From contig JALUTQ010000028.1 in the NCBI GenBank assembly GCA_032718865.1, positions 1,178,001-1,242,000 of the forward strand: a DNA stretch of 64,000 nt, read 5' to 3'. Shown one piece after another: positions 1 through 64,000 of the stretch; the stretch's first letter is position 1, and every line of letters starts with the position of its first letter. The DNA comes from Tilletia caries. Taxonomy: Eukaryota > Basidiomycota > Exobasidiomycetes > Tilletiales > Tilletiaceae. A model generated the notes under the pieces. It was not told the origin of the DNA. It searched no databases and was given only the letters and a program-made list of their open reading frames with translations. The position numbers were made by a program, and so were the translations under genes.

Positions 1-3000
1 ATCGACCCCAAAACGTCACGAAGCAGAGCTCGTGAAAGGGATAAGCATCGTTCGAACGATGGGTTTTGGACTCCACGGCGGAGAAGGAGTCGACGACAAT
101 CGTCCGCAAGGGCTTCTCTGTGCTTTGTGTAGAGTCGAAAAGGATCGTCCACGCTTTGGTTTAGCAGGATAGCGCAGAATAGGCGACGCAGAGCAGATCC
201 GTGCTGTATCGCAGAAGCTTCTCGAAGGCAGTAGTCCCACTCAGAGTCGTCGGTAAGGAGTCCACGAGCGAGGCAAGCAGCACGGAAGGTAGGATAGACG
301 AATCCTTCGAACGTCCGAACGTCAGCGAACGATGTTGGTCCCCGGACATGGTGCAGCAGCATTCTGAGATAGAATTTCTCGCCCGCCGTCTGTGGGACGA
401 AATAGACACGGCCGATCTGCCTTCCTTGGGAGCGCCGCTTCCATGTGCGGTCTTTCTGATTCCATACGTATTGGGACGGAACCTCTGGATAGGTTAGCTC
501 CGCCGTTTCGGATCCAGAGCGACCGCAGAGCTGAAAGAATGCGAGCAACTTCGATCGACGTTCTTCTCCTTCCATAGTCTCGAGAGTTCCATTCAAATCG
601 TCCGGATCAAACGTCACACGTTGACCGCCTTCCTCGTGGACGTCCAAGGACATGACAGAGGGCCATATGCCATGCAGAGGTAGCCGTAGCAGTCGTGCGA
701 CTCCTTCAAGAAAGAAAGGAAACAATACATCAGAAATTCGGATTTAGTTATGACCTGGTCTGTGAAATACTCACCTTCGCAAGGGGAGACGAATCTAGCG
801 TCCACGTACTCAGAGATCTCGTCCAGAACTTGTTGCCCCTCAGGTCCCACTGTGACCCGAGAGCGATCTGGCCCTTTAAAGATATATTTGAAGAGATATT
901 TGACCGCCTTAATGGACGTGCAAATTTCCACGTTCATGTGACAGCCAAACGTTCTGAGCAGAAAAGGATTGTGAGGTACAACCCACGTAGAGTCGACGTC
1001 TCGAAACCCGCGACCACACTGTTTCTGCACAGAAACACCAGTATTGCGACGTCGGTACAGAGGATATCCGTCGTCTCCAGCGACAGTTTCTTCCTGCAGT
1101 GCAAAGGGAAAACGTCGTGTGCAAATGCCTGGTGATTCTGGATTTTGCATACATGGCTGCTCTGGTGTGCAGGGCCCGTGTATCATCTGCCCAAGGACGT
1201 GATTATGCAGCTCTTCGTCGATTGCAGGATCCGGGAGTTCGGCACTGACGATGCTGTCAATGTCCGCTGCACATCGAGTCTTGTCCTCGTTGTTCATAGT
1301 GATGATGATGTGAGCGTGGGGAAGTCCTCGCTTTTGGAACTCGACGGTCCACGTGAAGGATACAACAGTTCCGAGGACTTGCTTCTCCTTCAGCAAGGAT
1401 ATCAGGTGCTTGAGTTTCAGCCAGAAAACGCGGCAAACGATGTCGGGCCGATCTGAAGCGCGCTGATGTGGTTTGAGATTTTCGACGATCTCCTTCCACA
1501 GCGGATTGCATGTCATGGTGATGAAGATGTCCGGTTTTTCCGTAGACGCGTACCAAAGCCATTGCATCGTGATATCGCGCCTGCATGTATCGAGGACCGT
1601 TGGTAAACGAAGAAGGTAACACGATGCGTTGACCGAGCGTGTTCAGATCCGTGCCGTTCATGAGTGCATCCTGCAGCCCCTTGTACACGTCTGCCCGAAG
1701 CTGGCTTTGATTGGATCGTATGAAGTGGAGACGTCTTTGCTCGGCAACGACCCAGGCATCGACAATGAACTCCTGCATCAATGTGCCGCCATGGAGAAGG
1801 GTCGAGAAGGTGAATCGTAGATGGAGATTATAGCAGTGGAATTGTTCAAGCGAAACTTTGTGCGAACCTCCCGCTCCCCGGCCTCGAACGACTGCAAGCG
1901 GAAACGTAAGACAGGGAGAGAGAGAGATGAGCATAAGACATTGCCTAACGTCCAGCGCATATAGGAAAGCATCAGACCGCACAGGAGGAAGCAATAACGC
2001 ACCATTGGGATCCTGCAACGCTGCAGCCGCTATATCTGCGTCTGTGGAGAACATCTCGCGAGGAGCATCCCGGCCTAAGGGAATCCAGTAATGCCAGCCC
2101 AGATGTCCGAAGGGTATGAGGATGGGGAAACGTAGAGGAAGAAAGCAAGGATGTGACTCGTTGATCCTACGAAGCGGGCCATTTTTGTATTGGAAGACGA
2201 TGTCCCTGCCGCTCCCTTCACTTGCGTTTCGATCGAAAACGATTGCTGCGACCTCGGATGCTCTTGGTAGGTTGTACGTGCGCGGATCCGGTCCTCCTTC
2301 AGCTCCAGGATGGATAATTCGTATCCCCACCTCCGTTTCGGTCGTAGCTAGATGGTCCAGCATTGTTTTCGAGCTACGCAAAGCCTCGACGAAGGGATTG
2401 ACGTCCCAAAGAATTCTCTGCAGGCCATCCAGTGTGTTCGGTTGGAGCCCAGTATTGGGCCGAGACGCTCTGATTCCGGTAGCTTGCGCAGGATCTGTGG
2501 CCATGAAGTAGACCTGAGCGTACGAAGGCGTGAAGCCGTCCTCTGGAACCAAACCGCCGATGCGATGATGTACCTGCCCTTTGACCTTGAAGGTGTATAT
2601 GCCGCGCTGTCCGGCAACGCTGAGTTCGCGAGTACCACCGAAAGAGAGGAACGCAAAGGCGTTATTGTAATCTCGAATGTTGCGACGGAATTGATCGGCC
2701 ACATCGCCACCACTTGTGTACAACGCTTGTAGCGTCGGCGGGCAGTCGAAGATTCGAGGCAGAACAACGTTTCCGTTACTGCAGCATGTGCCGAACTTCG
2801 GTTTGCACATGGACCCCGACGTCTTCTCGGATATCCAATGCAAAGCTAGGCAATGTTCGCAAACGTGTTCCATGAATCCGAGACTGTGCAGGACAGCATT
2901 TGCTCCGTCGCCGCGTGCCGGTCGATGCAGCGGCATGAAGAAAGGTGGAAAAACAGAGGGAATGGACTGTTGAGTAGGCCGGGAGGCAGTAGGAATCAAA

Positions 3001-3053
3001 GAGTCAGTGGAAGGAGAGAACTTCGACATTCCATCATCAGCGCAAGAATCCAA
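1..3053 (-). mobile_element. Helitron, Rep/helicase gene (partial, runs off left edge)
   Basis: Rolling-circle transposase of a Helitron; only the N-terminal helicase-like region and the Rep nuclease are in the window, and the PIF1 helicase would lie beyond base 1. Visible motifs: the NP motif (FITMTCNPLW) near 1490-1530, the HUH motif (GLPHAHII) near 1300-1320, and the two-tyrosine motif (AVKYLFKYIFKG) near 880-910 with both tyrosines present. Downstream, 1-500 encodes the usual Rep-helicase linker (GRVYFVPQTAGEKFYLRM and following). A GT-AG intron at 704-774 restores the frame to VMSLDVHEEGGQRVTFDPDD, so it looks like a spliced gene rather than debris. A second short intron around 1890-1950 is possible. 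The only break I find is a one-base excess in a T5/A5 run at 1535-1539, splitting the frame between RYHDAMALVRVYGK and PDIFITM. The start at 3053 is the first ATG of the upstream frame. Element ends were not located. Confidence 0.9.
704..774 (-). other. Intron in Helitron Rep gene
   Basis: GTGAGT donor at 774 and TTGAAG acceptor at 704-705 on the minus strand. Removing these 71 bases joins SPCEG to VARLLRLPLHG and re-opens the frame through the next 600 bases, which match the conserved Helitron order. Without it the frame ends at about 614. Confidence 0.8.
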
Positions 3054-3882
3054 ATCAGCTGTACTTCATAGGGCTATATGAATCATAATATCCGTTACAG
3101 TAGGTCGTTGCCGTACACCTGAAGCCTGTAGAGATTTTCATTGCAGATGTCAACATGAGGATTGAAGAAGGTAAGTTGCGTATGTGAAATGTTTCCCGAG
3201 TACTGTTGCCTTTACGGCTATAGAACTGTATCATTTGCTGTAACCAACAGGTAAAACTGTTCTGGGCTTTTTGTTTGTTGCGTTAATTTTTGCGATGTGG
3301 CGCTGTGAAAGTATGAGTTCTAATGTCTAAAGGTGCTGCAAGCCTGCAAAGTTCGGAATGAAGCACGCAAGCCCTGCTGCAAATCCCACTGTTACATTGC
3401 TCAAGGGATATGTTAGCAGCCAGATGATGGCACACTGCGAATACGGTTAGCTACGTGTATGTCAAAGATGCTGTTGACAGTCGGTGATGATGAGGTGACG
3501 TAAACTCGGTGCAACCTCTAGAGGAATAATAGGTGGCTGGAAAGTTTTTGGGCGACCCATCGAGATACTGTGATGAAGCCCACCAGGGACGGCTTCGTAA
3601 GACGAATGTGGTAAGAGCGGGGAGATGCCCAGAAAGTAAGATAGGTTCGCGAGGGGCACCAAGATCTGCTATTTGTCATGTGAGGTATGCCTGTTGAGTG
3701 AGCTGTGAGGTAAAAGAGACAATGGATTTGAGAAGGATTGTGGACTGTGGTACTCACAACGGTGGGAAAGGATAAGCGTTTCTGCAAGGGGCTCCGTGCA
3801 TGAGATTCGTGCTCCCGAGAACGTTCGGCGGCAAACTGTGTGCGTCGTGTTGTCGAGGGGTACTTCTGGATCCCGGCAAGAT
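3054..3882. other. Intergenic, Helitron to F-box gene
   Basis: AT-richer than its surroundings. It should hold the Helitron 5' end (a TC terminus read on the minus strand) and the 3' flank of the F-box gene, but I cannot place either. Short open frames here have no recognisable domain. Confidence 0.4.
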
Positions 3883-4607
3883 CTAACGGCATCGGGTGGA
3901 GACGATTTTTGCAGAGACGCGATTGACAAAGATCGTGTACTGCGCGTCGATGCAAGAGCATATCGGTAGATCATCGTAGTAGTCTTCGGAAACGATGACA
4001 TGCCGCAGGGACGGTGCGACAGATTTCCAAATGGTAGGGAAGCAGAAGTTTTTCCGTCATCGTGCCGGAGAACGTATCTAGGTCCCACTTGGAGAAGCCC
4101 TGGACGACGATGGTATGGAGGAAAGGAAATTGGGCAGAGAATGCCACAATCTCTCCATCCTCCGTCAAATCTGCAACCGAGAGGCGCCGAATGAAGAATC
4201 AGAGAAGAAGTACTGGGAGTACATGAAGAAGGACACTCACCTCCGCGGAAAAGAATGAAAACCTCGAGGAAAGGACATCGCTTCGACAGGACCCGAAACC
4301 GTGCGCTACGGTGTTGATCGCGGTAGAGATCCGTTTCCTTCAGCGACCCAGTGAATTCGAGGCGGCGAACGCACCATCCTAATGCCAGCTCCGTATAAAG
4401 TTGACGGGAGAAAGCAGAGCTGCCGTTCGGATACGAAAGGCGAACTCGCTGTAGCAACTTGAAGCGAAGCAGATGGTACCATGAATAGCAAGTCCTACTC
4501 AACTGTGCGAGAGTGGCCTGCGAGTCCGGATCGGCAAAGATATGGTTGAGTATGAGATCCCAGATCTCAGCAGGCAGTCGTGGCAGCGGTGCCATCTTGT
4601 CAACCAT
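3883..4607 (-). CDS. F-box protein (frame disturbed)
   Basis: Probable substrate-recognition subunit of an SCF ubiquitin ligase. The N-terminus carries a clear F-box (LPRLPAEIWDLILNHIF, then LSRTCYSWYHLLRFKLLQRV), residues about 6-55 from the ATG at 4607; an in-frame ATG also lies at 4730. One intron (4171-4240, GTGAGT...GCAG) joins exon 1 to DLTEDGEIVAFSAQFPF. Further on, the better-looking continuation (SVAPSLRHVIVSEDYYDDL, stop at 3883-3885) lies in a different frame and is reached only if one base is dropped from the T5 run at 4049-4053; without the change the frame stops at about 3971. The protein is short for the family and no leucine-rich repeats are evident. It is either a real frameshift or a homopolymer error. 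Confidence 0.65.
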
Positions 4608-4788
4608 CGGAGTGAGAGCGGCAGCAGGGAGTTGTGGAGAGGAAGCGGGATGCTGCGAGCAAAAAGAAGAACAGCAGGACTTTGGATCGACATTCAGGGA
4701 GAGCCGAGGAGGGCAGCTCTCAAATATCATTACTGATCACCGGTGAGCTTTCAGCTTAGTCGTCAAGAAAAATATCAGAGAGAAATGA

Positions 4789-4912
4789 GGGATACATGGT
4801 GCGATAGATACCTAAATTGTGCTGCGTCATGCGTGCAACGTGAAGAGAAATGAGTGATACATGGTGACATGGATACCTGAATTGTGCCGCGTGCATCGTG
4901 CAACTTGATTCG
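4789..4912. repeat. Two-copy tandem repeat, about 62-64 bp unit
   Basis: Two adjacent diverged copies, each starting AGAGAAATGAG-GATACATGG and ending near GTGCAAC-TGA (about 4789-4850 and 4851-4912). A looser echo of GATTGATGCAAAAT follows at about 4963-5020. No coding potential seen. Confidence 0.7.
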
Positions 4913-6732
4913 AGAATGCAATGTAGCATTGAAAAGGCTGGTAGATCAGTACATCAGTGTTCATTGATGCAAAATGCAGGGGGCACCTAACTGATGATTG
5001 ATCATTGATGCAAAATACGGGGAGATACGTGTATCATGTATACATGGATTGAAAAATTGAAACGTCAGCAAGTGAAGCAACGAACACAAAACGTTACAGC
5101 ACAACACGGTGGCAGATGAGATATGAGAATCGAGGAGGGATACATTGTTATCGTACTTGGATTTTGGCGCGGGTTGCTTTACACAAAAGAGTCGAGGAGG
5201 CAACAACGGAGGACATCGCCGTTCTCATGGCAATGGCGACGCTTGAAGCAGATACAGTCTGGAAGGTCGGGCGACGCGCTCTAGCCAGACTTGAAGGAAG
5301 CGGTTCAGGCAACTGAGGAGGAAGAAGAGCAAAGGCGCGGGGAGGGCGAGCGGGGTCATTCACTCATTGATCGATGTTCTTGAGGCCAGGAAACCCTGCA
5401 GGAGGAGGAAGCGTAAACTATCAGAAGGAGGCAGGCCGCAGGGTACTGGTGGAGTTGCGATGAGTTTTGATCATCTCCAGTCTCCACCCACTCTGTCTCA
5501 CTTATTCCCTTCACCGCCGTCGCCTACCCGACGGGTCCAGCCGTCACACACATAGTGGAAGCAACAATCCTCGATCCCCGCCACCCTATCGTGAATCGTC
5601 TTGGTTGAAGCTGTGGCAGCGTGACTCTCATAGTCCCATCTCCGGTCCGCTTCGCTACGTTCATGAAGGCAGGCACTGAGACGGATGTGGCCAGTGGCGG
5701 ACGGGTCGGAGAGCAGCCGAGCGGGTCGGACAACGGGTTTGCGGTCTGCCTCTTGCGAATAGGTCGTTCCTCCTACCGTGAATGCGCATGGCTTCAGTGA
5801 CACTACACTGCGGCGGCCGGCGTCGTCGCAGTCGTTGTCGGTATCAGGCGTTGATTCGTTGTTGAAGTTGGAGTAGCTAACAGCTTCGGGTCGACGGCCT
5901 TGCCCTTGCAATTTGGAGCGATCCAATCAGCGTGCCTGTGAGTTGTGACAACTGCACATGGTGTAACAGATGCTCACTGAGGAGTGAGGGGCGAGGCGGA
6001 TTGAAGGAGAGTTAACATTGGCTGGAAGCAGAGAAGGAGAAGGGGAAGGGCATCAGATAGAAGAAAAGCGTCAGCTAATGGAGAGGGGAGGGAGCTGATG
6101 ATGCATAGACTCCGACCGTTCTTCACCGCTGCCGTCGTCGTTGCTGATGAATTCAGAATGTGATGTGTGAATGTGATGTAGTTGTGAGTTCGATGAGGGA
6201 GGGAGAGTGGGTTGAAGGATTCGAACTGGAGGGAGGAAGCAACATAGTCAGCTACCAACTTCGGGCTGGGACTGTTGAGTGCCGGCTGATTAGGGGATGG
6301 CCGTCTCCTTTGACCTTTGTTATGCAAAAACGATTCAGATGGCGCGCCTGGGACGCATGATCGGACAGGTGCTCAGTGCTCACCGAGCAACATCGGCTAC
6401 CTGTTTGAGGCGGACGAAGAAGGAGGGATTACAATCAACCAAAGAAGAAATGGGCGTCAGCTTATGGAGAGGGGCAGAGGATTGATGACTTCAAGGTATG
6501 AGCGCTGGGAAAGGGCTGATGCCTGGGTGAAGGAGGCAGCGGAAATGATGAGGGCAACGCAGCGTGGTTTCCAGCGGGGAGCGATGTGTGTTGCTTACTT
6601 CATTTCGTGGCCGTGGGTTTCGATGATGGTGGTAACGTGGAAGTAGTGACATCGCTGTGGGTGTACAGGATCGATGTTCTTCCCACTCCGTCTATCCCAC
6701 GGCCCGAATCGGAAGCAATGCATTTCTATCAG
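4913..6732. other. Gene-poor stretch
   Basis: No protein family recognised on either strand. Open frames such as 5498-5926 (minus) and 5974-6327 (minus) are compositionally biased and lack a domain. The segments about 6065-6107 and 6450-6492 are a diverged direct repeat (GCGTCAGCT-ATGGAGAGGGG...), so part of this stretch arose by local duplication. Confidence 0.4.
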
Positions 6733-6912
6733 CTGGGCGGGGGGCTCTGCCCCCGGACCCCCCCAAAGTCCAAAGGTACGAAGTTGCATCAGTCGTCTGG
6801 GTTGAAGAAATGTGTTGCTTCCAAGACAGGCAGGTGCAAAGGTTGGTTACATAAAGGTCACGACTATGTATGGCATTGGGGGGGTCCGGGGGGGCGAAGT
6901 CCCCCCGCCCAG
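6733..6912. mobile_element. 180-bp GC-rich inverted-repeat element (MITE-like)
   Basis: Both ends start CTGGGCGGGGGG when read inward, and each arm is itself a hairpin (GGGGGG-CTCT/CTTC-GCCCCC) followed by GGACCCCCC. Left arm 6733-6764, right arm 6878-6912, with a unique middle of about 110 bp. No clear target duplication flanks it. Short elements of this composition recur in many eukaryotic genomes; I infer a non-autonomous mobile or hairpin-forming repeat. Confidence 0.6.
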
Positions 6913-7099
6913 GTGACCGTGCCGGCCCGGCGACGGTGTGTGCGTAGGACGAAGCTGCCTCCCATAGCGTGGTTTGTAAGGTTTCTAACGCGCCGCGTGG
7001 GAAAAGCAACAAATCAGTTGTAACTGTCTGAGCTCAGGTTTGTAGTTCTGATTACAATGTGGTGTAAGCTTCCTGAAATGAGGAGATTGCCTTTTAGTG

Positions 7100-7695
7100 G
7101 GAAGATATATACTATTTGCAAAAACATACTATATACTATCGGGTCCCGGGAGATTTTTTTGGAAAACATACTATATACTATTTCAAAATCTGGCGGAGGT
7201 TATAGTATACTATAGTACCAATTTTGGTCCGAGACCCCGAGCACGTCGTCTCAAAGTACTATAGTATATCTATAGTATACTATACTCCCTGCAAATTGTA
7301 CTATACTCCTACGATAGTACAAATTAGTACTATAGTATACATATACTCATCAGTATACTATACTACCTGCCAATTATACTATACTTCTACGATAGTACAT
7401 GGTAGGACTGTAGTATGCATATACTATTACTATAGTACTACTATAGTATATCATTTTTGCCTGGATTGCGTTTGAGAAGGAAGTATTTAAGTATTACAAT
7501 ACTACTATAGTATGATGGAAAATTTGCGCATACTATAGTAGTATTATCATAATAACATAGTACTACCCCTTTTTGGCCTTGGAGTATAGTAGTATTATAG
7601 GAAATACTACCATACTATCCTATCCTATATACTACCTTCGCCCTCCCGACGACCAAAGGTAGTATGGAGTATACTACCCGAGCCCCTGAAAACAG
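7100..7695. repeat. AT-rich TATAGTA/GTATAC degenerate repeat tract
   Basis: About 600 bp built from overlapping self-complementary words (ACTATAGTA, GTATACTATA, AGTACTATAG) with irregular GC-containing spacers. It has no stable period and no coding frame longer than chance. Because the words are palindromic, the strand can fold on itself repeatedly. Confidence 0.75.
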
Positions 7696-7899
7696 TATAC
7701 TATAGTATGTTGTTCAACACTGGAAGCGGGGGAACGGACCTTTTGACGGGGTGGTTTGTGGCAAAATTTTGGGTAAGTAGGATCTGGATACTGGGCAAAC
7801 GGAGTCCACTTTCCGCGTGGTGAACGGACCAATCCATGGGCTAACGTTGGGAAAAAAGGACGTTCGTCTATCCTGCATTTGATTTCGCCCTTCAACGCT

Positions 7900-8240
7900 T
7901 CAACGCTCCAACCTCTTCTCCTCTCCGATGTCCTCGCTCCTCGCTCTCGCCCTCACCCTCAACTTCTTCTCCTCTCCGACGTCTTCGCGTTTCGACTTTC
8001 GATTCGATATCCTCGCTCTCAACTTCTTCGCCTTCCGGCATCATCGCGTCCCGACCTCGTCTTCACAACCTCCCCGCCGTACGATCTCCTTCCCTCCGAC
8101 ATCCTCGCCTTCTGATCTCATCGGCTTCACAACCTCTTCGACATCCGATCTCCTCGACTTCGTTCGACCTCTTCACCCTCCAAACCTCTTCGCTCTCCGA
8201 CCTCATCGCCTCGTCGCCCTATGTCACACCACTCGCTTTC
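7900..8240. repeat. CT-rich degenerate repeat (CTCTCCGACxTC units)
   Basis: Recurring TCCTCGCTCTC, CTCTCCGAC and ACCTCTTCG words give a pyrimidine-rich plus strand with an open frame (7928-8371) that looks like translated low-complexity sequence rather than a gene. Confidence 0.5.
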
Positions 8241-8416
8241 CACCGCTTCCATCACCACGAGCGACGAACGCAACTCGCGACCTCGTCAAGGTGTGCAATC
8301 TTTCTTCCCATGTACATGTCTTCAGACCTTACTTTGCAACCCAGTTATGTTACGCCCGGCTGGGATCGTGAACAGCTCGCTGGACAGGTAAGAGTCGAAA
8401 TAAAGTGAGTGTATGC

Positions 8417-9616
<1,200 letters not shown>

Positions 9617-9636
9617 TGATGACTTGTAGAAGGACT

Positions 9637-10077
9637 GTGTCGAGGTGACGGGGAGCGTGATTGGATGAATAATGCGATGGACTGGGGCGGCGGGAGAAGA
9701 GGTGAGCGCGGGCGAGTGAGTGAGTGAGTGAGTGGCTCGTGGCTTTCGGGTCGCTCGAGCTGATCCTCAGCTGGCTTGAGCTCATCCAGCGTCTGAGATC
9801 ACCATCACCAGAGATCCAGAGAGAGAGGGAAGGGGATGAAACTCGCTTCCACGGGCTTCCATGGTATTCGATGTCTGTGCGTTGGTAACCAGTGTGCATT
9901 ACGTCATGGCTGCCCTTCCCACGCAGCCACGAAGCTATATAAGAAGCCACCTCCCGCCACCAGCAACCACCCTCTTCTTTCGGCTCTTCGCCCTCTTGTC
10001 GACTCATAGTTTGCTTTTGTCACGTGACTGTCTGTCGAACAAACTCTTCGGCGTTAACATCCGTCCCTCGCTGCAAG
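9637..10077. promoter_or_regulatory. Shared (probably divergent) promoter segment, copy 1
   Basis: About 0.43 kb almost identical to 34930-35368, where it separates Fanzor copy 2 from PUP1. It contains a (GAGT)n tract near 9715-9732 and TATATAAG at 9936-9943 pointing toward the Fanzor gene. The leftward side lies 50-60 bp from the first ATG of the LSB6-like locus, much as it does from the PUP1 ATG in copy 2. Confidence 0.5.
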
Positions 10078-10816
10078 TCATCGCGGATTTGGGCACCTCT
10101 CGCACAGCCTGTGCGAGGCTTGGTGCGAGCAAAGATCGCGCAGACCTCGCGCCTAGACCCCTGTGCAATATGGCTCGCACAGACCCTCGCGCAGACTTCC
10201 CTGTGCGAGCCAGCATCGCACTCTCGCTCGCGCCCCTCGCTCAGCGCGATCTTTTCTCGCACTGGAGTTCTTTGTCAGATCGCACTGACCTGTGCGAGCT
10301 CCTACGCCAGTCACCGAAGCGGCCGGCGACAAAACACCGAAGGCAGACTGTGACTTCTAGTTTCTCTAATTGAAGTGACTTTGTTTGTTGGTCTCGGAGT
10401 TTCATGTTTATCCGGTGCGCACTTAAAAAATTCACAACTTTTTTCTGGCTCGATTGACCAGCCTGTCTGAACACACCAAACCTCGTTTTTACCTATTGCT
10501 ACACGTATGTAAGGGCGACAGTGATGATGTGTGTGATCCACGCGAGTGTGTATACTGCATGCGGATGGTGATGGTGAGGGAGGTGAGAGGGTGAGCAGAC
10601 TGAGTGTCGGAGGACGCGAGGTGCGTGCGGCGTTGGTTGTTGGAGGTCAGTGCTACAGTCACGTGATCTCCGGACTGGGTCTGGGTTTGGCCTCGCGCAG
10701 GTCGATGCGAGGTTTGCGCTACTCTCTATCGCACAGGGTAAGTGCGAGGTTTGCGCGACACTATGTCGCACAACGATCGCACAGGGTCGCGCGAGGATAT
10801 AGGGTGTCCGCGATGA
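10078..10816. mobile_element. 739-bp TIR element inserted in Fanzor copy 1 leader
   Basis: Absent from copy 2, where CCCTCGCTGAAAGTTCAAGGTGAG is uninterrupted. Ends are TCATCGCGGA (10078-10087) and TCCGCGATGA (10807-10816), an exact 10-bp inverted repeat. Inside, both flanks are dense in CGCACAG/CTGTGCG and GCGAGGTTTGCGC words, forming long imperfect inverted arms around an AT-richer middle. No transposase frame. A duplicated target could be a single G at most. Non-autonomous DNA transposon, family unknown. Confidence 0.75.
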
Positions 10817-10823
10817 GTTCAAG

Positions 10824-11340
10824 GTGAGTGTTTTTCATGTTTTTGGTTTTTGATTCGTTTTTCTGTCTTTTTGTGTATGATTTTCTGCCGTTTTTCGTTC
10901 TGTAGTATTTGTTCGTGGCCATTCTATTTCCGTTTTTTTTCCGTTTTCTTTTATTTTCTTTTTCTTCTTTTCTCCTTATCATTATTAGATTAAAAGACCA
11001 ACCACGTGACTAGCAGAGTCCAACCACGTGACCAGCACCGCCCCTTCTTTTTTTCATCTTTCTTTTCTCCTTATCATTATTAGATTAAAAGACCAATCAC
11101 GTGACTAGCAGAGTCCAACCACGTGACCAGCACCGATCCTTTTTTCATTCTTTTATTTTCTTTTCTTTTTTTTTTTCTTTTTTTTTCTTTTTTTTTTCTT
11201 TTTCTTTTTCTTTTCTTTTCTTTTTCTTTTTCTTTTTCTTTTTCTCTTTGTTCTTTTTTCTTTTTTTTTGCGTCATCATCGTTAGATCAAGAGACTGACC
11301 AGCACCGCTCCTATTTTTTTCTCTTATTTGTTATATACAG
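10824..11340 (+). other. 5'-UTR intron of Fanzor copy 1
   Basis: AAG|GTGAGT donor and TTATATACAG| acceptor, seven bases before the ATG (ATCACCATGG). The same sites occur in copy 2 (34401-34924). The intron is unusually long for this genome and consists of pyrimidine tracts plus two units of a roughly 95-100-bp repeat, each with two CACGTG words (about 10975-11137). Confidence 0.7.
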
Positions 11341-11346
11341 ATCACC

Positions 11347-12760
11347 ATGGCCGACCCTCCGCCAGCGCCCTGGATTGGGTCAGTAGCACCAGAATCGGTG
11401 CTGTGGCCTGGCGTAGAAGGTCAACAACAGGCGGCGGAGTGGCATAATGCGCCCATCAATACTTGGTTTCTACCAAAATACGCCTTCCTGCCGCATCCAG
11501 TCGTGCCGGATGAAGATATCGGTGGAATGCTCACGGAGCTGAGCGCTACACTCCGGCAGCGCCTCGACGCTGTGCCTCCACCACCGCCGCCTCGTCGGAC
11601 CAGGCCTGGAGAGCGCCAAAACAATTCGCGATTGAAGACCTATCGCACCCGGCTTCGGCCGAATACACAGCAAAAGGAGGCACTTCGAAAAACGGCTGGA
11701 ATATTCAGGTGGACGTACAACCGGGCGGTGGCGTACCTCAAGGCTCACCCAAACGCCTCTTTAACCGACGTCCGGGAACATTCGGTTACAGAGGATGGCC
11801 TTCCCCTCATGAACCTGTCTTGGGTGACTCCGGTGCCATACAGCATCAGAGAGCAGGCGTGCCTTGAGGCCCATACAGCGCTTCAAAACGGCTTGGCGGA
11901 CGTTCGGGACGGCAAAATTCCGCACTTCGAGCTGAAGTTCCGGAAAAAGCGGGCGCTCTTCTCCTCCTTCCGAATTCGGACCCGTGACTGGGTTGGAGGA
12001 TGCCTCAAGATCCCAAATTTCGGTCTGGGTCCAGGTCAGCACCAGACCAAGATTCAGACGGGGATCGACGTTCCATCGCTGGAGCATGACGGGGCATGCA
12101 TCAAGCAGGAGAACGGGTCATGGTTCCTGCTTTGGCAGAAGGACGTGGGGGAAGAGAAGATGCGGGTTCCTGCAGCACGTGGCCCAGAAATGTGCGCCAT
12201 TGACCCCGGCGTTCGGACATTTGCCACGATTTACGACCCTTTGCGGGGAATGGCGGCAAAATTTGGCGATGGAGACCACAAGCGTCTTTTCCCGCCTGGG
12301 TACGCACTTGGATCAGTTGATCTCGCGATCAACCCAAGCTTCAGCAAAAAAGCGTTACCGTATGCGCCGCGCCGCAAATCGACTGCGTGCAAGAATCCGG
12401 CATCTGGTCGACGAGCTTCATTGGAAGCTGCGTGGCTACCTCAAGCAAAATTTCGACACTGTGCTGCTGCCAACATTCAACGCGCACCAAATGTCTCGGC
12501 GAGGTCAAAGGCGGATCGGGTCAAAGACAGTCAGAGCCATGATGTCGTGGGCGCACGGTCGCTTCAGAAGCCGATTAAATGAAGCTAAGGAGGTCGTCGA
12601 GGTGGTGGAGGACTGGACATCCAAGGTCTGCTCAACGTGCGGCACGGTCAATCACAGACTTGGAGGCAGCGAAATCCACCGCTGCCCCGGATGTCTCACA
12701 GTCTCGGATCGAGACGTCAATGGCGCGAAAAAAAACATTTTTCCTCCACTGGAAATATGA
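11347..12760 (+). CDS. Fanzor (TnpB-like RNA-guided nuclease family), copy 1, frameshifted
   Basis: About 470 codons. N-terminal 90 residues are Pro-rich; then comes the TnpB-type wedge region (RLKTYRTRLRPNTQQKEALR, FRWTYNRAVAYLK), RuvC-I (CAIDPGVRTFATIYDP, Asp codon 12202-12204, residue 286), the bridge/RuvC-II region (VLLPTFNAHQM), a zinc ribbon (VCSTCG...HRCPGC) and RuvC-III (SDRDVNGAKK, 12707-12724). The usual RuvC-II Glu position is occupied by LPTF; a Glu lies instead just before the zinc ribbon (VVEDWTSKVC), as described for Fanzors with a rearranged catalytic site. One lesion: CCC at 12291-12293 where copy 2 has CC, shifting frame after KRLF; the second half is open in the shifted frame to the stop at 12758-12760. 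By family, it would be nuclear and guided by an RNA from the element's 3' end; activity here is inference. Confidence 0.9.
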
Positions 12761-12764
12761 TTTT

Positions 12765-13012
12765 TCTCAACTAGTGACAGCGACATATTCTCTTTTTTTC
12801 TTTTTTTCCTTTTTCCTCTACATTTTTCTTTTTCACTTTCTTTTTTTCTTGCGCTCTTTTCCTTGCGCACTTCTCGCTTTCTTTTTTTCCCTTTTTGCCT
12901 TTTCTTTCCGGAAAAATGCCGCCGATCACACGTGATCGGCGTTTGGGAGCTGCACCCCTTTGGCTTCGGCCATTGCACTAGTCTGTATATAGTACAGGCT
13001 TGAAATGCAGCG
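12765..13012 (+). ncRNA. Candidate Fanzor guide RNA (fRNA) region, copy 1
   Basis: Non-coding tail between the Fanzor stop and the element end, kept in copy 2 at 32742-32970. It has a long pyrimidine tract and then a perfect hairpin (12920-12941, GCCGATCAC-AC-GTGATCGGC). The last 70 bp are near-identical in both copies and end GAAATGCAGCG. In characterised TnpB and Fanzor loci the guide RNA comes from this position and its 3' end reads into flanking target sequence. The assignment rests on position, conservation and the stem. Confidence 0.5.
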
Positions 13013-13523
13013 ATACAGTAATAGGCTAAGTATAATGTACACCGCCAATGTTTTCAAATGGTATGGGGAGGATTTGGACGCTGGGAGGGTCTGAAGACTC
13101 TATGCTGGAAGGGTCCTAAAGAGGTTTTTGAAAAGGGTCCTTGTGGGATTTTGGAGATACCATCCTGAGACCGTTTCTGAGATGGCCCTGAGAGTGTCTG
13201 TGCCTCGGAGGGTTCTCACACCTTCTGGGACGAAGGATCCTGGGACCTTCCTATCCAATGAGGGATCCCAAGACGATCTCCACGCAGGCCCACCAGGGAC
13301 CATTCTCGGCTCAGGCACTCCCAGCACCCTCCCAGACGCAGCGCACGATGGGTTGCGGCAAGCCAAAGCTAAATGGTAAAGTATATGTACTCACTCTGGC
13401 AGCTGGCCCCTATTACTGCGTGTACGAGTATAATCGTGGGCGTGTAGGTTAACGTCGCCAATGTATGTAAACGCTGCTGCGCTGCCTTCGACTTGATGTT
13501 GATGTTTGGGGAAGAAAGCATAC
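13013..13523. other. Intergenic, Fanzor copy 1 to TFIIIC gene
   Basis: No gene recognised. Contains GGGTCCT-type repeated words around 13080-13260 and the 3' flank of the minus-strand TFIIIC gene. Confidence 0.4.
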
Positions 13524-16500
13524 CTACAGTGTTGCCCACAAGGAAGCACAATTGGGGCACCTGGAAGCTGATGCAACTGCTCGTCGCCATCCCACCAACT
13601 TCCCGACACGTCCTTCTGCAACCATGGCCACTGCCTCTCCGCCACAGCCTGTACACACTCGAATCGGCTGATCTGACAGCAGCTCGAGGGTAACGCTGCA
13701 CCGCTCTGATGATGCCGCAAAGAACGCCAGGTCGTTGCCCGTGAGTCCTAGAGTCAGTAAACTGCTGCCAACCTCATCATCGAGGATCCGCGTCGGAAAC
13801 GTTTACGCCGCACTCACTCCACACATGTCTGTTCACACAACGGGCAAGCCGGAAGGTGCAGGAGGTCCAGGTAAGGAGCAGTGCAGAAGCGCAAGCAGGG
13901 CACTGCTCTCCTAGATCGATACCTCCGCTCTGTAGAAAAAGAAAGCTTCAGTTAATTGAGTCCAACGTATCTGAACGCCAAAGATAGCTGTCGTACCGAT
14001 GAAATGTTGCCTTGCCATTGTTCCAGAATCGATTCCTTCGACCCTGGGACATGGTTTTCGATGTGCTCGAGAAGCATCGCATTAGCTTCGGCCGCCTCGG
14101 AACCGACCGTCTCTTTCGAAAGTAGTACAGCGGCAGCTGAGAGCCTTGTGTAGAAGACAGATTCGGACTCGGCCTCTTCTGCTTGCGCGAAATTAAGTAA
14201 CATCAGAAAGGTAGAAGAAAGTGACATCGCTGTTAGCTATAACCAACATATCGGAACGCTGCTCCAGGCGCACGATGCAATGATGGGACTGACCATTATC
14301 CAGCTTTTGGCCAGCAGCAACAATCCTGGCCTTGAGGTTCCGTACCTCGAGGAGCTTTCGAATTCGATGTTGTGCCGCCTTGAGATCGTCCGCAAAGGGC
14401 CCTATTCCCATCCTCTACTCGGAAATCTCATCAGTTCTCGACATAATGTACGTCAAAACGGCGCAAACCACACGTACCTGCAACCAGTCCATGACCCAAT
14501 ACATTGCCCTCAACTGCCAGATGGACGCCTTGAAGATCCAAGCTTCGTCCGTGAAAGGCTGAACGCTACGCCAGGTGCTGTCCAGGATGCGCCGCTGTGA
14601 CGGACTGGAAGCCCCCAAGAACAGCAATACCAGGGGTGCGAACAAGTACGTCGCTGACGTGTCTGTGTATAGAACGAGTTCAGAAAATTGCAGAGCTGTT
14701 CAGCACTTCTGATACGCATTCTTTGCAATGCTGCGAATTTCGGCGGACACACCTGGGACCGATGCCTGAACGGTTTCAAGGTCTTTAAGCGTCCTCCGAA
14801 TCATCATACTGATAACCTCTTCTTCATCGGCTCCAGTTGCAGCATTGTTGAACGGATGCGTGAGCATGAGCGCTACTGTCTCTGATCGATGGTCCATCTG
14901 ACGATGGGTCAGAGATGCAAGCTCGGCGGTGCTGTGCAAGGACCCGAGAGGGAGAGGACCGTGGCTGCGATCAGAACGGAAGTCTATCAACATCTGGATC
15001 TACTTGACCGCCAACTCACTCCTGTAAGACTGCTACGACTCGGGGAAGATCGCCGACACCGCAGCTTGGAAACTCGACATAACCATTCATTCGCCGACGA
15101 ACACTGATTTCTTCTTGAGTAGCCTCTTCGGCCTGCCCTTCCAGATGTATCGTAAGCAGCTCTGGGGCCGGGTATACCGTAAGCGTTGACGTGGTCGCTC
15201 CTCCTTGAACAGTGTCTGTGTCGAGGTAGTAGATACCCCCGTGTGACGTGGTGACGCGTACTTTTTTGGCTCCACAAGGACTGGCATCTGCAATGTATGA
15301 CTGAGCGAGTGAGAAAGTGGAGTCGTCGAAAGAACAGTGTTCAGACTCACCAATCACGGTGTCGACCGGGCTCAGGTGCACGCTTACATCGCTTGGACCT
15401 GCCGTAGATGGTTGAAGCGAGAAGGTATGCCTGTGAAACTCGGGCTCGGAGGTGACGTCGACGAGGATGATAGTTCCAGGTGTGGCGATTATGAGCTGGG
15501 ACGTCGAGTCGATAAATCGTGCATAGGAGACGTAGTGACACTGCCCTGCGAAGTTGTGGCATTTCTGAGTCTCGAGCTGCCCACTTGACGTGGAAAGCCT
15601 GAGTTCAACGATTGCCACCTGTGCTTGGGCAGGACTCCACAGAGCAACGAAGCACGCCCAGGCTGAGTCTGCACCGCCATCGGAGCTAGAGGCGGATGTT
15701 TGTGCCTCTGACCATGAGCTACATGCCACAATGTGCACGATGTGACCATGGAAAGTGTCCGGACCGCGAAACTTCACACATGTTGGAGCAGCATCCGTTC
15801 CAGCCTCGAATCTGCGAACGAAATTCAACGTCACTTCGTCACTTCAAACATAACATAACATCAAGGCTCAGACTCACCTCCAAGCCGCGACCCTTCCATG
15901 CCTCGTGCTCGCGAGCAGGAAGGAAATATTTCCAGCGGCAGTGCTAGCAGAGCCCGTCCACCGATGAGCTGGAAGAAAGAGAGACTGAGCATCTGACCAG
16001 AACCTAATCCCTGAAATGGAAACCCACCGACGATGTGGGAGTCCAAGAACGCTTCCCGCTTCGAGCTGCTGTCATGCACCGGGACAGGTAAGCTCGCAGA
16101 CTGTGGACGAAGATGTTGGCATAAGCACGCGGCATGTAGATACAGCGTGTGAGATGATTCTCACCTCTTTCCAAGAACCCGTCCATCCATTTGGAGTTGC
16201 CTCATACAGAAGGAGCTTAAGGCCAGACGTCAGGATGGAAAGGTAGGATCCCTGTGCAGAGGTGAACCCGACTGGCGACCAGTCTACTTCGCGAACGGGA
16301 GCACGCTCATGCGAGGGTAGCTGCAAGCTCGTGTCTGTAAAGAGATACGAAGTCGAGCGATTCAATGGTTCATCTATGCATGCTTCAAGACTTTGCGAGA
16401 CGTACCACCCTCAATCCCCATGTCCTCTACATTTGTGAAGAGGTTGCTGTTGGCGTCGGGCTGTATGCGAGCGCACATATATGGGACACTTCGAGGACGA

Positions 16501-16846
16501 TGAGCATGATTTAAATCGTCCTCCGCGAACGCATCCATGTGATGCGTCGACACGATGCAAGGATGCAAGCTGAAAGTGGGGGTCTGTGAAAGAATAGAGA
16601 TAGAAAAAGCGGGCAAGTGATTGAGTCCAACATTGATAGAAAAAGGCTGGACAGCAGAAGGAGCGAAGGTTCGCTTACCATGATGTGTACATAATTCGAG
16701 GTGGCAAGTGCAATTCTGCCCTCCTGGGACCATACCAGGGCTCTGGTCACCAACTGCCTGGAGCCTGTGAAGGTTGCGGTTCCTTGGACACGGGGTCGTT
16801 TAGAAGCTCGGATCTCAGCGACATCCTTGAGACTCAGTGAGGCCAT
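13524..16846 (-). CDS. TFIIIC 90-kDa-type subunit (Pol III transcription factor)
   Basis: DNA-binding general factor for RNA polymerase III (tRNA and 5S genes); homologue of human GTF3C4 and fission yeast Sfc9. The N-terminus (from ATG 16846) has the TFIIIC-delta WD-like start LVTRALVWSQEGRIALATSN; a further block reads PVREVDWSPVGF. The middle is divergent. The C-terminus is the diagnostic paired zinc finger: EQCPACASALLLTW then TCTFRLARCVNRHVW (about 13790-13910), followed across an intron by IRVCTGCGGEAVAM and RCPNCASLWATL with the stop at 13524-13526. At least eight introns are needed, and exon joins in the centre are not individually verified. Divergent from TRS33, sharing a 0.5-kb upstream region. 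Confidence 0.8.
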
Positions 16847-17368
16847 TTCTCAGGCAGAGCGACGTTATCCGTGTAGCTTCTGAGGCTGAATTGTCGAGTG
16901 AGAGATGTGGCGGAGTCGAGGGATCGCAAAGCTCAGAAGTTGAAGGCAAAGAATGATGAGGCGAAGAGGATTGGCCGCGGCCGGTGGTGGCGGTGGAGCG
17001 GTGGAACCGTGGAAGTCGAAGGTCAAATAAAGTTTGTCCGCGTGGTCTCAGAGTTTATCCGGTTTTGTTATCTTATCTTATCTACTTGGAGCTATGAGGA
17101 CCTTGCTTCATTGCCCGCTCCGCACTTGGCGCCTCCACCACAACGCTCGAGCATACATATATACGTAGCAAATCTCACTTGAAGGCGACGCGACTGGACG
17201 ACGGAGCAAGTCAAGCAGGTTCGTCTCACCTCTCCGTCGAGGCCGTAGACATATCACTGCGCGAGCTGCGCCAGAAGTCTGACAACCTCTTCAATCTCCA
17301 GCGCGCTTTTTCGAACATCAACCGTTGGCACGTCCCCCGCCTGCCGCGCTGAAGATCCCACCGTGAGG
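16847..17368. promoter_or_regulatory. Divergent promoter region, TFIIIC subunit / TRS33
   Basis: 522 bp between two ATGs facing away from each other. No TATA box at a usual distance on either side. No gene inside. Confidence 0.4.
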
Positions 17369-18414
17369 ATGGCAGCACGATCACCCAGCGCCGCGCACCG
17401 TCTCTCCCTTGGACAGCCCAGCTCAGCTCCCTCTTTTGCTCTACCGACGCTCTCCGGGGGCGCCGCGCCCACCGGTAAAGGCCCAGCCCCTTCTGGCTCC
17501 CAGCCAGTGACCCAGCACGCCCTGCACTTGGCGGCGCCAGCACCTAAACTCGTCGATGCGCATGCACTATCACTGCTAACTACGGAGACGCACGCCCTCT
17601 TGCGAGCGAGCGCATCTCACTGCATACAGCAGACGGCAGAACTGAGCAAGACATTGGCCAGGACCAATCTGCGACGGGATGACATGAATGCGACGGCGCC
17701 GGATATTGAATTTGAGACGGCAGTAAGGATGGAGGCAGTTGGGTTCCATGTAGGTGCAAATATTGCGCAAAGGTGTGTAGAACTTCAGCTAGCTGCTCGA
17801 CATCCCAAGGATTTGACCTTGAACGAGACTTTCCCTTGCACTCGCTGCGTCTGCAGGTTAGCGGGTCTTCGACCGCCTTTGACCTCGACGCTCGACGTGT
17901 TGAAGTTCATCTGCAAAGAGCTCTGGACCACGGTATGGGAGAAACAGGTCGATAACCTGAGAACGAATCACAGGGTAAGCAACGTGCGTCTCGTTGGCAG
18001 GAGACCCGGCAACTCACCGAATTCTACTTCTATATCACAGGGTGTATACGTCCTTCAAGACAACGCCTTCAAGCCACTTTTACGGATGTCAACGCCTTCA
18101 GGCCAGGCAGAGACGGCGCGACAGGCAAAATCAGTGCGTTTCTTCTCCGTGACGAACAGGCTGCGCCATTCCGCTAACTTCTTGCCCCCACCCCTCCGGC
18201 TCGTGCGCACGCCAGCATCTCGCATATCCGATTGGCATCGTCCGAGGTGCTTTGGCTCAGATGGGCGTACCGGCGACAGTGGTAGCGGAGACAAGCCAAT
18301 TACCACAATGTAAGATTGCGAAAGGGCCTCCGTTGGGGCGATAGACTGACAACATTTATCTCTGTGCATTACCTCGACGCAGGTGTATTCCACATCAAGA
18401 CCACCGGGAGCTGA
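17369..18414 (+). CDS. TRS33: TRAPP subunit Trs33 (TRAPPC6 family)
   Basis: Bet3-fold subunit of the TRAPP tethering complexes that act as Rab exchange factors at ER-Golgi and Golgi membranes. Exons: 17369-17772, 17857-17974, 18041-18133, 18216-18309, 18383-18414, all GT-AG. Family signatures are continuous after splicing: EAVGFHVGANIAQRLAG, TLDVLKFICKELWTTVWEKQ, VDNLRTNHRGVYVLQDNAF, LAYPIGIVRGALAQMGVPAT, VVAETSQLPQCVFHIKT. It ends in TTGS. The N-terminus carries about 60 extra Ser/Pro/Ala-rich residues compared with yeast; a GTG-initiated alternative two codons upstream is ignored. The position where most family members have a palmitoylated Cys pocket (YPCG) is YPIG here. Confidence 0.92.
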
Positions 18415-19239
18415 TTTGATGTTCCACTGTCAGCGCTGCCGGCATTGACCGAGCAGCTTCGAAGCTCCCTCTCGTGGGGACTTGGCGCGCAACTACGGTC
18501 CGGCTTTCCTAGACTTGACGGAGGTCCCATCAGATATAGCCTTTTGCCATAATTTCGTCAGCTTGTGCGCGTGACGTCCAACCCGAATGGCTGTACTTGC
18601 AGGACTTGTGTGGGATCTGATCGAACTCACAGGCTGAGCGCTGAGAAGGGTTGTGTGGACTGAGGATGATGCATGCGCTTGACTTGCAATTGATTTCATG
18701 GCGTGCCGTGCTGCGCTGAGTTTGGCAGCAAGTGAGACTCGCGCGGGAAAAAGGGCCGGGCGCTTTGGTGGGCCGCTCGTGGCGAGTAGCCCCGTGGACA
18801 GCATCCTTGTGCGTCTGTATCTCATCGATCCCCCTCGCGATCCACCAGTGTTTCCCCGTCGCCGCCTTTCTGCACCTCTCTCTCATACACACCACACCGA
18901 ACCACCACCGCTCACTCACCCCTTCGACCTCCCTTCACCCGCCAGTCACTGCCCTCAGCCTCAGACCACAGCATCCATCTGCTTCCTTCCACTCCTCACC
19001 TGCCAGAGCATCTGGTGGTGGTGGTCTGCTCACGTGCCAGGAAAAGTCACGCGCCTACGTCCAAGCAGCCCCGACCTTCCATTCGCGTTCCAGAGACGCG
19101 CCTCACAATCCGACATATCACAGAGCAACGTACCCTCACAGTTTACAGGGCTGAAGCCAGCGCAGAAGCGCGCGTACAGCTGCTGCGCTGAACGAGCACC
19201 TCACGGTTCCAAGAACAAAACTCGGACAGAATTTCCAGA
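18415..19239. promoter_or_regulatory. Upstream region of CHD1
   Basis: About 0.8 kb, with pyrimidine-rich stretches (18880-19000) typical of fungal promoters. An open frame crosses it (18698-19444) but runs into CHD1 out of frame and lacks any domain, so I treat it as chance. Confidence 0.4.
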
Positions 19240-22200
19240 ATGTCTTCACTCATCGGCACCTCCCCCGCGGAACCAGGCTCGCCCACATCATCGGCAGAGG
19301 GACCGAGGCCAATCGGCAATCGGAATCACACAAATGTCCTGCAAGATTCAGCAGATGAGGACAGTGATGCCCAGCCATCTTTGGCTCCAGTGCCGTCCGG
19401 AGCAGCAGCAACAGCAGCAGATCGAAGTTCGTCTTCAACTGTAAGGGTCGCAGGATCAAGCTCGGTCAATGTCGCCGAACTTGATCCAGACCTCTACGGA
19501 CTCCGGAGATCTGTGAGTGAAGCTATTCTCTTGTGCGCAAACTGTGACCGCCGCTGACCTGGGATCTGCAACGATGGTTGTGTCCGATCTCTGTCAGAAC
19601 CGTGCATCAAAGAAGACGGTAAGTTGTATAAAGGCACACGACCATCATGCTATTGTTTTACTGAAGGACAAGGTGGTTCCTTCTGTTCAGTACAACGACG
19701 GCAGCTCAGATGAGCAATCAGACGACAGCGCAGACTTCGACGACGATGATGCCAGCGACGGTGACTCCCCGGCGAAGCCCAGGAACGGGAGCAGCAAAGG
19801 CAAGAAGAAGGCTCCGAGAGGCTTACAGGCACCAAAGCGTGAGTCCATGCCCAACTGGCTCTAGGCTTGTGCGATGGCGCTCGTACTCACCTGTCCTGTT
19901 TGTTGGCTGCGCAGCTCCCGGTCGCTTCAGTGACTCCGACAAGGACGACAGCGACCTGACGACCGAAGACGAATACAAGACCAGAAAGTCTAGTAGCTCC
20001 AAAAGGTCGCGGAAGCACAAAGGGCGCGTCAGACGAGCCGACAGTGATGCCGATGCCGAGAACCTGGCAGCCATCGAAGCAGCCAGAGTGTCCAGTCGGA
20101 GCGGCAAGCAGGTCAACTACAACGAAGAAGCCTTGGGTGTAGGCTCTGGCGTCGACTCGGATCCCTTCGAGTATGAAATCGATGCGAAGCGTAAGGTGGA
20201 AGCGGCAAGCAAGGCTCTGGCTGGCGCAGAAGGTACGCTACATGCTCAGTTCCGCTCTCGCTTACAAGGACGGAAGGCTGATCTGCCATCCTGTTTTCAG
20301 CGGAAGAGTCCATCGACTTCGTCCTTAGCCATTTCAGAGATGAAACCATAGGTACGCATATTTTGCTGTGCGCATGGTCCAGAGCTTGTTCTCACACCAC
20401 TTCCGAACCCTGCAGGCGAGGGTGAACCAGACAACCCTTATACCAACATCCGCTTTGTCATTAAATGGCAAGGGTACTCTCACTTGCACAACACCGAGGA
20501 GCTGTGGAGCTACTTGCAGCCTCTTCCAGGCGCTAAACGAGTGCAGCACTACGTTCAGAAGGTTTATCAACCCGAGATCGATCTCATGACGAACCCAGAC
20601 GCTCTGCCAGAAGATGTCGAGGCTTTCAACATCACAAAGGAGCGCAGGCTAGAGGAGTACGAGTCGCACAAAATTGTCGATCGAATCATCAGCTACGACC
20701 CGAAAAGTCCTCCGACAAACGATGTGCCGCTCGTACACGCACGATACCTGGTCAAATGGAAGGGACTCACATACGCCGAATGCACTTGGGAGATTGACAG
20801 CTCGGTGAGTTCGAGCGTCCAGATCTCTGTGACAGTGAACCAGAGTCTCACACCTACTCGTATTGCAGCTCAAGGACAAAGTCAACGTGCAAACAATTGA
20901 AGAGAAAGACGTCCGGAAATACTTCGACCGCATGAAGAACAGACTATTGCCCAAAGACAGCGTCAGATATCCAGTGGAGCGACCAAAATTCATCCGCTTC
21001 GAGGAACAACCAGAATTTATCAAGGGGGGCGAACTCAAGGAATTCCAGATGAAAGGGTTGAACTGGCTCGCTTATCTCTGGAGTCGTAGGGAGAATGGCA
21101 TCCTTGCCGACGAGGTGAGCTTCTTTGGCGCGATAGCTTGGTTCTTTGGTTCGCTGTCTAATACATTGTCTGCGGCTCGTAGATGGGACTGGGCAAGACG
21201 GTGCAAACGGTAGCATTTATCAGTTACCTCGTTCATTCGGCGCGTCAAAATGGGCCTTTCCTCGTCGTCGTGCCCTTGTCGACTCTGTCGGCCTGGATGG
21301 ACCAGTTTGAATTGTGGGCCCCAGACTTGAACGTCATTTCGTATCTCGGCAACACCGTCGGCCGCAAGGTTGAGCGCGAGTTCGAGTTTGGCGATCGAAA
21401 GAACCTCCAGTTTAATGTTCTCGTGACGACTTACGAGTACATCCTTAAAGACAGCGAATACCTTGGCAAGATCCATTGGCAACACTTGGCCGTCGACGAG
21501 GCTCACCGCCTCAAAAACTCGGACTCTCAGCTCTACCACATCATGAAGGAATTCAAGACTGACGGCAAGCTGCTAATCACCGGAACCCCATTGCAGAACA
21601 ACATCAGAGGTAAGCTAGCATTCAACTGATTGGTACCCAGGGCACCAAAGTACTGATGTGACTGCCGTTCGGTCCTTAGAGCTCATCTCCTTGCTGCACT
21701 TCCTGCGGCCGGACGAGTTTGATCTCGATGAGAACGTTGATGACGAGGTAGATCAAGAGCGTATCCAAGAGCTGCACAAGAAGCTGAAGAACGTCATGTT
21801 GCGGCGGTCCAAGAAGGAAGTGGTCAAGGAGTTGCCAGGCAAGACAGAGAAGATCTTGCGTGTCGAGATGTCAGCCATGCAGCAACGGCTGTACAAGGCC
21901 ATCCTCACCCGCAACTATTCCTTGCTGAGCAACGACACGACGCAATCTCCGAGCTTCCTCAATATCATCATGGAGCTCAAGAAGGCGTCCAATCACCCTT
22001 TCCTCTTCGAAGGCTTCGAGCCAGACGCCAACTCCCGTGCCGAGGCTCTGCAGAACCTCGTCAAGCACAGTGGCAAGATGGTGCTCCTCGACAAGCTGTT
22101 GGCCCGTCTCAAAGCGAACGGGAATCGCGTTCTCATCTTCTCCCAGATGGTGCGCATGCTCGACATCCTGTCCGACTACATGCGTGAACGCGGCTACATT

Positions 22201-25200
22201 CACCAACGCCTTGACGGTACGGTGTCTTCGGAGATGCGAAGGAAAGCGATTCAAAGCTACAACAAAGAAGGCTCACCAGACTTCGCATTCTTGCTGTCAA
22301 CACGGGCTGGCGGTCTCGGCATCAACCTCGCTTCCGCCGACACCGTCATCATTTTCGACAGCGACTGGAACCCGCAGAACGACCTGCAAGCCATGGCCCG
22401 AGCCCATCGCTTGAATTCCAAGTTCCACGTCAACGTCTTCCGGCTGCTGGTCAAGGACACTGTCGAGGAAGACGTTTTGGAGCGAGCAAAGCGAAAGATG
22501 GTCCTCGAATACGCTGTCATCCACCAAATGGACACTTCCGGCCAAATCAGCGGATCTTCCTCCAGGGACGTCAAGGATGTGGTCAAGGACGTGAAAGCTC
22601 AGGCAGGCAAGGACGGCAAGGAAAAGTTCAGCAAAGATGAGCTCTCCTCAATTCTCAAATTCGGTGCTCAAAATATGTTCAAAAGCGACGTCAACGAGGA
22701 CGGCCAGCAAAAGAAGCTGGATGAGATGGACCTGGATGACATCTTGGGCAAGGGAGAAGCCTTTGAGACCGAGGTCGACCCTACTACTGTCTCGGCCGGT
22801 GGCGATGCGTTCTTGCAGCAATTCGCGCAAGTTCAAGATTTCAAAGCCGACAGCGTGAGCTGGGACGACATTATTCCCATCGAGGATCGGAAGCGCTTGG
22901 AGGCCGAGGAGCGACAAAGGGCGGTCGAACTAGCAGCTGCTCAGAATGCCAGAAAGACTGCAAACGAGAAGGCCAAGGCCAAGGCGATCAAGGCGGCTGA
23001 AGCACAAGACGGCGACGACGAAGATGATGAGACCGATGAAGATGGAGACCAGTCCAAAAACGCGGATCAAAAGAAACGTCCTTCCAGGAAGACTGCTGCC
23101 GAGCGGTCCGTCGAGCTTTCCGAACGCGACCTTCGCATGTTTGTGCGGACCATCCAGAAATGGGGAGATGCTCATAACGCTCTGGACAAGATCGCTCGGG
23201 ACGCAAGATTGCAGGACAAGAATCGTGCTTTCCTGCTAGGGCACGCCGATGCTGTGATCAAGCTTTGCCAAGACGCACGGGATAAGAAGGCGGCCGAGCT
23301 CGCGGAAATGACAGAGCGTGGCGAGACGGCTCACTCTTACCGTCAGAAGGCCATCAGTGTGACCTACAACAACGTGGAGTTCCTCAATGCGGAAACGATC
23401 CTGACACGTCATCACGGTCTGCGCGTTTTGGACGAGACCGTCAGGGAGTACAAGAATCCCTACGCCTTCTCCCTGCACAAGTTCCGGCGCGGTACGACGG
23501 GACAGTGGGACGTCGAGTGGTCAGGTCACGAAGACTCCATGCTCTTGGTCGGCATTTGGAAATACGGCTTCAATGAATGGGGCAAGATGGAGCAAGACCC
23601 GAAGCTGGGGCTGGGGGGCAAGTTCTTTCTCCGCCCATCGAGACCGGCCAGCGGAAGCAAAGCTGAAGGCGCCGGCGCCGAAGGTGCCGAAGGTCAGGGT
23701 GCAAATGCTGATGGGAGCGGTGACGAGGACGAAGAGGATGCGAAGGCAGAAGGCGACTCCACAGTGAAAGGAGGCTGGAAAGGCAAGTCCAAAGACAAGC
23801 CGAAAGTACCAGCGTCGGTGCACTTGAGCAGGCGAGGGGACCAGTTGCTCAAGCAGCTTCTGGAAGAAAGTGAGCATTTTCCTATCTTTCCTTTCACCGA
23901 ATATTGGACTGATACATTCCTTTCACAGACGAAATAGCGAGGGCACGTGGTGACAACCACAGTGGTAAGAAGTCAAGCAAAGCGAAGGCTTTTGTCAAAA
24001 GCGAGGCATCAGGTTCACAATCCAAGGGCACCAAGACGGAAAATGGCGTGCCGAAGAAGAAAGCAGCCGCTCGATCCGATGCAGAAGGGTCTGCGTCCAA
24101 GCGGCGAAAGACGCCTGTGTTCACAGTGAGTTTGCTATTCAAGTTTTCCGATCGATTTTCGTTTCCATAGCACATCCCGACTGATCATTTCTTGCCCACA
24201 GGATTCTGAGTCAGGGTCTGGCTCGGATGGTGAGGTGTCAGAACTCAGCGACGAGGAAGGCAAGAACTATCTACGACCTGTCAAAAAGCAGCTCCAGACG
24301 CTCAAGCACAAGCTTAACGTTCTCGAGACGCACAACAAAGTCGTGGTGTTGAAGGACTGCGTCACCGCTGTGGGACAGCAAATCGATAACCTGCTTGCGA
24401 CGGAGTTCAGCGAAGAGAGTGCAAGGAGGAAACGTGTGTGGGAGCAGAAGCTGTGGACCTTTGCGACTCACTTCTGGCCGAATCGGGTAAGCTTAATGAT
24501 TCCGGTTCGCAGCTGGCCCGGAGCAAACTTAGCTCACATTTTTTCTTTACTTCCAGGTCGAATGGACAAAGTTGCGAGAGATCTGGAACAAAGTGCGGCA
24601 ACAAAGTCTGCCGGCTGGCGGAACAGAATCTGGCCAGGCCAGCACTTCTGGTGCAAGCAAGGCGAGCGCAAGCGGTACAAAACGGAAAAAGCCTGAGGGC
24701 AGCACCCCAGCTTCCGCGGCCAAGAAACCCAAGACGTCCGGCAGTGACGCATCGTCCACGAAGCGCAAAGCTGGAGACCATGGCGAGAACGGCGACGCTC
24801 CCGCCAAGAAAGTGAAGAGGGAGCCCTCTAGCAACACCCTGAAGAAGAAGTCGAGCACAATCAAGTTGGGCGGAGACGGTCATGATGCGAACAACGGAGA
24901 TCGACGATCTACGTCACCGGTCACCGCCAAGGCTGCAGGCCGGAGCACTGAGTCCCCAGTCCGCAGGACGAAGCCCAGCGGTTCACCCACCCCATCGATT
25001 GGAGGTGCACCCAGAGGCTCAAACGGACTGCCACCTTCGCACAACTCTGTGAAGAGGGAAATCGGCGAGTCTGCTGTGATGTCTGCATCAGGCTCGACTT
25101 CCGGCAAGCACCATGCCACTGGTGGGAGTGCGTCCATTGGCACTCCGTCCGGCAGTCATCCGAGCTATCCATCGCCTTCCGGCTACTTGGGAGGGAATTC

Positions 25201-25381
25201 GACCGCGTCTCCCGCGTTGGCATCGGCCCCGCTTCCAAACATCCCACGCGTCAGTATGAATGGCTCTCCGATGAACGGGGTCGGATCGGGACTTGCGGGC
25301 GCTCATTCTCCTGCAACGTATGCCGCCCACGGAGGTCTTCCCACGATTCCTCGCCGCAGCGACAGTCACGATGACGCTTGA
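19240..25381 (+). CDS. CHD1: Chromatin remodeller Chd1
   Basis: ATP-dependent nucleosome-spacing remodeller acting on transcribed chromatin. Domain order: acidic Ser-rich N-terminus; double chromodomain ([20 protein letters not shown] about 20440-20520; [18 protein letters not shown] about 20740-20800); Snf2 ATPase with [12 protein letters not shown] (motif I, 21183), DEAHRLKN (motif II, about 21496), ITGTPLQNN (motif III, about 21575), RLDGTV (about 22210) and [18 protein letters not shown] (about 22360); SANT-SLIDE-like DNA-binding region (about 23100-23650); C-terminal CHCT domain ([15 protein letters not shown]...FATHFWP, about 24260-24480) and a long Ser/Lys-rich tail. Roughly ten introns, most in the 5' third. 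Motif VI reads [13 protein letters not shown] in place of the usual HRIGQ; the two arginines are kept. Convergent with WDR83. Confidence 0.95.
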
Positions 25382-25791
25382 TCCGAGGGCTCTGGGATCA
25401 TCCTGTCCAACTTGACTTTGGCACAGACTGGGTCTGATCAACTTTATCATACGAGCAGCCAGTAGTATGCTAGTCGAATTTCCTCTCCAACCGTCCGCTT
25501 TTCCACTCGCTTCATTGCATGCTTCTGGCCTGTCACCTTGGGGTGCTGGTCCTTCCGGATCCTCGAACTCTCAAGACTTCAAAGTTGTCTGTTTGCGTCT
25601 TTTCCATATCCTGGCCAATGTCAAATCTCAATTCTTGTGGCCGTGACTCTATGGCTCTACGATGTACAAATCTGCTTCGTTTGCGTGTTTGCGTCTCTGC
25701 CCGTTACAGCAGTCAGGGCGCTCCCTCTGATTGTTGCGGGTGATGGACCTCGGCAGTGTTCCGTGGCTTGGAGTGCTAGGAAGCAGGGACA
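25382..25791. other. Intergenic between convergent CHD1 and WDR83
   Basis: 3' flanks of two genes meeting tail to tail. Nothing else seen. Confidence 0.4.
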
Positions 25792-27003
25792 TCACAGTTC
25801 CCAGATCTTCAAGACTGCGTCCGCTCCGGCCGTGAGGCATAACGTGCTGTTCTGGGCCGGACTGACCTCTGTCCAAAGAACGGAGCGAGCGTGGGCGACG
25901 TCGCTGGCGATCTGGATTGCGCGCTGGTCCTTGTCAGCACCCGTTGCCTTGCGGTCTCCGTAGGCAGTCTTGGTGCTAAGGACCTGGTCAGGCTTGATCG
26001 GTTCGCCATCACCTGTGAGTATGTCCCATTTCCACAGTATACCCGTCTCGTCGCCGGCCAGGACGCTGGCTTCGTCCGAGCTGAAGACGGAGTGGCAGCG
26101 GTAGGAGGAGTTTCTGTGGCCTTTCAAGGTCTGGAGCACGGTACCGTCTGAGAGGTCGAGAATACGGTGGGTGTGATCGAGGGTGCTGACGAGCAAGAGG
26201 GAGCGGTTGCGATTGGGCGAGAGTGAGACGATTGGGGCTGAGGAAAGGAAAGATTCCATCAGAATGTTCAAGACCGTATTTGCCCGCTTCACGAGTGCTC
26301 AGTCAGTCTGGGGACACTCACTAGCAAACACATCCTCTCGCAGCTCGCCCTTGCGCAAATCGTAGGAGCGAACGATCCCATCTGCAGAGCCGGTAAATAT
26401 GGCACTCTTGCTGATAGAAAGAGTCGTGATGGAGTCCGTCGCATCCTTCATTTCCATGATGGGCTTGTAGTTTTTGGCCCGGAGGTCATAGGCACGAGTG
26501 ACGGTATCGAAGCCTGCGGTGAAGAGCACGCTATGGCCAAGTCCTGTCCCAGCCGCGTGACCTAGTTCACCACCCGCTGCCCCTGCAAAGCGGACATCGT
26601 TGATACGTCCCTGATGTTGATTGAAGCGGTGAAGGATGTTGGCGCTGGCAACATCCCAAACCAGAACGTTTTTGTCCTCGCCACCGCTCGCAAAAGACGC
26701 GTTGTCCGGGGCGATTTCGAGCGCATGAACGTCGTGGGAATGGCCCGAATACGACCTGATGCAAGGCGGGCCCGAGGCCGCGTTCCAGAGGTTGACGGAC
26801 CGGTCGGACGATGCGGTGAGGATGTACTTCCCGAGTGAATTCCATCTTGCGACGTTTATGGCTGCCTTGTGGGCCGCAAAGGAGTGCAGAAACTTGACCG
26901 CGTTCGCTCCGTGGCCTTCGTCGTCGTCCTGAGCTTCGCCAGTCGATGCAGAGACCTTACGCCGCTCTGGTCTTCGCCATTCCGCTCCTGGCAGCGGCGG
27001 CAT
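25792..27003 (-). CDS. WD40 protein, WDR83/MORG1 type
   Basis: Seven-bladed propeller scaffold; the human homologue organises MAP kinase modules and associates with the spliceosome. From ATG 27003: a variable N-terminus, then repeats beginning FAAHKAAINVARW, YSGHSHDVHALEIAPD, FNQHQGRINDVRF, then FTAGFDTVTRAYDLR, FTGSADGIVRSYDLRKGEL, and in exon 2 LVSTLDHTHRILDLS, LKGHRNSSYRCHSVF and a closing LTAGADAVLKIWEL with the stop at 25792-25794. One intron near 26240-26325 (GTGAGTGTCC donor). WD dipeptides are degenerate (YD, LD) as in WDR83. An alternative is another single-propeller WD protein; the GxRNxxYR-type blade supports WDR83. Confidence 0.82.
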
Positions 27004-27666
27004 GACTGGATCCCCGTCGTGACCGACAGCTCTCCCTCTGCTCTCTGTTTCTTGCCTTCGTAATAACCGGGTCCCTCAAAATCGAGTTCGGGCCCGTATC
27101 TTCACCTCCAGCGAACCTGGCCAGAAACGGTGAACCACGGAATATTGAATGCTGCGGGCCTCCCCCTTTGCCCGGCCCGAACGCGATGTCCAGATGACCT
27201 TCGCCGGCAGGAAGGACGTGTGTGAGGACGTTCTGCGTATGCAGACTGCCAGTGCAAGGTGGCTCGTGCCTTGTGCGCTGTCTTGCAAGACCCGATTGTG
27301 TGTGGAGAAGCCAAGGGGAGGCGTGGAAGCGGACAAGGAATGACACCGAGGAGCTTCCCACCAGACCAAGGCCCACCTCGACAACAACCACAGCGAAGAC
27401 GACGTTCCTGCACGCAAAGCGGTCGATCAGGCGCGCAGTCCTGCATTCCAGCTGCCCGAATTCGAGCGGAGGTCAACGACGGCGCACCGCATCTCCTATC
27501 CAACTCACAGCGCGCTCGCCCGAGGGAACCCTGCACGCAACGTCGTACACATACCCCTCCTTCCTCATCCTTGGAAGCTGTAGCGCTGGGAACGAGGCTC
27601 AGACATACATAGCCCAACGACGGACCCAGGAGCTGCTCAGCGCAGCCGCACCAATTAGGCATAGCC
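27004..27666. promoter_or_regulatory. Divergent promoter region, WDR83 / LysM gene
   Basis: 660 bp between divergently oriented ATGs. Long open frames on both strands have no domain content and probably reflect GC-rich composition. Confidence 0.4.
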
Positions 27667-29529
27667 ATGGATAGCTCGGACGGCAGCAGCCCGAATCCCT
27701 GGGGGATCTCCTTTGGCCCCCGCATGGGTTCTGGTAGCAGCGCTCGCAAAGGTGATGCCACTTCGAACGGGAATCATCTCCCACCCGGGACGGTAGGCTC
27801 GATTTCACGAGCAACAGCCAAAAAGCACCCGTTGGCGACCTCGCCATCACCGCGCTTCTCCGATGCGCCCGCGTCACCCCCGCTCAGCGAGGGCGCGAAA
27901 TCCAAGGAACAGCACGAGCTCACTCCAGAGAATTCAGTGGTCGTACACCCGACCAGTCCGACTGATACCTTCTCATCGATTGCGCTCAGGTACGGGACCG
28001 ACGTCAACACCATCTTGCGCGCAAATCGATTATGGCCGGGCGATGCTCCACAAATGCGAGCGGAGATATTCATTCCCCTCGTCAATTGCAAGCGGACTCC
28101 GCCTGATACCATTGTCTGCGCAAAGGCGGCAATCGCGTCCTCGGCAACTACAAACGGAGCTCGGTCTCCATCGGGTTCGGGCGCAAGTACTAGTGTGCTC
28201 AGTTCCAGGGAAGGGCCGGGCGCAGAAAATCTGCCGAGTGCGTCGGATAGCACCGCTACTTCCGGAGGCATGATCGTACCCCTTGCACCTGGCTTCAACA
28301 AACCCACGGCGCATTCTCATCGAGCGGCAAGCTCCACTGGCGGGAGTGGCTCTGCAGGACACGCAGAGCGAACGAGCAGGGAGGTGGAACGGGACTGGAA
28401 GCCGAACAAGTACACCTTCGGATCTGGGCCAAATTCATCTGCAACGAGGCCCAAGTCCTCCATGTCCGGCAACGGCTCGGCGTCAGAGACCGCGTCAAAT
28501 TCAGCGAGTAGCTCTGGGCATGCAGACAATCGTCGGGAGCCCTCTGGCTCTGCCGCCGCGGGCAAGACGAACGGCGAAGTAGATCGCGCCTCCACCGGCT
28601 GGAACGACGCGCCAGCAGCTAATGCCAGGATAGCACGAGCGTATCAAGGCGGGACTCGAAAGATCGCTCATCATCGATTAATACAGGACTTGGCGGCAGG
28701 TCTTCCTCCAAATTCAGGCGCGGCGGCCAATTGGCAACGACCGATTAATGACAGCTTACCTATTCCTCCAACATCGTCACCGGGCGTGGCAAGACGAGCA
28801 AGCAGCAACCTTTTACGATCTGACGGCACTGGGCCGCGGAACCAGGGTGCATACGGTGCATACGGGCATGCAGGAACATCATCACGAGCAACTCAACCTG
28901 GACTAGGGAAGATCTTGAGCGACGCATTTCGAGGGAGAATGAGCGTTGAGGACGCATTTGAGGCGGCCGTCCAGTCAGTGTCCTCCAGCGTCACCACTCC
29001 ACCCACGGATTCGATATCGTCTTGGGCCACAGTTCGCGCCTCAGAAAGTCGGACGATAGGAGCCAGTGCACGGGCTCTCAGTCCTCAGCCAGGACTTGGC
29101 CCGACGGAAGGGCTGCGACGTCCGCGTTTGAGTGGCCGAGCAGCAAGTGGGAGCGAATATGACACAGGCTCGCCCTTTGGCAGTATGCGAGGGGCAAGCG
29201 GACCGGACTTCGACGCGGAACAACTGTCTCCACCGGCACACGAGCTCGAGCACTTGAGCTTCGAAGAGTCATCTGCGCGGGCGGAGAAGTGGAAGATTGA
29301 GCAGGGGCGGCTCAACGGCGAGCAGGCCAAGAACGGCGGCGGAGCGGGTTCAAGGACTTTAGGGAGTCGACTACATCCCTCGGCCGAGGGAGCGTCCAGC
29401 AGGATGGGAAGGAGCTCAAGTGGCACGCAGCCGGCAGGTGCATCGGGAGGGTCTGGATTGCGCGCTCGGGGTTCCATCCGCAACCTTGACTGGTCAGGAT
29501 CTGGGGGCGTCCCAGGGCAAGAGTCATGA
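27667..29529 (+). CDS. Intracellular LysM-domain protein
   Basis: Single-exon frame of 620 residues. One LysM motif sits near residues 92-142: VHPTSPTDTFSSIALRYGTD, then VNTILRANRLWPGD and EIFIPL. No signal peptide or membrane segment is visible, so this is not a secreted chitin-binding effector; it resembles fungal and animal LysM proteins of the LYSMD class that stay inside the cell and whose role is poorly defined. The rest is Ser/Gly/Ala-rich and likely disordered. The start follows ATTAGGCATAGCC in a reasonable context. Confidence 0.8.
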   Translation: MDSSDGSSPNPWGISFGPRMGSGSSARKGDATSNGNHLPPGTVGSISRATAKKHPLATSPSPRFSDAPASPPLSEGAKSKEQHELTPENSVVVHPTSPTDTFSSIALRYGTDVNTILRANRLWPGDAPQMRAEIFIPLVNCKRTPPDTIVCAKAAIASSATTNGARSPSGSGASTSVLSSREGPGAENLPSASDSTATSGGMIVPLAPGFNKPTAHSHRAASSTGGSGSAGHAERTSREVERDWKPNKYTFGSGPNSSATRPKSSMSGNGSASETASNSASSSGHADNRREPSGSAAAGKTNGEVDRASTGWNDAPAANARIARAYQGGTRKIAHHRLIQDLAAGLPPNSGAAANWQRPINDSLPIPPTSSPGVARRASSNLLRSDGTGPRNQGAYGAYGHAGTSSRATQPGLGKILSDAFRGRMSVEDAFEAAVQSVSSSVTTPPTDSISSWATVRASESRTIGASARALSPQPGLGPTEGLRRPRLSGRAASGSEYDTGSPFGSMRGASGPDFDAEQLSPPAHELEHLSFEESSARAEKWKIEQGRLNGEQAKNGGGAGSRTLGSRLHPSAEGASSRMGRSSSGTQPAGASGGSGLRARGSIRNLDWSGSGGVPGQES

Positions 29530-30079
29530 ACGGGATTAGGACCACAACGCACATCATTGCTCTACGCTTCATGTCTTTGGCGCCACGAATCATTTGTTAC
29601 CTCTCTTCAATCATCATCACCATCATCATACTTGTACTACGCTCCCTCGCTCCGTCCCCTGTATCCTCTCTATGGCATGCAAAGTCCTGTGATCACGTTT
29701 GCATGCAGTCCCTTGTCTTCGGCTGTCAAAAATTGCCGGACTGCCAGCCACGATGTTGGCCTCATCGCCGCGTCCACCACTCACTCACTGCTCCCACCCC
29801 AACCTGCAAGAAACCACCACCGTGACGAACACGACTACCGGCGCGTTGCGACAGCAGGACTTGTACCGCCTCTCTCTTGCGCATCCACTTGCTGCGGACA
29901 ATCAATCAGTCGTCAGCCTGCAAAGCTCCACAGACTTCGCTCTGCCCTTGAACGACTTGACGGTACCTCAATTGTTCGATTCTCTCCCTCGGTTCATCTC
30001 CGCTCCAACTGTTTCAGCGCGAGGACCAGAACAGCAGCGCTTCACTTCTTTCTGACAGAGCTGCGCGCAAGGCATAGTC
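29530..30079. promoter_or_regulatory. Upstream region of ERT1
   Basis: 550 bp between LysM stop and ERT1 ATG, with pyrimidine-rich and CACCACCAC segments. No gene recognised. Confidence 0.4.
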
Positions 30080-32327
30080 ATGGACGTGGACCCACCGTGG
30101 TTTAGGGCTGATTACTCGACATCCAGGCTCCCGCTCAGCATGGACCCCAACCTCAGCACGGTAGATCCACAAGGGTCAGCTGCGGCAAAACCGAAGCGGA
30201 AAAAGGCCAGTCGCGCGTGTTCCCACTGCCAGAAGGCGCACTTGACCTGCGACGATGGTGAGTAACATGGGAGCGCCTCCGGCACGCGTGCTTGCCTCGC
30301 CAGACGCGTCTCATGTCCGTTCTTCCCTCGTTCAGCCCGACCATGCACTCGCTGCACAAAGAAGGGGTTAGCCGCTACTTGTACGGATGGTCAGCGCAAG
30401 AAGGCCAAGTACTTGCTGGAAGAAGGCGAGCTCCAGGAACGAAGCGCGTCAGTAGACCGCACACAGGGAGCCGCTGGTTCTCGGTCACAAGAAACACTTC
30501 CTGCAGATCTCTCCGTAATGCACCACACGGAGGACGCGAGCATGGATGAGAGTACAAGCATACTGCTGGCCAGTTCCGCTGCGCTCCCATCCTACACGGC
30601 GGCGGCCTCCTTTGACAGTCCAGCATCAGCAGCCACTGGTCCGAGTGGAGCAGGAGACGGAACGTATACGTCTATGCTCGATTCCGATTCAGCCTTCAAC
30701 ACTTCTTTTCATCCGTTCGGGACGGAAAACGCGTCTTTAGAGTACAGCATGCTGAGCTCCATGATCTACGGGTCTGGCATCGATCCGACATTATTAGGGA
30801 CAGGACTTGACGACTTGGGTCTGTCTCAGACCTCGTTCTACGGCGATGCGGCAGGACCTTCGTCTGGTGCGGGTCTTCAGCTCAACCCGTCAACTGGCAT
30901 GTACGATGGAACTTCAGGCGGCGCCGGTGTCGGAGGTGTGATGTACGACGGCACGTCTGGAGGAGCTGGCGTGGGGGCGTCAGGTTCACCGTGGGCTACC
31001 ACTCATCAGGTCCCGGATACCACCGCCTCGCTGGGTCCAATCCAGCAGGGTACGGGCCTCTTCGACCCCGTGCTCGCCCCACCTATGGCGACCATTTCTT
31101 CCCCTGCCTTAGCCGTCAATAGCCTTTCTTCGCTCATTTCCGACCCAGCCTTAGGTCCCATGTCCGCTCCGAATCCGATGTCGGCATCAGTTCTACCTCC
31201 TCTGAATCTGAGTTCACCCTCCAATCTTCCAACACCCCCTCAGCCGCTCGCGCTGCAAAGGTTCGCGAGAACAAATACACACTCAAGTCCGGATCCGAAC
31301 GCGACGCTTAATCAGTTACTTCGACTGCGGCCGGAAGAGGAGGACTGGGACACGAGGATACGGCGCGTACATACAGATCGCATCGAGCCTTTCCATTATA
31401 CGGACAGCTACCATTTCTTGATCACCTACGTAACCGCAAAGTACGTATCGCGCTCGCACCATCATTCAGAGTGTTCTTCAAAGGCATGTTGTTGACATTT
31501 CTGTTACTTTTACACCCGCAGTTACGAGAGAGAGGAAGCTCTTCGTGTTGTGCGAGCGCTGGCGATCATTCGACCGTCTCTAATCGCCTTGCAAATGCCT
31601 TTAAGCGAGGAGGATGAGATCTTCGTCGAGAGGAGTATACAGCGGATGGCACTGGTGAGTGACCGGCTTTGTAACATCATTGCTTTCCTAACAAGGCAGC
31701 AAGGGACTGAACTTTCGCTCACCATGTTCACACAGGAATTCGAGAAGTTGATTGCTTTCTCAGGGACACCCACAGTGGTGTGGCGCAGAACGTGCGAAAT
31801 CTGCGTAGTTGGGTCAGAATTCAGCATGCTCACCCATTGGCCGCGGGAGGAGCTGATCGGCAAACACATCTACCAGGTAAGTCTGAGAACCAATGTGGTC
31901 CGTTTCATGTTCTGGCAAGGAGTGTGGCATTGATTTGTCGTTTTCCGTGCACTACAGTTCCTGGACAAGAAGTCGACCATCGAGTACTGGGAGAAGTTTG
32001 CGATGCATGCCTTCGAGAACACGTCCCAATCAGTCGGTAAGTAGCCATCCCGCCATACATGCACCAGCTCAAGGAGGAAATTAGAGGGCTTACACTGGTA
32101 TCCTGGAGATGCAGTTGCACGATGCACGCTGTTAACGCCCCAAGGCAAGCCAGTTCCCTGTAGCGCATGCTTCTCGATCAAGCGCGACATGTTCGACCTG
32201 CCGATTTTGATCGTAGGCAATGTGAGTGTCTCAAAGGGCTGCGGCCGTTATGGTTTACCTGACTCTGCTCATTGAACCTGACGAAAACCTCATATGATGC
32301 CTCATTTAGTTCCTACCCATCCTATAG
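30080..32327 (+). CDS. ERT1: Zn2Cys6-PAS regulator of gluconeogenesis, ERT1/AcuK family
   Basis: Nuclear transcription factor of the family that activates gluconeogenic and non-fermentable-carbon genes. Exons: 30080-30257, 30336-31440, 31522-31654, 31736-31876, 31958-32036, 32115-32221, 32310-32327, all GT-AG and in phase. The zinc cluster spans the first intron: KKASRACSHCQKAHLTCDD then ARPCTRCTKKGLAATCTDG, followed by the family linker QRKKAKYLLEEGE. After a 300-residue Ser/Gly/Pro-rich region (with a short internal repeat MYDGTSGGAGVG) comes the C-terminal PAS-like domain (VVWRRTCEICVVGSEFSMLT, STIEYWEKFAMHAFENTSQS, FSIKRDMFDLPILIVG) ending NFLPIL. Full length for the family. Its 3' end lies 0.4 kb from Fanzor copy 2. 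Confidence 0.93.
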
Positions 32328-32741
32328 CACCAGCGACCGACCTACACGACGGCGATCCCCCTATACGTTCAAATCTCTTTCATCACCTTGCTTTGGGATT
32401 CAATGCTCCGGCTCTGCCGCCTGCCGCCGCGGGGAAGAAACTTCTCAACGACGGCCGGCTGGCGAGAAACGGCGATTTCTTGTACTTACCGCAGCGTCAT
32501 CAAGTGCATTTTTCTTTCTTTCTATTTCTCTGTCACACGAGCTTCTCAGTGTCAGGGCTGCGATCGCTTCTGGGTCATCTGTTCGCGAAGGGTTGCAGCA
32601 TGAGGTACTCCTTAACGCTCTCGTCTTGAATTCACAGGTGGCTTCGGCACTCAGGCACTCAGGTCTGTATAGCACGGTGGGCGTCCGCAGAGAACTCCGG
32701 TGGCCAACTAATCCTAACCATCCCCCCCAAGGTGACTCATC
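32328..32741. other. Intergenic, ERT1 to Fanzor copy 2
   Basis: 3' flank of ERT1 up to the first base shared with Fanzor copy 1. No gene or repeat recognised; contains CCCCCCCAAGGTGACTCATC at the element border. Confidence 0.4.
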
Positions 32742-32970
32742 CGCTGCATTTCAAGCCTGTACTACTATATACAGACTAGTGCAATGGCCGAAGCCAAAGG
32801 GGTGCAGCTCCCAAACGCCGATCACGTGTGATCGGCGGCATTTTTCCGGAAAGAAAAGGCAAAAAGGGAAAAAGAAAGCGAGAAGTGCGCAAGGCAAAGA
32901 GCGCAAGAAAAAGAAAGTGAAAAGAAAATGTAGAGGAAAAGGAAAAAGAAAAAGAGAATATGTCGCTGTC
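32742..32970 (-). ncRNA. Candidate Fanzor guide RNA region, copy 2
   Basis: Counterpart of 12765-13012. The hairpin at 32816-32837 keeps the same 9-10-bp stem with loop GT in place of AC. The terminal 70 bp match copy 1 except for a 3-bp difference in TATATAGTA(GTA)CAGG. Confidence 0.5.
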
Positions 32971-32971
32971 A

Positions 32972-34394
32972 CTAGTTGAGAAAATCATATTTCCAGTGGA
33001 GGAAAATGTTTTTCGCGCCATTGACGTCTCGATCCGAGACTGTGAGACATCCGGGGCAGCGGTGGATTTCGCTGCCTCCAAGTCTGTAATTGACCGTGCC
33101 GCACGTTGAGCAGACCTTGGATGTCCAGTCCTCCACCACCTCGACGACCTCCATAGCTTCATTTAATCGGCTTCGGAAGCGACCGTGCGCCCACGTCATC
33201 ATGGCTCTGACTGTCTTTGACCCGATCCGCCTTTAACCTCGCCGAGACATTTGGTGCGCGTTGAATGTTGGCAGCAGCACAGTGTCGAAATTTTGCTTGA
33301 GGTAGCCACGCAGCTTCCAATGAAGCTCGTCGACCAGATGCCGGATTCTTGCACGCAGTCGATTTGCGGCGCGGCGCATACGGTAACGCTTTTTTGCTGA
33401 AGCTTGGGTTGATCGCGAGATCAACTGATCCAAGTGCGTACCCAGGCGGAAAAGACGCTTGTGGTCTCCATCGCCAAATTTTGCCGCCATTCCCCGCAAA
33501 GGGTCGTAAAGCGTGGCAAATGTCCGAACGCCGGGGTCAATGGCGCACATTTCTGGGCCACGTGCTGCAGGAACCCGCATCTTCTCTTCCCCCATGTCCT
33601 TCTGCCAAAGCAGGAACCATGACCCGTTCTCCTGCTTGATGCATGCCCCGTCATGCTCCAGCGATGGAACGTCGATCCCCGTCTGAATCTTGGTCTGGTG
33701 CTGACCTGGACCCAGACCAAAATTTGAGATCTTGAGGCATCCTCCAACCCAGTCACGGGTCCGAATTCGGAAGGAGGAGAAGAGCGCCCGCTTTTTCCGG
33801 AACTTCAGCTCGAAGTGCGGAATTTTGCCGTCCCGAACGTCCGCCAAGCCATTCTGAAGCGCTGTATAGGCCTCAAGGCACGCCTGCTCCCTGATGCTGT
33901 ATGGCACCGGATTCACCCAAGACAGGTTCATGAGGGGAAGGCCATCCTCTGTAACCGAATGTTCCCGGACGTCGGTTAAAGAGGCGTTTGGGTGAGCCTT
34001 GAGGTACGCCACCGCCCGGTTGTATGTCCACCTGAATATTCCAGCCGTTTTTCGAAGTGCCTCCTTTTGCTGTGTATTCGGCCGAAGCCGGGTGCGATAG
34101 GTCTTCAATCGCGAATTGTTTTGGCGCTCTCCAGGCCTGGTCCGACGAGGCGGCGGTGGTGGAGGCACAGCGTCGAGGCGCTGCCGGAGTGTAGCGCTCA
34201 GCTCCGTGAGCATTCCACCGATATCTTCATCCGGCACGACTGGATGCGGCAGGAAGGCGTATTTTTGGTAGAAACCAAGTATTGATGGGCGCATTATGCC
34301 ACTCCGCCGCCTGTTGTTGACCTTCTACGCCAGGCCACAGCACCGATTCTGGTGCTACTGACCCAATCCAGGGCGCTGGCGGAGGGTCGGCCAT
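32972..34394 (-). CDS. Fanzor, copy 2, with one frameshift and one stop
   Basis: Begins ATCACCATGG (ATG at 34392-34394) like copy 1. Two lesions differ from copy 1: an A5 run (T5 at 34262-34266) where copy 1 has A4, shifting frame at about residue 44; and TAA at 33233-33235 where copy 1 has CAA, a Gln-to-stop change after NAHQMSRRG. The frame is intact at the site where copy 1 is shifted (33448-33449). RuvC-I (CAIDPGVRTFATLYDP), alternative Glu (VVEDWTSKVC), zinc ribbon and RuvC-III (SDRDVNGAKNIF) are all present. Protein differences from copy 1 are few (for example T/N, H/Y, P/S, V/M), so the duplication is recent. Several of the changes are C-to-T or G-to-A transitions. Confidence 0.88.
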
Positions 34395-34400
34395 GGTGAT

Positions 34401-34924
34401 CTGTATATAACAAATAAGAGAAAAAAATAGGAGCGGTGCTGGTCAGTCTCTTGATCTAACGATGATGACCCAAAAGAAAGAAAAAAAGAAAAGAAAAGAA
34501 AAGAATGAAAAAAGGATCGGTGCTGGTCACGTGGTTGGACTCTGCTAGTCACGTGATTGGTCTTTTAATCTAGTAATGATAAGGAGAAAAGAAAGATGAA
34601 AAAAAAAGAAGGGGCGGTGCTGGTCACGTGGTTGGACTCTGCTAGTCACGTGATTGGTCTTTTAATCTAATAATGATAAGGAGAAAAGAAAGATGAAAAA
34701 AAAGAAGGGGCGGTGCTGGTCACGTGGTTGGACTCTGCTAGTCACGTGGTTGGTCTTTTAATCTAATAATGATAAGGAGAAAAGAAGAAAGATAAAATAA
34801 AAGAAAACGAAAAAAAAGGAAAAAAAAGGCAACGAACAAAAACTACAGATCGAAAAACGGCAGAAAATCATACACAAAAAGACAGAAAAACGAATCAAAA
34901 ACGAAAAACACGAAAAACACTCAC
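34401..34924 (-). other. 5'-UTR intron of Fanzor copy 2, with three CACGTG repeat units
   Basis: AAG|GTGAGT donor at 34924 and ATATACAG| acceptor at 34401. Three tandem units of about 95 bp (about 34516-34610, 34611-34706, 34707-34805), each with GGTGCTGGTCACGTGGTTGG and a second (A/G)-variant CACGTG site, then purine-rich spacer. Confidence 0.7.
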
Positions 34925-35074
34925 CTTGAACTTTCAGCGAGGGACGGATGTTAACGCCGAAGAGTATGTTCGACAAACAGTCACGTGACAAAAGCAAACT
35001 ATGAGTCGACAAGAGGGCGAAGAGCCGAAGGGGGGGGGGAAAGAGAGCGGTTGCTGGGGGTGGGGGGGTGGCTT

Positions 35075-35082
35075 CTTATATA
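35075..35082 (-). promoter_or_regulatory. TATA box of Fanzor copy 2
   Basis: CTTATATA on the plus strand, so TATATAAG toward the Fanzor gene; same place as 9936-9943 in copy 1. Confidence 0.5.
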
Positions 35083-35418
35083 GCTTCGTGGCTGCAGCCA
35101 TGACGTAATGCACACTGGTCACCAACGCACAGACATCGAATACCATGGAAGCCCGTGGAAGCGAGTTCCATCCTTCCCTCTCTCTGGTGATGGTGATCTC
35201 AGACGCTGGATGAGCTCAAGCCAGCTGAGGATCAGCTCGAGCGACCCGAAAGCCACGAGCCACTCTCACTCTCTCTCACTCACTCGCCCGCGCTCACCTC
35301 TTCTCCCGCCGCCCCAGTCCATCGCATTATTCATCCAATCACGCTCCCCATCACCTCCTGCTCGACACTCAGCACACAGCACTCAACAGCATACACTCAC
35401 ACACACACAGCAGCGACA

Positions 35419-36570
35419 ATGGCAGCAGCATCAACAGCGCCCGCACCGCACAGCGCAGGCTTCGACTTCACCAACCACGACCGCAACGCCCTCCTCACGG
35501 GCAAAGGGTTCCCCGTCCCCAAGGCCACCTCCACGGGCACGACCATCGTAGGCACCATCTTCAACGACGGCGTCGTCCTCGGAGCCGACACCCGTGCGAC
35601 CGAGGGTCCCATTGTCGCTGACAAGAACTGCGAGAAGGTGAGATCATCTCCCCTTTCTCTCTGTTACATGCCCACGTTTTCGAGCTGACGGGGGAGAAAT
35701 CGTGTTATTTTAGATCCACTACATCGCGCCTCACATCTACTGCTGCGGAGCAGGAACCGCCGCCGACACCGAATTCATCACACAGCTCACCTCTTCCAAT
35801 GTCCAGCTGCACGAGCTCCACACCGGCCGGAAATCACGCGTCGTTACAGCGATGACCATGTTCAAGCAGCGTCTTTTCCAGTGAGTGCTTTCCCTTCCCC
35901 GCTCTCTCTCTGTGTGTACCTGGTATGGTAGGGGAAGCTGAGCACCATCTGGCATTTTTGTCATCCTTCAGACACTCGGGCCACATCGGCGCTGCGCTCG
36001 TCTTGGGCGGTTACGACGTTACCGGACCGCAGCTGTTCACCATCGCCCCCCACGGCTCGACGGACAAGTTGCCGTACGTGACAATGGGCAGTGGCAGTCT
36101 GGCCGCCATGGCCGTCGGGTACCCACCTTTATGGATCGAACTTCCCCCAGCTGAATAGTCTTTCGATGTTCGAATGAATCAGCGCGACGAAGCCATCGCT
36201 CTCGTCACAGCTGCCATCGAGTCCGGAATTTACAACGACCTCGGCTCCGGTTCCAATGTGGACGTCTGCATCATCGAGAAGCAGGGAACGGAGATGCTCA
36301 GGAACTACCGGGTGCTCGCTCGGGAGGCCAAGGAGCAGCGGTATGGATTCCGGAGGGGCACCACCGCGTATACCAAGGAGGAGATCTTTAGTATGATCCA
36401 GAAGCAGGGTGCGTTTTCCCTCACTTTTCATTCCTTGTACTTGTCGAGGTTGTTCTGCTGTGGTCGGCTGACCTTATTTTCCATTTGAACCTGCAGATGT
36501 TTTCGACGTTGGGGCACGGCCAGGAGCGACAACTACAGCGGCAGGCGCAGAGGCTATGGACACCTCATAG
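35419..36570 (+). CDS. PUP1: 20S proteasome subunit beta-2 (trypsin-like)
   Basis: Catalytic beta-2 subunit (PSMB7) of the core proteasome, cleaving after basic residues. Exons: 35419-35637, 35714-35880, 35972-36113, 36159-36408, 36497-36570. The propeptide ends KATSTG before the catalytic threonine of TTIVGTIF; following motifs are [46 protein letters not shown] and [14 protein letters not shown]. The joint between exons 3 and 4 is odd: only a GT-AG pair after ATGGCC (36113/36159) keeps phase, and it leaves SFDVRM where the family has about one more residue. The C-terminus ([20 protein letters not shown]) is short. The ATG is about 50 bp from Fanzor copy 2, so the promoter probably lies inside the duplicated segment. 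Confidence 0.93.
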
Positions 36571-36799
36571 GCCGGCTGAGCTCTCTCTCTCTCTCTTCTC
36601 TCATCTTTCCCTCCCTCTGTTTCCACCTTCTAGCGAGAGTTTGAGGCAATGAACCTGTCATGATACGAGCGAACTGAATCCTTGTGTACTCCCACTCGTC
36701 GCCAGCTTCAGCTCCTAAGCGAGCCGCCCTGTCAGAACTTGAATGCTTGACGCATGCATTAGGATCTGAAGAAGGATCAAGTGCGGAGAAATGGACTGA

Positions 36800-37593
36800 T
36801 CATAACCGCCCAGAAGTCGACGACGACGCCTTCCCACCTCCCTGCGTCGCTGACCCAACTCGCTCCGGCTGCTCCTCCTCATACAAACTCCCCTCCTGCT
36901 CCGCCTCCGCTCCCACTTCCGCCTCCGCTTCCAGTGTCGCGGCAGCTGCATTCAAGAGGCCATCCTCGACAGCGGCCTCGGCTGCGTCCTCGGACGTCTG
37001 GGCCAGCCGGACGTCTTGCTGTGCCTGGATGAGGGCCAGTCTGCGTTCGTTGAGGACGAGCTTGATGCGGGCCATTGATTTCCGGACCTGTATGCGCCCC
37101 CCAGTTCCAAATGAAGTCGCGCGATCAGTGCCATGGCCAGGATGGAAAGGGTGAAAAGGATGTACTCACGCGATGAGCCCTGGACCCCATATTCGTCCGA
37201 TGCATCTGCATGAGATTCGCCAGTCCCAACCGCTTGGCCTCATCCCGACTCGTCGCCAGCCGATTCCTCTCCATGAGCAGCACATACCAAAGCGCATGCA
37301 GCTCATGCGAGCTCTTCAACCTTCAACCGCAGCTCCGGTGCAAGATACGATCGCGACGAGGCATCATGTCCGAACAGACTCTCGGGCAACACCGCCGGCA
37401 ACCTGACCTCCACCTCCCCCTTCGCCGACTGGAGCGGGGATGAGATCGAGGACGCGGGGACGATGTTGGGAAGCACGCCTTCGGACGGGGAGGGTGTGAC
37501 GCGGTAGAGTTCGGAGTGGAAGAAGGCTGTGAGTGGGTGTTTGGGGTAGCGGGTGTGTTGGTCGAGCGGGTGTTGTGTGCGTGTTCTACACAA
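36800..37593 (-). pseudogene. Mitochondrial ribosomal protein uL29m (MRP-L47 family), frameshifted
   Basis: Mitochondrial large-subunit protein near the exit tunnel. Recognised by [44 protein letters not shown] and, after an intron (GTGAGT...ATACAG, about 37092-37167), VRKSMARIKLVLNERRLALI, with an Ala/Glu-rich tail and stop at 36800-36802. The reading frame is broken exactly in the conserved LRLK-x-HELH stretch by a 7-bp tandem duplication (CTTCAAC twice, 37314-37327); with one unit the frame is continuous. The N-terminal targeting peptide is not convincing, and the frame opens straight after the OTU fragment. Either a pseudogene or an assembly fault; one of the few breaks here that is not a homopolymer. 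Confidence 0.7.
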
Positions 37594-37619
37594 GCGAACT
37601 CACGAAATGACCAAAGGGA

Positions 37620-38140
37620 CCCTGTTTGTCGAACCGTAGTTGTCCTCTCCGATCTTGAGGACCGGCATGCCTACTTGCGCGACGTGAATCGGCACCTCAT
37701 AAGCATGCGAGAGAGTCAGTGTCTCAAGCTGACCGCCCCAGACACTGGTGTTCTCTATGCCGAGCAGTACCCCTCGAAATGGGCTGAACGAAGGGTGATT
37801 GACGTATGAGCAGGTGATGCAACCTTCGACGGCACTCACAAACGCTGGAGAATGGACTACTCACCTTCTGGTCCTTTTGACTCGCTGATGGGGCCGACTT
37901 GCTCCTTCGCTCCCGTCACGACGTCCCCGTCGGCGATGAAGGGGAGGAAGTCGTCAGGATGGGCTCGGCTCGCATATACTCTGCGGCCGCATGTCTCGTG
38001 CTCTTGTAGTCCGTCTGTCAAAGCAAACAAGAAGTAATCAGTCTGGTGCCAGACAAGTAGGGTTGGGCTTTGCGACATCGCGAAGACGTACAGGTTGACT
38101 CTTCCGTACACCCAGTTGATCCGCCACCGCCGCATACAAA
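37620..38140 (-). pseudogene. OTU-domain deubiquitinase fragment (OTUD6/Otu2 type)
   Basis: Three exons give LYAAVADQLGVRKSQP, then TDYKSTRHAAAEYMRAEP with HPDDFLPFIADGD, then NTSVWGGQLETLTLSHAYEV, PIHVAQ and VGMPVLKIGEDNYG, ending VPLVIS. This is the core of an OTU cysteine protease. The exon with the catalytic Asp-Gly-x-Cys should end just before LYAAV; none is found upstream (38147-38300). The C-terminal HYNS-type histidine region is also missing, since the last exon ends at 37620 and MRP-L47 sequence follows. A one-base deficit in a CCC run (near 37975) is also needed to keep frame. Inactive as read. Confidence 0.65.
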
Positions 38141-38221
38141 CTGCAGACGATAGACGTAGATCGTCAGCGCCGATGAGAAGAAAACATTCTTGAGCTCGGC
38201 TTAACTCACCTTCTTGACTTG

Positions 38222-39026
38222 CGCTTTGCTCTTCTTCTTCATACCCCCATTAAACATAGACCGTACTCCCGACTCACTCTGAGCTCGCCATCCTCCTCCT
38301 CCTTCTCTTGCGGTGCCTGCTTCTTGCTGTCGGCGGCACTGGCGCCGGTTGGAGCCTGCGACTTGGACGGGTAGCTGACCTTGCCCAAACTCTTACGGGA
38401 CTGCATGGCGACGTCGGCGGTGCTGGTTAGAGATGTCGGGCTTGCGTGTCGGGGCGGGAGGGGATGCGGGAGGAAGAAGCGGATGAGCTTCTGCTTTCGA
38501 TCTGGCGATGACAATGACGGCGGCACCTTGGGCAAGACGAGTTCAGCGGGGGAAGATGGAGGTATAGTCAAGTGAGAATCAATGATCTGTGCTGGGCTTT
38601 CCCTTTCCTTTTCTGAGGCAGCCTGGCAATAATCTCGATGCTCGTCGTCGTCCACTTCGATTCCTCACGGCTGGCAGCAACTCAGTCCGTGCTCAGCAAC
38701 AACAGCAGCGGGATCACGTTCGCAACACCGTCCTCGCTACCGCCGACCTCGTCGATGCCAAGAACGTTCGCCAGGTCCCAGAATTTTTGTCTCTCGGCCG
38801 TAACGCTCAGACCATCATCTGGATGAGCTCAGAGCTGAGCTTGACGCCCGGACCCCGGTACCACAACGTCAACGTAGGCTGAAAATTCAACCAGTATCGA
38901 TACCAACACTCGCTCACTCACTCGACCGCTCTCGCACTCAGCATCGCACAGCAGCAGCAGCAGCAGCAGCAAGAACAGCAGCCCCAAGATCCTATACCCG
39001 CATCCCCCACTCGTCTAGCATAAACA
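38222..39026. other. Unassigned region with Ser/Lys-rich frame and CAG repeat
   Basis: On the minus strand 38239-38655 stays open and encodes a Ser/Pro/Lys-rich sequence ending in KEEEDGELR at a GTGAGT donor; on the plus strand 38589-38882 is also open. Neither matches a family I know. A (CAG)n tract of about seven units starts at 38949, just upstream of the RHO1 exon. Confidence 0.35.
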
Positions 39027-39107
39027 ATGACTGAAATCCGCCGGAAACTGGTGATCGTCGGTGATGGTGCTTGTGGAAAGACGTGTCTGCTCATCGACTT
39101 CAGCAAG
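39027..39107 (+). pseudogene. RHO1: RHO1 first exon only
   Basis: ATG in good context (AACAATGAC) followed by [18 protein letters not shown] and LLIDFSK, the P-loop of Rho1-type GTPases, then a GTACGT donor. The expected second exon (effector loop VPTVFENY, then WDTAGQE) is absent: the next gene, SPT5, starts 250 bp later. A promoter-proximal fragment of a gene that is essential in fungi, so an intact copy must exist elsewhere. Confidence 0.75.
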
Positions 39108-39352
39108 GTACGTTACCCGCTTGCTCTGCTACGACGTTCTTCCAGGGTCCACCAAGCGTCATAGGCATCTCACATCTCTTCTTGCTGCACCCAGGATTCC
39201 CCATCCTCACTAGTCACCACCCTCTTTCTCCTCTGAGGCCGAAGGCAAATCCGCAAGCATCGCACACCCACGTTTCGTCATCGTGGGTCACACTTGGTCT
39301 CCTCCTCTTCATTCACCCTCCCATCAGCATCGATACAGCGCCCCATCCCCCA

Positions 39353-41112
39353 TGCACGACAACGACGATCTCAAGAAGCGCCGAGCGTCCGACGAAGACC
39401 AAGAAGAGGAGCTCGATGACGACGAGATCGAGCGTCGAATTGCCGCTTTCGACGCAGAGGACGAGGATGACGACGAGGATGAAGACGATGATGGATACGA
39501 CGAGGATGAGAACGACGAGGAGGATGATGGAGGCAGGCGGAAGAAGCAAAAGTGGGTTCGGAACAAGTTCTTGGATATCGAGGCTGAGGTTGACGACGAT
39601 GAAGAAGAGGATGATGAGGAGGATGGCTTTGGCGCCGAAGGTGAGTTACGCGCAGTCAATCCCTTCAAGAACATGTTTGCATAGATCCTATCTGACTTTC
39701 TTGCTTGCGCCGCGCACGCCCGCTACAGCCGGATTCATCGACGACGAGGATGTCAACGATAATGCTCTGTCCCGCCGACAAATCGCGGCGGACAACGAGA
39801 ATCTCGATCGAATGCACACACAGAACGAGAATCAGTCGGCCGAAGAAGTGGCGCGTGAGCTGCGCAAGCGATATGGTCGAAAGACCCATCGCAAGGACAC
39901 GGACAACGTCCCTCGTCAGTTTCTCATACCCGACGTGTTGGAAGACCCCAGTATTTGGGCGGTGCCCGTCAAGATAGGCAGAGAGCGGGAGATCGTCATC
40001 ACCATCATGCGCAAGCGCAAGGCTTTCGACTCGGCAGCCCTGAACACTCCACCCATGGCAATCTCCACCGCCTTCTGCCGTGATTCTATTCCTGGCAAGA
40101 TCTACGTGGAGGCTTGTCGACCCGATGCCGTCGTCGACGCCATAAGTGACATCGTCGGAGTGTACGCTCGCACCGTGGACAAGCTCTTCCAGGTTCCTGT
40201 CGAGGAAAGGGCAGACCTACTCAATTTCACGAAGCTCGAGCACGAGGTGAAGATAGGAGGATGGGTGCGCTTCAAGCGGGGCAAGTACACCAGAGATCTC
40301 GCTCAGGTGATCGATGTTGCTCAGAACGGAGAAAAGGTCGACATAAAGTTCGTACCGCGCATCGACATGAACCCTTCCAAGCTGGAGCTCGCTCAAGACT
40401 CGCGCGGTGTCAAGCGACGGCGTCATTTGGACAGCGGCAACAATGCTCTGAACAAGCGACCGCAGCAGCAACACTTCGACCCATCCGAGATTCAGCGAGT
40501 CTACCCCGGCGAACTCACCAAGCGTGGCAACATCTACGAGTTCCAGAACGATGACTACTCCGATGGGTTCTGTGAGAGGCACGTCAAGACCACAGCGCTC
40601 ATCGTGAAAGACATAGAGCCTACATTGGCCGAAATCGAAATGTTCCAACGAGGACGAGTGGAGTTGGACGACGAAGGGAACCCGGTCAACGATTCGGTCA
40701 ACCTTCGCCAGTTGGCCAAACTCAAGCAGAAGGCAAATCAAGTCATCCAGCCCGGAGACCACGTCGAGGTGTTCGAAGGCGACCAGCGCGGAGTCCGTGG
40801 CACTGTGGATGCCGTCAATGGACAGGTCATCATCATCAAGACGGAGAATGCAGAGATGAAGGGCACCAAGGTCGAAGTTCAGCTCGACCACCGGGTGCGC
40901 AAGACCTTCAAGGTTGGAGACCACGTCAAGGTCGAATCCGGCACCCACATCGACGAGACAGGTACGGTGACGAAGTTCGACGGCAAGGAGACAACTTTCC
41001 TGTCCGATCTGACCATGAAGGAGGTCACGGTCTTCTCCAAGGTCTTACGCGAGAATGTCGGTTCGGGTCTGGCCACGGCTTCTGGCTTCAACACGCATGA
41101 CTTGGTCATGAT
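39353..41112 (+). pseudogene. SPT5: SPT5 transcription elongation factor, 5' two-thirds
   Basis: Subunit of DSIF, the Pol II elongation factor. Exons 39353-39640 and 39729 onward. The acidic N-terminus is followed by NGN (RQFLIPDVLEDPSIWAVPVK ... IPGKIYVEACRPDAV), KOW1 (GGWVRFKRGKYTRDLAQV), KOW2 (IQPGDHVEVFEGDQRGVRGT) and KOW3 (FKVGDHVKVESGTHIDETGT). Identity stops at NTHDLVMM near 41112. What follows in frame to 41221 is the antisense of an ABC transporter, so the later KOW domains and the C-terminal repeat are missing. No mutation is seen before the break. Full-length Spt5 is near 1000 residues; about 560 are here. SPT5 is essential, so a second copy or a misjoin is expected. Confidence 0.82.
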
Positions 41113-41114
41113 GT

Positions 41115-41974
41115 GCAACCAACGGAGGTCGATCCGCTTCGTTGTCGACGAGGATGCAGCCGCTGTCAGGCTCGTAGAAGCGTTCGATAAGAGACATCAC
41201 TGTCGACTTTCCAGACCCTGATGAGCCCGCGAACGCCACGTACTGCCCAGGCGTGACCTTGAAGCTGAGGTCACGTAGAGCGGGAGAGAGTCGACGGGTT
41301 GGGTACGAGAACCAGACGTTGCGGAACTCGATGCTCAAAGGTGTTGGCGAGGGCGTCGGAGTGCGCTCGCTCGTTGATGCCGAGCCAGCTTCGATCTGAT
41401 GCGCACTGCTCTTGGAGGCTAACGCATACTCATTGGCGCGCAGTTTGGGAGGATATTCGTCGAGCAGACCGAAAATGTTCGATGCTGAGACGTGCGCTTT
41501 GCTGATATCCGGACTGAAAGCGAGTAGCTGACCTGATGCTTGCGCCGAGAACAGTAAAGCAGGCAGAACGATGAAGAAGTCGACTTGCGAGTAGTAGCCG
41601 TCTGCAACGTTTCGGGATCCCCACCAGTATGCGAAGCCCTGTGGATAGCAAATGTGTTAGCTATCGGATCATTCACTGAAAGCAAATGGGTTACTCACGT
41701 AAACGAAGTAGGAGATACTCAGCGACAGGGCCAAGAAAAAGTTACCAAGGAAGATCTGGCGAATACCATCCGTGTATGGCTTTTGCAGGCGATAATCGAG
41801 CAGGAGCATAATGTCCTGTTCGCGTCCCAACGCAGCGACTGTCTTGATTCCACTGACGGCTTCCATCGCCAATCCGTCGCTGCCTCGCTCCTTGATGCGC
41901 TGATGACTCGCCAATACTACGGGCCACGACAGCCTGGACATGACCATGATCCGCCCATACCACTGACTAGTCAC
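41115..41974 (-). pseudogene. ABC transporter (B type, MDR/STE6-like), internal fragment
   Basis: Minus-strand exons at about 41700-41974 and 41115-41638 encode the end of a transmembrane domain (DGLAMEAVSGIKTVAALGRE, IFLGNFFLALSLSISYFVY, FAYWWGSRN) and the start of a nucleotide-binding domain (IEFRNVWFSYPTR; Walker A in FAGSSGSGKSTVMSLIERFY). The signature motif and Walker B are missing because the frame runs into SPT5 sequence at about 41115. The 5' side also ends abruptly before the methyltransferase promoter. Neither terminus of the transporter is present. Confidence 0.85.
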
Positions 41975-42105
41975 TCATTGTGAGCCTTCTGCCCTCCCTT
42001 CTTGTCTTCCACTCGTACTTATACCCCCCAACCACCAACACTCAATCCACATTTTCACGTCTCAACGCCTCTCTTATACCATTCCATTTACCCCCTTCTC
42101 ACAAG

Positions 42106-43141
42106 ATGGACTCGCTCCTCTCTGAACTCACCGTAGATCGCATCAGCGCCCATCTCCGTGGCCCCGACTCAACCGCATTTCAGGCCGTCCACCCAGTTCA
42201 AATTGAGCATCGTGTCGAGATCGCCAAACGCTTCTTTGGGACCGGTCCTGGGTGCGGGGCCGTCGATGTCCATTCGAAATCGTTGCTCGAGGTCGGATGC
42301 GGGCAGGGCGATATGAGTATTGTCCTGGCGGAGATGGTGGGTGAAGGGGCTACTGTGGTTGGCCTTTACCCTGCTCCATTGACATACGGTACGTCAATAT
42401 ACCCTGACGTGGATGGCATCTTTTCAGATATAGGCTGACTGGTTCCGACCCTTTCCAGGCGCACCGATGAATCTTGGTCAAGCGCAGGCAATTCTCAAGT
42501 CGTCAGCTGTAGGTTCGCGCCTGCATTTCGTCCGAGGCGACGTTCCAAGCTACTTCTCCAAGAAGGCAGACGGCACTCCGACGCCCTCATTCGAAGCCGC
42601 CGTCGTGGTCCACAGTCTGTTCTACTTCCCCTCCGAAGCCGCTCTCTTCGAGAGCTTGACGATCCTCCGCAAGGCTAACCCGCCCATCAAACATCTCTGT
42701 CTGGCCGAGTGGGCACTCACCACCTCGAACCCGACCGCAATCCCTCACCTGCTCGCCATCTTTGCACAGAGTTTCCTGCCCAAGGCGGACGCGAACGTCC
42801 AGACCATCTTCTCACCCGTCCAACTCAAGAAATTGGCCGAGCGCGCAGGGTGGAAGTTGAAGTCGGAGAGCGTCATTGCGAATCCGGGCATTCAGGACGG
42901 TCGATGGGAAGTCGACATGACGCTCGCTCTGCAACGCGAACGCGAGGAGGAACTGAGCAAGGCGGCTGCCGCTGGGTCGATCTCTTCGGATGGGAATGCA
43001 AGTCAGGAGGCAGACACGCATCGAAATCTCACGACGTTCTCCACCCTCTGCGACTCGATCCGTTCGCATCTTCCCGACTCCGGCTCCACCAAAGGCGTCA
43101 CTTGCGTCGACGTATGGACAGCTGTCTTTGAAGCTGCTTGA
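42106..43141 (+). CDS. SAM-dependent methyltransferase (class I)
   Basis: Exons 42106-42388 and 42459-43141. Motif I is SLLEVGCGQGDMSIVLAEM, motif post-I VVGLYPAP; the core continues with LHFVRGDVPS, AAVVVHSLFYFPS and a C-terminal Rossmann half, ending VWTAVFEAA. About 320 residues, soluble, no targeting signal. It resembles small-molecule methyltransferases of fungi; substrate unknown. The ATG follows CTCACAAG in a TATA-less, pyrimidine-rich leader. Confidence 0.8.
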
Positions 43142-43220
43142 GCTTTGCTTTTTTGTGCTCTTTACTCTGCTGTCAATCATTCGGGACTTTAAAATGTTAC
43201 TTATGTGCCTTGTATGTATT

Positions 43221-45191
43221 TCAGTCCCTCGACCCGAACGCGACAGGGTCGTTTTGGAAGGTGAACAGACGATGCACATAGGTCGCGACGCCTGCCAAGA
43301 GGAAGGACCCGTCGAACAGGGCGCTCAGTCCGACTTGGTAGCTCGGTAATGACGCGAGAAGGGGAGCGTTGGGTCCCTTTGCACCTTCGCCTGTTATCGA
43401 GGGTGGCAAGGTCGAGCGGAACTGGATAAGCGTTGCTAGCAGGTAGATACACTGTAGTGGGAATCAGCATGCACAAAAGAGGGAGAGAGTGAGTCCCTGC
43501 TTTCAATAGAATGCTCAAGTGATGAAAGGCCGACATACCATGATCTCTGCTAGTAGTAGAATCAACACGCTTGTCGACACCGATGCAGATATTGCGCTGA
43601 ACACCTGTGAGATGATAGGTGGGTACAAAGGTCAGCCCTGTGTACCTTGGGGGGAAGGACAGGCACAATTTGATGCTCACCGTTGACAGATATCCCAGAA
43701 TAAGTCGGATTCGCATCAGGATCAAGAGTCCAATCAGACCCAAACTGATCTGCCGCGTCCAGACGGCGACGTCCAAATTGACATCGAAGAGCTTGACGAG
43801 GTGGGTCAACCCGAGACTGATGAAGTCAGGAGGAGGCTTCTCTGTGTGCGCGTAGCCGATGAGAGTCAGGTTGAGCAGGGAGAGGACTAGGCGGTATGCA
43901 CAGTAGACGCCAAAGATGCGGGTCAGGAGAAGGATGAAGCGTCCTTGAAGTGACTTGTTGAATTGGGCTTCTTGCGCTGATGTGCGCATGATGGCGAGGT
44001 CGTCTCGCATGGATTTTGCCAAGGCTTCGAGACCGATGATCTCCAGGGAGAGAGCCTTGAGGTCTATTTGCACCGAGAGAGAATGTCATGGCTTTATAGG
44101 TGGTGTTTCGAATGTAGGACGCCCTGTGGAGATGACAGTACTTACCTTTCTGCTGTTGCGAAGATCCAGTCAGGCGGGAAAAAAAGCTTGCCTGCTGTGC
44201 ATCAGAAGCGGAAGATGTCTGCAACTGCTCGAGTTGACTCTTGCGCAACGCCAGATCGGAGCACGTCCTCTGGAAGGACGACTCGGCCATGCGAACATCG
44301 GCCACGGTTGCCGCTTTCCTTTTCTTGGCTACCGCTTCGTACGTCTCGATCGCTGCGCTGATCGCGCCGGAGCCGGAAAGGATGCCGATGATGACGGTCC
44401 CGATGACACATATCCGAACGAGGCTGGCGGTCGAGAAGCTCGTGGCTTCGCTGGCGAGGGCGGCTGGGATGGGAACTTTGAGGAAGAGGATGGCCCAGGC
44501 GAGGAAGAGGAGGCTTGAACTTAGGACGTGTGATCGCTTGAATTCGTTCAGCTCTGGGAAGGGACCAACTTCGTCAACGACAGGAAAAGACTTCAACATC
44601 GAGCGTACTGATACCGACCTCTCGTTCGGAAACCGAGCAGCACGCAAATGGCGAACGCTACGTGTCCAAGTCGATCGCAGCCGGCCAAGATGCAAACAGA
44701 CAAGATACCATCAGAAAGCTCTCAATACAAACCCCATATTCACAATATGCGCATCCCTGTTGTTGACACTCACGAATGAGCACAGACACGAAGGCAATGG
44801 TGATGGTAAGGTCTATTCCCCAATTCCATCGCAGCAGGGCTCGGTCGAACTGGGCCGCCTCGAGCAAGACGAGGACAAAGAGGAGGGCAGCCTCTTCGAA
44901 GGCAAATGAGAAGAACAGTGCCGTTGCTTCCTGGATCCTTCTTGAAGAGACGGAACCACCCCGCCCAGAGATAGACAGGGACGCTGACAGCGATGTCGGC
45001 CGAAGCATGGTCGACGGAGCGGGCAGGAGTTCATAGCTGTCGGCGGCGTCGGAACCTCCGGAGCCTGAAGGCGGGTTGGGATCGAGAGAAGCCTGCCGGG
45101 CCTGGCTGTGCAGCAAGGGCAGGGCTATGGCACGGCAGGCGACGAAGAGGCCCACCCGTGAAGCAAGAAGGATGACATTGTCGAGGATCAT
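43221..45191 (-). CDS. Golgi pH regulator (GPHR/GPR89) family membrane protein
   Basis: Multi-pass protein of the GPHR/ABA-GPCR family, an anion channel acidifying the Golgi in animals. From the ATG at 45191 (MILDNVILLASRVGLFVACR; an in-frame ATG also at 45323): segments ALFFSFAFEEAALLFVLVLL and WNWGIDLTITIAFVSVLI, the conserved VIGTVIIGILSGSGAISAAI loop, a helical region (SFQRTCSDLALRKSQLEQL), then C-terminal ABA-GPCR-type helices (GRFILLLTRIFGVYCAYRLV, WTRQISLGLIGLLILMRIRL, SALFDGSFLLAGVATYVHRL) and FGSRD. Several introns interrupt it. Divergent from RTC3. Confidence 0.78.
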
Positions 45192-45323
45192 CTTACCACG
45201 ATGTATGTTGTGACTCGGGAAGTCGTGATCCAAAGGCCCGTCCACGACTCCATGCTCCGAGGGGTGGTTGGAAACGTTGCGCAACGATGGCAAGCCGCAA
45301 GATGGCATCCACGATGATGTCAC

Positions 45324-45677
45324 GGATATGCGGAGTCACCACGTCACGCGAGCGAGTCAGTGCACACTACACAGCTGCACCTCCCATTTGGGCCTGCCGC
45401 CTGAGTGGGTCTTGGTTCTTGGAAGAAGGAAGAAGGAAGAAGGAAGCGAGCGAGAGGCGCATTCCACGAGGCTTGGTCGTTGGCCCTGCGAAGTCACTGT
45501 GGGGCTGTGGGGGCTCGGGCCTTGGGGTTCGTTCCTGTCCTTGAATGCGGCTCCCAAGTATAAAAGGGCAGACAGACCCTTGCTTCCCCGCTCATTCCAG
45601 GACCACCACCACCCACAACAACAGCAACAACGACAACACCTCACACTTCCCAAAGCAGCTCTTATAAGAACATCACA
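45324..45677. promoter_or_regulatory. Divergent promoter GPHR / RTC3, with TATA box at 45559-45566
   Basis: 354 bp. TATAAAAG lies 112 bp upstream of the RTC3 ATG, followed by a CA/AC-rich leader. A strong TATA fits a stress-inducible gene, which RTC3 is in yeast. Confidence 0.5.
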
Positions 45678-46556
45678 ATGGTTAAGAACGTTTCAAAAGT
45701 GAGCCTCGCCTTCCATACACCATGTAGCGCACATGTCTTCTCACTCGTACTAACGCTCCTCGTCGTGCTGCAGGTCGTCTACCAGCCTGACACCCAGAGC
45801 ACAGACTCCTACATCGTCATCGTCAACGCCGACGAGGTAAGTCGAGACCGATCTCTCAGAACAGGGGACGCGCCGGAAACTGAACACGCGCATGTATCCC
45901 GCTCTGCTATTCCTGTCCACAGTTCAAGAAGTGGCACGACGGAGGTGAGCATTTCCATTCTTGACAGCGCATACATGTCGGAATACTCCTGCTCACTGCT
46001 TTCATTTCTCCTACTCTCCCACAGACAAGTGAGCACTCATAAAGCGACGCGTCGCGTACTTCCGTTTCTGCATTCAGCGGTACTAAATGCAGTACTTTCC
46101 CTTTTGCGAATAGGACCATCCCTCTGATCGAGGTTGTTGACGGTGAGCACATGGCCGTGTTTACAAACGCGTTCTTCAGCGGTCTGCTGACTGTAACATG
46201 CGCATCTCTCGCCTCTCCCGTGCTTAGCTTTCGACGTGTTCCACTCCAACCAGGGTGCACAGGGACACCTCAACCGCGCGTCCAAGCAGCAGCTCGACAG
46301 CGTCTTCGGCTCATCAAACGAGACAGACTGCGTCACTCAGATTCTCGAGAAGGGGTCTCTGCAAATCACCGGTGAGTGCAAACAATCCGTTACGAGGCAA
46401 AGACGCGTCTCTGGAGACAGCCAGACTGACAAACTGCTTCACGCCTGCTCCAACCATCCTGCAGCCGGTGGTAACAACAAGTACGGGTCAACCAACGACG
46501 CGCAGAGCGGCCACAACATGACCTCGCGCGGCGCGGGCGGTGCCGGCGGTCGTTAA
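45678..46556 (+). CDS. RTC3: SBDS-domain protein Rtc3 (Hgh-type stress protein)
   Basis: Small single-domain relative of the SBDS ribosome-maturation protein. Exons: 45678-45698, 45774-45836, 45923-45944, 46025-46028, 46114-46142, 46228-46371, 46465-46556. The spliced protein reads MVKNVSKVVYQPDTQ, DSYIVIVNADEFKKWHDGDK, TIPLIEVVDAFDVFHSNQG, LNRASKQQLDSVFGSSNETD, GSLQITAGGNNKYGS and ends RGAGGAGGR, co-linear with yeast Rtc3. Exon 4 is only four bases (ACAA) between two GT-AG introns; it supplies the last two bases of the Asp codon and the first two of the Lys codon. Canonical TACTAAC-type branch sites precede exons 2 and 5. Confidence 0.88.
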
Positions 46557-47475
46557 ACGTCCTGCGTCGGCTCTCAACGATGATTCACAGACGCGAAGAC
46601 AGAGACATGTCCTTTCAGCTGATTGTACTGTTGTTGAACATACCCACCGCACGCGCAACGCCAAACGCAATGTTAAAGAATATCAACACGTCGCATTTGA
46701 ACTCAACTTTCGCCAAGTGGGCTTGTTTGTCTCCGTCGACATGCGGGCGGCGTCGATACAGATTCCAAGGACGAAGAAGTTAAGGTCGATCGTCAAAGTA
46801 GTATCCATTTCCAATGTCGGGTTAGTTTTTTGTAGTGAGCAATACAAAAGAATGACCACGGAATGGCAAAGACATGGTCATGACATGGCATAGAAGTTGC
46901 CAACAGATGGCAGAGCAATGGCCACGAGATGGCCACATCGAAGAAGAGTGAGTAAAGCTGTGGGTTAAGCAAGAAGCATCCCACAGTCCACCACCACCAC
47001 AGCGGACAGCCCCACCTCCAGCTGCCAGCGGCAGCCAGCAACAACCAACGACTATCGGGACCCTCGCCATCCTACTCCACAGCTTCAAGTAGGTCATGAG
47101 AGGTGAGAGCAAGACATGAGTTGAGAATTGAGAGGTGTACAGGCCAACAAAGCTGAAAATCTCTTGGTTGTGGCTTGCCGGGCTGTCCACAGCTCGTCGA
47201 TGCAAGCAGGGATGTCTCGATCCGACAGACAATACCATGCGCCAGCTGTTGCCCTGCCTTCACAGTAAAGCCGGAAGAGGTGAGCATCGGACATTGAGCA
47301 ACTATCAACGTGCAGGAGTCAGGACTGCAGATTGCAGCGCTCCCAAAGTTCAATTGTTGTGCAGGTTTCTCATTGTGTCTCCCTCCATCCCTTCACAGCC
47401 GCTGCCAGAGTTGTTGACGACCGTCAACCCTCGACCAGTCAGGTCTCTACATCTACAGAGCCTGCTGCCACAGCG

Positions 47476-48698
47476 ATGTCTGATGCGACTGCGCCTCCAC
47501 CCCCTCCAGCGGAAGGAGAAGCTTCAGCTGCTTTGGCAATTGCTGCTGCAAATGCTGCGATTGCGTGGGAGGAGCAGCGAGCGCATCGCTCGCCCGCCGA
47601 AGACCCCCGTTTGCTCCCTGCGTTTGCGCTCCCTGCAGCTCTCGGCCAGAATGATGAGGACTCGCAGTCTAATCACGAAGAGGAGCCGGCGGTCGACCCA
47701 TTGTTGGTGGGAAGCAACTCACAGGAGCAAACCTCTCGCCACAACGACGGGGTCGTTGCGGAGACCGAGGGCAATTTGCCTTCTGTGCCTGAGGATGCTG
47801 CAGCAGTGTCATCTGACAGTCAGTATGAATGTATGATGATGCGTGACACGAATTTTGCTTATCCTTCTGACTTTACATTTGGGCGGGTCCCTCTGGCGTC
47901 ACGTCTTTGCGTTCTTGTTTTGTACAGGCTTGCAGGCAATCAACAATAACAAGAAGACTACACGCAAACGAGTGCGGGAAGAACAGGACTTGACTGATCG
48001 CCAACAGCGGAGCATCTGGCGTGAGTTTCCATTGATCATCTCGTATGCCCTTGATTCGTGTCTCTGTCAAGTTTCAAAAGCTGATAGTTATCACGTTTAA
48101 CGATCTTGGTTCTGCAGTCAATATCAACAATGCTCACAGTCATGCAAAGAAGAACTTTCAATACGAGAATAGAGGACAAGAGCGCGCTCGAGTGGCTGGA
48201 AGATCGACTTGGCGGCTTGTGGAAGCTGTGAGTAGTGTTAATCCATTGTCAGCCAAGATCAGAGTCCAAGGTTCACGTTGTCAGTTCATCGTTGACGATC
48301 CATCATTTGGTCTGCCTACTCGCATGCAGGGAGCAAAGTTATCTGGCAAGACGGGCATGGGTGTCATCATTGCCCTGGCTCATTTGGACAATGGAAAGCA
48401 TACCATGCCTGACTACGTCTATGTGAGCGAGAACCTCTGCGACGCAGCGGCACCAGAACTTCGGACAATGGCACAGTTGGTCAATAAGGAGTTCAAAACG
48501 GCTGTGCACCAGCACCGAGCGCTGCTTCACCAGCAGGCAGCAGCCAATGTTGAGGCCAACAAGAGATTGATTGCGGAGAAAGCAGCTCTGCAGGAGGAGG
48601 TCAACAGGCTCCGGTTGCAACTCGGAACGAGTACAGCAACTTATGCTCCTGTCGCATCTGACGCATCGTCCAGCCAAAGTGCTGCTGGCGCCGACTAG
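47476..48698 (+). CDS. KDZ element accessory protein (unknown, C-terminal coiled coil)
   Basis: Exons 47476-47830, 47928-48020, 48118-48698, all GT-AG and in phase. The protein starts MSDATAPPPPPAEGEASAA, is acidic and Pro/Ala-rich for about 120 residues, then basic (NNNKKTTRKRVREEQDLTDR), then a compact region (FIVDDPSFGLPTRMQGAKLS, MGVIIALAHLDNGKHTMPDY). It ends with a coiled coil (EANKRLIAEKAALQEEVNRL). No catalytic motif is recognised. It lies entirely inside the inverted repeats and its stop overlaps that of the transposase (palindrome CTAG), so I assign it to the transposon; a DNA- or protein-binding partner of the transposase is a guess. Confidence 0.6.
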
Positions 48699-51600
48699 GA
48701 TCGCATGCGACTGCGGTTCCATACGGACAAGAACACCCGCACCAATGCGACGGCATGTTCCTGTTTGCTGTACGAGACCGACTTCTTGATCCTGGCAAGT
48801 CCCGCGTTCCCACACTCGGCGGCGGAGGAGTATACGTGTTGGAGTTTGGGGTCGTTGCGCATGTATGTTGACAGACGACTAGCTGCAGAACAATTCACAT
48901 GACCCTTTTCATGCATCTGATCTACCACAAACAGTGTGTTTTGAAAGAAGTCAAGTTCTCGTCGTAGAGAATAGGGTCCCAGTTGGCATGCATAGTCGTA
49001 GACAACGACATTTGGAGGAGTCGGCCAGTGCGAGAATAGCGCGGAGAAGACATCGTTGCGTCCCTCCGCTTGTGGGATCACATGGAATCCGACGCAGATA
49101 CAGTGCGTACACCAGAGCGCCATGATCCCTCCCGTCCGCTGCCGTCTGACGTACATGTCGTAGAACTTGCGACACTGAGTCACGTCATCTGCCGCACTCT
49201 CCATGATTGCCCGCTTTTCATTCTCCTTTCCGGTCTTTCCTTCGTCCAAGAACGGGTAGACAGGCCGTGTACGGCACCTGGGAGCCCCGTATAGCGATCC
49301 GGTCTGTGTGTACTGTGTGGATGCTGAGAGGTCGTCGGCAGACGCGGGCGGGGTTGGTCGTGCGTTGAGAACTGTCATCTGGTACGCAATGACATCTGCC
49401 GTTGATCCCATTAGGAGCTGTATGGACCTGAAGATAAGGTTGTCCCCGGAGTTGACGCGGAGCTGGGGTTTTGCGGACTCCGTACTCCTCCGACGGAAGG
49501 CTCCGCCGGAGGCGGAGCGCGGAGCTCACTTTTGAGAAATTTTTGATCTTAAAAAGCACGGAGTCCGCCTGGAGGACTCCGCCGGAATCTACGCGGAGCG
49601 CGGAGCCCAATCCTGAGCCCACTAGCCAAAGGTACGGAGCGCGGAGTCGTCAAAATTGTGTGAGAATTCCGGCGGAATTTCCGCGGAATTCCGACGGAGC
49701 TGTGAGGTCACGTGATAGTCGAGAATAGGGGTCACGTGACCTTATTTTTGGGTGCGCTACGCCGGAATTCCGTCCAAGTTCCGCGGAAATGTGCGGAATT
49801 CCGAGAAAATAGGCATCGTCGAGACACGCGCAGGGGATAAAACAGGCGTCATCATCCGTTGAGAGCTTCAGAATAGCACTGCGGTCAATACCGCAACAAT
49901 GTCGGATGGTGAATGTATAGCTCTAATTGTGTTAGAGTCATTCTGAGAGCGAATTATACCACCACTGCGCTCCGACGGAATTCCGCGGAATTCCGAGCTC
50001 CGCATACACGGAGCACGGAGGAGCATTATGAAAACGCACAGAAAAAACGCGGAGCGCGGAGCTGGGATTTCAACTTTTGTATAATTCCGTCGGAACACGG
50101 AGCTAGTTTTTTTCAGCTCTGTCTTAGTCTGCGGAGGCGGAGCTCGCCTCAAAAAGTCAAAATTCCGGCGGAATTTGGAAGTGCGGAGGCGGAGCCCTCC
50201 GCGTTACTCCGGGGACAACCTTACCTGAAGAGCGTGTGGTTGGCTGTCGTCATGCTGGGTGCAACAAATAGCAGCATAATATTGCCAAGGAAAGGAGAGT
50301 GCCGTGCCAGAGTGGTCCCCACTCGCAAGAACCTGTCGTCGCCCGAGTCGAGTTCGTACGTGCTGAGTTCGATCAGTAGAGACTGGCAGAGGGGACGACA
50401 AAGCTGCAGGACACCATCGTTTGCCGCAAACTGTGCGATGGCATGCTGAAGTGCCGCTCGTATATCCGTATCCATCGTATCGGCCAAGCAGAGATCCAGC
50501 ATGAGCTGTTTGAGACGTGTTGCCCACAATCGCATTGCATTTGGCATTGACGCGGAAGAGGCTTCAAGTGCGGACGAGTAGCGTTGAATTGCTGCAAGCT
50601 GTTCGTCCTTATCGCCTTCGAGAGACTTGGCAAAGGCAAGAGCTGTGGTCCTGGTGAGAGAATTGGGAAGAAAAGAGAGAATGGTTCCTGGACGTGCACG
50701 GGGATTGACATCGGTCCCTGTTCTGGTGGGTGGTGCAAGGTCAGCATGACGAAGAGCAGCGCTGTATGCGAGCACGATACCGTCTGCGATGACTATAGAC
50801 GGTGTCGGACCGCACTTTGAACAAGAGAGGGCGACGTCCAGCTGCTGGAGAGCGACGTATGCGAAGTATAGCTTGACGAACGTGCTGCGGGCAACGAACT
50901 TCTGTCCCATTCCGGGATCATGTTGCTCGTATGCATGCTGTGTTGTCGCCCAGAAGGCTGTCAACGGAGTCGGTGACACGGAAAGCTGAGACGTGTAGCC
51001 GTTGAACAGTTCGTGAGAGACCATGATTCCATTGTTCCAATTGAATGTGCCGTACTCCGAGAGGTCTGGGCCGATGCTGCGCTTCTCTGAACCTCTCCGA
51101 CAGTGACACTCTTGGGTCTCTACCATCTTCGAGACATAACCCGTGCTGTGGTATATCGAACAGGGTCGCAGTCGTATCCGCTTCGTTTTATCGCTGAGAT
51201 TTCCGCAGTCACACCGAGCATGCGCTCCCAGTGGTAGGACATCGGGAAGGTCTCGGGCATGGAGAGGGCGAGGTTGTATTGGTTCAGTAGGAAGGCGGCA
51301 AAACGGCGGAGGTGGGATGGGTAGATGCGAACAGGGCTGTAGCTGCGTCGAAGAGCTTGACTCCTCTGCCATGTTGCTATCCGAATCATCTGCAGTGTGA
51401 AAAGCAGATGTACAGTACACAAAAAAAGGATCAGCGCTTATTTCCCTGTCGTGTAATGGCCACAGTCCACTCAAAGTGATGTGTGCACAGAGGTATCCGA
51501 CTGTGCTCACCAGAAACGTTCTCAGCTCTCTCGTTCAGTTCCATCCGCTGTAATGTATCAAGCTCGAGCGTGTCCGTCCAGAATTTGTGCGCTCTTTGCC

Positions 51601-52839
51601 GATGAATGCATGAGAGTGATGTTTGTGATCCACTTGGGCAGTGAGACGACGAACACGTCCATCTGTCTGCACTTATGAGCGCCACCGTGCATCGTTTTCC
51701 GTCCTGACTGTGTACTTGGACCGATGACCGTGTGGAAAGGACAGAAAACCAAGCTCTCCGACCATGTAAATGGGCGGCAAACTGTAATGCAATTGGATTG
51801 ACTGTTCAAGGTAGGGAAGGGTCAATTTCAGCGTCACGATGAACGAGTTCCGCAAGGGTTGCCATGCTGCATCTCACCTCGTCTCGACAGCACAGCCTCC
51901 TGTTTGAATTGGCCGCAGTGCTTCAGAATGACTTGCACGTGTATGCATTCCTCGCCATCTTTCCCGCCGTTACAGTCGCAGGTTGCCTGAGTCTCGTTGA
52001 CGTTCATCGATGCTCCTTCGTACAAAGTTACATGAAAGAATTCGCCAGCCTGTGTAGTCATAAATGGTAAAAGGATGCATCAGTCATTTGCAACCCCGTA
52101 GTCCACCGACCACCGTGCAATTGATCTTCATACGCACGCTGAGAATGCCATTGACTGCATCTTCTATGATCCAGCAACGGTGGTCGATCCTAGCGATGTA
52201 GGCTGCACCAGAATTGAATAGCATGTCCGCGTAATTGTCCACACGATCCAGGCCCGCCATCGTATTGGAAACGGAATGATTGAGGTAGCTGCCGTTCGCC
52301 ATAAAGTCGCTCGGACAAGGATCATCGAAAATGGTCATGTCGTTGTCATCACTTGGTCCAAAAGAAAATGCTGATGAAGTGTCCAAAAACGCAGCGGTAT
52401 GAGATGCACCTGCAGCTGCAGAAGTAGGTGTCTCCAAGCTATCCTCAAGCGGATGTTTCCCTGTCGCGACAGGAAGAGCTGAGGCGGGGCGACGCTTTGT
52501 TTTGGAAGAGGACGCAACTACATCTGTTCGTCGCTGTCGTTTTGGTTTATGTTTGGGGACGCTCTGCTCAGGAAAAAGGGGAGAAATGAAAGAAGGAGTA
52601 GGAAGAGTATCAAGCTGCAGGGAATCTGGTGTTGGCAAAGTATCAGCTGATGCCCGTGATAGTAAGCGTGAAGGCAGTGCTACGTTGACCGAAGTTGAGG
52701 CAGGGTAGGTAGGTAGAGGCTCGACGCTGAAGGACGGGACCGGCAGTGCGTCGTTTAGCCCAAGAGCTTGATCAGCAGGTGAGCTGGTCCCTTCCTCAGG
52801 CTCTGAGGTCGTTGCGGATGCCATCGATGTGATGCACAA
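48695..52839 (-). pseudogene. KDZ transposase, interrupted by a MITE
   Basis: Minus strand. The N-terminal exon (52084-52839, in-frame ATGs at 52839 and 52824) is Ser/Pro-rich with a KHKPKRQRR basic patch; next a SWIM zinc finger (CDCNGGKDGEECIH, about 51935-51975), then cysteine-cluster exons (about 51080-51260, RCDCG ... ECHCRRGSEKRSIGPDLSEY). The transposase core follows (WCTHCICVGFHVIPQAEGRN, VVVYDYACQLGPY, LFVVDQMHEKGH, VYSSAAECGNAGLARIKKS), with the family's late acidic residue in AAECGN. Between 50232 and 49426 the frame is cut by the 789-bp MITE, which introduces TAA after HTLFR; removing the MITE and one target duplication restores LFRSIQLLMGSTADV exactly in frame. Exon joins in 51.4-51.9 kb are unresolved. 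Confidence 0.8.
49435..50223. mobile_element. hAT-like MITE, 789 bp, with 8-bp target duplication
   Basis: Terminal inverted repeats TAAGGTTGTCCCCGGAGT (left, 49435) and its complement (right, to 50223); exact 8-bp direct duplication CCTGAAGA at 49427-49434 and 50224-50231. The interior is dense in CGGAGCGCGGAG and CCGCGGAATTCCG palindromes, with no transposase. Length of target duplication and lack of coding place it with hAT-type non-autonomous elements. Confidence 0.85.
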
Positions 52840-53143
52840 GGATAATGAGCGTCTGAAAGCCGTATGCTGAGTGGTTGTGGTGCGCCTGCTTGGCTATCGC
52901 TTCACTCTCACTGGGTGTTGATCTTTTCCTCGGCCTCTTCTTCAATGATCCATGTCGTGGCATGTCATTTGCCATCCTGTGTCAACATTCTTGCCATGAC
53001 GTGGCTATCTCTCTGCCACGCCGTGGCCATCATTTTGCCAGCTTTTCACCAACTCCTTTCCGGCAATGTCCGTGACAGTCTATGCGTGACATGAGCGAGA
53101 GAAAAGAGACAAAGCATGTATGTAGCGCGTGAACGATCATGCA

Positions 53144-54402
53144 TCATGCATCGCCAGGCAGGACCAGGAACATGCAGGCGATCAAAATCTTGATCCCTGC
53201 TGTCAGGAAGATGATGGGAGCCGAGCCTGCGTACTTGCGGATCAGACCGCCGATCACTGACCCCAGCATCAACCCCCTTTGAACGGTGGAAACAAAGAAA
53301 GTACAGCGCGTCAGCAGTCAGCACCAACATGCTGCAATGCAATAGAAGACGAGGGCCGCGGTCTCGACGAGCACATCGACACTCACCCTATATGCATCGC
53401 GCGTAAATTTCGACTCCGGACCTCCTTAGTAAAAATGTGTGGACTGAACAGATGGGGGTCGCTTAAGAGCTCGACCCACGGCGATGTCACCACGGCCGTC
53501 GGGATCTCCGCCACGCTTGACAACTTCGCATTTACGACTTGAATCCCCCCGCTCCCTCCCAAAAGGGTCAGGATCTTCGCCGCATCGTACCGATTCCCCT
53601 CCGCCTTCCATAGGCCGGTGACCACCAGAATGGCGACGACGAGGACCATGAGGGCCTGAATGATCCCACAGACGAAGAGCCACCACCGTGTCCGGGGTCC
53701 GTTGGTGGTGACCCTGTTGCTCAGTTGGCCAAAGATGAGGGCGAAGAAGCAGAAGGAGGCGAGTGAGACGCCGGATAGTAACGCGGAGGCGCTTTGGGAG
53801 ATGTCGATGAAGAGGGCGACGAAGAGGACGATCTGGTTGCCCGTTTGGTTGGAGGCGAAGGCGAAGAAGTCCGCGTAGGTGGCAACGTCTGCATGTTGAC
53901 AAACGGCGGTTAGAAACCTCAACACCTTTTTGCTGATTTGGGTCAAGACTCACCCAGAAGGCCAGTCTGTTCGTCCGGACGTGTATGAAAGAGGCATAGG
54001 GGAAGAGCGTCAGCCATCGTGAGACGAATTGAAGCTCGTATAACGGAAGCTCGAACTCACAGCAATGCTGGTTACGATAAGCGGGATAGGCAAGTAACGG
54101 ATCGCAAGTCGCTGGTGCAGGAACGAAGGTCCCATCCCCCGTCCATCAGGCGACGCTGTCGATGTATTTTGTATCGCTTCGCCTTGGCCTTCGTCTTTGC
54201 CGTCTCCGCTTTCGATATTATTTTCTTGACCGGCCGCCAGTTGTTGTCGAGGACCGCCGTCATCTTCATCCCTATCGCCATTCTTTTCTTCCGCACGCTT
54301 GAAGGTGCCGGGGTCCTCTTCGTTCGTCTTGTGTTCCGATGAGGAGGTTGATCTCCGCTCAGAGGCTTCTCTCTTGAAGAGATGTGGCGAAGGGTTGCTC
54401 AT
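53144..54402 (-). CDS. DUF1275 family membrane protein
   Basis: Six-helix membrane protein of the DUF1275/YoaK group, function unknown; common in fungi and bacteria. From ATG 54402 (another in frame at 54429): charged Ser/Glu-rich N-terminus, then LAIRYLPIPLIVTSIA, the family core ADFFAFASNQTGNQIVLFVA, LLSGVSLASFCFFALIFGQL, WWLFVCGIIQALMVLVVAIL, and after the last intron GLMLGSVIGGLIRKYAGSAP with IIFLTAGIKILIACMFLVLP, stop at 53144-53146. Four or five introns. The gene begins just outside the KDZ element's right end (53063). Confidence 0.8.
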
Positions 54403-54429
54403 TTTGGGATGGAGAAGGAGAACGTCCAA

Positions 54430-55264
54430 ATCTCAAGGAAGGGGGAGGGGGGCTGATATCGTGGTGGTCGAGCAAACCCAAGGAGCCGCCCGCTCCGAAG
54501 GCATTTGTACCTCAGGCCCCACGGCCAGCACGGATCTGGGTTCCAAGCCCTCGCCCCTCATCAGCGGCATGTGTGGGTATGAATTCTTTGTGGGCTGCCG
54601 TGAACGAGTTGGCCCCGCCCCAAAGGTCGAGAACGCGAGCGGGCGAGGCGGATTTACGGAAATCTGTCATGACTCCAGCCGAGCCAACACGCAAAAGCTG
54701 CTGGACGAGCCAGGGTACAGCTCCGGATTGTCCGCAGCCCAGCGTGTACTCCTTGTCCAATACTCAGGCACGGCGGTGAGCTGATGCGTGTTGCCAGGAA
54801 TGAGGAAATCTTCAACGAGTCAAGGTCGTGAAAAAGAGACGTAAAAAGATTGCAAGGAATCGAAAGGGATATTACTAATGACCTCCTCAGATGCCCAGGG
54901 GAAGGAGAAGTAGCAGCGTGACATGGGAATGCGAATGAGCCAGTAGTGAAGAGCGAGTGTGATGTTGACTATGGACGAATGTGTGGGTGGGGAATGGGGA
55001 ATGGTAGAAGGTGGGACAGGGGTGTGATGATGGCCCGAACAGACCAGCGCTCGCGGTGGTGTGCACTCGTTTGTCTACGTCCTCCTCAGGCGATCTGCCA
55101 TCGCGATGCTGATTCGTTGACCTTGTTTCTGGACACATCGGCTTGGGGATATGTACAGTTGGTATTCCCACTTCCGCCCGTATGTATGTGTTTGCAATCT
55201 TGATGATGTTTGCTCCGAGTGCATTTTGCATCACTCAGTTCCAGAAGACGAGGTCGTTGAGTCG
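54430..55264. other. Intergenic, DUF1275 gene to TRK gene
   Basis: Open frames on both strands at 54384-54779 carry no domain and look like composition. The 3' flank of the TRK gene occupies the right part. Nothing else seen. Confidence 0.4.
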
Positions 55265-58200
55265 TTATTGGGCAGGCTGGCCTGCATGGCCCTGCGAAGT
55301 CGGAGCCCGGCTGGGATCCGCCGAATCCGCTTCCGTGATGGCGCCCAAGAAATGACTGGACGAGGCTCGAGGGATGGCCGGGCCCATCGGCTGTCCTCCC
55401 ATCGACGCGAAAGCCGCAGATGTTAGAGGACTATCAGCAGTGCTCGAGTCCGGATGGGCAGGATAATCCATCGTCGCCGGTTCTTCAGTAAACGGTTCGG
55501 GTTCCGCAAAGGTCCAATCGTCCGCAAAGTCTTCCTGTTCCAACTCCATTGGTAACAGTACGGCTCGGTCCTGCAACAGTGAGGTCGGATCAGCAAAGTC
55601 ATAGATTATCACAAGCGTGGATCAGAGCGAGGGAGTACTCACGATAGCCATCGGAAGGCCACGATGACGGCCTCGTAGCATGACCAGACAAACGACGAGC
55701 TTAGACAGGGTCCGGAACCGTCCAGACAGACTGAAATTGTCAAAAGGCGTGCCCGTGCTGAGCCCGACAGTGCCGTAAGCAGAGACGAGCTCGAAGAGGA
55801 TATGGAATACTGTCGCAACGAAGTAGAAATCGATATGAGCCACGGTCGCAGAGCCCTCAAACCCCTTGGGAAGTATAACTCACTGTCGAACCAGCCATTG
55901 CTGACCGGATCCTCGATCTCCGTCTTCTCTATGACACACACCACCCACACTGCGAAGCCAAGCCACCACATATCTGCAAGGATGGACAGAAATTAGTTCA
56001 GTCAATTACACCTGCCCGGTTTGATACTTTTTACTCGTCCTGCACATACCGAAAGCAAGCTGTCTGCGCGCATGAGCAGCAAGGAAGCGTCCCCACATAC
56101 GAGCACCCCCTTCCCTTGGGAGTTCGTCTTCTCCCTCAGGCACCTGATCGTAGATGCCGAGAGAGCGTTCCTCGTACACGTTCGTTGATCGAACTCCAAG
56201 TGCCACGGGGTACGCAGACACGTACATCATCGTCACGTACAGGACGCTGTGAGGTGAAGTATGAAGCTTTGTGAGTAAGATCGGTTGCAAATCTTGCCCG
56301 GTCCTGTCGATTCAGACAATAGACTGATCAGAACTTACAGAACGGCTGGAGCGAGACCTAGCAGACCGACGACCTGGAAACCGGCAGCTCGAACAGCGGT
56401 TGCTTGGAACAATCCATCAAAGATACGCTGCCCAATCGGGATAGCTTCGATGACAGAATTGCCGATGTCAAGCACAAGGAAGGCCACCCAATCGGTAGTG
56501 CTGTGGGGGGGGGGGCAGAACCAAATCAAAGTCAGCTCTCGACACTGTGAAGCTACTAATACGGGTTGAGATGGAGAAACTTACTTCAAGACGATCAAAA
56601 CACCCAGAAGCCACCAAGTCTCGTTAGACGGGAACAGATACACAAAGCATCGTCGAGGATGGTCCAGAAGGAAACGCAACGTCTCAAACGTCATGGACCG
56701 AGTAGGAATCATCTTGGAGAACACCCAACTGTGAACGAACAAGGCCTGTCAGAAAGCCGGAAAGTCTGGTCTGGTGCTAGTAATACTACACTTACATGAA
56801 GAAACGGAAGCTGTTATCCAAAAGAGTGAGAGAAAAAGGGTCAGCACTAGGGCCGTCGAGCTTTCAGCACTCAGCCTCGAAAAAGCGCTTACAAGATTGG
56901 CTGGAAGGAAGAGAACCAGCAATGTTAATTGGGTCAGCCTTCATACAGAAGTCTTCATTGTTCAGTGCTTCACAACCGCCACTTACAAATGCCGTGTTAC
57001 CAGCCAAGATCAAAAACATCAAGGGAATAAGCATCAGGTACGCGTCCGCAAGCTGAATCATACTCGTGTCGAGAAGAGACATCCCCGTGTTGCTGTATGC
57101 CGAAACGACATTGAATGCCCAAAACCTGTACGTGGTTGCAAAAAAGATGAATGTGCTCAACTTGACATGCCTCCGGGAACTCAACGCATCTTGGAAAACA
57201 CAGTCACTCACCAGGTATAGTTGGGCGCATATTCTCCCTGCGCTTCGAAAACGGTGTGGTACTTGGCCGCAGCCTTGCTCGAGAGCCAGGGCGCCACGAG
57301 GACGATGCAGAAAAAGTTGATGAAGAGCCAGTAGGCAGGTATGAGCTTGGCGAGCATGTCGATCGCGCGATACTCGACACCCCCAAGCTCGTTCCGCTGT
57401 GCTTCAGTCAGAGGGCGCTGGTCGATCTGTGAGTTCCGTGCGACGGTGACTGCGAGCAATTCACCCGTTCGACGTGAGCCGCATTTTCCCCAGATGAAGA
57501 CAAAGAACGATGAGTAAGGTACTCACTGTCGAAGGATAGATAAGGCGCACTCCGACCGCCTTCCAAAGCAGATGCTCCAGTAGCAGAGTGCGTCGATGCG
57601 ATGGTAGAAGTGCGAGGCATCGTACTACTCCCTTGCGTCGTGAGCACGCGCTCGAACGCTCTATGTGCCAGATCAATCGGAGTCGGCCATCCACCATATC
57701 CAGAATGCCGGGTGCCTGCTCGAGCATTGTAGCGACCTTGTGGACGGGGCATGGAATGTTGGGATCCCACCGATCGTTGTGTTTGAGCTGCGAAGTCAGG
57801 CATCGTGAAAAATGAGTGGCGGGGTCTCTTTATATGCGAATACAGGGTCGAAAGAAAGAAAAGCTCACTTCGTTCGAAAGCGGTACTGTTCCGCATGTAT
57901 GCTGTACTGCTGCGCGGCGAGAGAAGACCAGTGGTCAAAGCGCGTTCTCTGTCTCTGTCCGTCGATCGGACGTGATGTGGCTCCGCGAATTCCACAGTGT
58001 GAGCTCGCATGAATGTGTCTGATATGTCAGAGGGCAACAAGGTCAGTCAAAGTACGATCCTATGGGAAGATGCTGAATGCTGGCGAACACACCTTTTGAC
58101 GGGCGAACCAAAGGTCCGTCACCTCCAGAATGTTCCAGATCTGCTAGCGAGTCTGAGCCACGACGGGCATGCGGTAGAGCTGCAAAGTTGATCGAGTTGC

Positions 58201-59202
58201 TCCTGCACGAGACGGAACAGAATGATCAGCCCTCTTTCAAGCCACATCCAGGCGTTCAAAAAGGGGAGCCGCCAGCACTCACCTCGATCGCGGCGCGATA
58301 TCTCCAGCAACATGCAAGCCACCCCCAGAGTTCTCTCTGCTGTGATTATGATCCCTTTCCTCAGGAAGGGTGATCCTAACATTGGCCGGACCTGTGTCGG
58401 CGCGCAAAGACCCGCTGCTCTCCCTATGACCCGACGGCACATTCAAGATGCCATGCTGCGGGAACGCACCCTCGTCAGCAGCAGGCGTCATCACCACCTG
58501 GTGATTCTCCAACCGGGTCGGCTCCTGAACCCGGCGGGAGGGCGCCCCTGACTGATTTACCAGGACCGCAGGTGCGTCCATGCGGCGGATCATGTCGGCC
58601 GTGAGCGGTCCCTTGCGCTTCTTGGTGGCTCGGCTCTGAGCCTTGGCTTTCTCCGCGCGTGAGCTGCTCGAGGACGATCCGGACGTATCCGAATTGGGAA
58701 CCTTTCCCTCCGCGTCCTTCTCGTCGAAGGTCGGAATGGGAGGCTCGGCTTTTATGCCAACCATGGATTTGAAGGCATTCTGCATGCGCTTCCGCGCAAC
58801 CGACCTTTTGTTTTCCTCCTTGCGCTCCACATCATCGGCTCGCCGCCGGGCCGTGACGCTCGTCTTGACGATGTGGTCGAAGCGTGCGCGGAAGAAGTGT
58901 CGTCGAATCCAGACCATCGTGACCGAAACGGCGCTGATGTTACCGATACACATGAGGAAGAATAGAATGGCCTGCTGGAAGACGGTGGCTGTGGAAATGT
59001 TGAATGACACCAGCCCCGTCACGGTCATGGCCGAGGTGCAGACGAAGAGGGCATCGATGAAGCTGATGTGGACCGCTCCATTGGCAGCGTAGAAGATGGC
59101 GGCCGCGATGACTGGTGTGAGGGTGAAGACCGTCAAATGGACCCGGTAGAAGGACCACTGGGGCCAGTTGATGGCGTTCCGCGCTGACTGTAGGACAGAC
59201 AT
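55265..59202 (-). CDS. TRK1: TRK-type potassium transporter
   Basis: Plasma-membrane K+ uptake system. Four membrane-pore-membrane units are recognisable by their filter segments: CTSAMTVTGLVSFNIS (A, about 59010), FNVVSAYSNTGMSLLD (B, about 57100), FQATAVRAAGFQVVG (C, about 56390) and FELVSAYGTVGLSTG (D, about 55770). The ATG at 59202 begins MSVLQSARNAINWPQWSFYR. The long cytoplasmic loop between A and B (about 57500-58890) is basic and Ser-rich as in fungal Trk1. The C-terminal tail (55265-55560) is acidic then Ser/Pro-rich. A dozen short introns, several within membrane segments. Stop at 55265-55267. Confidence 0.92.
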
Positions 59203-59886
59203 GATTAGAAACCGGGTGGTGGGAGGGCGATACAATTGAGGACCGCGCTTGAGACCTTGGGTTGCTTTGGCAGGTACTCGTAGTGTCGGAGACGCGGTCT
59301 GGAAACAGAAGCGCCCAGCTCAAGTGAGCCACCGATTTTCGACCTTTTGAACAACTTGTCTGCGATGAAGATGAGGCGATGAGGAAGGCGGTTCGACTTC
59401 GAATGTTCGGATGTTCCTCAGCTAGGAGAGCGTGATGAGGCGGACCCTGCGGGCGTGAGTCGGAGTCGGGACTTCGGGAGGTTGGCCAGAATCGCGCACG
59501 ACGAAGGAAGCCGTCGCGCACGGCAGCAGTCTCACTGGAGGAGAGCGATGGCTGCCCTATTTGAACGAGGTTGGCGGGAGTGCGGTGGGGGAGGGACGGG
59601 GCGAGCGAGACCAGAGAGAGAGGGTCGCGTGAAGGTGAGGGTGGGAAGCTGGCGATGAAGCTGGTCTCGCACTTTCGCGTCTCGCTTGGCTGACAATTTC
59701 GACAGGCCGGATGAATTCATTCGATTTCTTTTCCCTCCACCTCAACGCCTGAACTTCGTGCCTGGCTGGATACATACAACATCCCAACATGGAGGTCAAT
59801 CCAAGGCGGACAGCAGGCAGCAGGCAGCAGGCAGCAGGCAGCAGGTAGATGTACAGATAATTGCGATTCCTTGACCTTCTCATGCT
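59203..59886. promoter_or_regulatory. TRK1 upstream region; five-unit CAGCAGG microsatellite at 59811-59845
   Basis: No gene. The 7-bp repeat CAGCAGG is tandem five times, just before the 3' end of the carrier gene, with AT-rich flanks. Confidence 0.5.
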
Positions 59887-61172
59887 TCATTGCTGAGCGC
59901 GTTCCAACACCAGCCGCCGGTACCACAGAATAATCGCCGCCTCCACCCGATCCTTCACGAGCATCGTCGTCCCCTGCGACACAAACCCCTTCACCAACTG
60001 CGTCTCCAACCCAGCATACAGCCCCCGAACCCCCTGCCGCCGAAGCACAGAACGAACCACATCCGGCAACGACTTGTACCCACGCCGACCCGATTGCAAC
60101 CGGCTCTTGGCCAGGATGAGCGGGAAGACGACAAGCGTGGCGGTGGCGTTGCCCAGCGCGGACGTGAGGAAGGTTTGCGCGGGCAACGGCTTGTCCCGGA
60201 ATCGACGCGGGATGAAGAAGCCCATGTATGCGTGGGTGAAGTAGAAGGTGAGCGCCGGGGTGATCGACAACAATGCGGCCGTTTCGAAACCAGACCAGAG
60301 CCCTGTAAAATCAACACGAAGTCAATGTCAGATGTTCGACGCGTGATGCAGAGCAGATGAGTATTGAAAAAAGGTAAACTCACCCAGGAAACCCTTCTCC
60401 TTCACGATCTCGCGAAGACAGTCCAAAATACTAGGCTCCTCCACACTGTACTCGCCCTCATCCTCCGAATCACTCTCGCTGACCTTGGCAGCAGCAGCAA
60501 CAACAGCGCCCTCCCCCTCCTTCTCCTTCCCCTTCTCACTCGCAGCAACCGCCGCCGGCCGACTGCCCGTCTGCTTCCGCACGACCACATTACTCAACGG
60601 CGTCGTAAACAGCCGACTGGTCGCACCCGCCAACGCACCCGCAGCGAGGTCCTCCGCGCCCGAAAGCGTGATCGACTTGGACTTCTTGGACGATGAGGTG
60701 GCTAGGGCGCCGAGGTCTTTCGCCTTGGAGGCTACGATGAGGGAGACGAGCACGGAGCGGAAGAAGAAGAAGAGGAAGTTGGAGAGCGAGTTGCTTAGGG
60801 TATCGGCTCCCCATCCTGGGTTGGAAACGTGGTGAATGAAGGTCAGCGAAACTGGGTCAGAATTAGGTGCCTGGAGCGATCGAATACATACCTTGATATA
60901 AGCCAGCGACGCCATTCTTCCGTATTACCGCCTGCAACGCGCCAATGATCGATTGCTTGCTCGCTGCGGGAGTGTCATACAAAATCGCGTCAAATCATCA
61001 CTGCAACCCAATGGAAAGGAGGGAGAGAGTTCGAACAATGCTCACCCTTGCTAGTCTGCGTCTGTGCTCGCGTTGAGAGCATGTCCAAGGGATACACGAG
61101 ACTGTTCGCGATGGACGACCCGAAGGCGCCAGCGCTGGCCTGTGCCAGAGGAGGGAGCTTGCTTTCGGCCAT
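59887..61172 (-). CDS. Mitochondrial-carrier family protein, peroxisomal ATP carrier type (PMP47/Ant1-like)
   Basis: SLC25 family, closest by pattern to peroxisomal adenine-nucleotide carriers. From ATG 61172: ASAGAFGSSIANSLVYPLDM with LSTRAQTQT (carrier signature PxDxxxxRxQ, repeat 1), a second exon set with WGADTLSNSLSNFLFFFFRS, repeat 2 (AAGALAGATSRLFTTPLSNV with VVRKQT), an acidic insertion (SESDSEDEGEYSVEE), FETAALLSITPALTFYFTHA, and repeat 3 (ALGNATATLVVFPLILAKSR) ending LVLERAQQ. The variant signature LSNVVVRKQ and the acidic loop fit the peroxisomal group. Four exons or more; stop at 59887-59889. Confidence 0.82.
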
Positions 61173-61758
61173 GACGAGTTCGGTTCGATCCTCCGACTAT
61201 GTCGAGCTTACAGGTAGGAGTAGGCAGGTCTTCCAGTTGAGTGGAAGGAGGAGATGGTGGTGGGCATGGGTTGGGACTTCGAACGAGATGGGGCTGGGGT
61301 ACATAATGGGGACATCGCGATCCTCAAGTCCTTCCCACATGCACGATGACAGCATCGCTCATCGCTCATCGCTTTCCCGCTTCCAGTTTGGACCCGCAGC
61401 GACTCCACGCGCGACATGCGCAACGCAACTACAGGCGGCGGCGGGGAGGGAGGAAGCAGAAACGAGGAAAAGCGTGACTACATTGCGATTATGGTATAGT
61501 CCGGCCTTGCCAAGTGCCAGCCGTAGGGCGTGGATGCGAGCGAGGAACGAAAATGGTCGGGAACGGGAAGTAGTGGTGGGTGGTATCCAAAATGGGACAA
61601 AGTAGTGCACAGCAGTACGGAAGCGTGCGCGGGAGAAAACAGTAGTAGCTGGGGAAGCAAGTCTATGGGTGATGGGAACAGAAGCCGAGTCGATGGTCCG
61701 ATGTATGCAACGGTCCGAGGATGGGGCGGGTAAGGTATGAAACGGTCGAAAGAACTCC
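61173..61758. other. Intergenic, carrier promoter and LRO1 3' flank
   Basis: No gene recognised; long minus-strand open frames read through from LRO1 intron sequence. Confidence 0.4.
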
Positions 61759-64000
61759 TCAGTCCCATGCAATTTTCGCCGACCAATCTGTGAAATACAT
61801 GCACGCTTCCAGTCAGTGCCTTCGTCCCGTTGCCAGCAAGAAATCTCGACAAACGACTCACTCCTAATGTCAGAAACGAAGTTCTCCTGAATCTCATCGC
61901 CAGCACCAGCCGCGATGCGGAGCACAAAGTCGTTGACCTTGGTAGCCCCGAGGATGTCGACGTGATCTCCAGTGCTGCACGATTGGGAAAGACGGGGACG
62001 CGCGGTAAGACTCGAGGCCAAAGGGTAGAGACAAGCGGAACCAACTCACTTCTCGCCTCCACGAAGCTCCATGGCTTCCGGCGTATGCAGCATCTCATGC
62101 GTGACGACTTTGACTGGTAACAAAAGGAAATCGAAGATAGTCAGTGGGGTCTGTAAATCCAGCTCAGACATCCATACAGCGGACCCCATTCTCCTTGAGA
62201 CTCACTTCCAGCAGGGTTATACCGCTTCCGCTTCCAGCCATCGACACACATCGCTCCGAGGGAGAGCAATGACACGGTCCCGTCGCCCTCGCTCATCTTG
62301 CACCCGGCACGGACCTCAGGATTCGCCTCCGTCTTGTGACTGTTCCCGCAAATCCCAACAACCCTCATAAATCATCAGCTTCTTGTCCCCTGGTCAGCAA
62401 GGGGATGTACGGAGACAGAGAAAGGACTCACACAGCATTGTCGATCCAGCTTTTGCGTCCCGTCGGGAACTCAAGCGGTGAGCGCGTGGTCTGAGTCGAG
62501 TTCTCACAGTCGATGCACTGCGCCTGGTGTCCCTCCGCCTCGAAGTCATCGGTCTCAAACGCGCCTTGCTGGTACCAATAACTCCGCTCCGTCGACTTCC
62601 CCGTGCCATAGAAGCAGAAAATCTTCATGCTCGGCGCATTCGGAAGCGCCACCTCCAGCGGATTCGACCACTTCCTCGGATCCTGTTGGTTGCGCTTCAG
62701 CTGTTCTTCGTCCCGTTCGAAGCCGTTCGAGTAGTTGGACTCTAGCATCATCTGGAACGACGAGGGCGCGTGTTGGAGCAAGTACGTCGACGCGTTCGTC
62801 GCTGTTGAGTTCTGGGCGGAGAGCTCGGTGAGGTTAGTATCTTTGCGGAAGCTGTATATGAGTCCGTGAGAGTGCTCGTGTCCGTCGAGGTCGTCCGGCG
62901 CCCAGGTCGCGTTGCCCCATATGGTCTCTCCACCCTTGATGAGCATACAAGCGCTACCAGCCCAGGATCGGAAGAGCTTGGCCCTCTCCTGACGGCTGAA
63001 GAACTTCTCCAGCAGATAGGCGCCCGCTGGAGGTAGCTCGACGGTGTCCCGCATCTCGCCGGAGAGAAGGGCGGACATGGCCTTGGGGACACCGAGGAAG
63101 GTTCCGGCGATGGAGGTGAAAGCCTCGATATGCCGCTCGCACCAGTCTGACCCGCCATTTCCGAAGCCTGGGCCCTCGGCCTCGACCCACTTCATGAAGT
63201 ACATGAAGACAGTGGACCCCATGGAGTGCGAGACGAGGACGGTCTTCTTGTCAAACAGGGCGAGGTTCTGTTCCATTTTGAGCTTCAGACGCGTGAAGAA
63301 GTGATCACGAGCTGTGTAACAGAAGAAACACGTCAGCTATTTCCACTTCCGCCCCAGCCCGCATACAGAGGGTTGGTACTCACTCTCCAGATTGCTCATG
63401 CTTAACCTCCAGTCGTACGCTGCCAGCCAGAGATTGTTGGTGTCGTAGCCGATGACAGCGAGATTTTCGATAACCTTCGGGCGCACATAGTATCAGTGAC
63501 ATGCCTACAAGCGAGGAAGCAGTGATCAAATGCTCACCTTGCTCCAGATCCAGTAGCCTGTGATGAAGTACGATGCTGCGTCCAAGCCCTCAGCCGCGCG
63601 GACCTTGATGCCAGGTGGGTCCAGACCGGTGAAAGGATCGAGAGAGAGATGCTTAACCCACATGTCCTTCTCAAAGACAATGGTCCGCATCATGGTGGTG
63701 GTGCCCCACAGCCGCTTGCGGAAGTACCCACTCGCATCCTCGTTTGTCGTCCAACTCTCCAGACCGGTACTGATGATACCAGGAAGCAAGATGACGGGGT
63801 GGTTGGCCTTGTAGCCCGCGCTGGACAGTTGACGACCCACTTTGAAGTCCCGCGTCTGGAGCCATTCGCGCGGGGACGTGAAGAGCCTGTCGCCAAGGTC
63901 GGAGAACTCGGTGGGGAGCCGGAAGTCGACGTCGAAGTTGAGGTTGGGAAGGTCGAGACCCATCGAGCTGAGCTGTTCATCCAGCATGGAGCGGAAGTTG
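61759..64000 (-). CDS. LRO1: Phospholipid:diacylglycerol acyltransferase (5' end beyond window)
   Basis: Makes triacylglycerol by moving an acyl chain from phospholipid to diacylglycerol at the ER/lipid droplet. LCAT-fold: lid region HPVILLPGIISTGLESW (about 63800), salt-bridge region LWGTTTMM, DPPGIKVRAAEGLDAASYF, nucleophile Ser in VLVSHSMGSTVFMYFMKWVE (about 63220), EAFTSIAGTFLGVPKAMSAL, catalytic Asp in SEGDGTVSLLS (about 62290), His in GDHVDILG (about 61965), ending SDIRNWSAKIAWD with stop at 61759-61761. Introns at about 63490-63540, 63310-63390, 62370-62430 and 61789-61861, among others. The N-terminal cytosolic tail and membrane anchor lie past 64000. Confidence 0.93.

What the first reader, a model, noticed from the sequence alone, without database searches (positions are those of the whole stretch)
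9637..13012. Fanzor (eukaryotic TnpB) element with complete architecture
A TnpB/RuvC nuclease gene with zinc ribbon, its own TATA promoter, a spliced leader and a conserved non-coding 3' tail, all inside limits that recur at a second site. Family knowledge: Fanzors are RNA-guided DNA endonucleases in eukaryotes, often carried on transposons. Here no transposase gene accompanies it, which raises the question of how it moved.
Basis: partly seen in the sequence, partly recalled or inferred. Interest (0 to 1): 0.9.

Follow-up and report, generated by a model that had tools for sequence, protein, structure and literature searches.

The report
Gene-collecting Fanzor family, broken copy
This is a broken copy of a mobile gene for an RNA-guided DNA-cutting enzyme (a Fanzor) in a bunt-type fungus; most copies of its family end at the same base on one side while the other side carries different pieces of host genes, which suggests an unusual one-sided way of spreading.

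Summary
The Fanzor call is right; "complete architecture" is not. The host looks like a Tilletia. Sequence, profile and fold searches put the protein nearest the mimivirus Fanzor2. The focal copy is broken: its frame changes near 12.29 and 12.73 kb, and a 737-bp TIR element splits its leader. Four of 19 copies keep full frames. Of 20 family loci, 18 reach the same 3' terminus (13012), with 17 different flanks, no preferred first base (16 compared) and no target duplication above chance (16 tested). The terminus closes a conserved, strongly folded omega-RNA-like tail. The 5' limit 9637 is no end: it lies inside captured host DNA. Copies carry different host-gene pieces there, introns kept, joined as mosaics; two copies share one seam exactly but differ outside it on both sides. 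No IS607- or IS200-type transposase domain was found in the genome; Helitron Rep domains gave 60 matches. Best reading: one-ended transposition at the DNA level, machinery in trans (Helitron-type is a guess; no shared terminus seen).

The parts
8200..9320 (-). outermost captured host DNA seen: three stretches (8200-8351, 8352-9054, 9065-9320) that match C23:1107091-1110546 in order, the last with a PI4K type 2-like exon
   Evidence: 99-100% identity; seams without GT-AG skips; PI4K2 match E 4e-7
9323..9598 (-). captured piece shared with Fanzor-side regions on C1 and C7
   Evidence: 98% and 97% identity
9637..9745 (-). 5' region of an unidentified host gene (native on C22); end approximate
   Evidence: 97.9% to native L070 over 9637-9730; native match runs to C22:536384
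9714..10078 (+). upstream and leader DNA shared by the long copies, TATATAA at 9936-9942
10079..10815 (.). later insertion: element with TIR CATCGCGGA/TCCGCGATG and 3-bp duplication AGT
   Evidence: absent from 13 other readable copies; same element with duplication ATT in L022
10824..11340 (+). predicted leader intron
   Evidence: splice sites kept in 14 of 14 and 15 of 15 readable copies
11347..12760 (+). Fanzor reading frame, broken: HTH_OrfB and RuvC-I DPG (12202) in one frame, TNB zinc ribbon (12584-12730) in another; frame changes near 12.29 and 12.73 kb
12779..12898 (+). pyrimidine-rich spacer, little conserved
   Evidence: 67-83% mean pairwise identity
12899..13012 (+). conserved folded tail, predicted omega-RNA scaffold; 13012 is the fixed end
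13013..13030 (+). predicted guide (flanking DNA); extent assumed
   Evidence: inference from TnpB/Fanzor biology; flank differs between copies
32742..35357 (-). second copy of the family, also broken, joined at 35357 to a captured proteasome beta gene piece

Best explanation
The feature is a broken member of a multi-copy Fanzor2-type family in a Tilletia-like genome. Shown from sequence: the family has one fixed end, the base closing a folded omega-RNA-like tail, and an open 5' side that carries different pieces of host genes with introns kept; in two copies the piece was clearly carried along with the Fanzor. Inferred: intact copies make an RNA-guided nuclease whose guide is read from the DNA past the fixed end. 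Inferred: copies spread as DNA by one-ended replicative transposition that is exact at the fixed end and can run on past the 5' side, taking host DNA with it. Weakest step (about 35%): the enzyme is a rolling-circle (HUH) type supplied in trans, such as resident Helitrons; the predicted stem-loop 12 nt (F1) or 10 nt (F2) before the terminus would suit one. Captured host promoters may be kept because they help expression (speculative).
For: 18 of 20 F1 loci reach the same terminus, 17 different flanks. L017 and WC2 share the host/Fanzor seam to the base, carry 1.2 and 2.3 kb of the same host gene and have different outer flanks, while the native locus is uninterrupted. Host pieces at other copies. 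Introns in host pieces and leader kept. No target duplication above chance in 16 of 16 loci tested. No Resolvase or Y1 domain found; 60 Helitron Rep matches. The same asymmetry is reported for Fanzor1 elements on Helitron2 in Chlamydomonas (PMC3627910, section read).
Against: No Helitron-type terminus: the base after the end is A, C, G, T four times each in 16 flanks and the end is not CTRR (recalled rule). A search with the last 118 bases found only this family's own ends, none beside a transposase that I could see. True 5' ends were not located for any copy. No unoccupied site was found. Some spread is certainly by duplication (the C5 inverted pair).
Confidence: 0.55

Rival explanations
1. 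Passive spread: copies and host pieces were scattered by segmental duplication, ectopic recombination and patchy break repair rather than by transposition.
For: The C5 pair is an inverted duplication that includes the right flank; the focal host pieces are a patchwork with a telomere-like CCCTAACCC at one seam; the window lies near a contig end.
Against: Sharing is one-sided: 5' pieces are shared in groups but the 3' flank changes at one exact base in 17 of 18 loci.
Confidence: 0.22
2. Reverse-transcribed copies (LINE-type insertion of a long transcript, truncated at the 5' side).
For: Fixed 3' end and ragged 5' end are typical of this route (general knowledge).
Against: The leader intron is kept in all copies readable there, no target duplication above chance, no A tail at the terminus.
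Confidence: 0.1
3. Relic of an IS607 element whose serine recombinase has been lost; no longer mobile.
For: The protein is nearest Fanzor2, typical of IS607 elements (PMC3627910 abstract; PMC10711439 passages).
Against: No Resolvase-domain match in the genome; four open frames, host pieces at 97-100% identity and dN/dS of 0.30-0.50 between intact copies point to later activity; IS607 fixes the first flanking base (PMC10711439 passage), here it is random.
Confidence: 0.07
4. The first reader's element with two fixed limits, 9637-13012.
For: Several copies are similar from about 9637-9642 onward.
Against: 9637 lies inside a host gene's native 5' region and L025 continues through it; L018 and L028 begin at 9714.
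Confidence: 0.03

Closest known systems
CRe-1, -2, -3 Fanzor1 elements on Helitron2 in Chlamydomonas reinhardtii (PMC3627910, section read)
   Same: No transposase, 3' end kept, 5' side often truncated, some extra sequence at the 5' side, one-ended transposition proposed.
   Different: Those share terminal sequence with known Helitrons and often have duplications of 7-19 bp; here neither was found. Those are Fanzor1.
MCi-2 Fanzor1 family of Mucor circinelloides (PMC3627910, section read)
   Same: Near-identical 3' part with the Fanzor, different 5' regions in subfamilies, no TIRs, class unknown.
   Different: MCi-2A and 2D have 11-12-bp duplications and one has part of a Crypton gene; here no duplication was found and the 5' pieces include host-gene parts.
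Fanzor2s outside IS607 ('Fanzor2*', Chloropicon and molluscs; PMC10711439 passages)
   Same: Fanzor2-type protein carried by something other than IS607.
   Different: Those are cut-and-paste elements with TIRs and duplications.
Gene-capturing Helitrons (PMC4289320 passages; PMC3627910)
   Same: Captured host DNA with introns beside one end.
   Different: No Helitron terminus found here; in Pleurotus intact Helitrons showed no host-gene fragments (passage).
Acanthamoeba polyphaga mimivirus Fanzor2 (9b0l)
   Same: Best sequence, profile and fold match.
   Different: Low identity (16% in the fold alignment).

Membership tests
Fanzor / TnpB nuclease | HTH_OrfB and TNB zinc ribbon | tested here: met
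   focal, in two frames; one frame in L021
Fanzor / TnpB nuclease | DPG and displaced glutamate in the published spacing | tested here: met
   L021 matches the strict expression, as do 104 of the 120 listed relatives
Fanzor / TnpB nuclease | TnpB/Cas12 fold | tested here: met
   model of relative P0003 (62% identical), pLDDT 88; best fold match 9b0l. Not the focal protein itself
Fanzor / TnpB nuclease | omega-RNA made from the 3' end | not testable with these tools
   conserved folded tail only; no RNA data
Fanzor / TnpB nuclease | RNA-guided DNA cutting | not testable with these tools
   -
Fanzor2 rather than Fanzor1 | closer to Fanzor2 in sequence and fold | tested here: met
   9b0l first; SpuFz (Fanzor1) ranks 38-39 by fold and is not among sequence matches. 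No tree with named Fanzor1s was made
IS607 element | serine recombinase | tested here: not met
   0 Resolvase matches in the genome; control rings in 10 of 14
IS607 element | fixed first flanking base | tested here: not met
   4 of each base in 16 flanks
Helitron | CTRR end followed by T | tested here: not met
   end is CAGC(G/A), next base random; rule recalled
Helitron | terminal sequence shared with an autonomous Helitron | tested here: inconclusive
   118-base search found only this family; termini of the resident Helitrons were not reached
TIR cut-and-paste transposon | terminal inverted repeats and constant duplication | tested here: not met
   no duplication above chance in 16 loci; repeat search of 9000-14000 gave one inverted pair, inside the insertion. 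True 5' ends unknown

The most novel reading that the evidence does not exclude
A new kind of Fanzor carrier: a transposase-less, one-ended element whose single defined end is the omega-RNA terminus and which repeatedly takes on the 5' ends of active host genes upstream of the nuclease, so that its promoter is renewed from the host; movement might even depend on the nuclease's own cuts rather than on a transposase.
Probability: 0.2. Interest if true: 0.85.

Novelty: new variant of a known kind. Interest (0 to 1): 0.6.

Why it matters
How Fanzors spread without a transposase of their own is open. This genome offers about 20 copies with one precise end, layers of captured host DNA of different age and four open frames, so movement can be studied from sequence alone. 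It also shows a Fanzor2-type nuclease outside IS607 in a bunt-type fungus, with captured host 5' regions that could serve as promoters. Searches of the held library for Fanzor with Tilletia and with Basidiomycota found no paper; the library lacks most subscription journals.

Tried and rejected
Rejected: 9637 as an end. Spliced-RNA origin of the host mosaic: the two internal C23 seams in the focal copy show no GT-AG skip and host introns are kept. Target duplications: none above chance for 16 of the 18 loci with a terminus; L016 and C5:897796 were not tested. A paralogous unoccupied site for the two window copies: the right flank of the second copy is unique, that of the focal copy runs into an unrelated dispersed repeat. 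Rfam: one match below its gathering score, on the other strand. The first structure job, sent without an alignment, gave pLDDT 39 and was set aside. Five hundred bases past the resident Helitron did not reach its 3' end. Pfam did not support my guess for the C22 gene, so it is left unidentified; epimerase and second proteasome-beta identities are below cut-off. Covariation of the tail was not tested; the copies are too alike.

Rows left out: nine of the 31 TNB matches were never fetched. The 20 F1 loci are the 19 plus C5:897796; L014 and L023 lack the terminus; for L016 the terminus 8 kb away (L043) is assigned by inference, for L012 it follows an insertion.

Full report
What it is. The window lies in a 38.1-Mb, 40-contig genome. 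The closest proteins to an intact copy of the nuclease are from Tilletia laevis (91% identity over 88%) and T. caries (96% over 63%), and the last 159 residues of a second family equal a T. laevis protein, P0007. The host is therefore most likely a bunt fungus of that group; the species was not tested. A search for the TNB domain gave 31 matches. Nineteen loci, 17 fetched and two in this window, belong to the focal family (F1) by DNA similarity; a search with the tail adds C5:897796, making 20. Three on C34 are a second family, F2. Nine matches were not fetched.

The protein. The focal copy matches HTH_OrfB and the TNB zinc ribbon in two different frames; against intact copies the frame changes near 12.29 and 12.73 kb. 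L016, L017, L021 and L025 have open frames of 473-474 residues. L021 has DPG and the displaced glutamate in the spacing published for Fanzors (expression from PMC10711439, passages seen). The best solved relative is the mimivirus Fanzor2 9b0l by single sequence (E 3.6e-18), by profile (8e-57) and by fold of the 62%-identical relative P0003 (pLDDT 88; E 2.5e-21); SpuFz, a Fanzor1, ranks 38-39 in the fold search. In a tree of 56 proteins the nine other Tilletia proteins used group with F1, next to two unnamed environmental proteins (supports not shown, midpoint root). dN/dS is 0.30-0.50 in the six pairs of intact copies and 0.42 as ratio of means over 153 pairs of 18 copies (simple counting, pairs not independent).

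Tail and fixed end. Mean pairwise identity is 94-99% along the coding part, drops to 67% in the spacer and is 96-98% in 12899-13012. The tail (12905-13012) folds at -41.9 kcal/mol, z = -3.8, 0 of 200 shuffles as low; its last bases close a helix, and a stem-loop ends 12 nt before the terminus. The F2 tail folds with a similar plan but less clearly (z = -2.4, 5 of 200 shuffles as low). Eighteen of 20 F1 loci reach the terminus: 17 read (one of them, L043, assigned to L016) and L012 after an insertion. They have 17 different flanks; the two alike belong to an inverted duplication on C5. In the 16 flanks compared the first base is each letter four times. No target duplication above chance was found in 16 loci.

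Open 5' side. The native locus C22:536080-536370 runs unbroken through the stretch equal to focal 9637-9730, and in L025 the same host piece continues over 290 columns including the host ATG; the native match ends 126 bp upstream of that ATG. L017 and the second window copy carry a proteasome beta gene (38.9 bits) joined 62 bp upstream of its ATG at the same base, with 1.2 and 2.3 kb of it, while the native C32 locus is uninterrupted there. L018, L023 and a C40 locus carry a piece native on C3 that looks like another proteasome beta gene (13 bits, below cut-off), in L018 ending 4 bp from its ATG. L018 and L027 share a prohibitin-like piece. Beside F2 in L009 lies an ATP synthase g gene (37.4 bits); L010 and L011 share shorter parts of that side. 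In the focal copy pieces are stacked: C22 piece (97-98%), 9323-9598 shared with C1 and C7 (97-98%), then three stretches of C23:1107-1110 kb (99-100%), so the outermost look youngest. Three native seams could be measured (126, 62, 4 bp from an ATG).

How it works. The shared seam with unrelated outer flanks shows that the host piece travelled with the Fanzor. Kept introns favour DNA over RNA as intermediate. One precise and one open end is what one-ended transposition gives; Bao and Jurka describe this asymmetry for Fanzor1 elements of Chlamydomonas and variable 5' regions for MCi-2 of Mucor (PMC3627910, sections 5, 8 and 12 read). The genome holds 60 Helitron Rep matches, one locus in this window at 1.3-1.8 kb with three copies elsewhere 99% alike over all 5,200 bases queried, and no IS607- or IS200-type TnpA domain. 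But no Helitron-type end and no shared terminus were found, so the enzyme is inference. I put one-ended movement above passive duplication and leave the enzyme open.

Verdict. A sound find, misread in two ways: this copy is a relic, and the interest lies in the family's open, gene-collecting 5' side. Known kind, new variant; testable with sister genomes.

Noticed in passing
window 1-5200 (-): A Helitron: Rep domain split over two frames at 614-1567 and 1257-3029, with three copies elsewhere 99% alike over the whole query, so recently active.
   Followed up: partly
window 10079-10815; L022; L009 oriented from about 5523: TIR element (CATCGCGGA) with 3-bp duplications AGT and ATT. A similar end stands beside a tnp2-type transposase frame (PF02992, 40.5 bits) in L009, a possible autonomous partner.
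   Followed up: partly
window 13038-13344: A dispersed repeat of about 307 bp beginning 25 bp past the Fanzor end; five further copies at 95-98% over its length, others diverged.
   Followed up: no
window 7200-7600: AT-rich array of TACTATAGTA-like palindromes.
   Followed up: no
window 9057: Telomere-like CCCTAACCC exactly at a seam between two captured host pieces, its only occurrence in the window on either strand.
   Followed up: no
protein P0004 (another Tilletia genome): A related Fanzor of 655 residues listed with an extra domain, PF17035: a possible fusion.
   Followed up: no
window 50221-51372 (-): Frame with the CxC4 cysteine cluster associated with KDZ transposases, 110.8 bits.
   Followed up: no
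L013 and L026 (C5): Two F1 copies in an inverted duplication that includes the right flank.
   Followed up: partly
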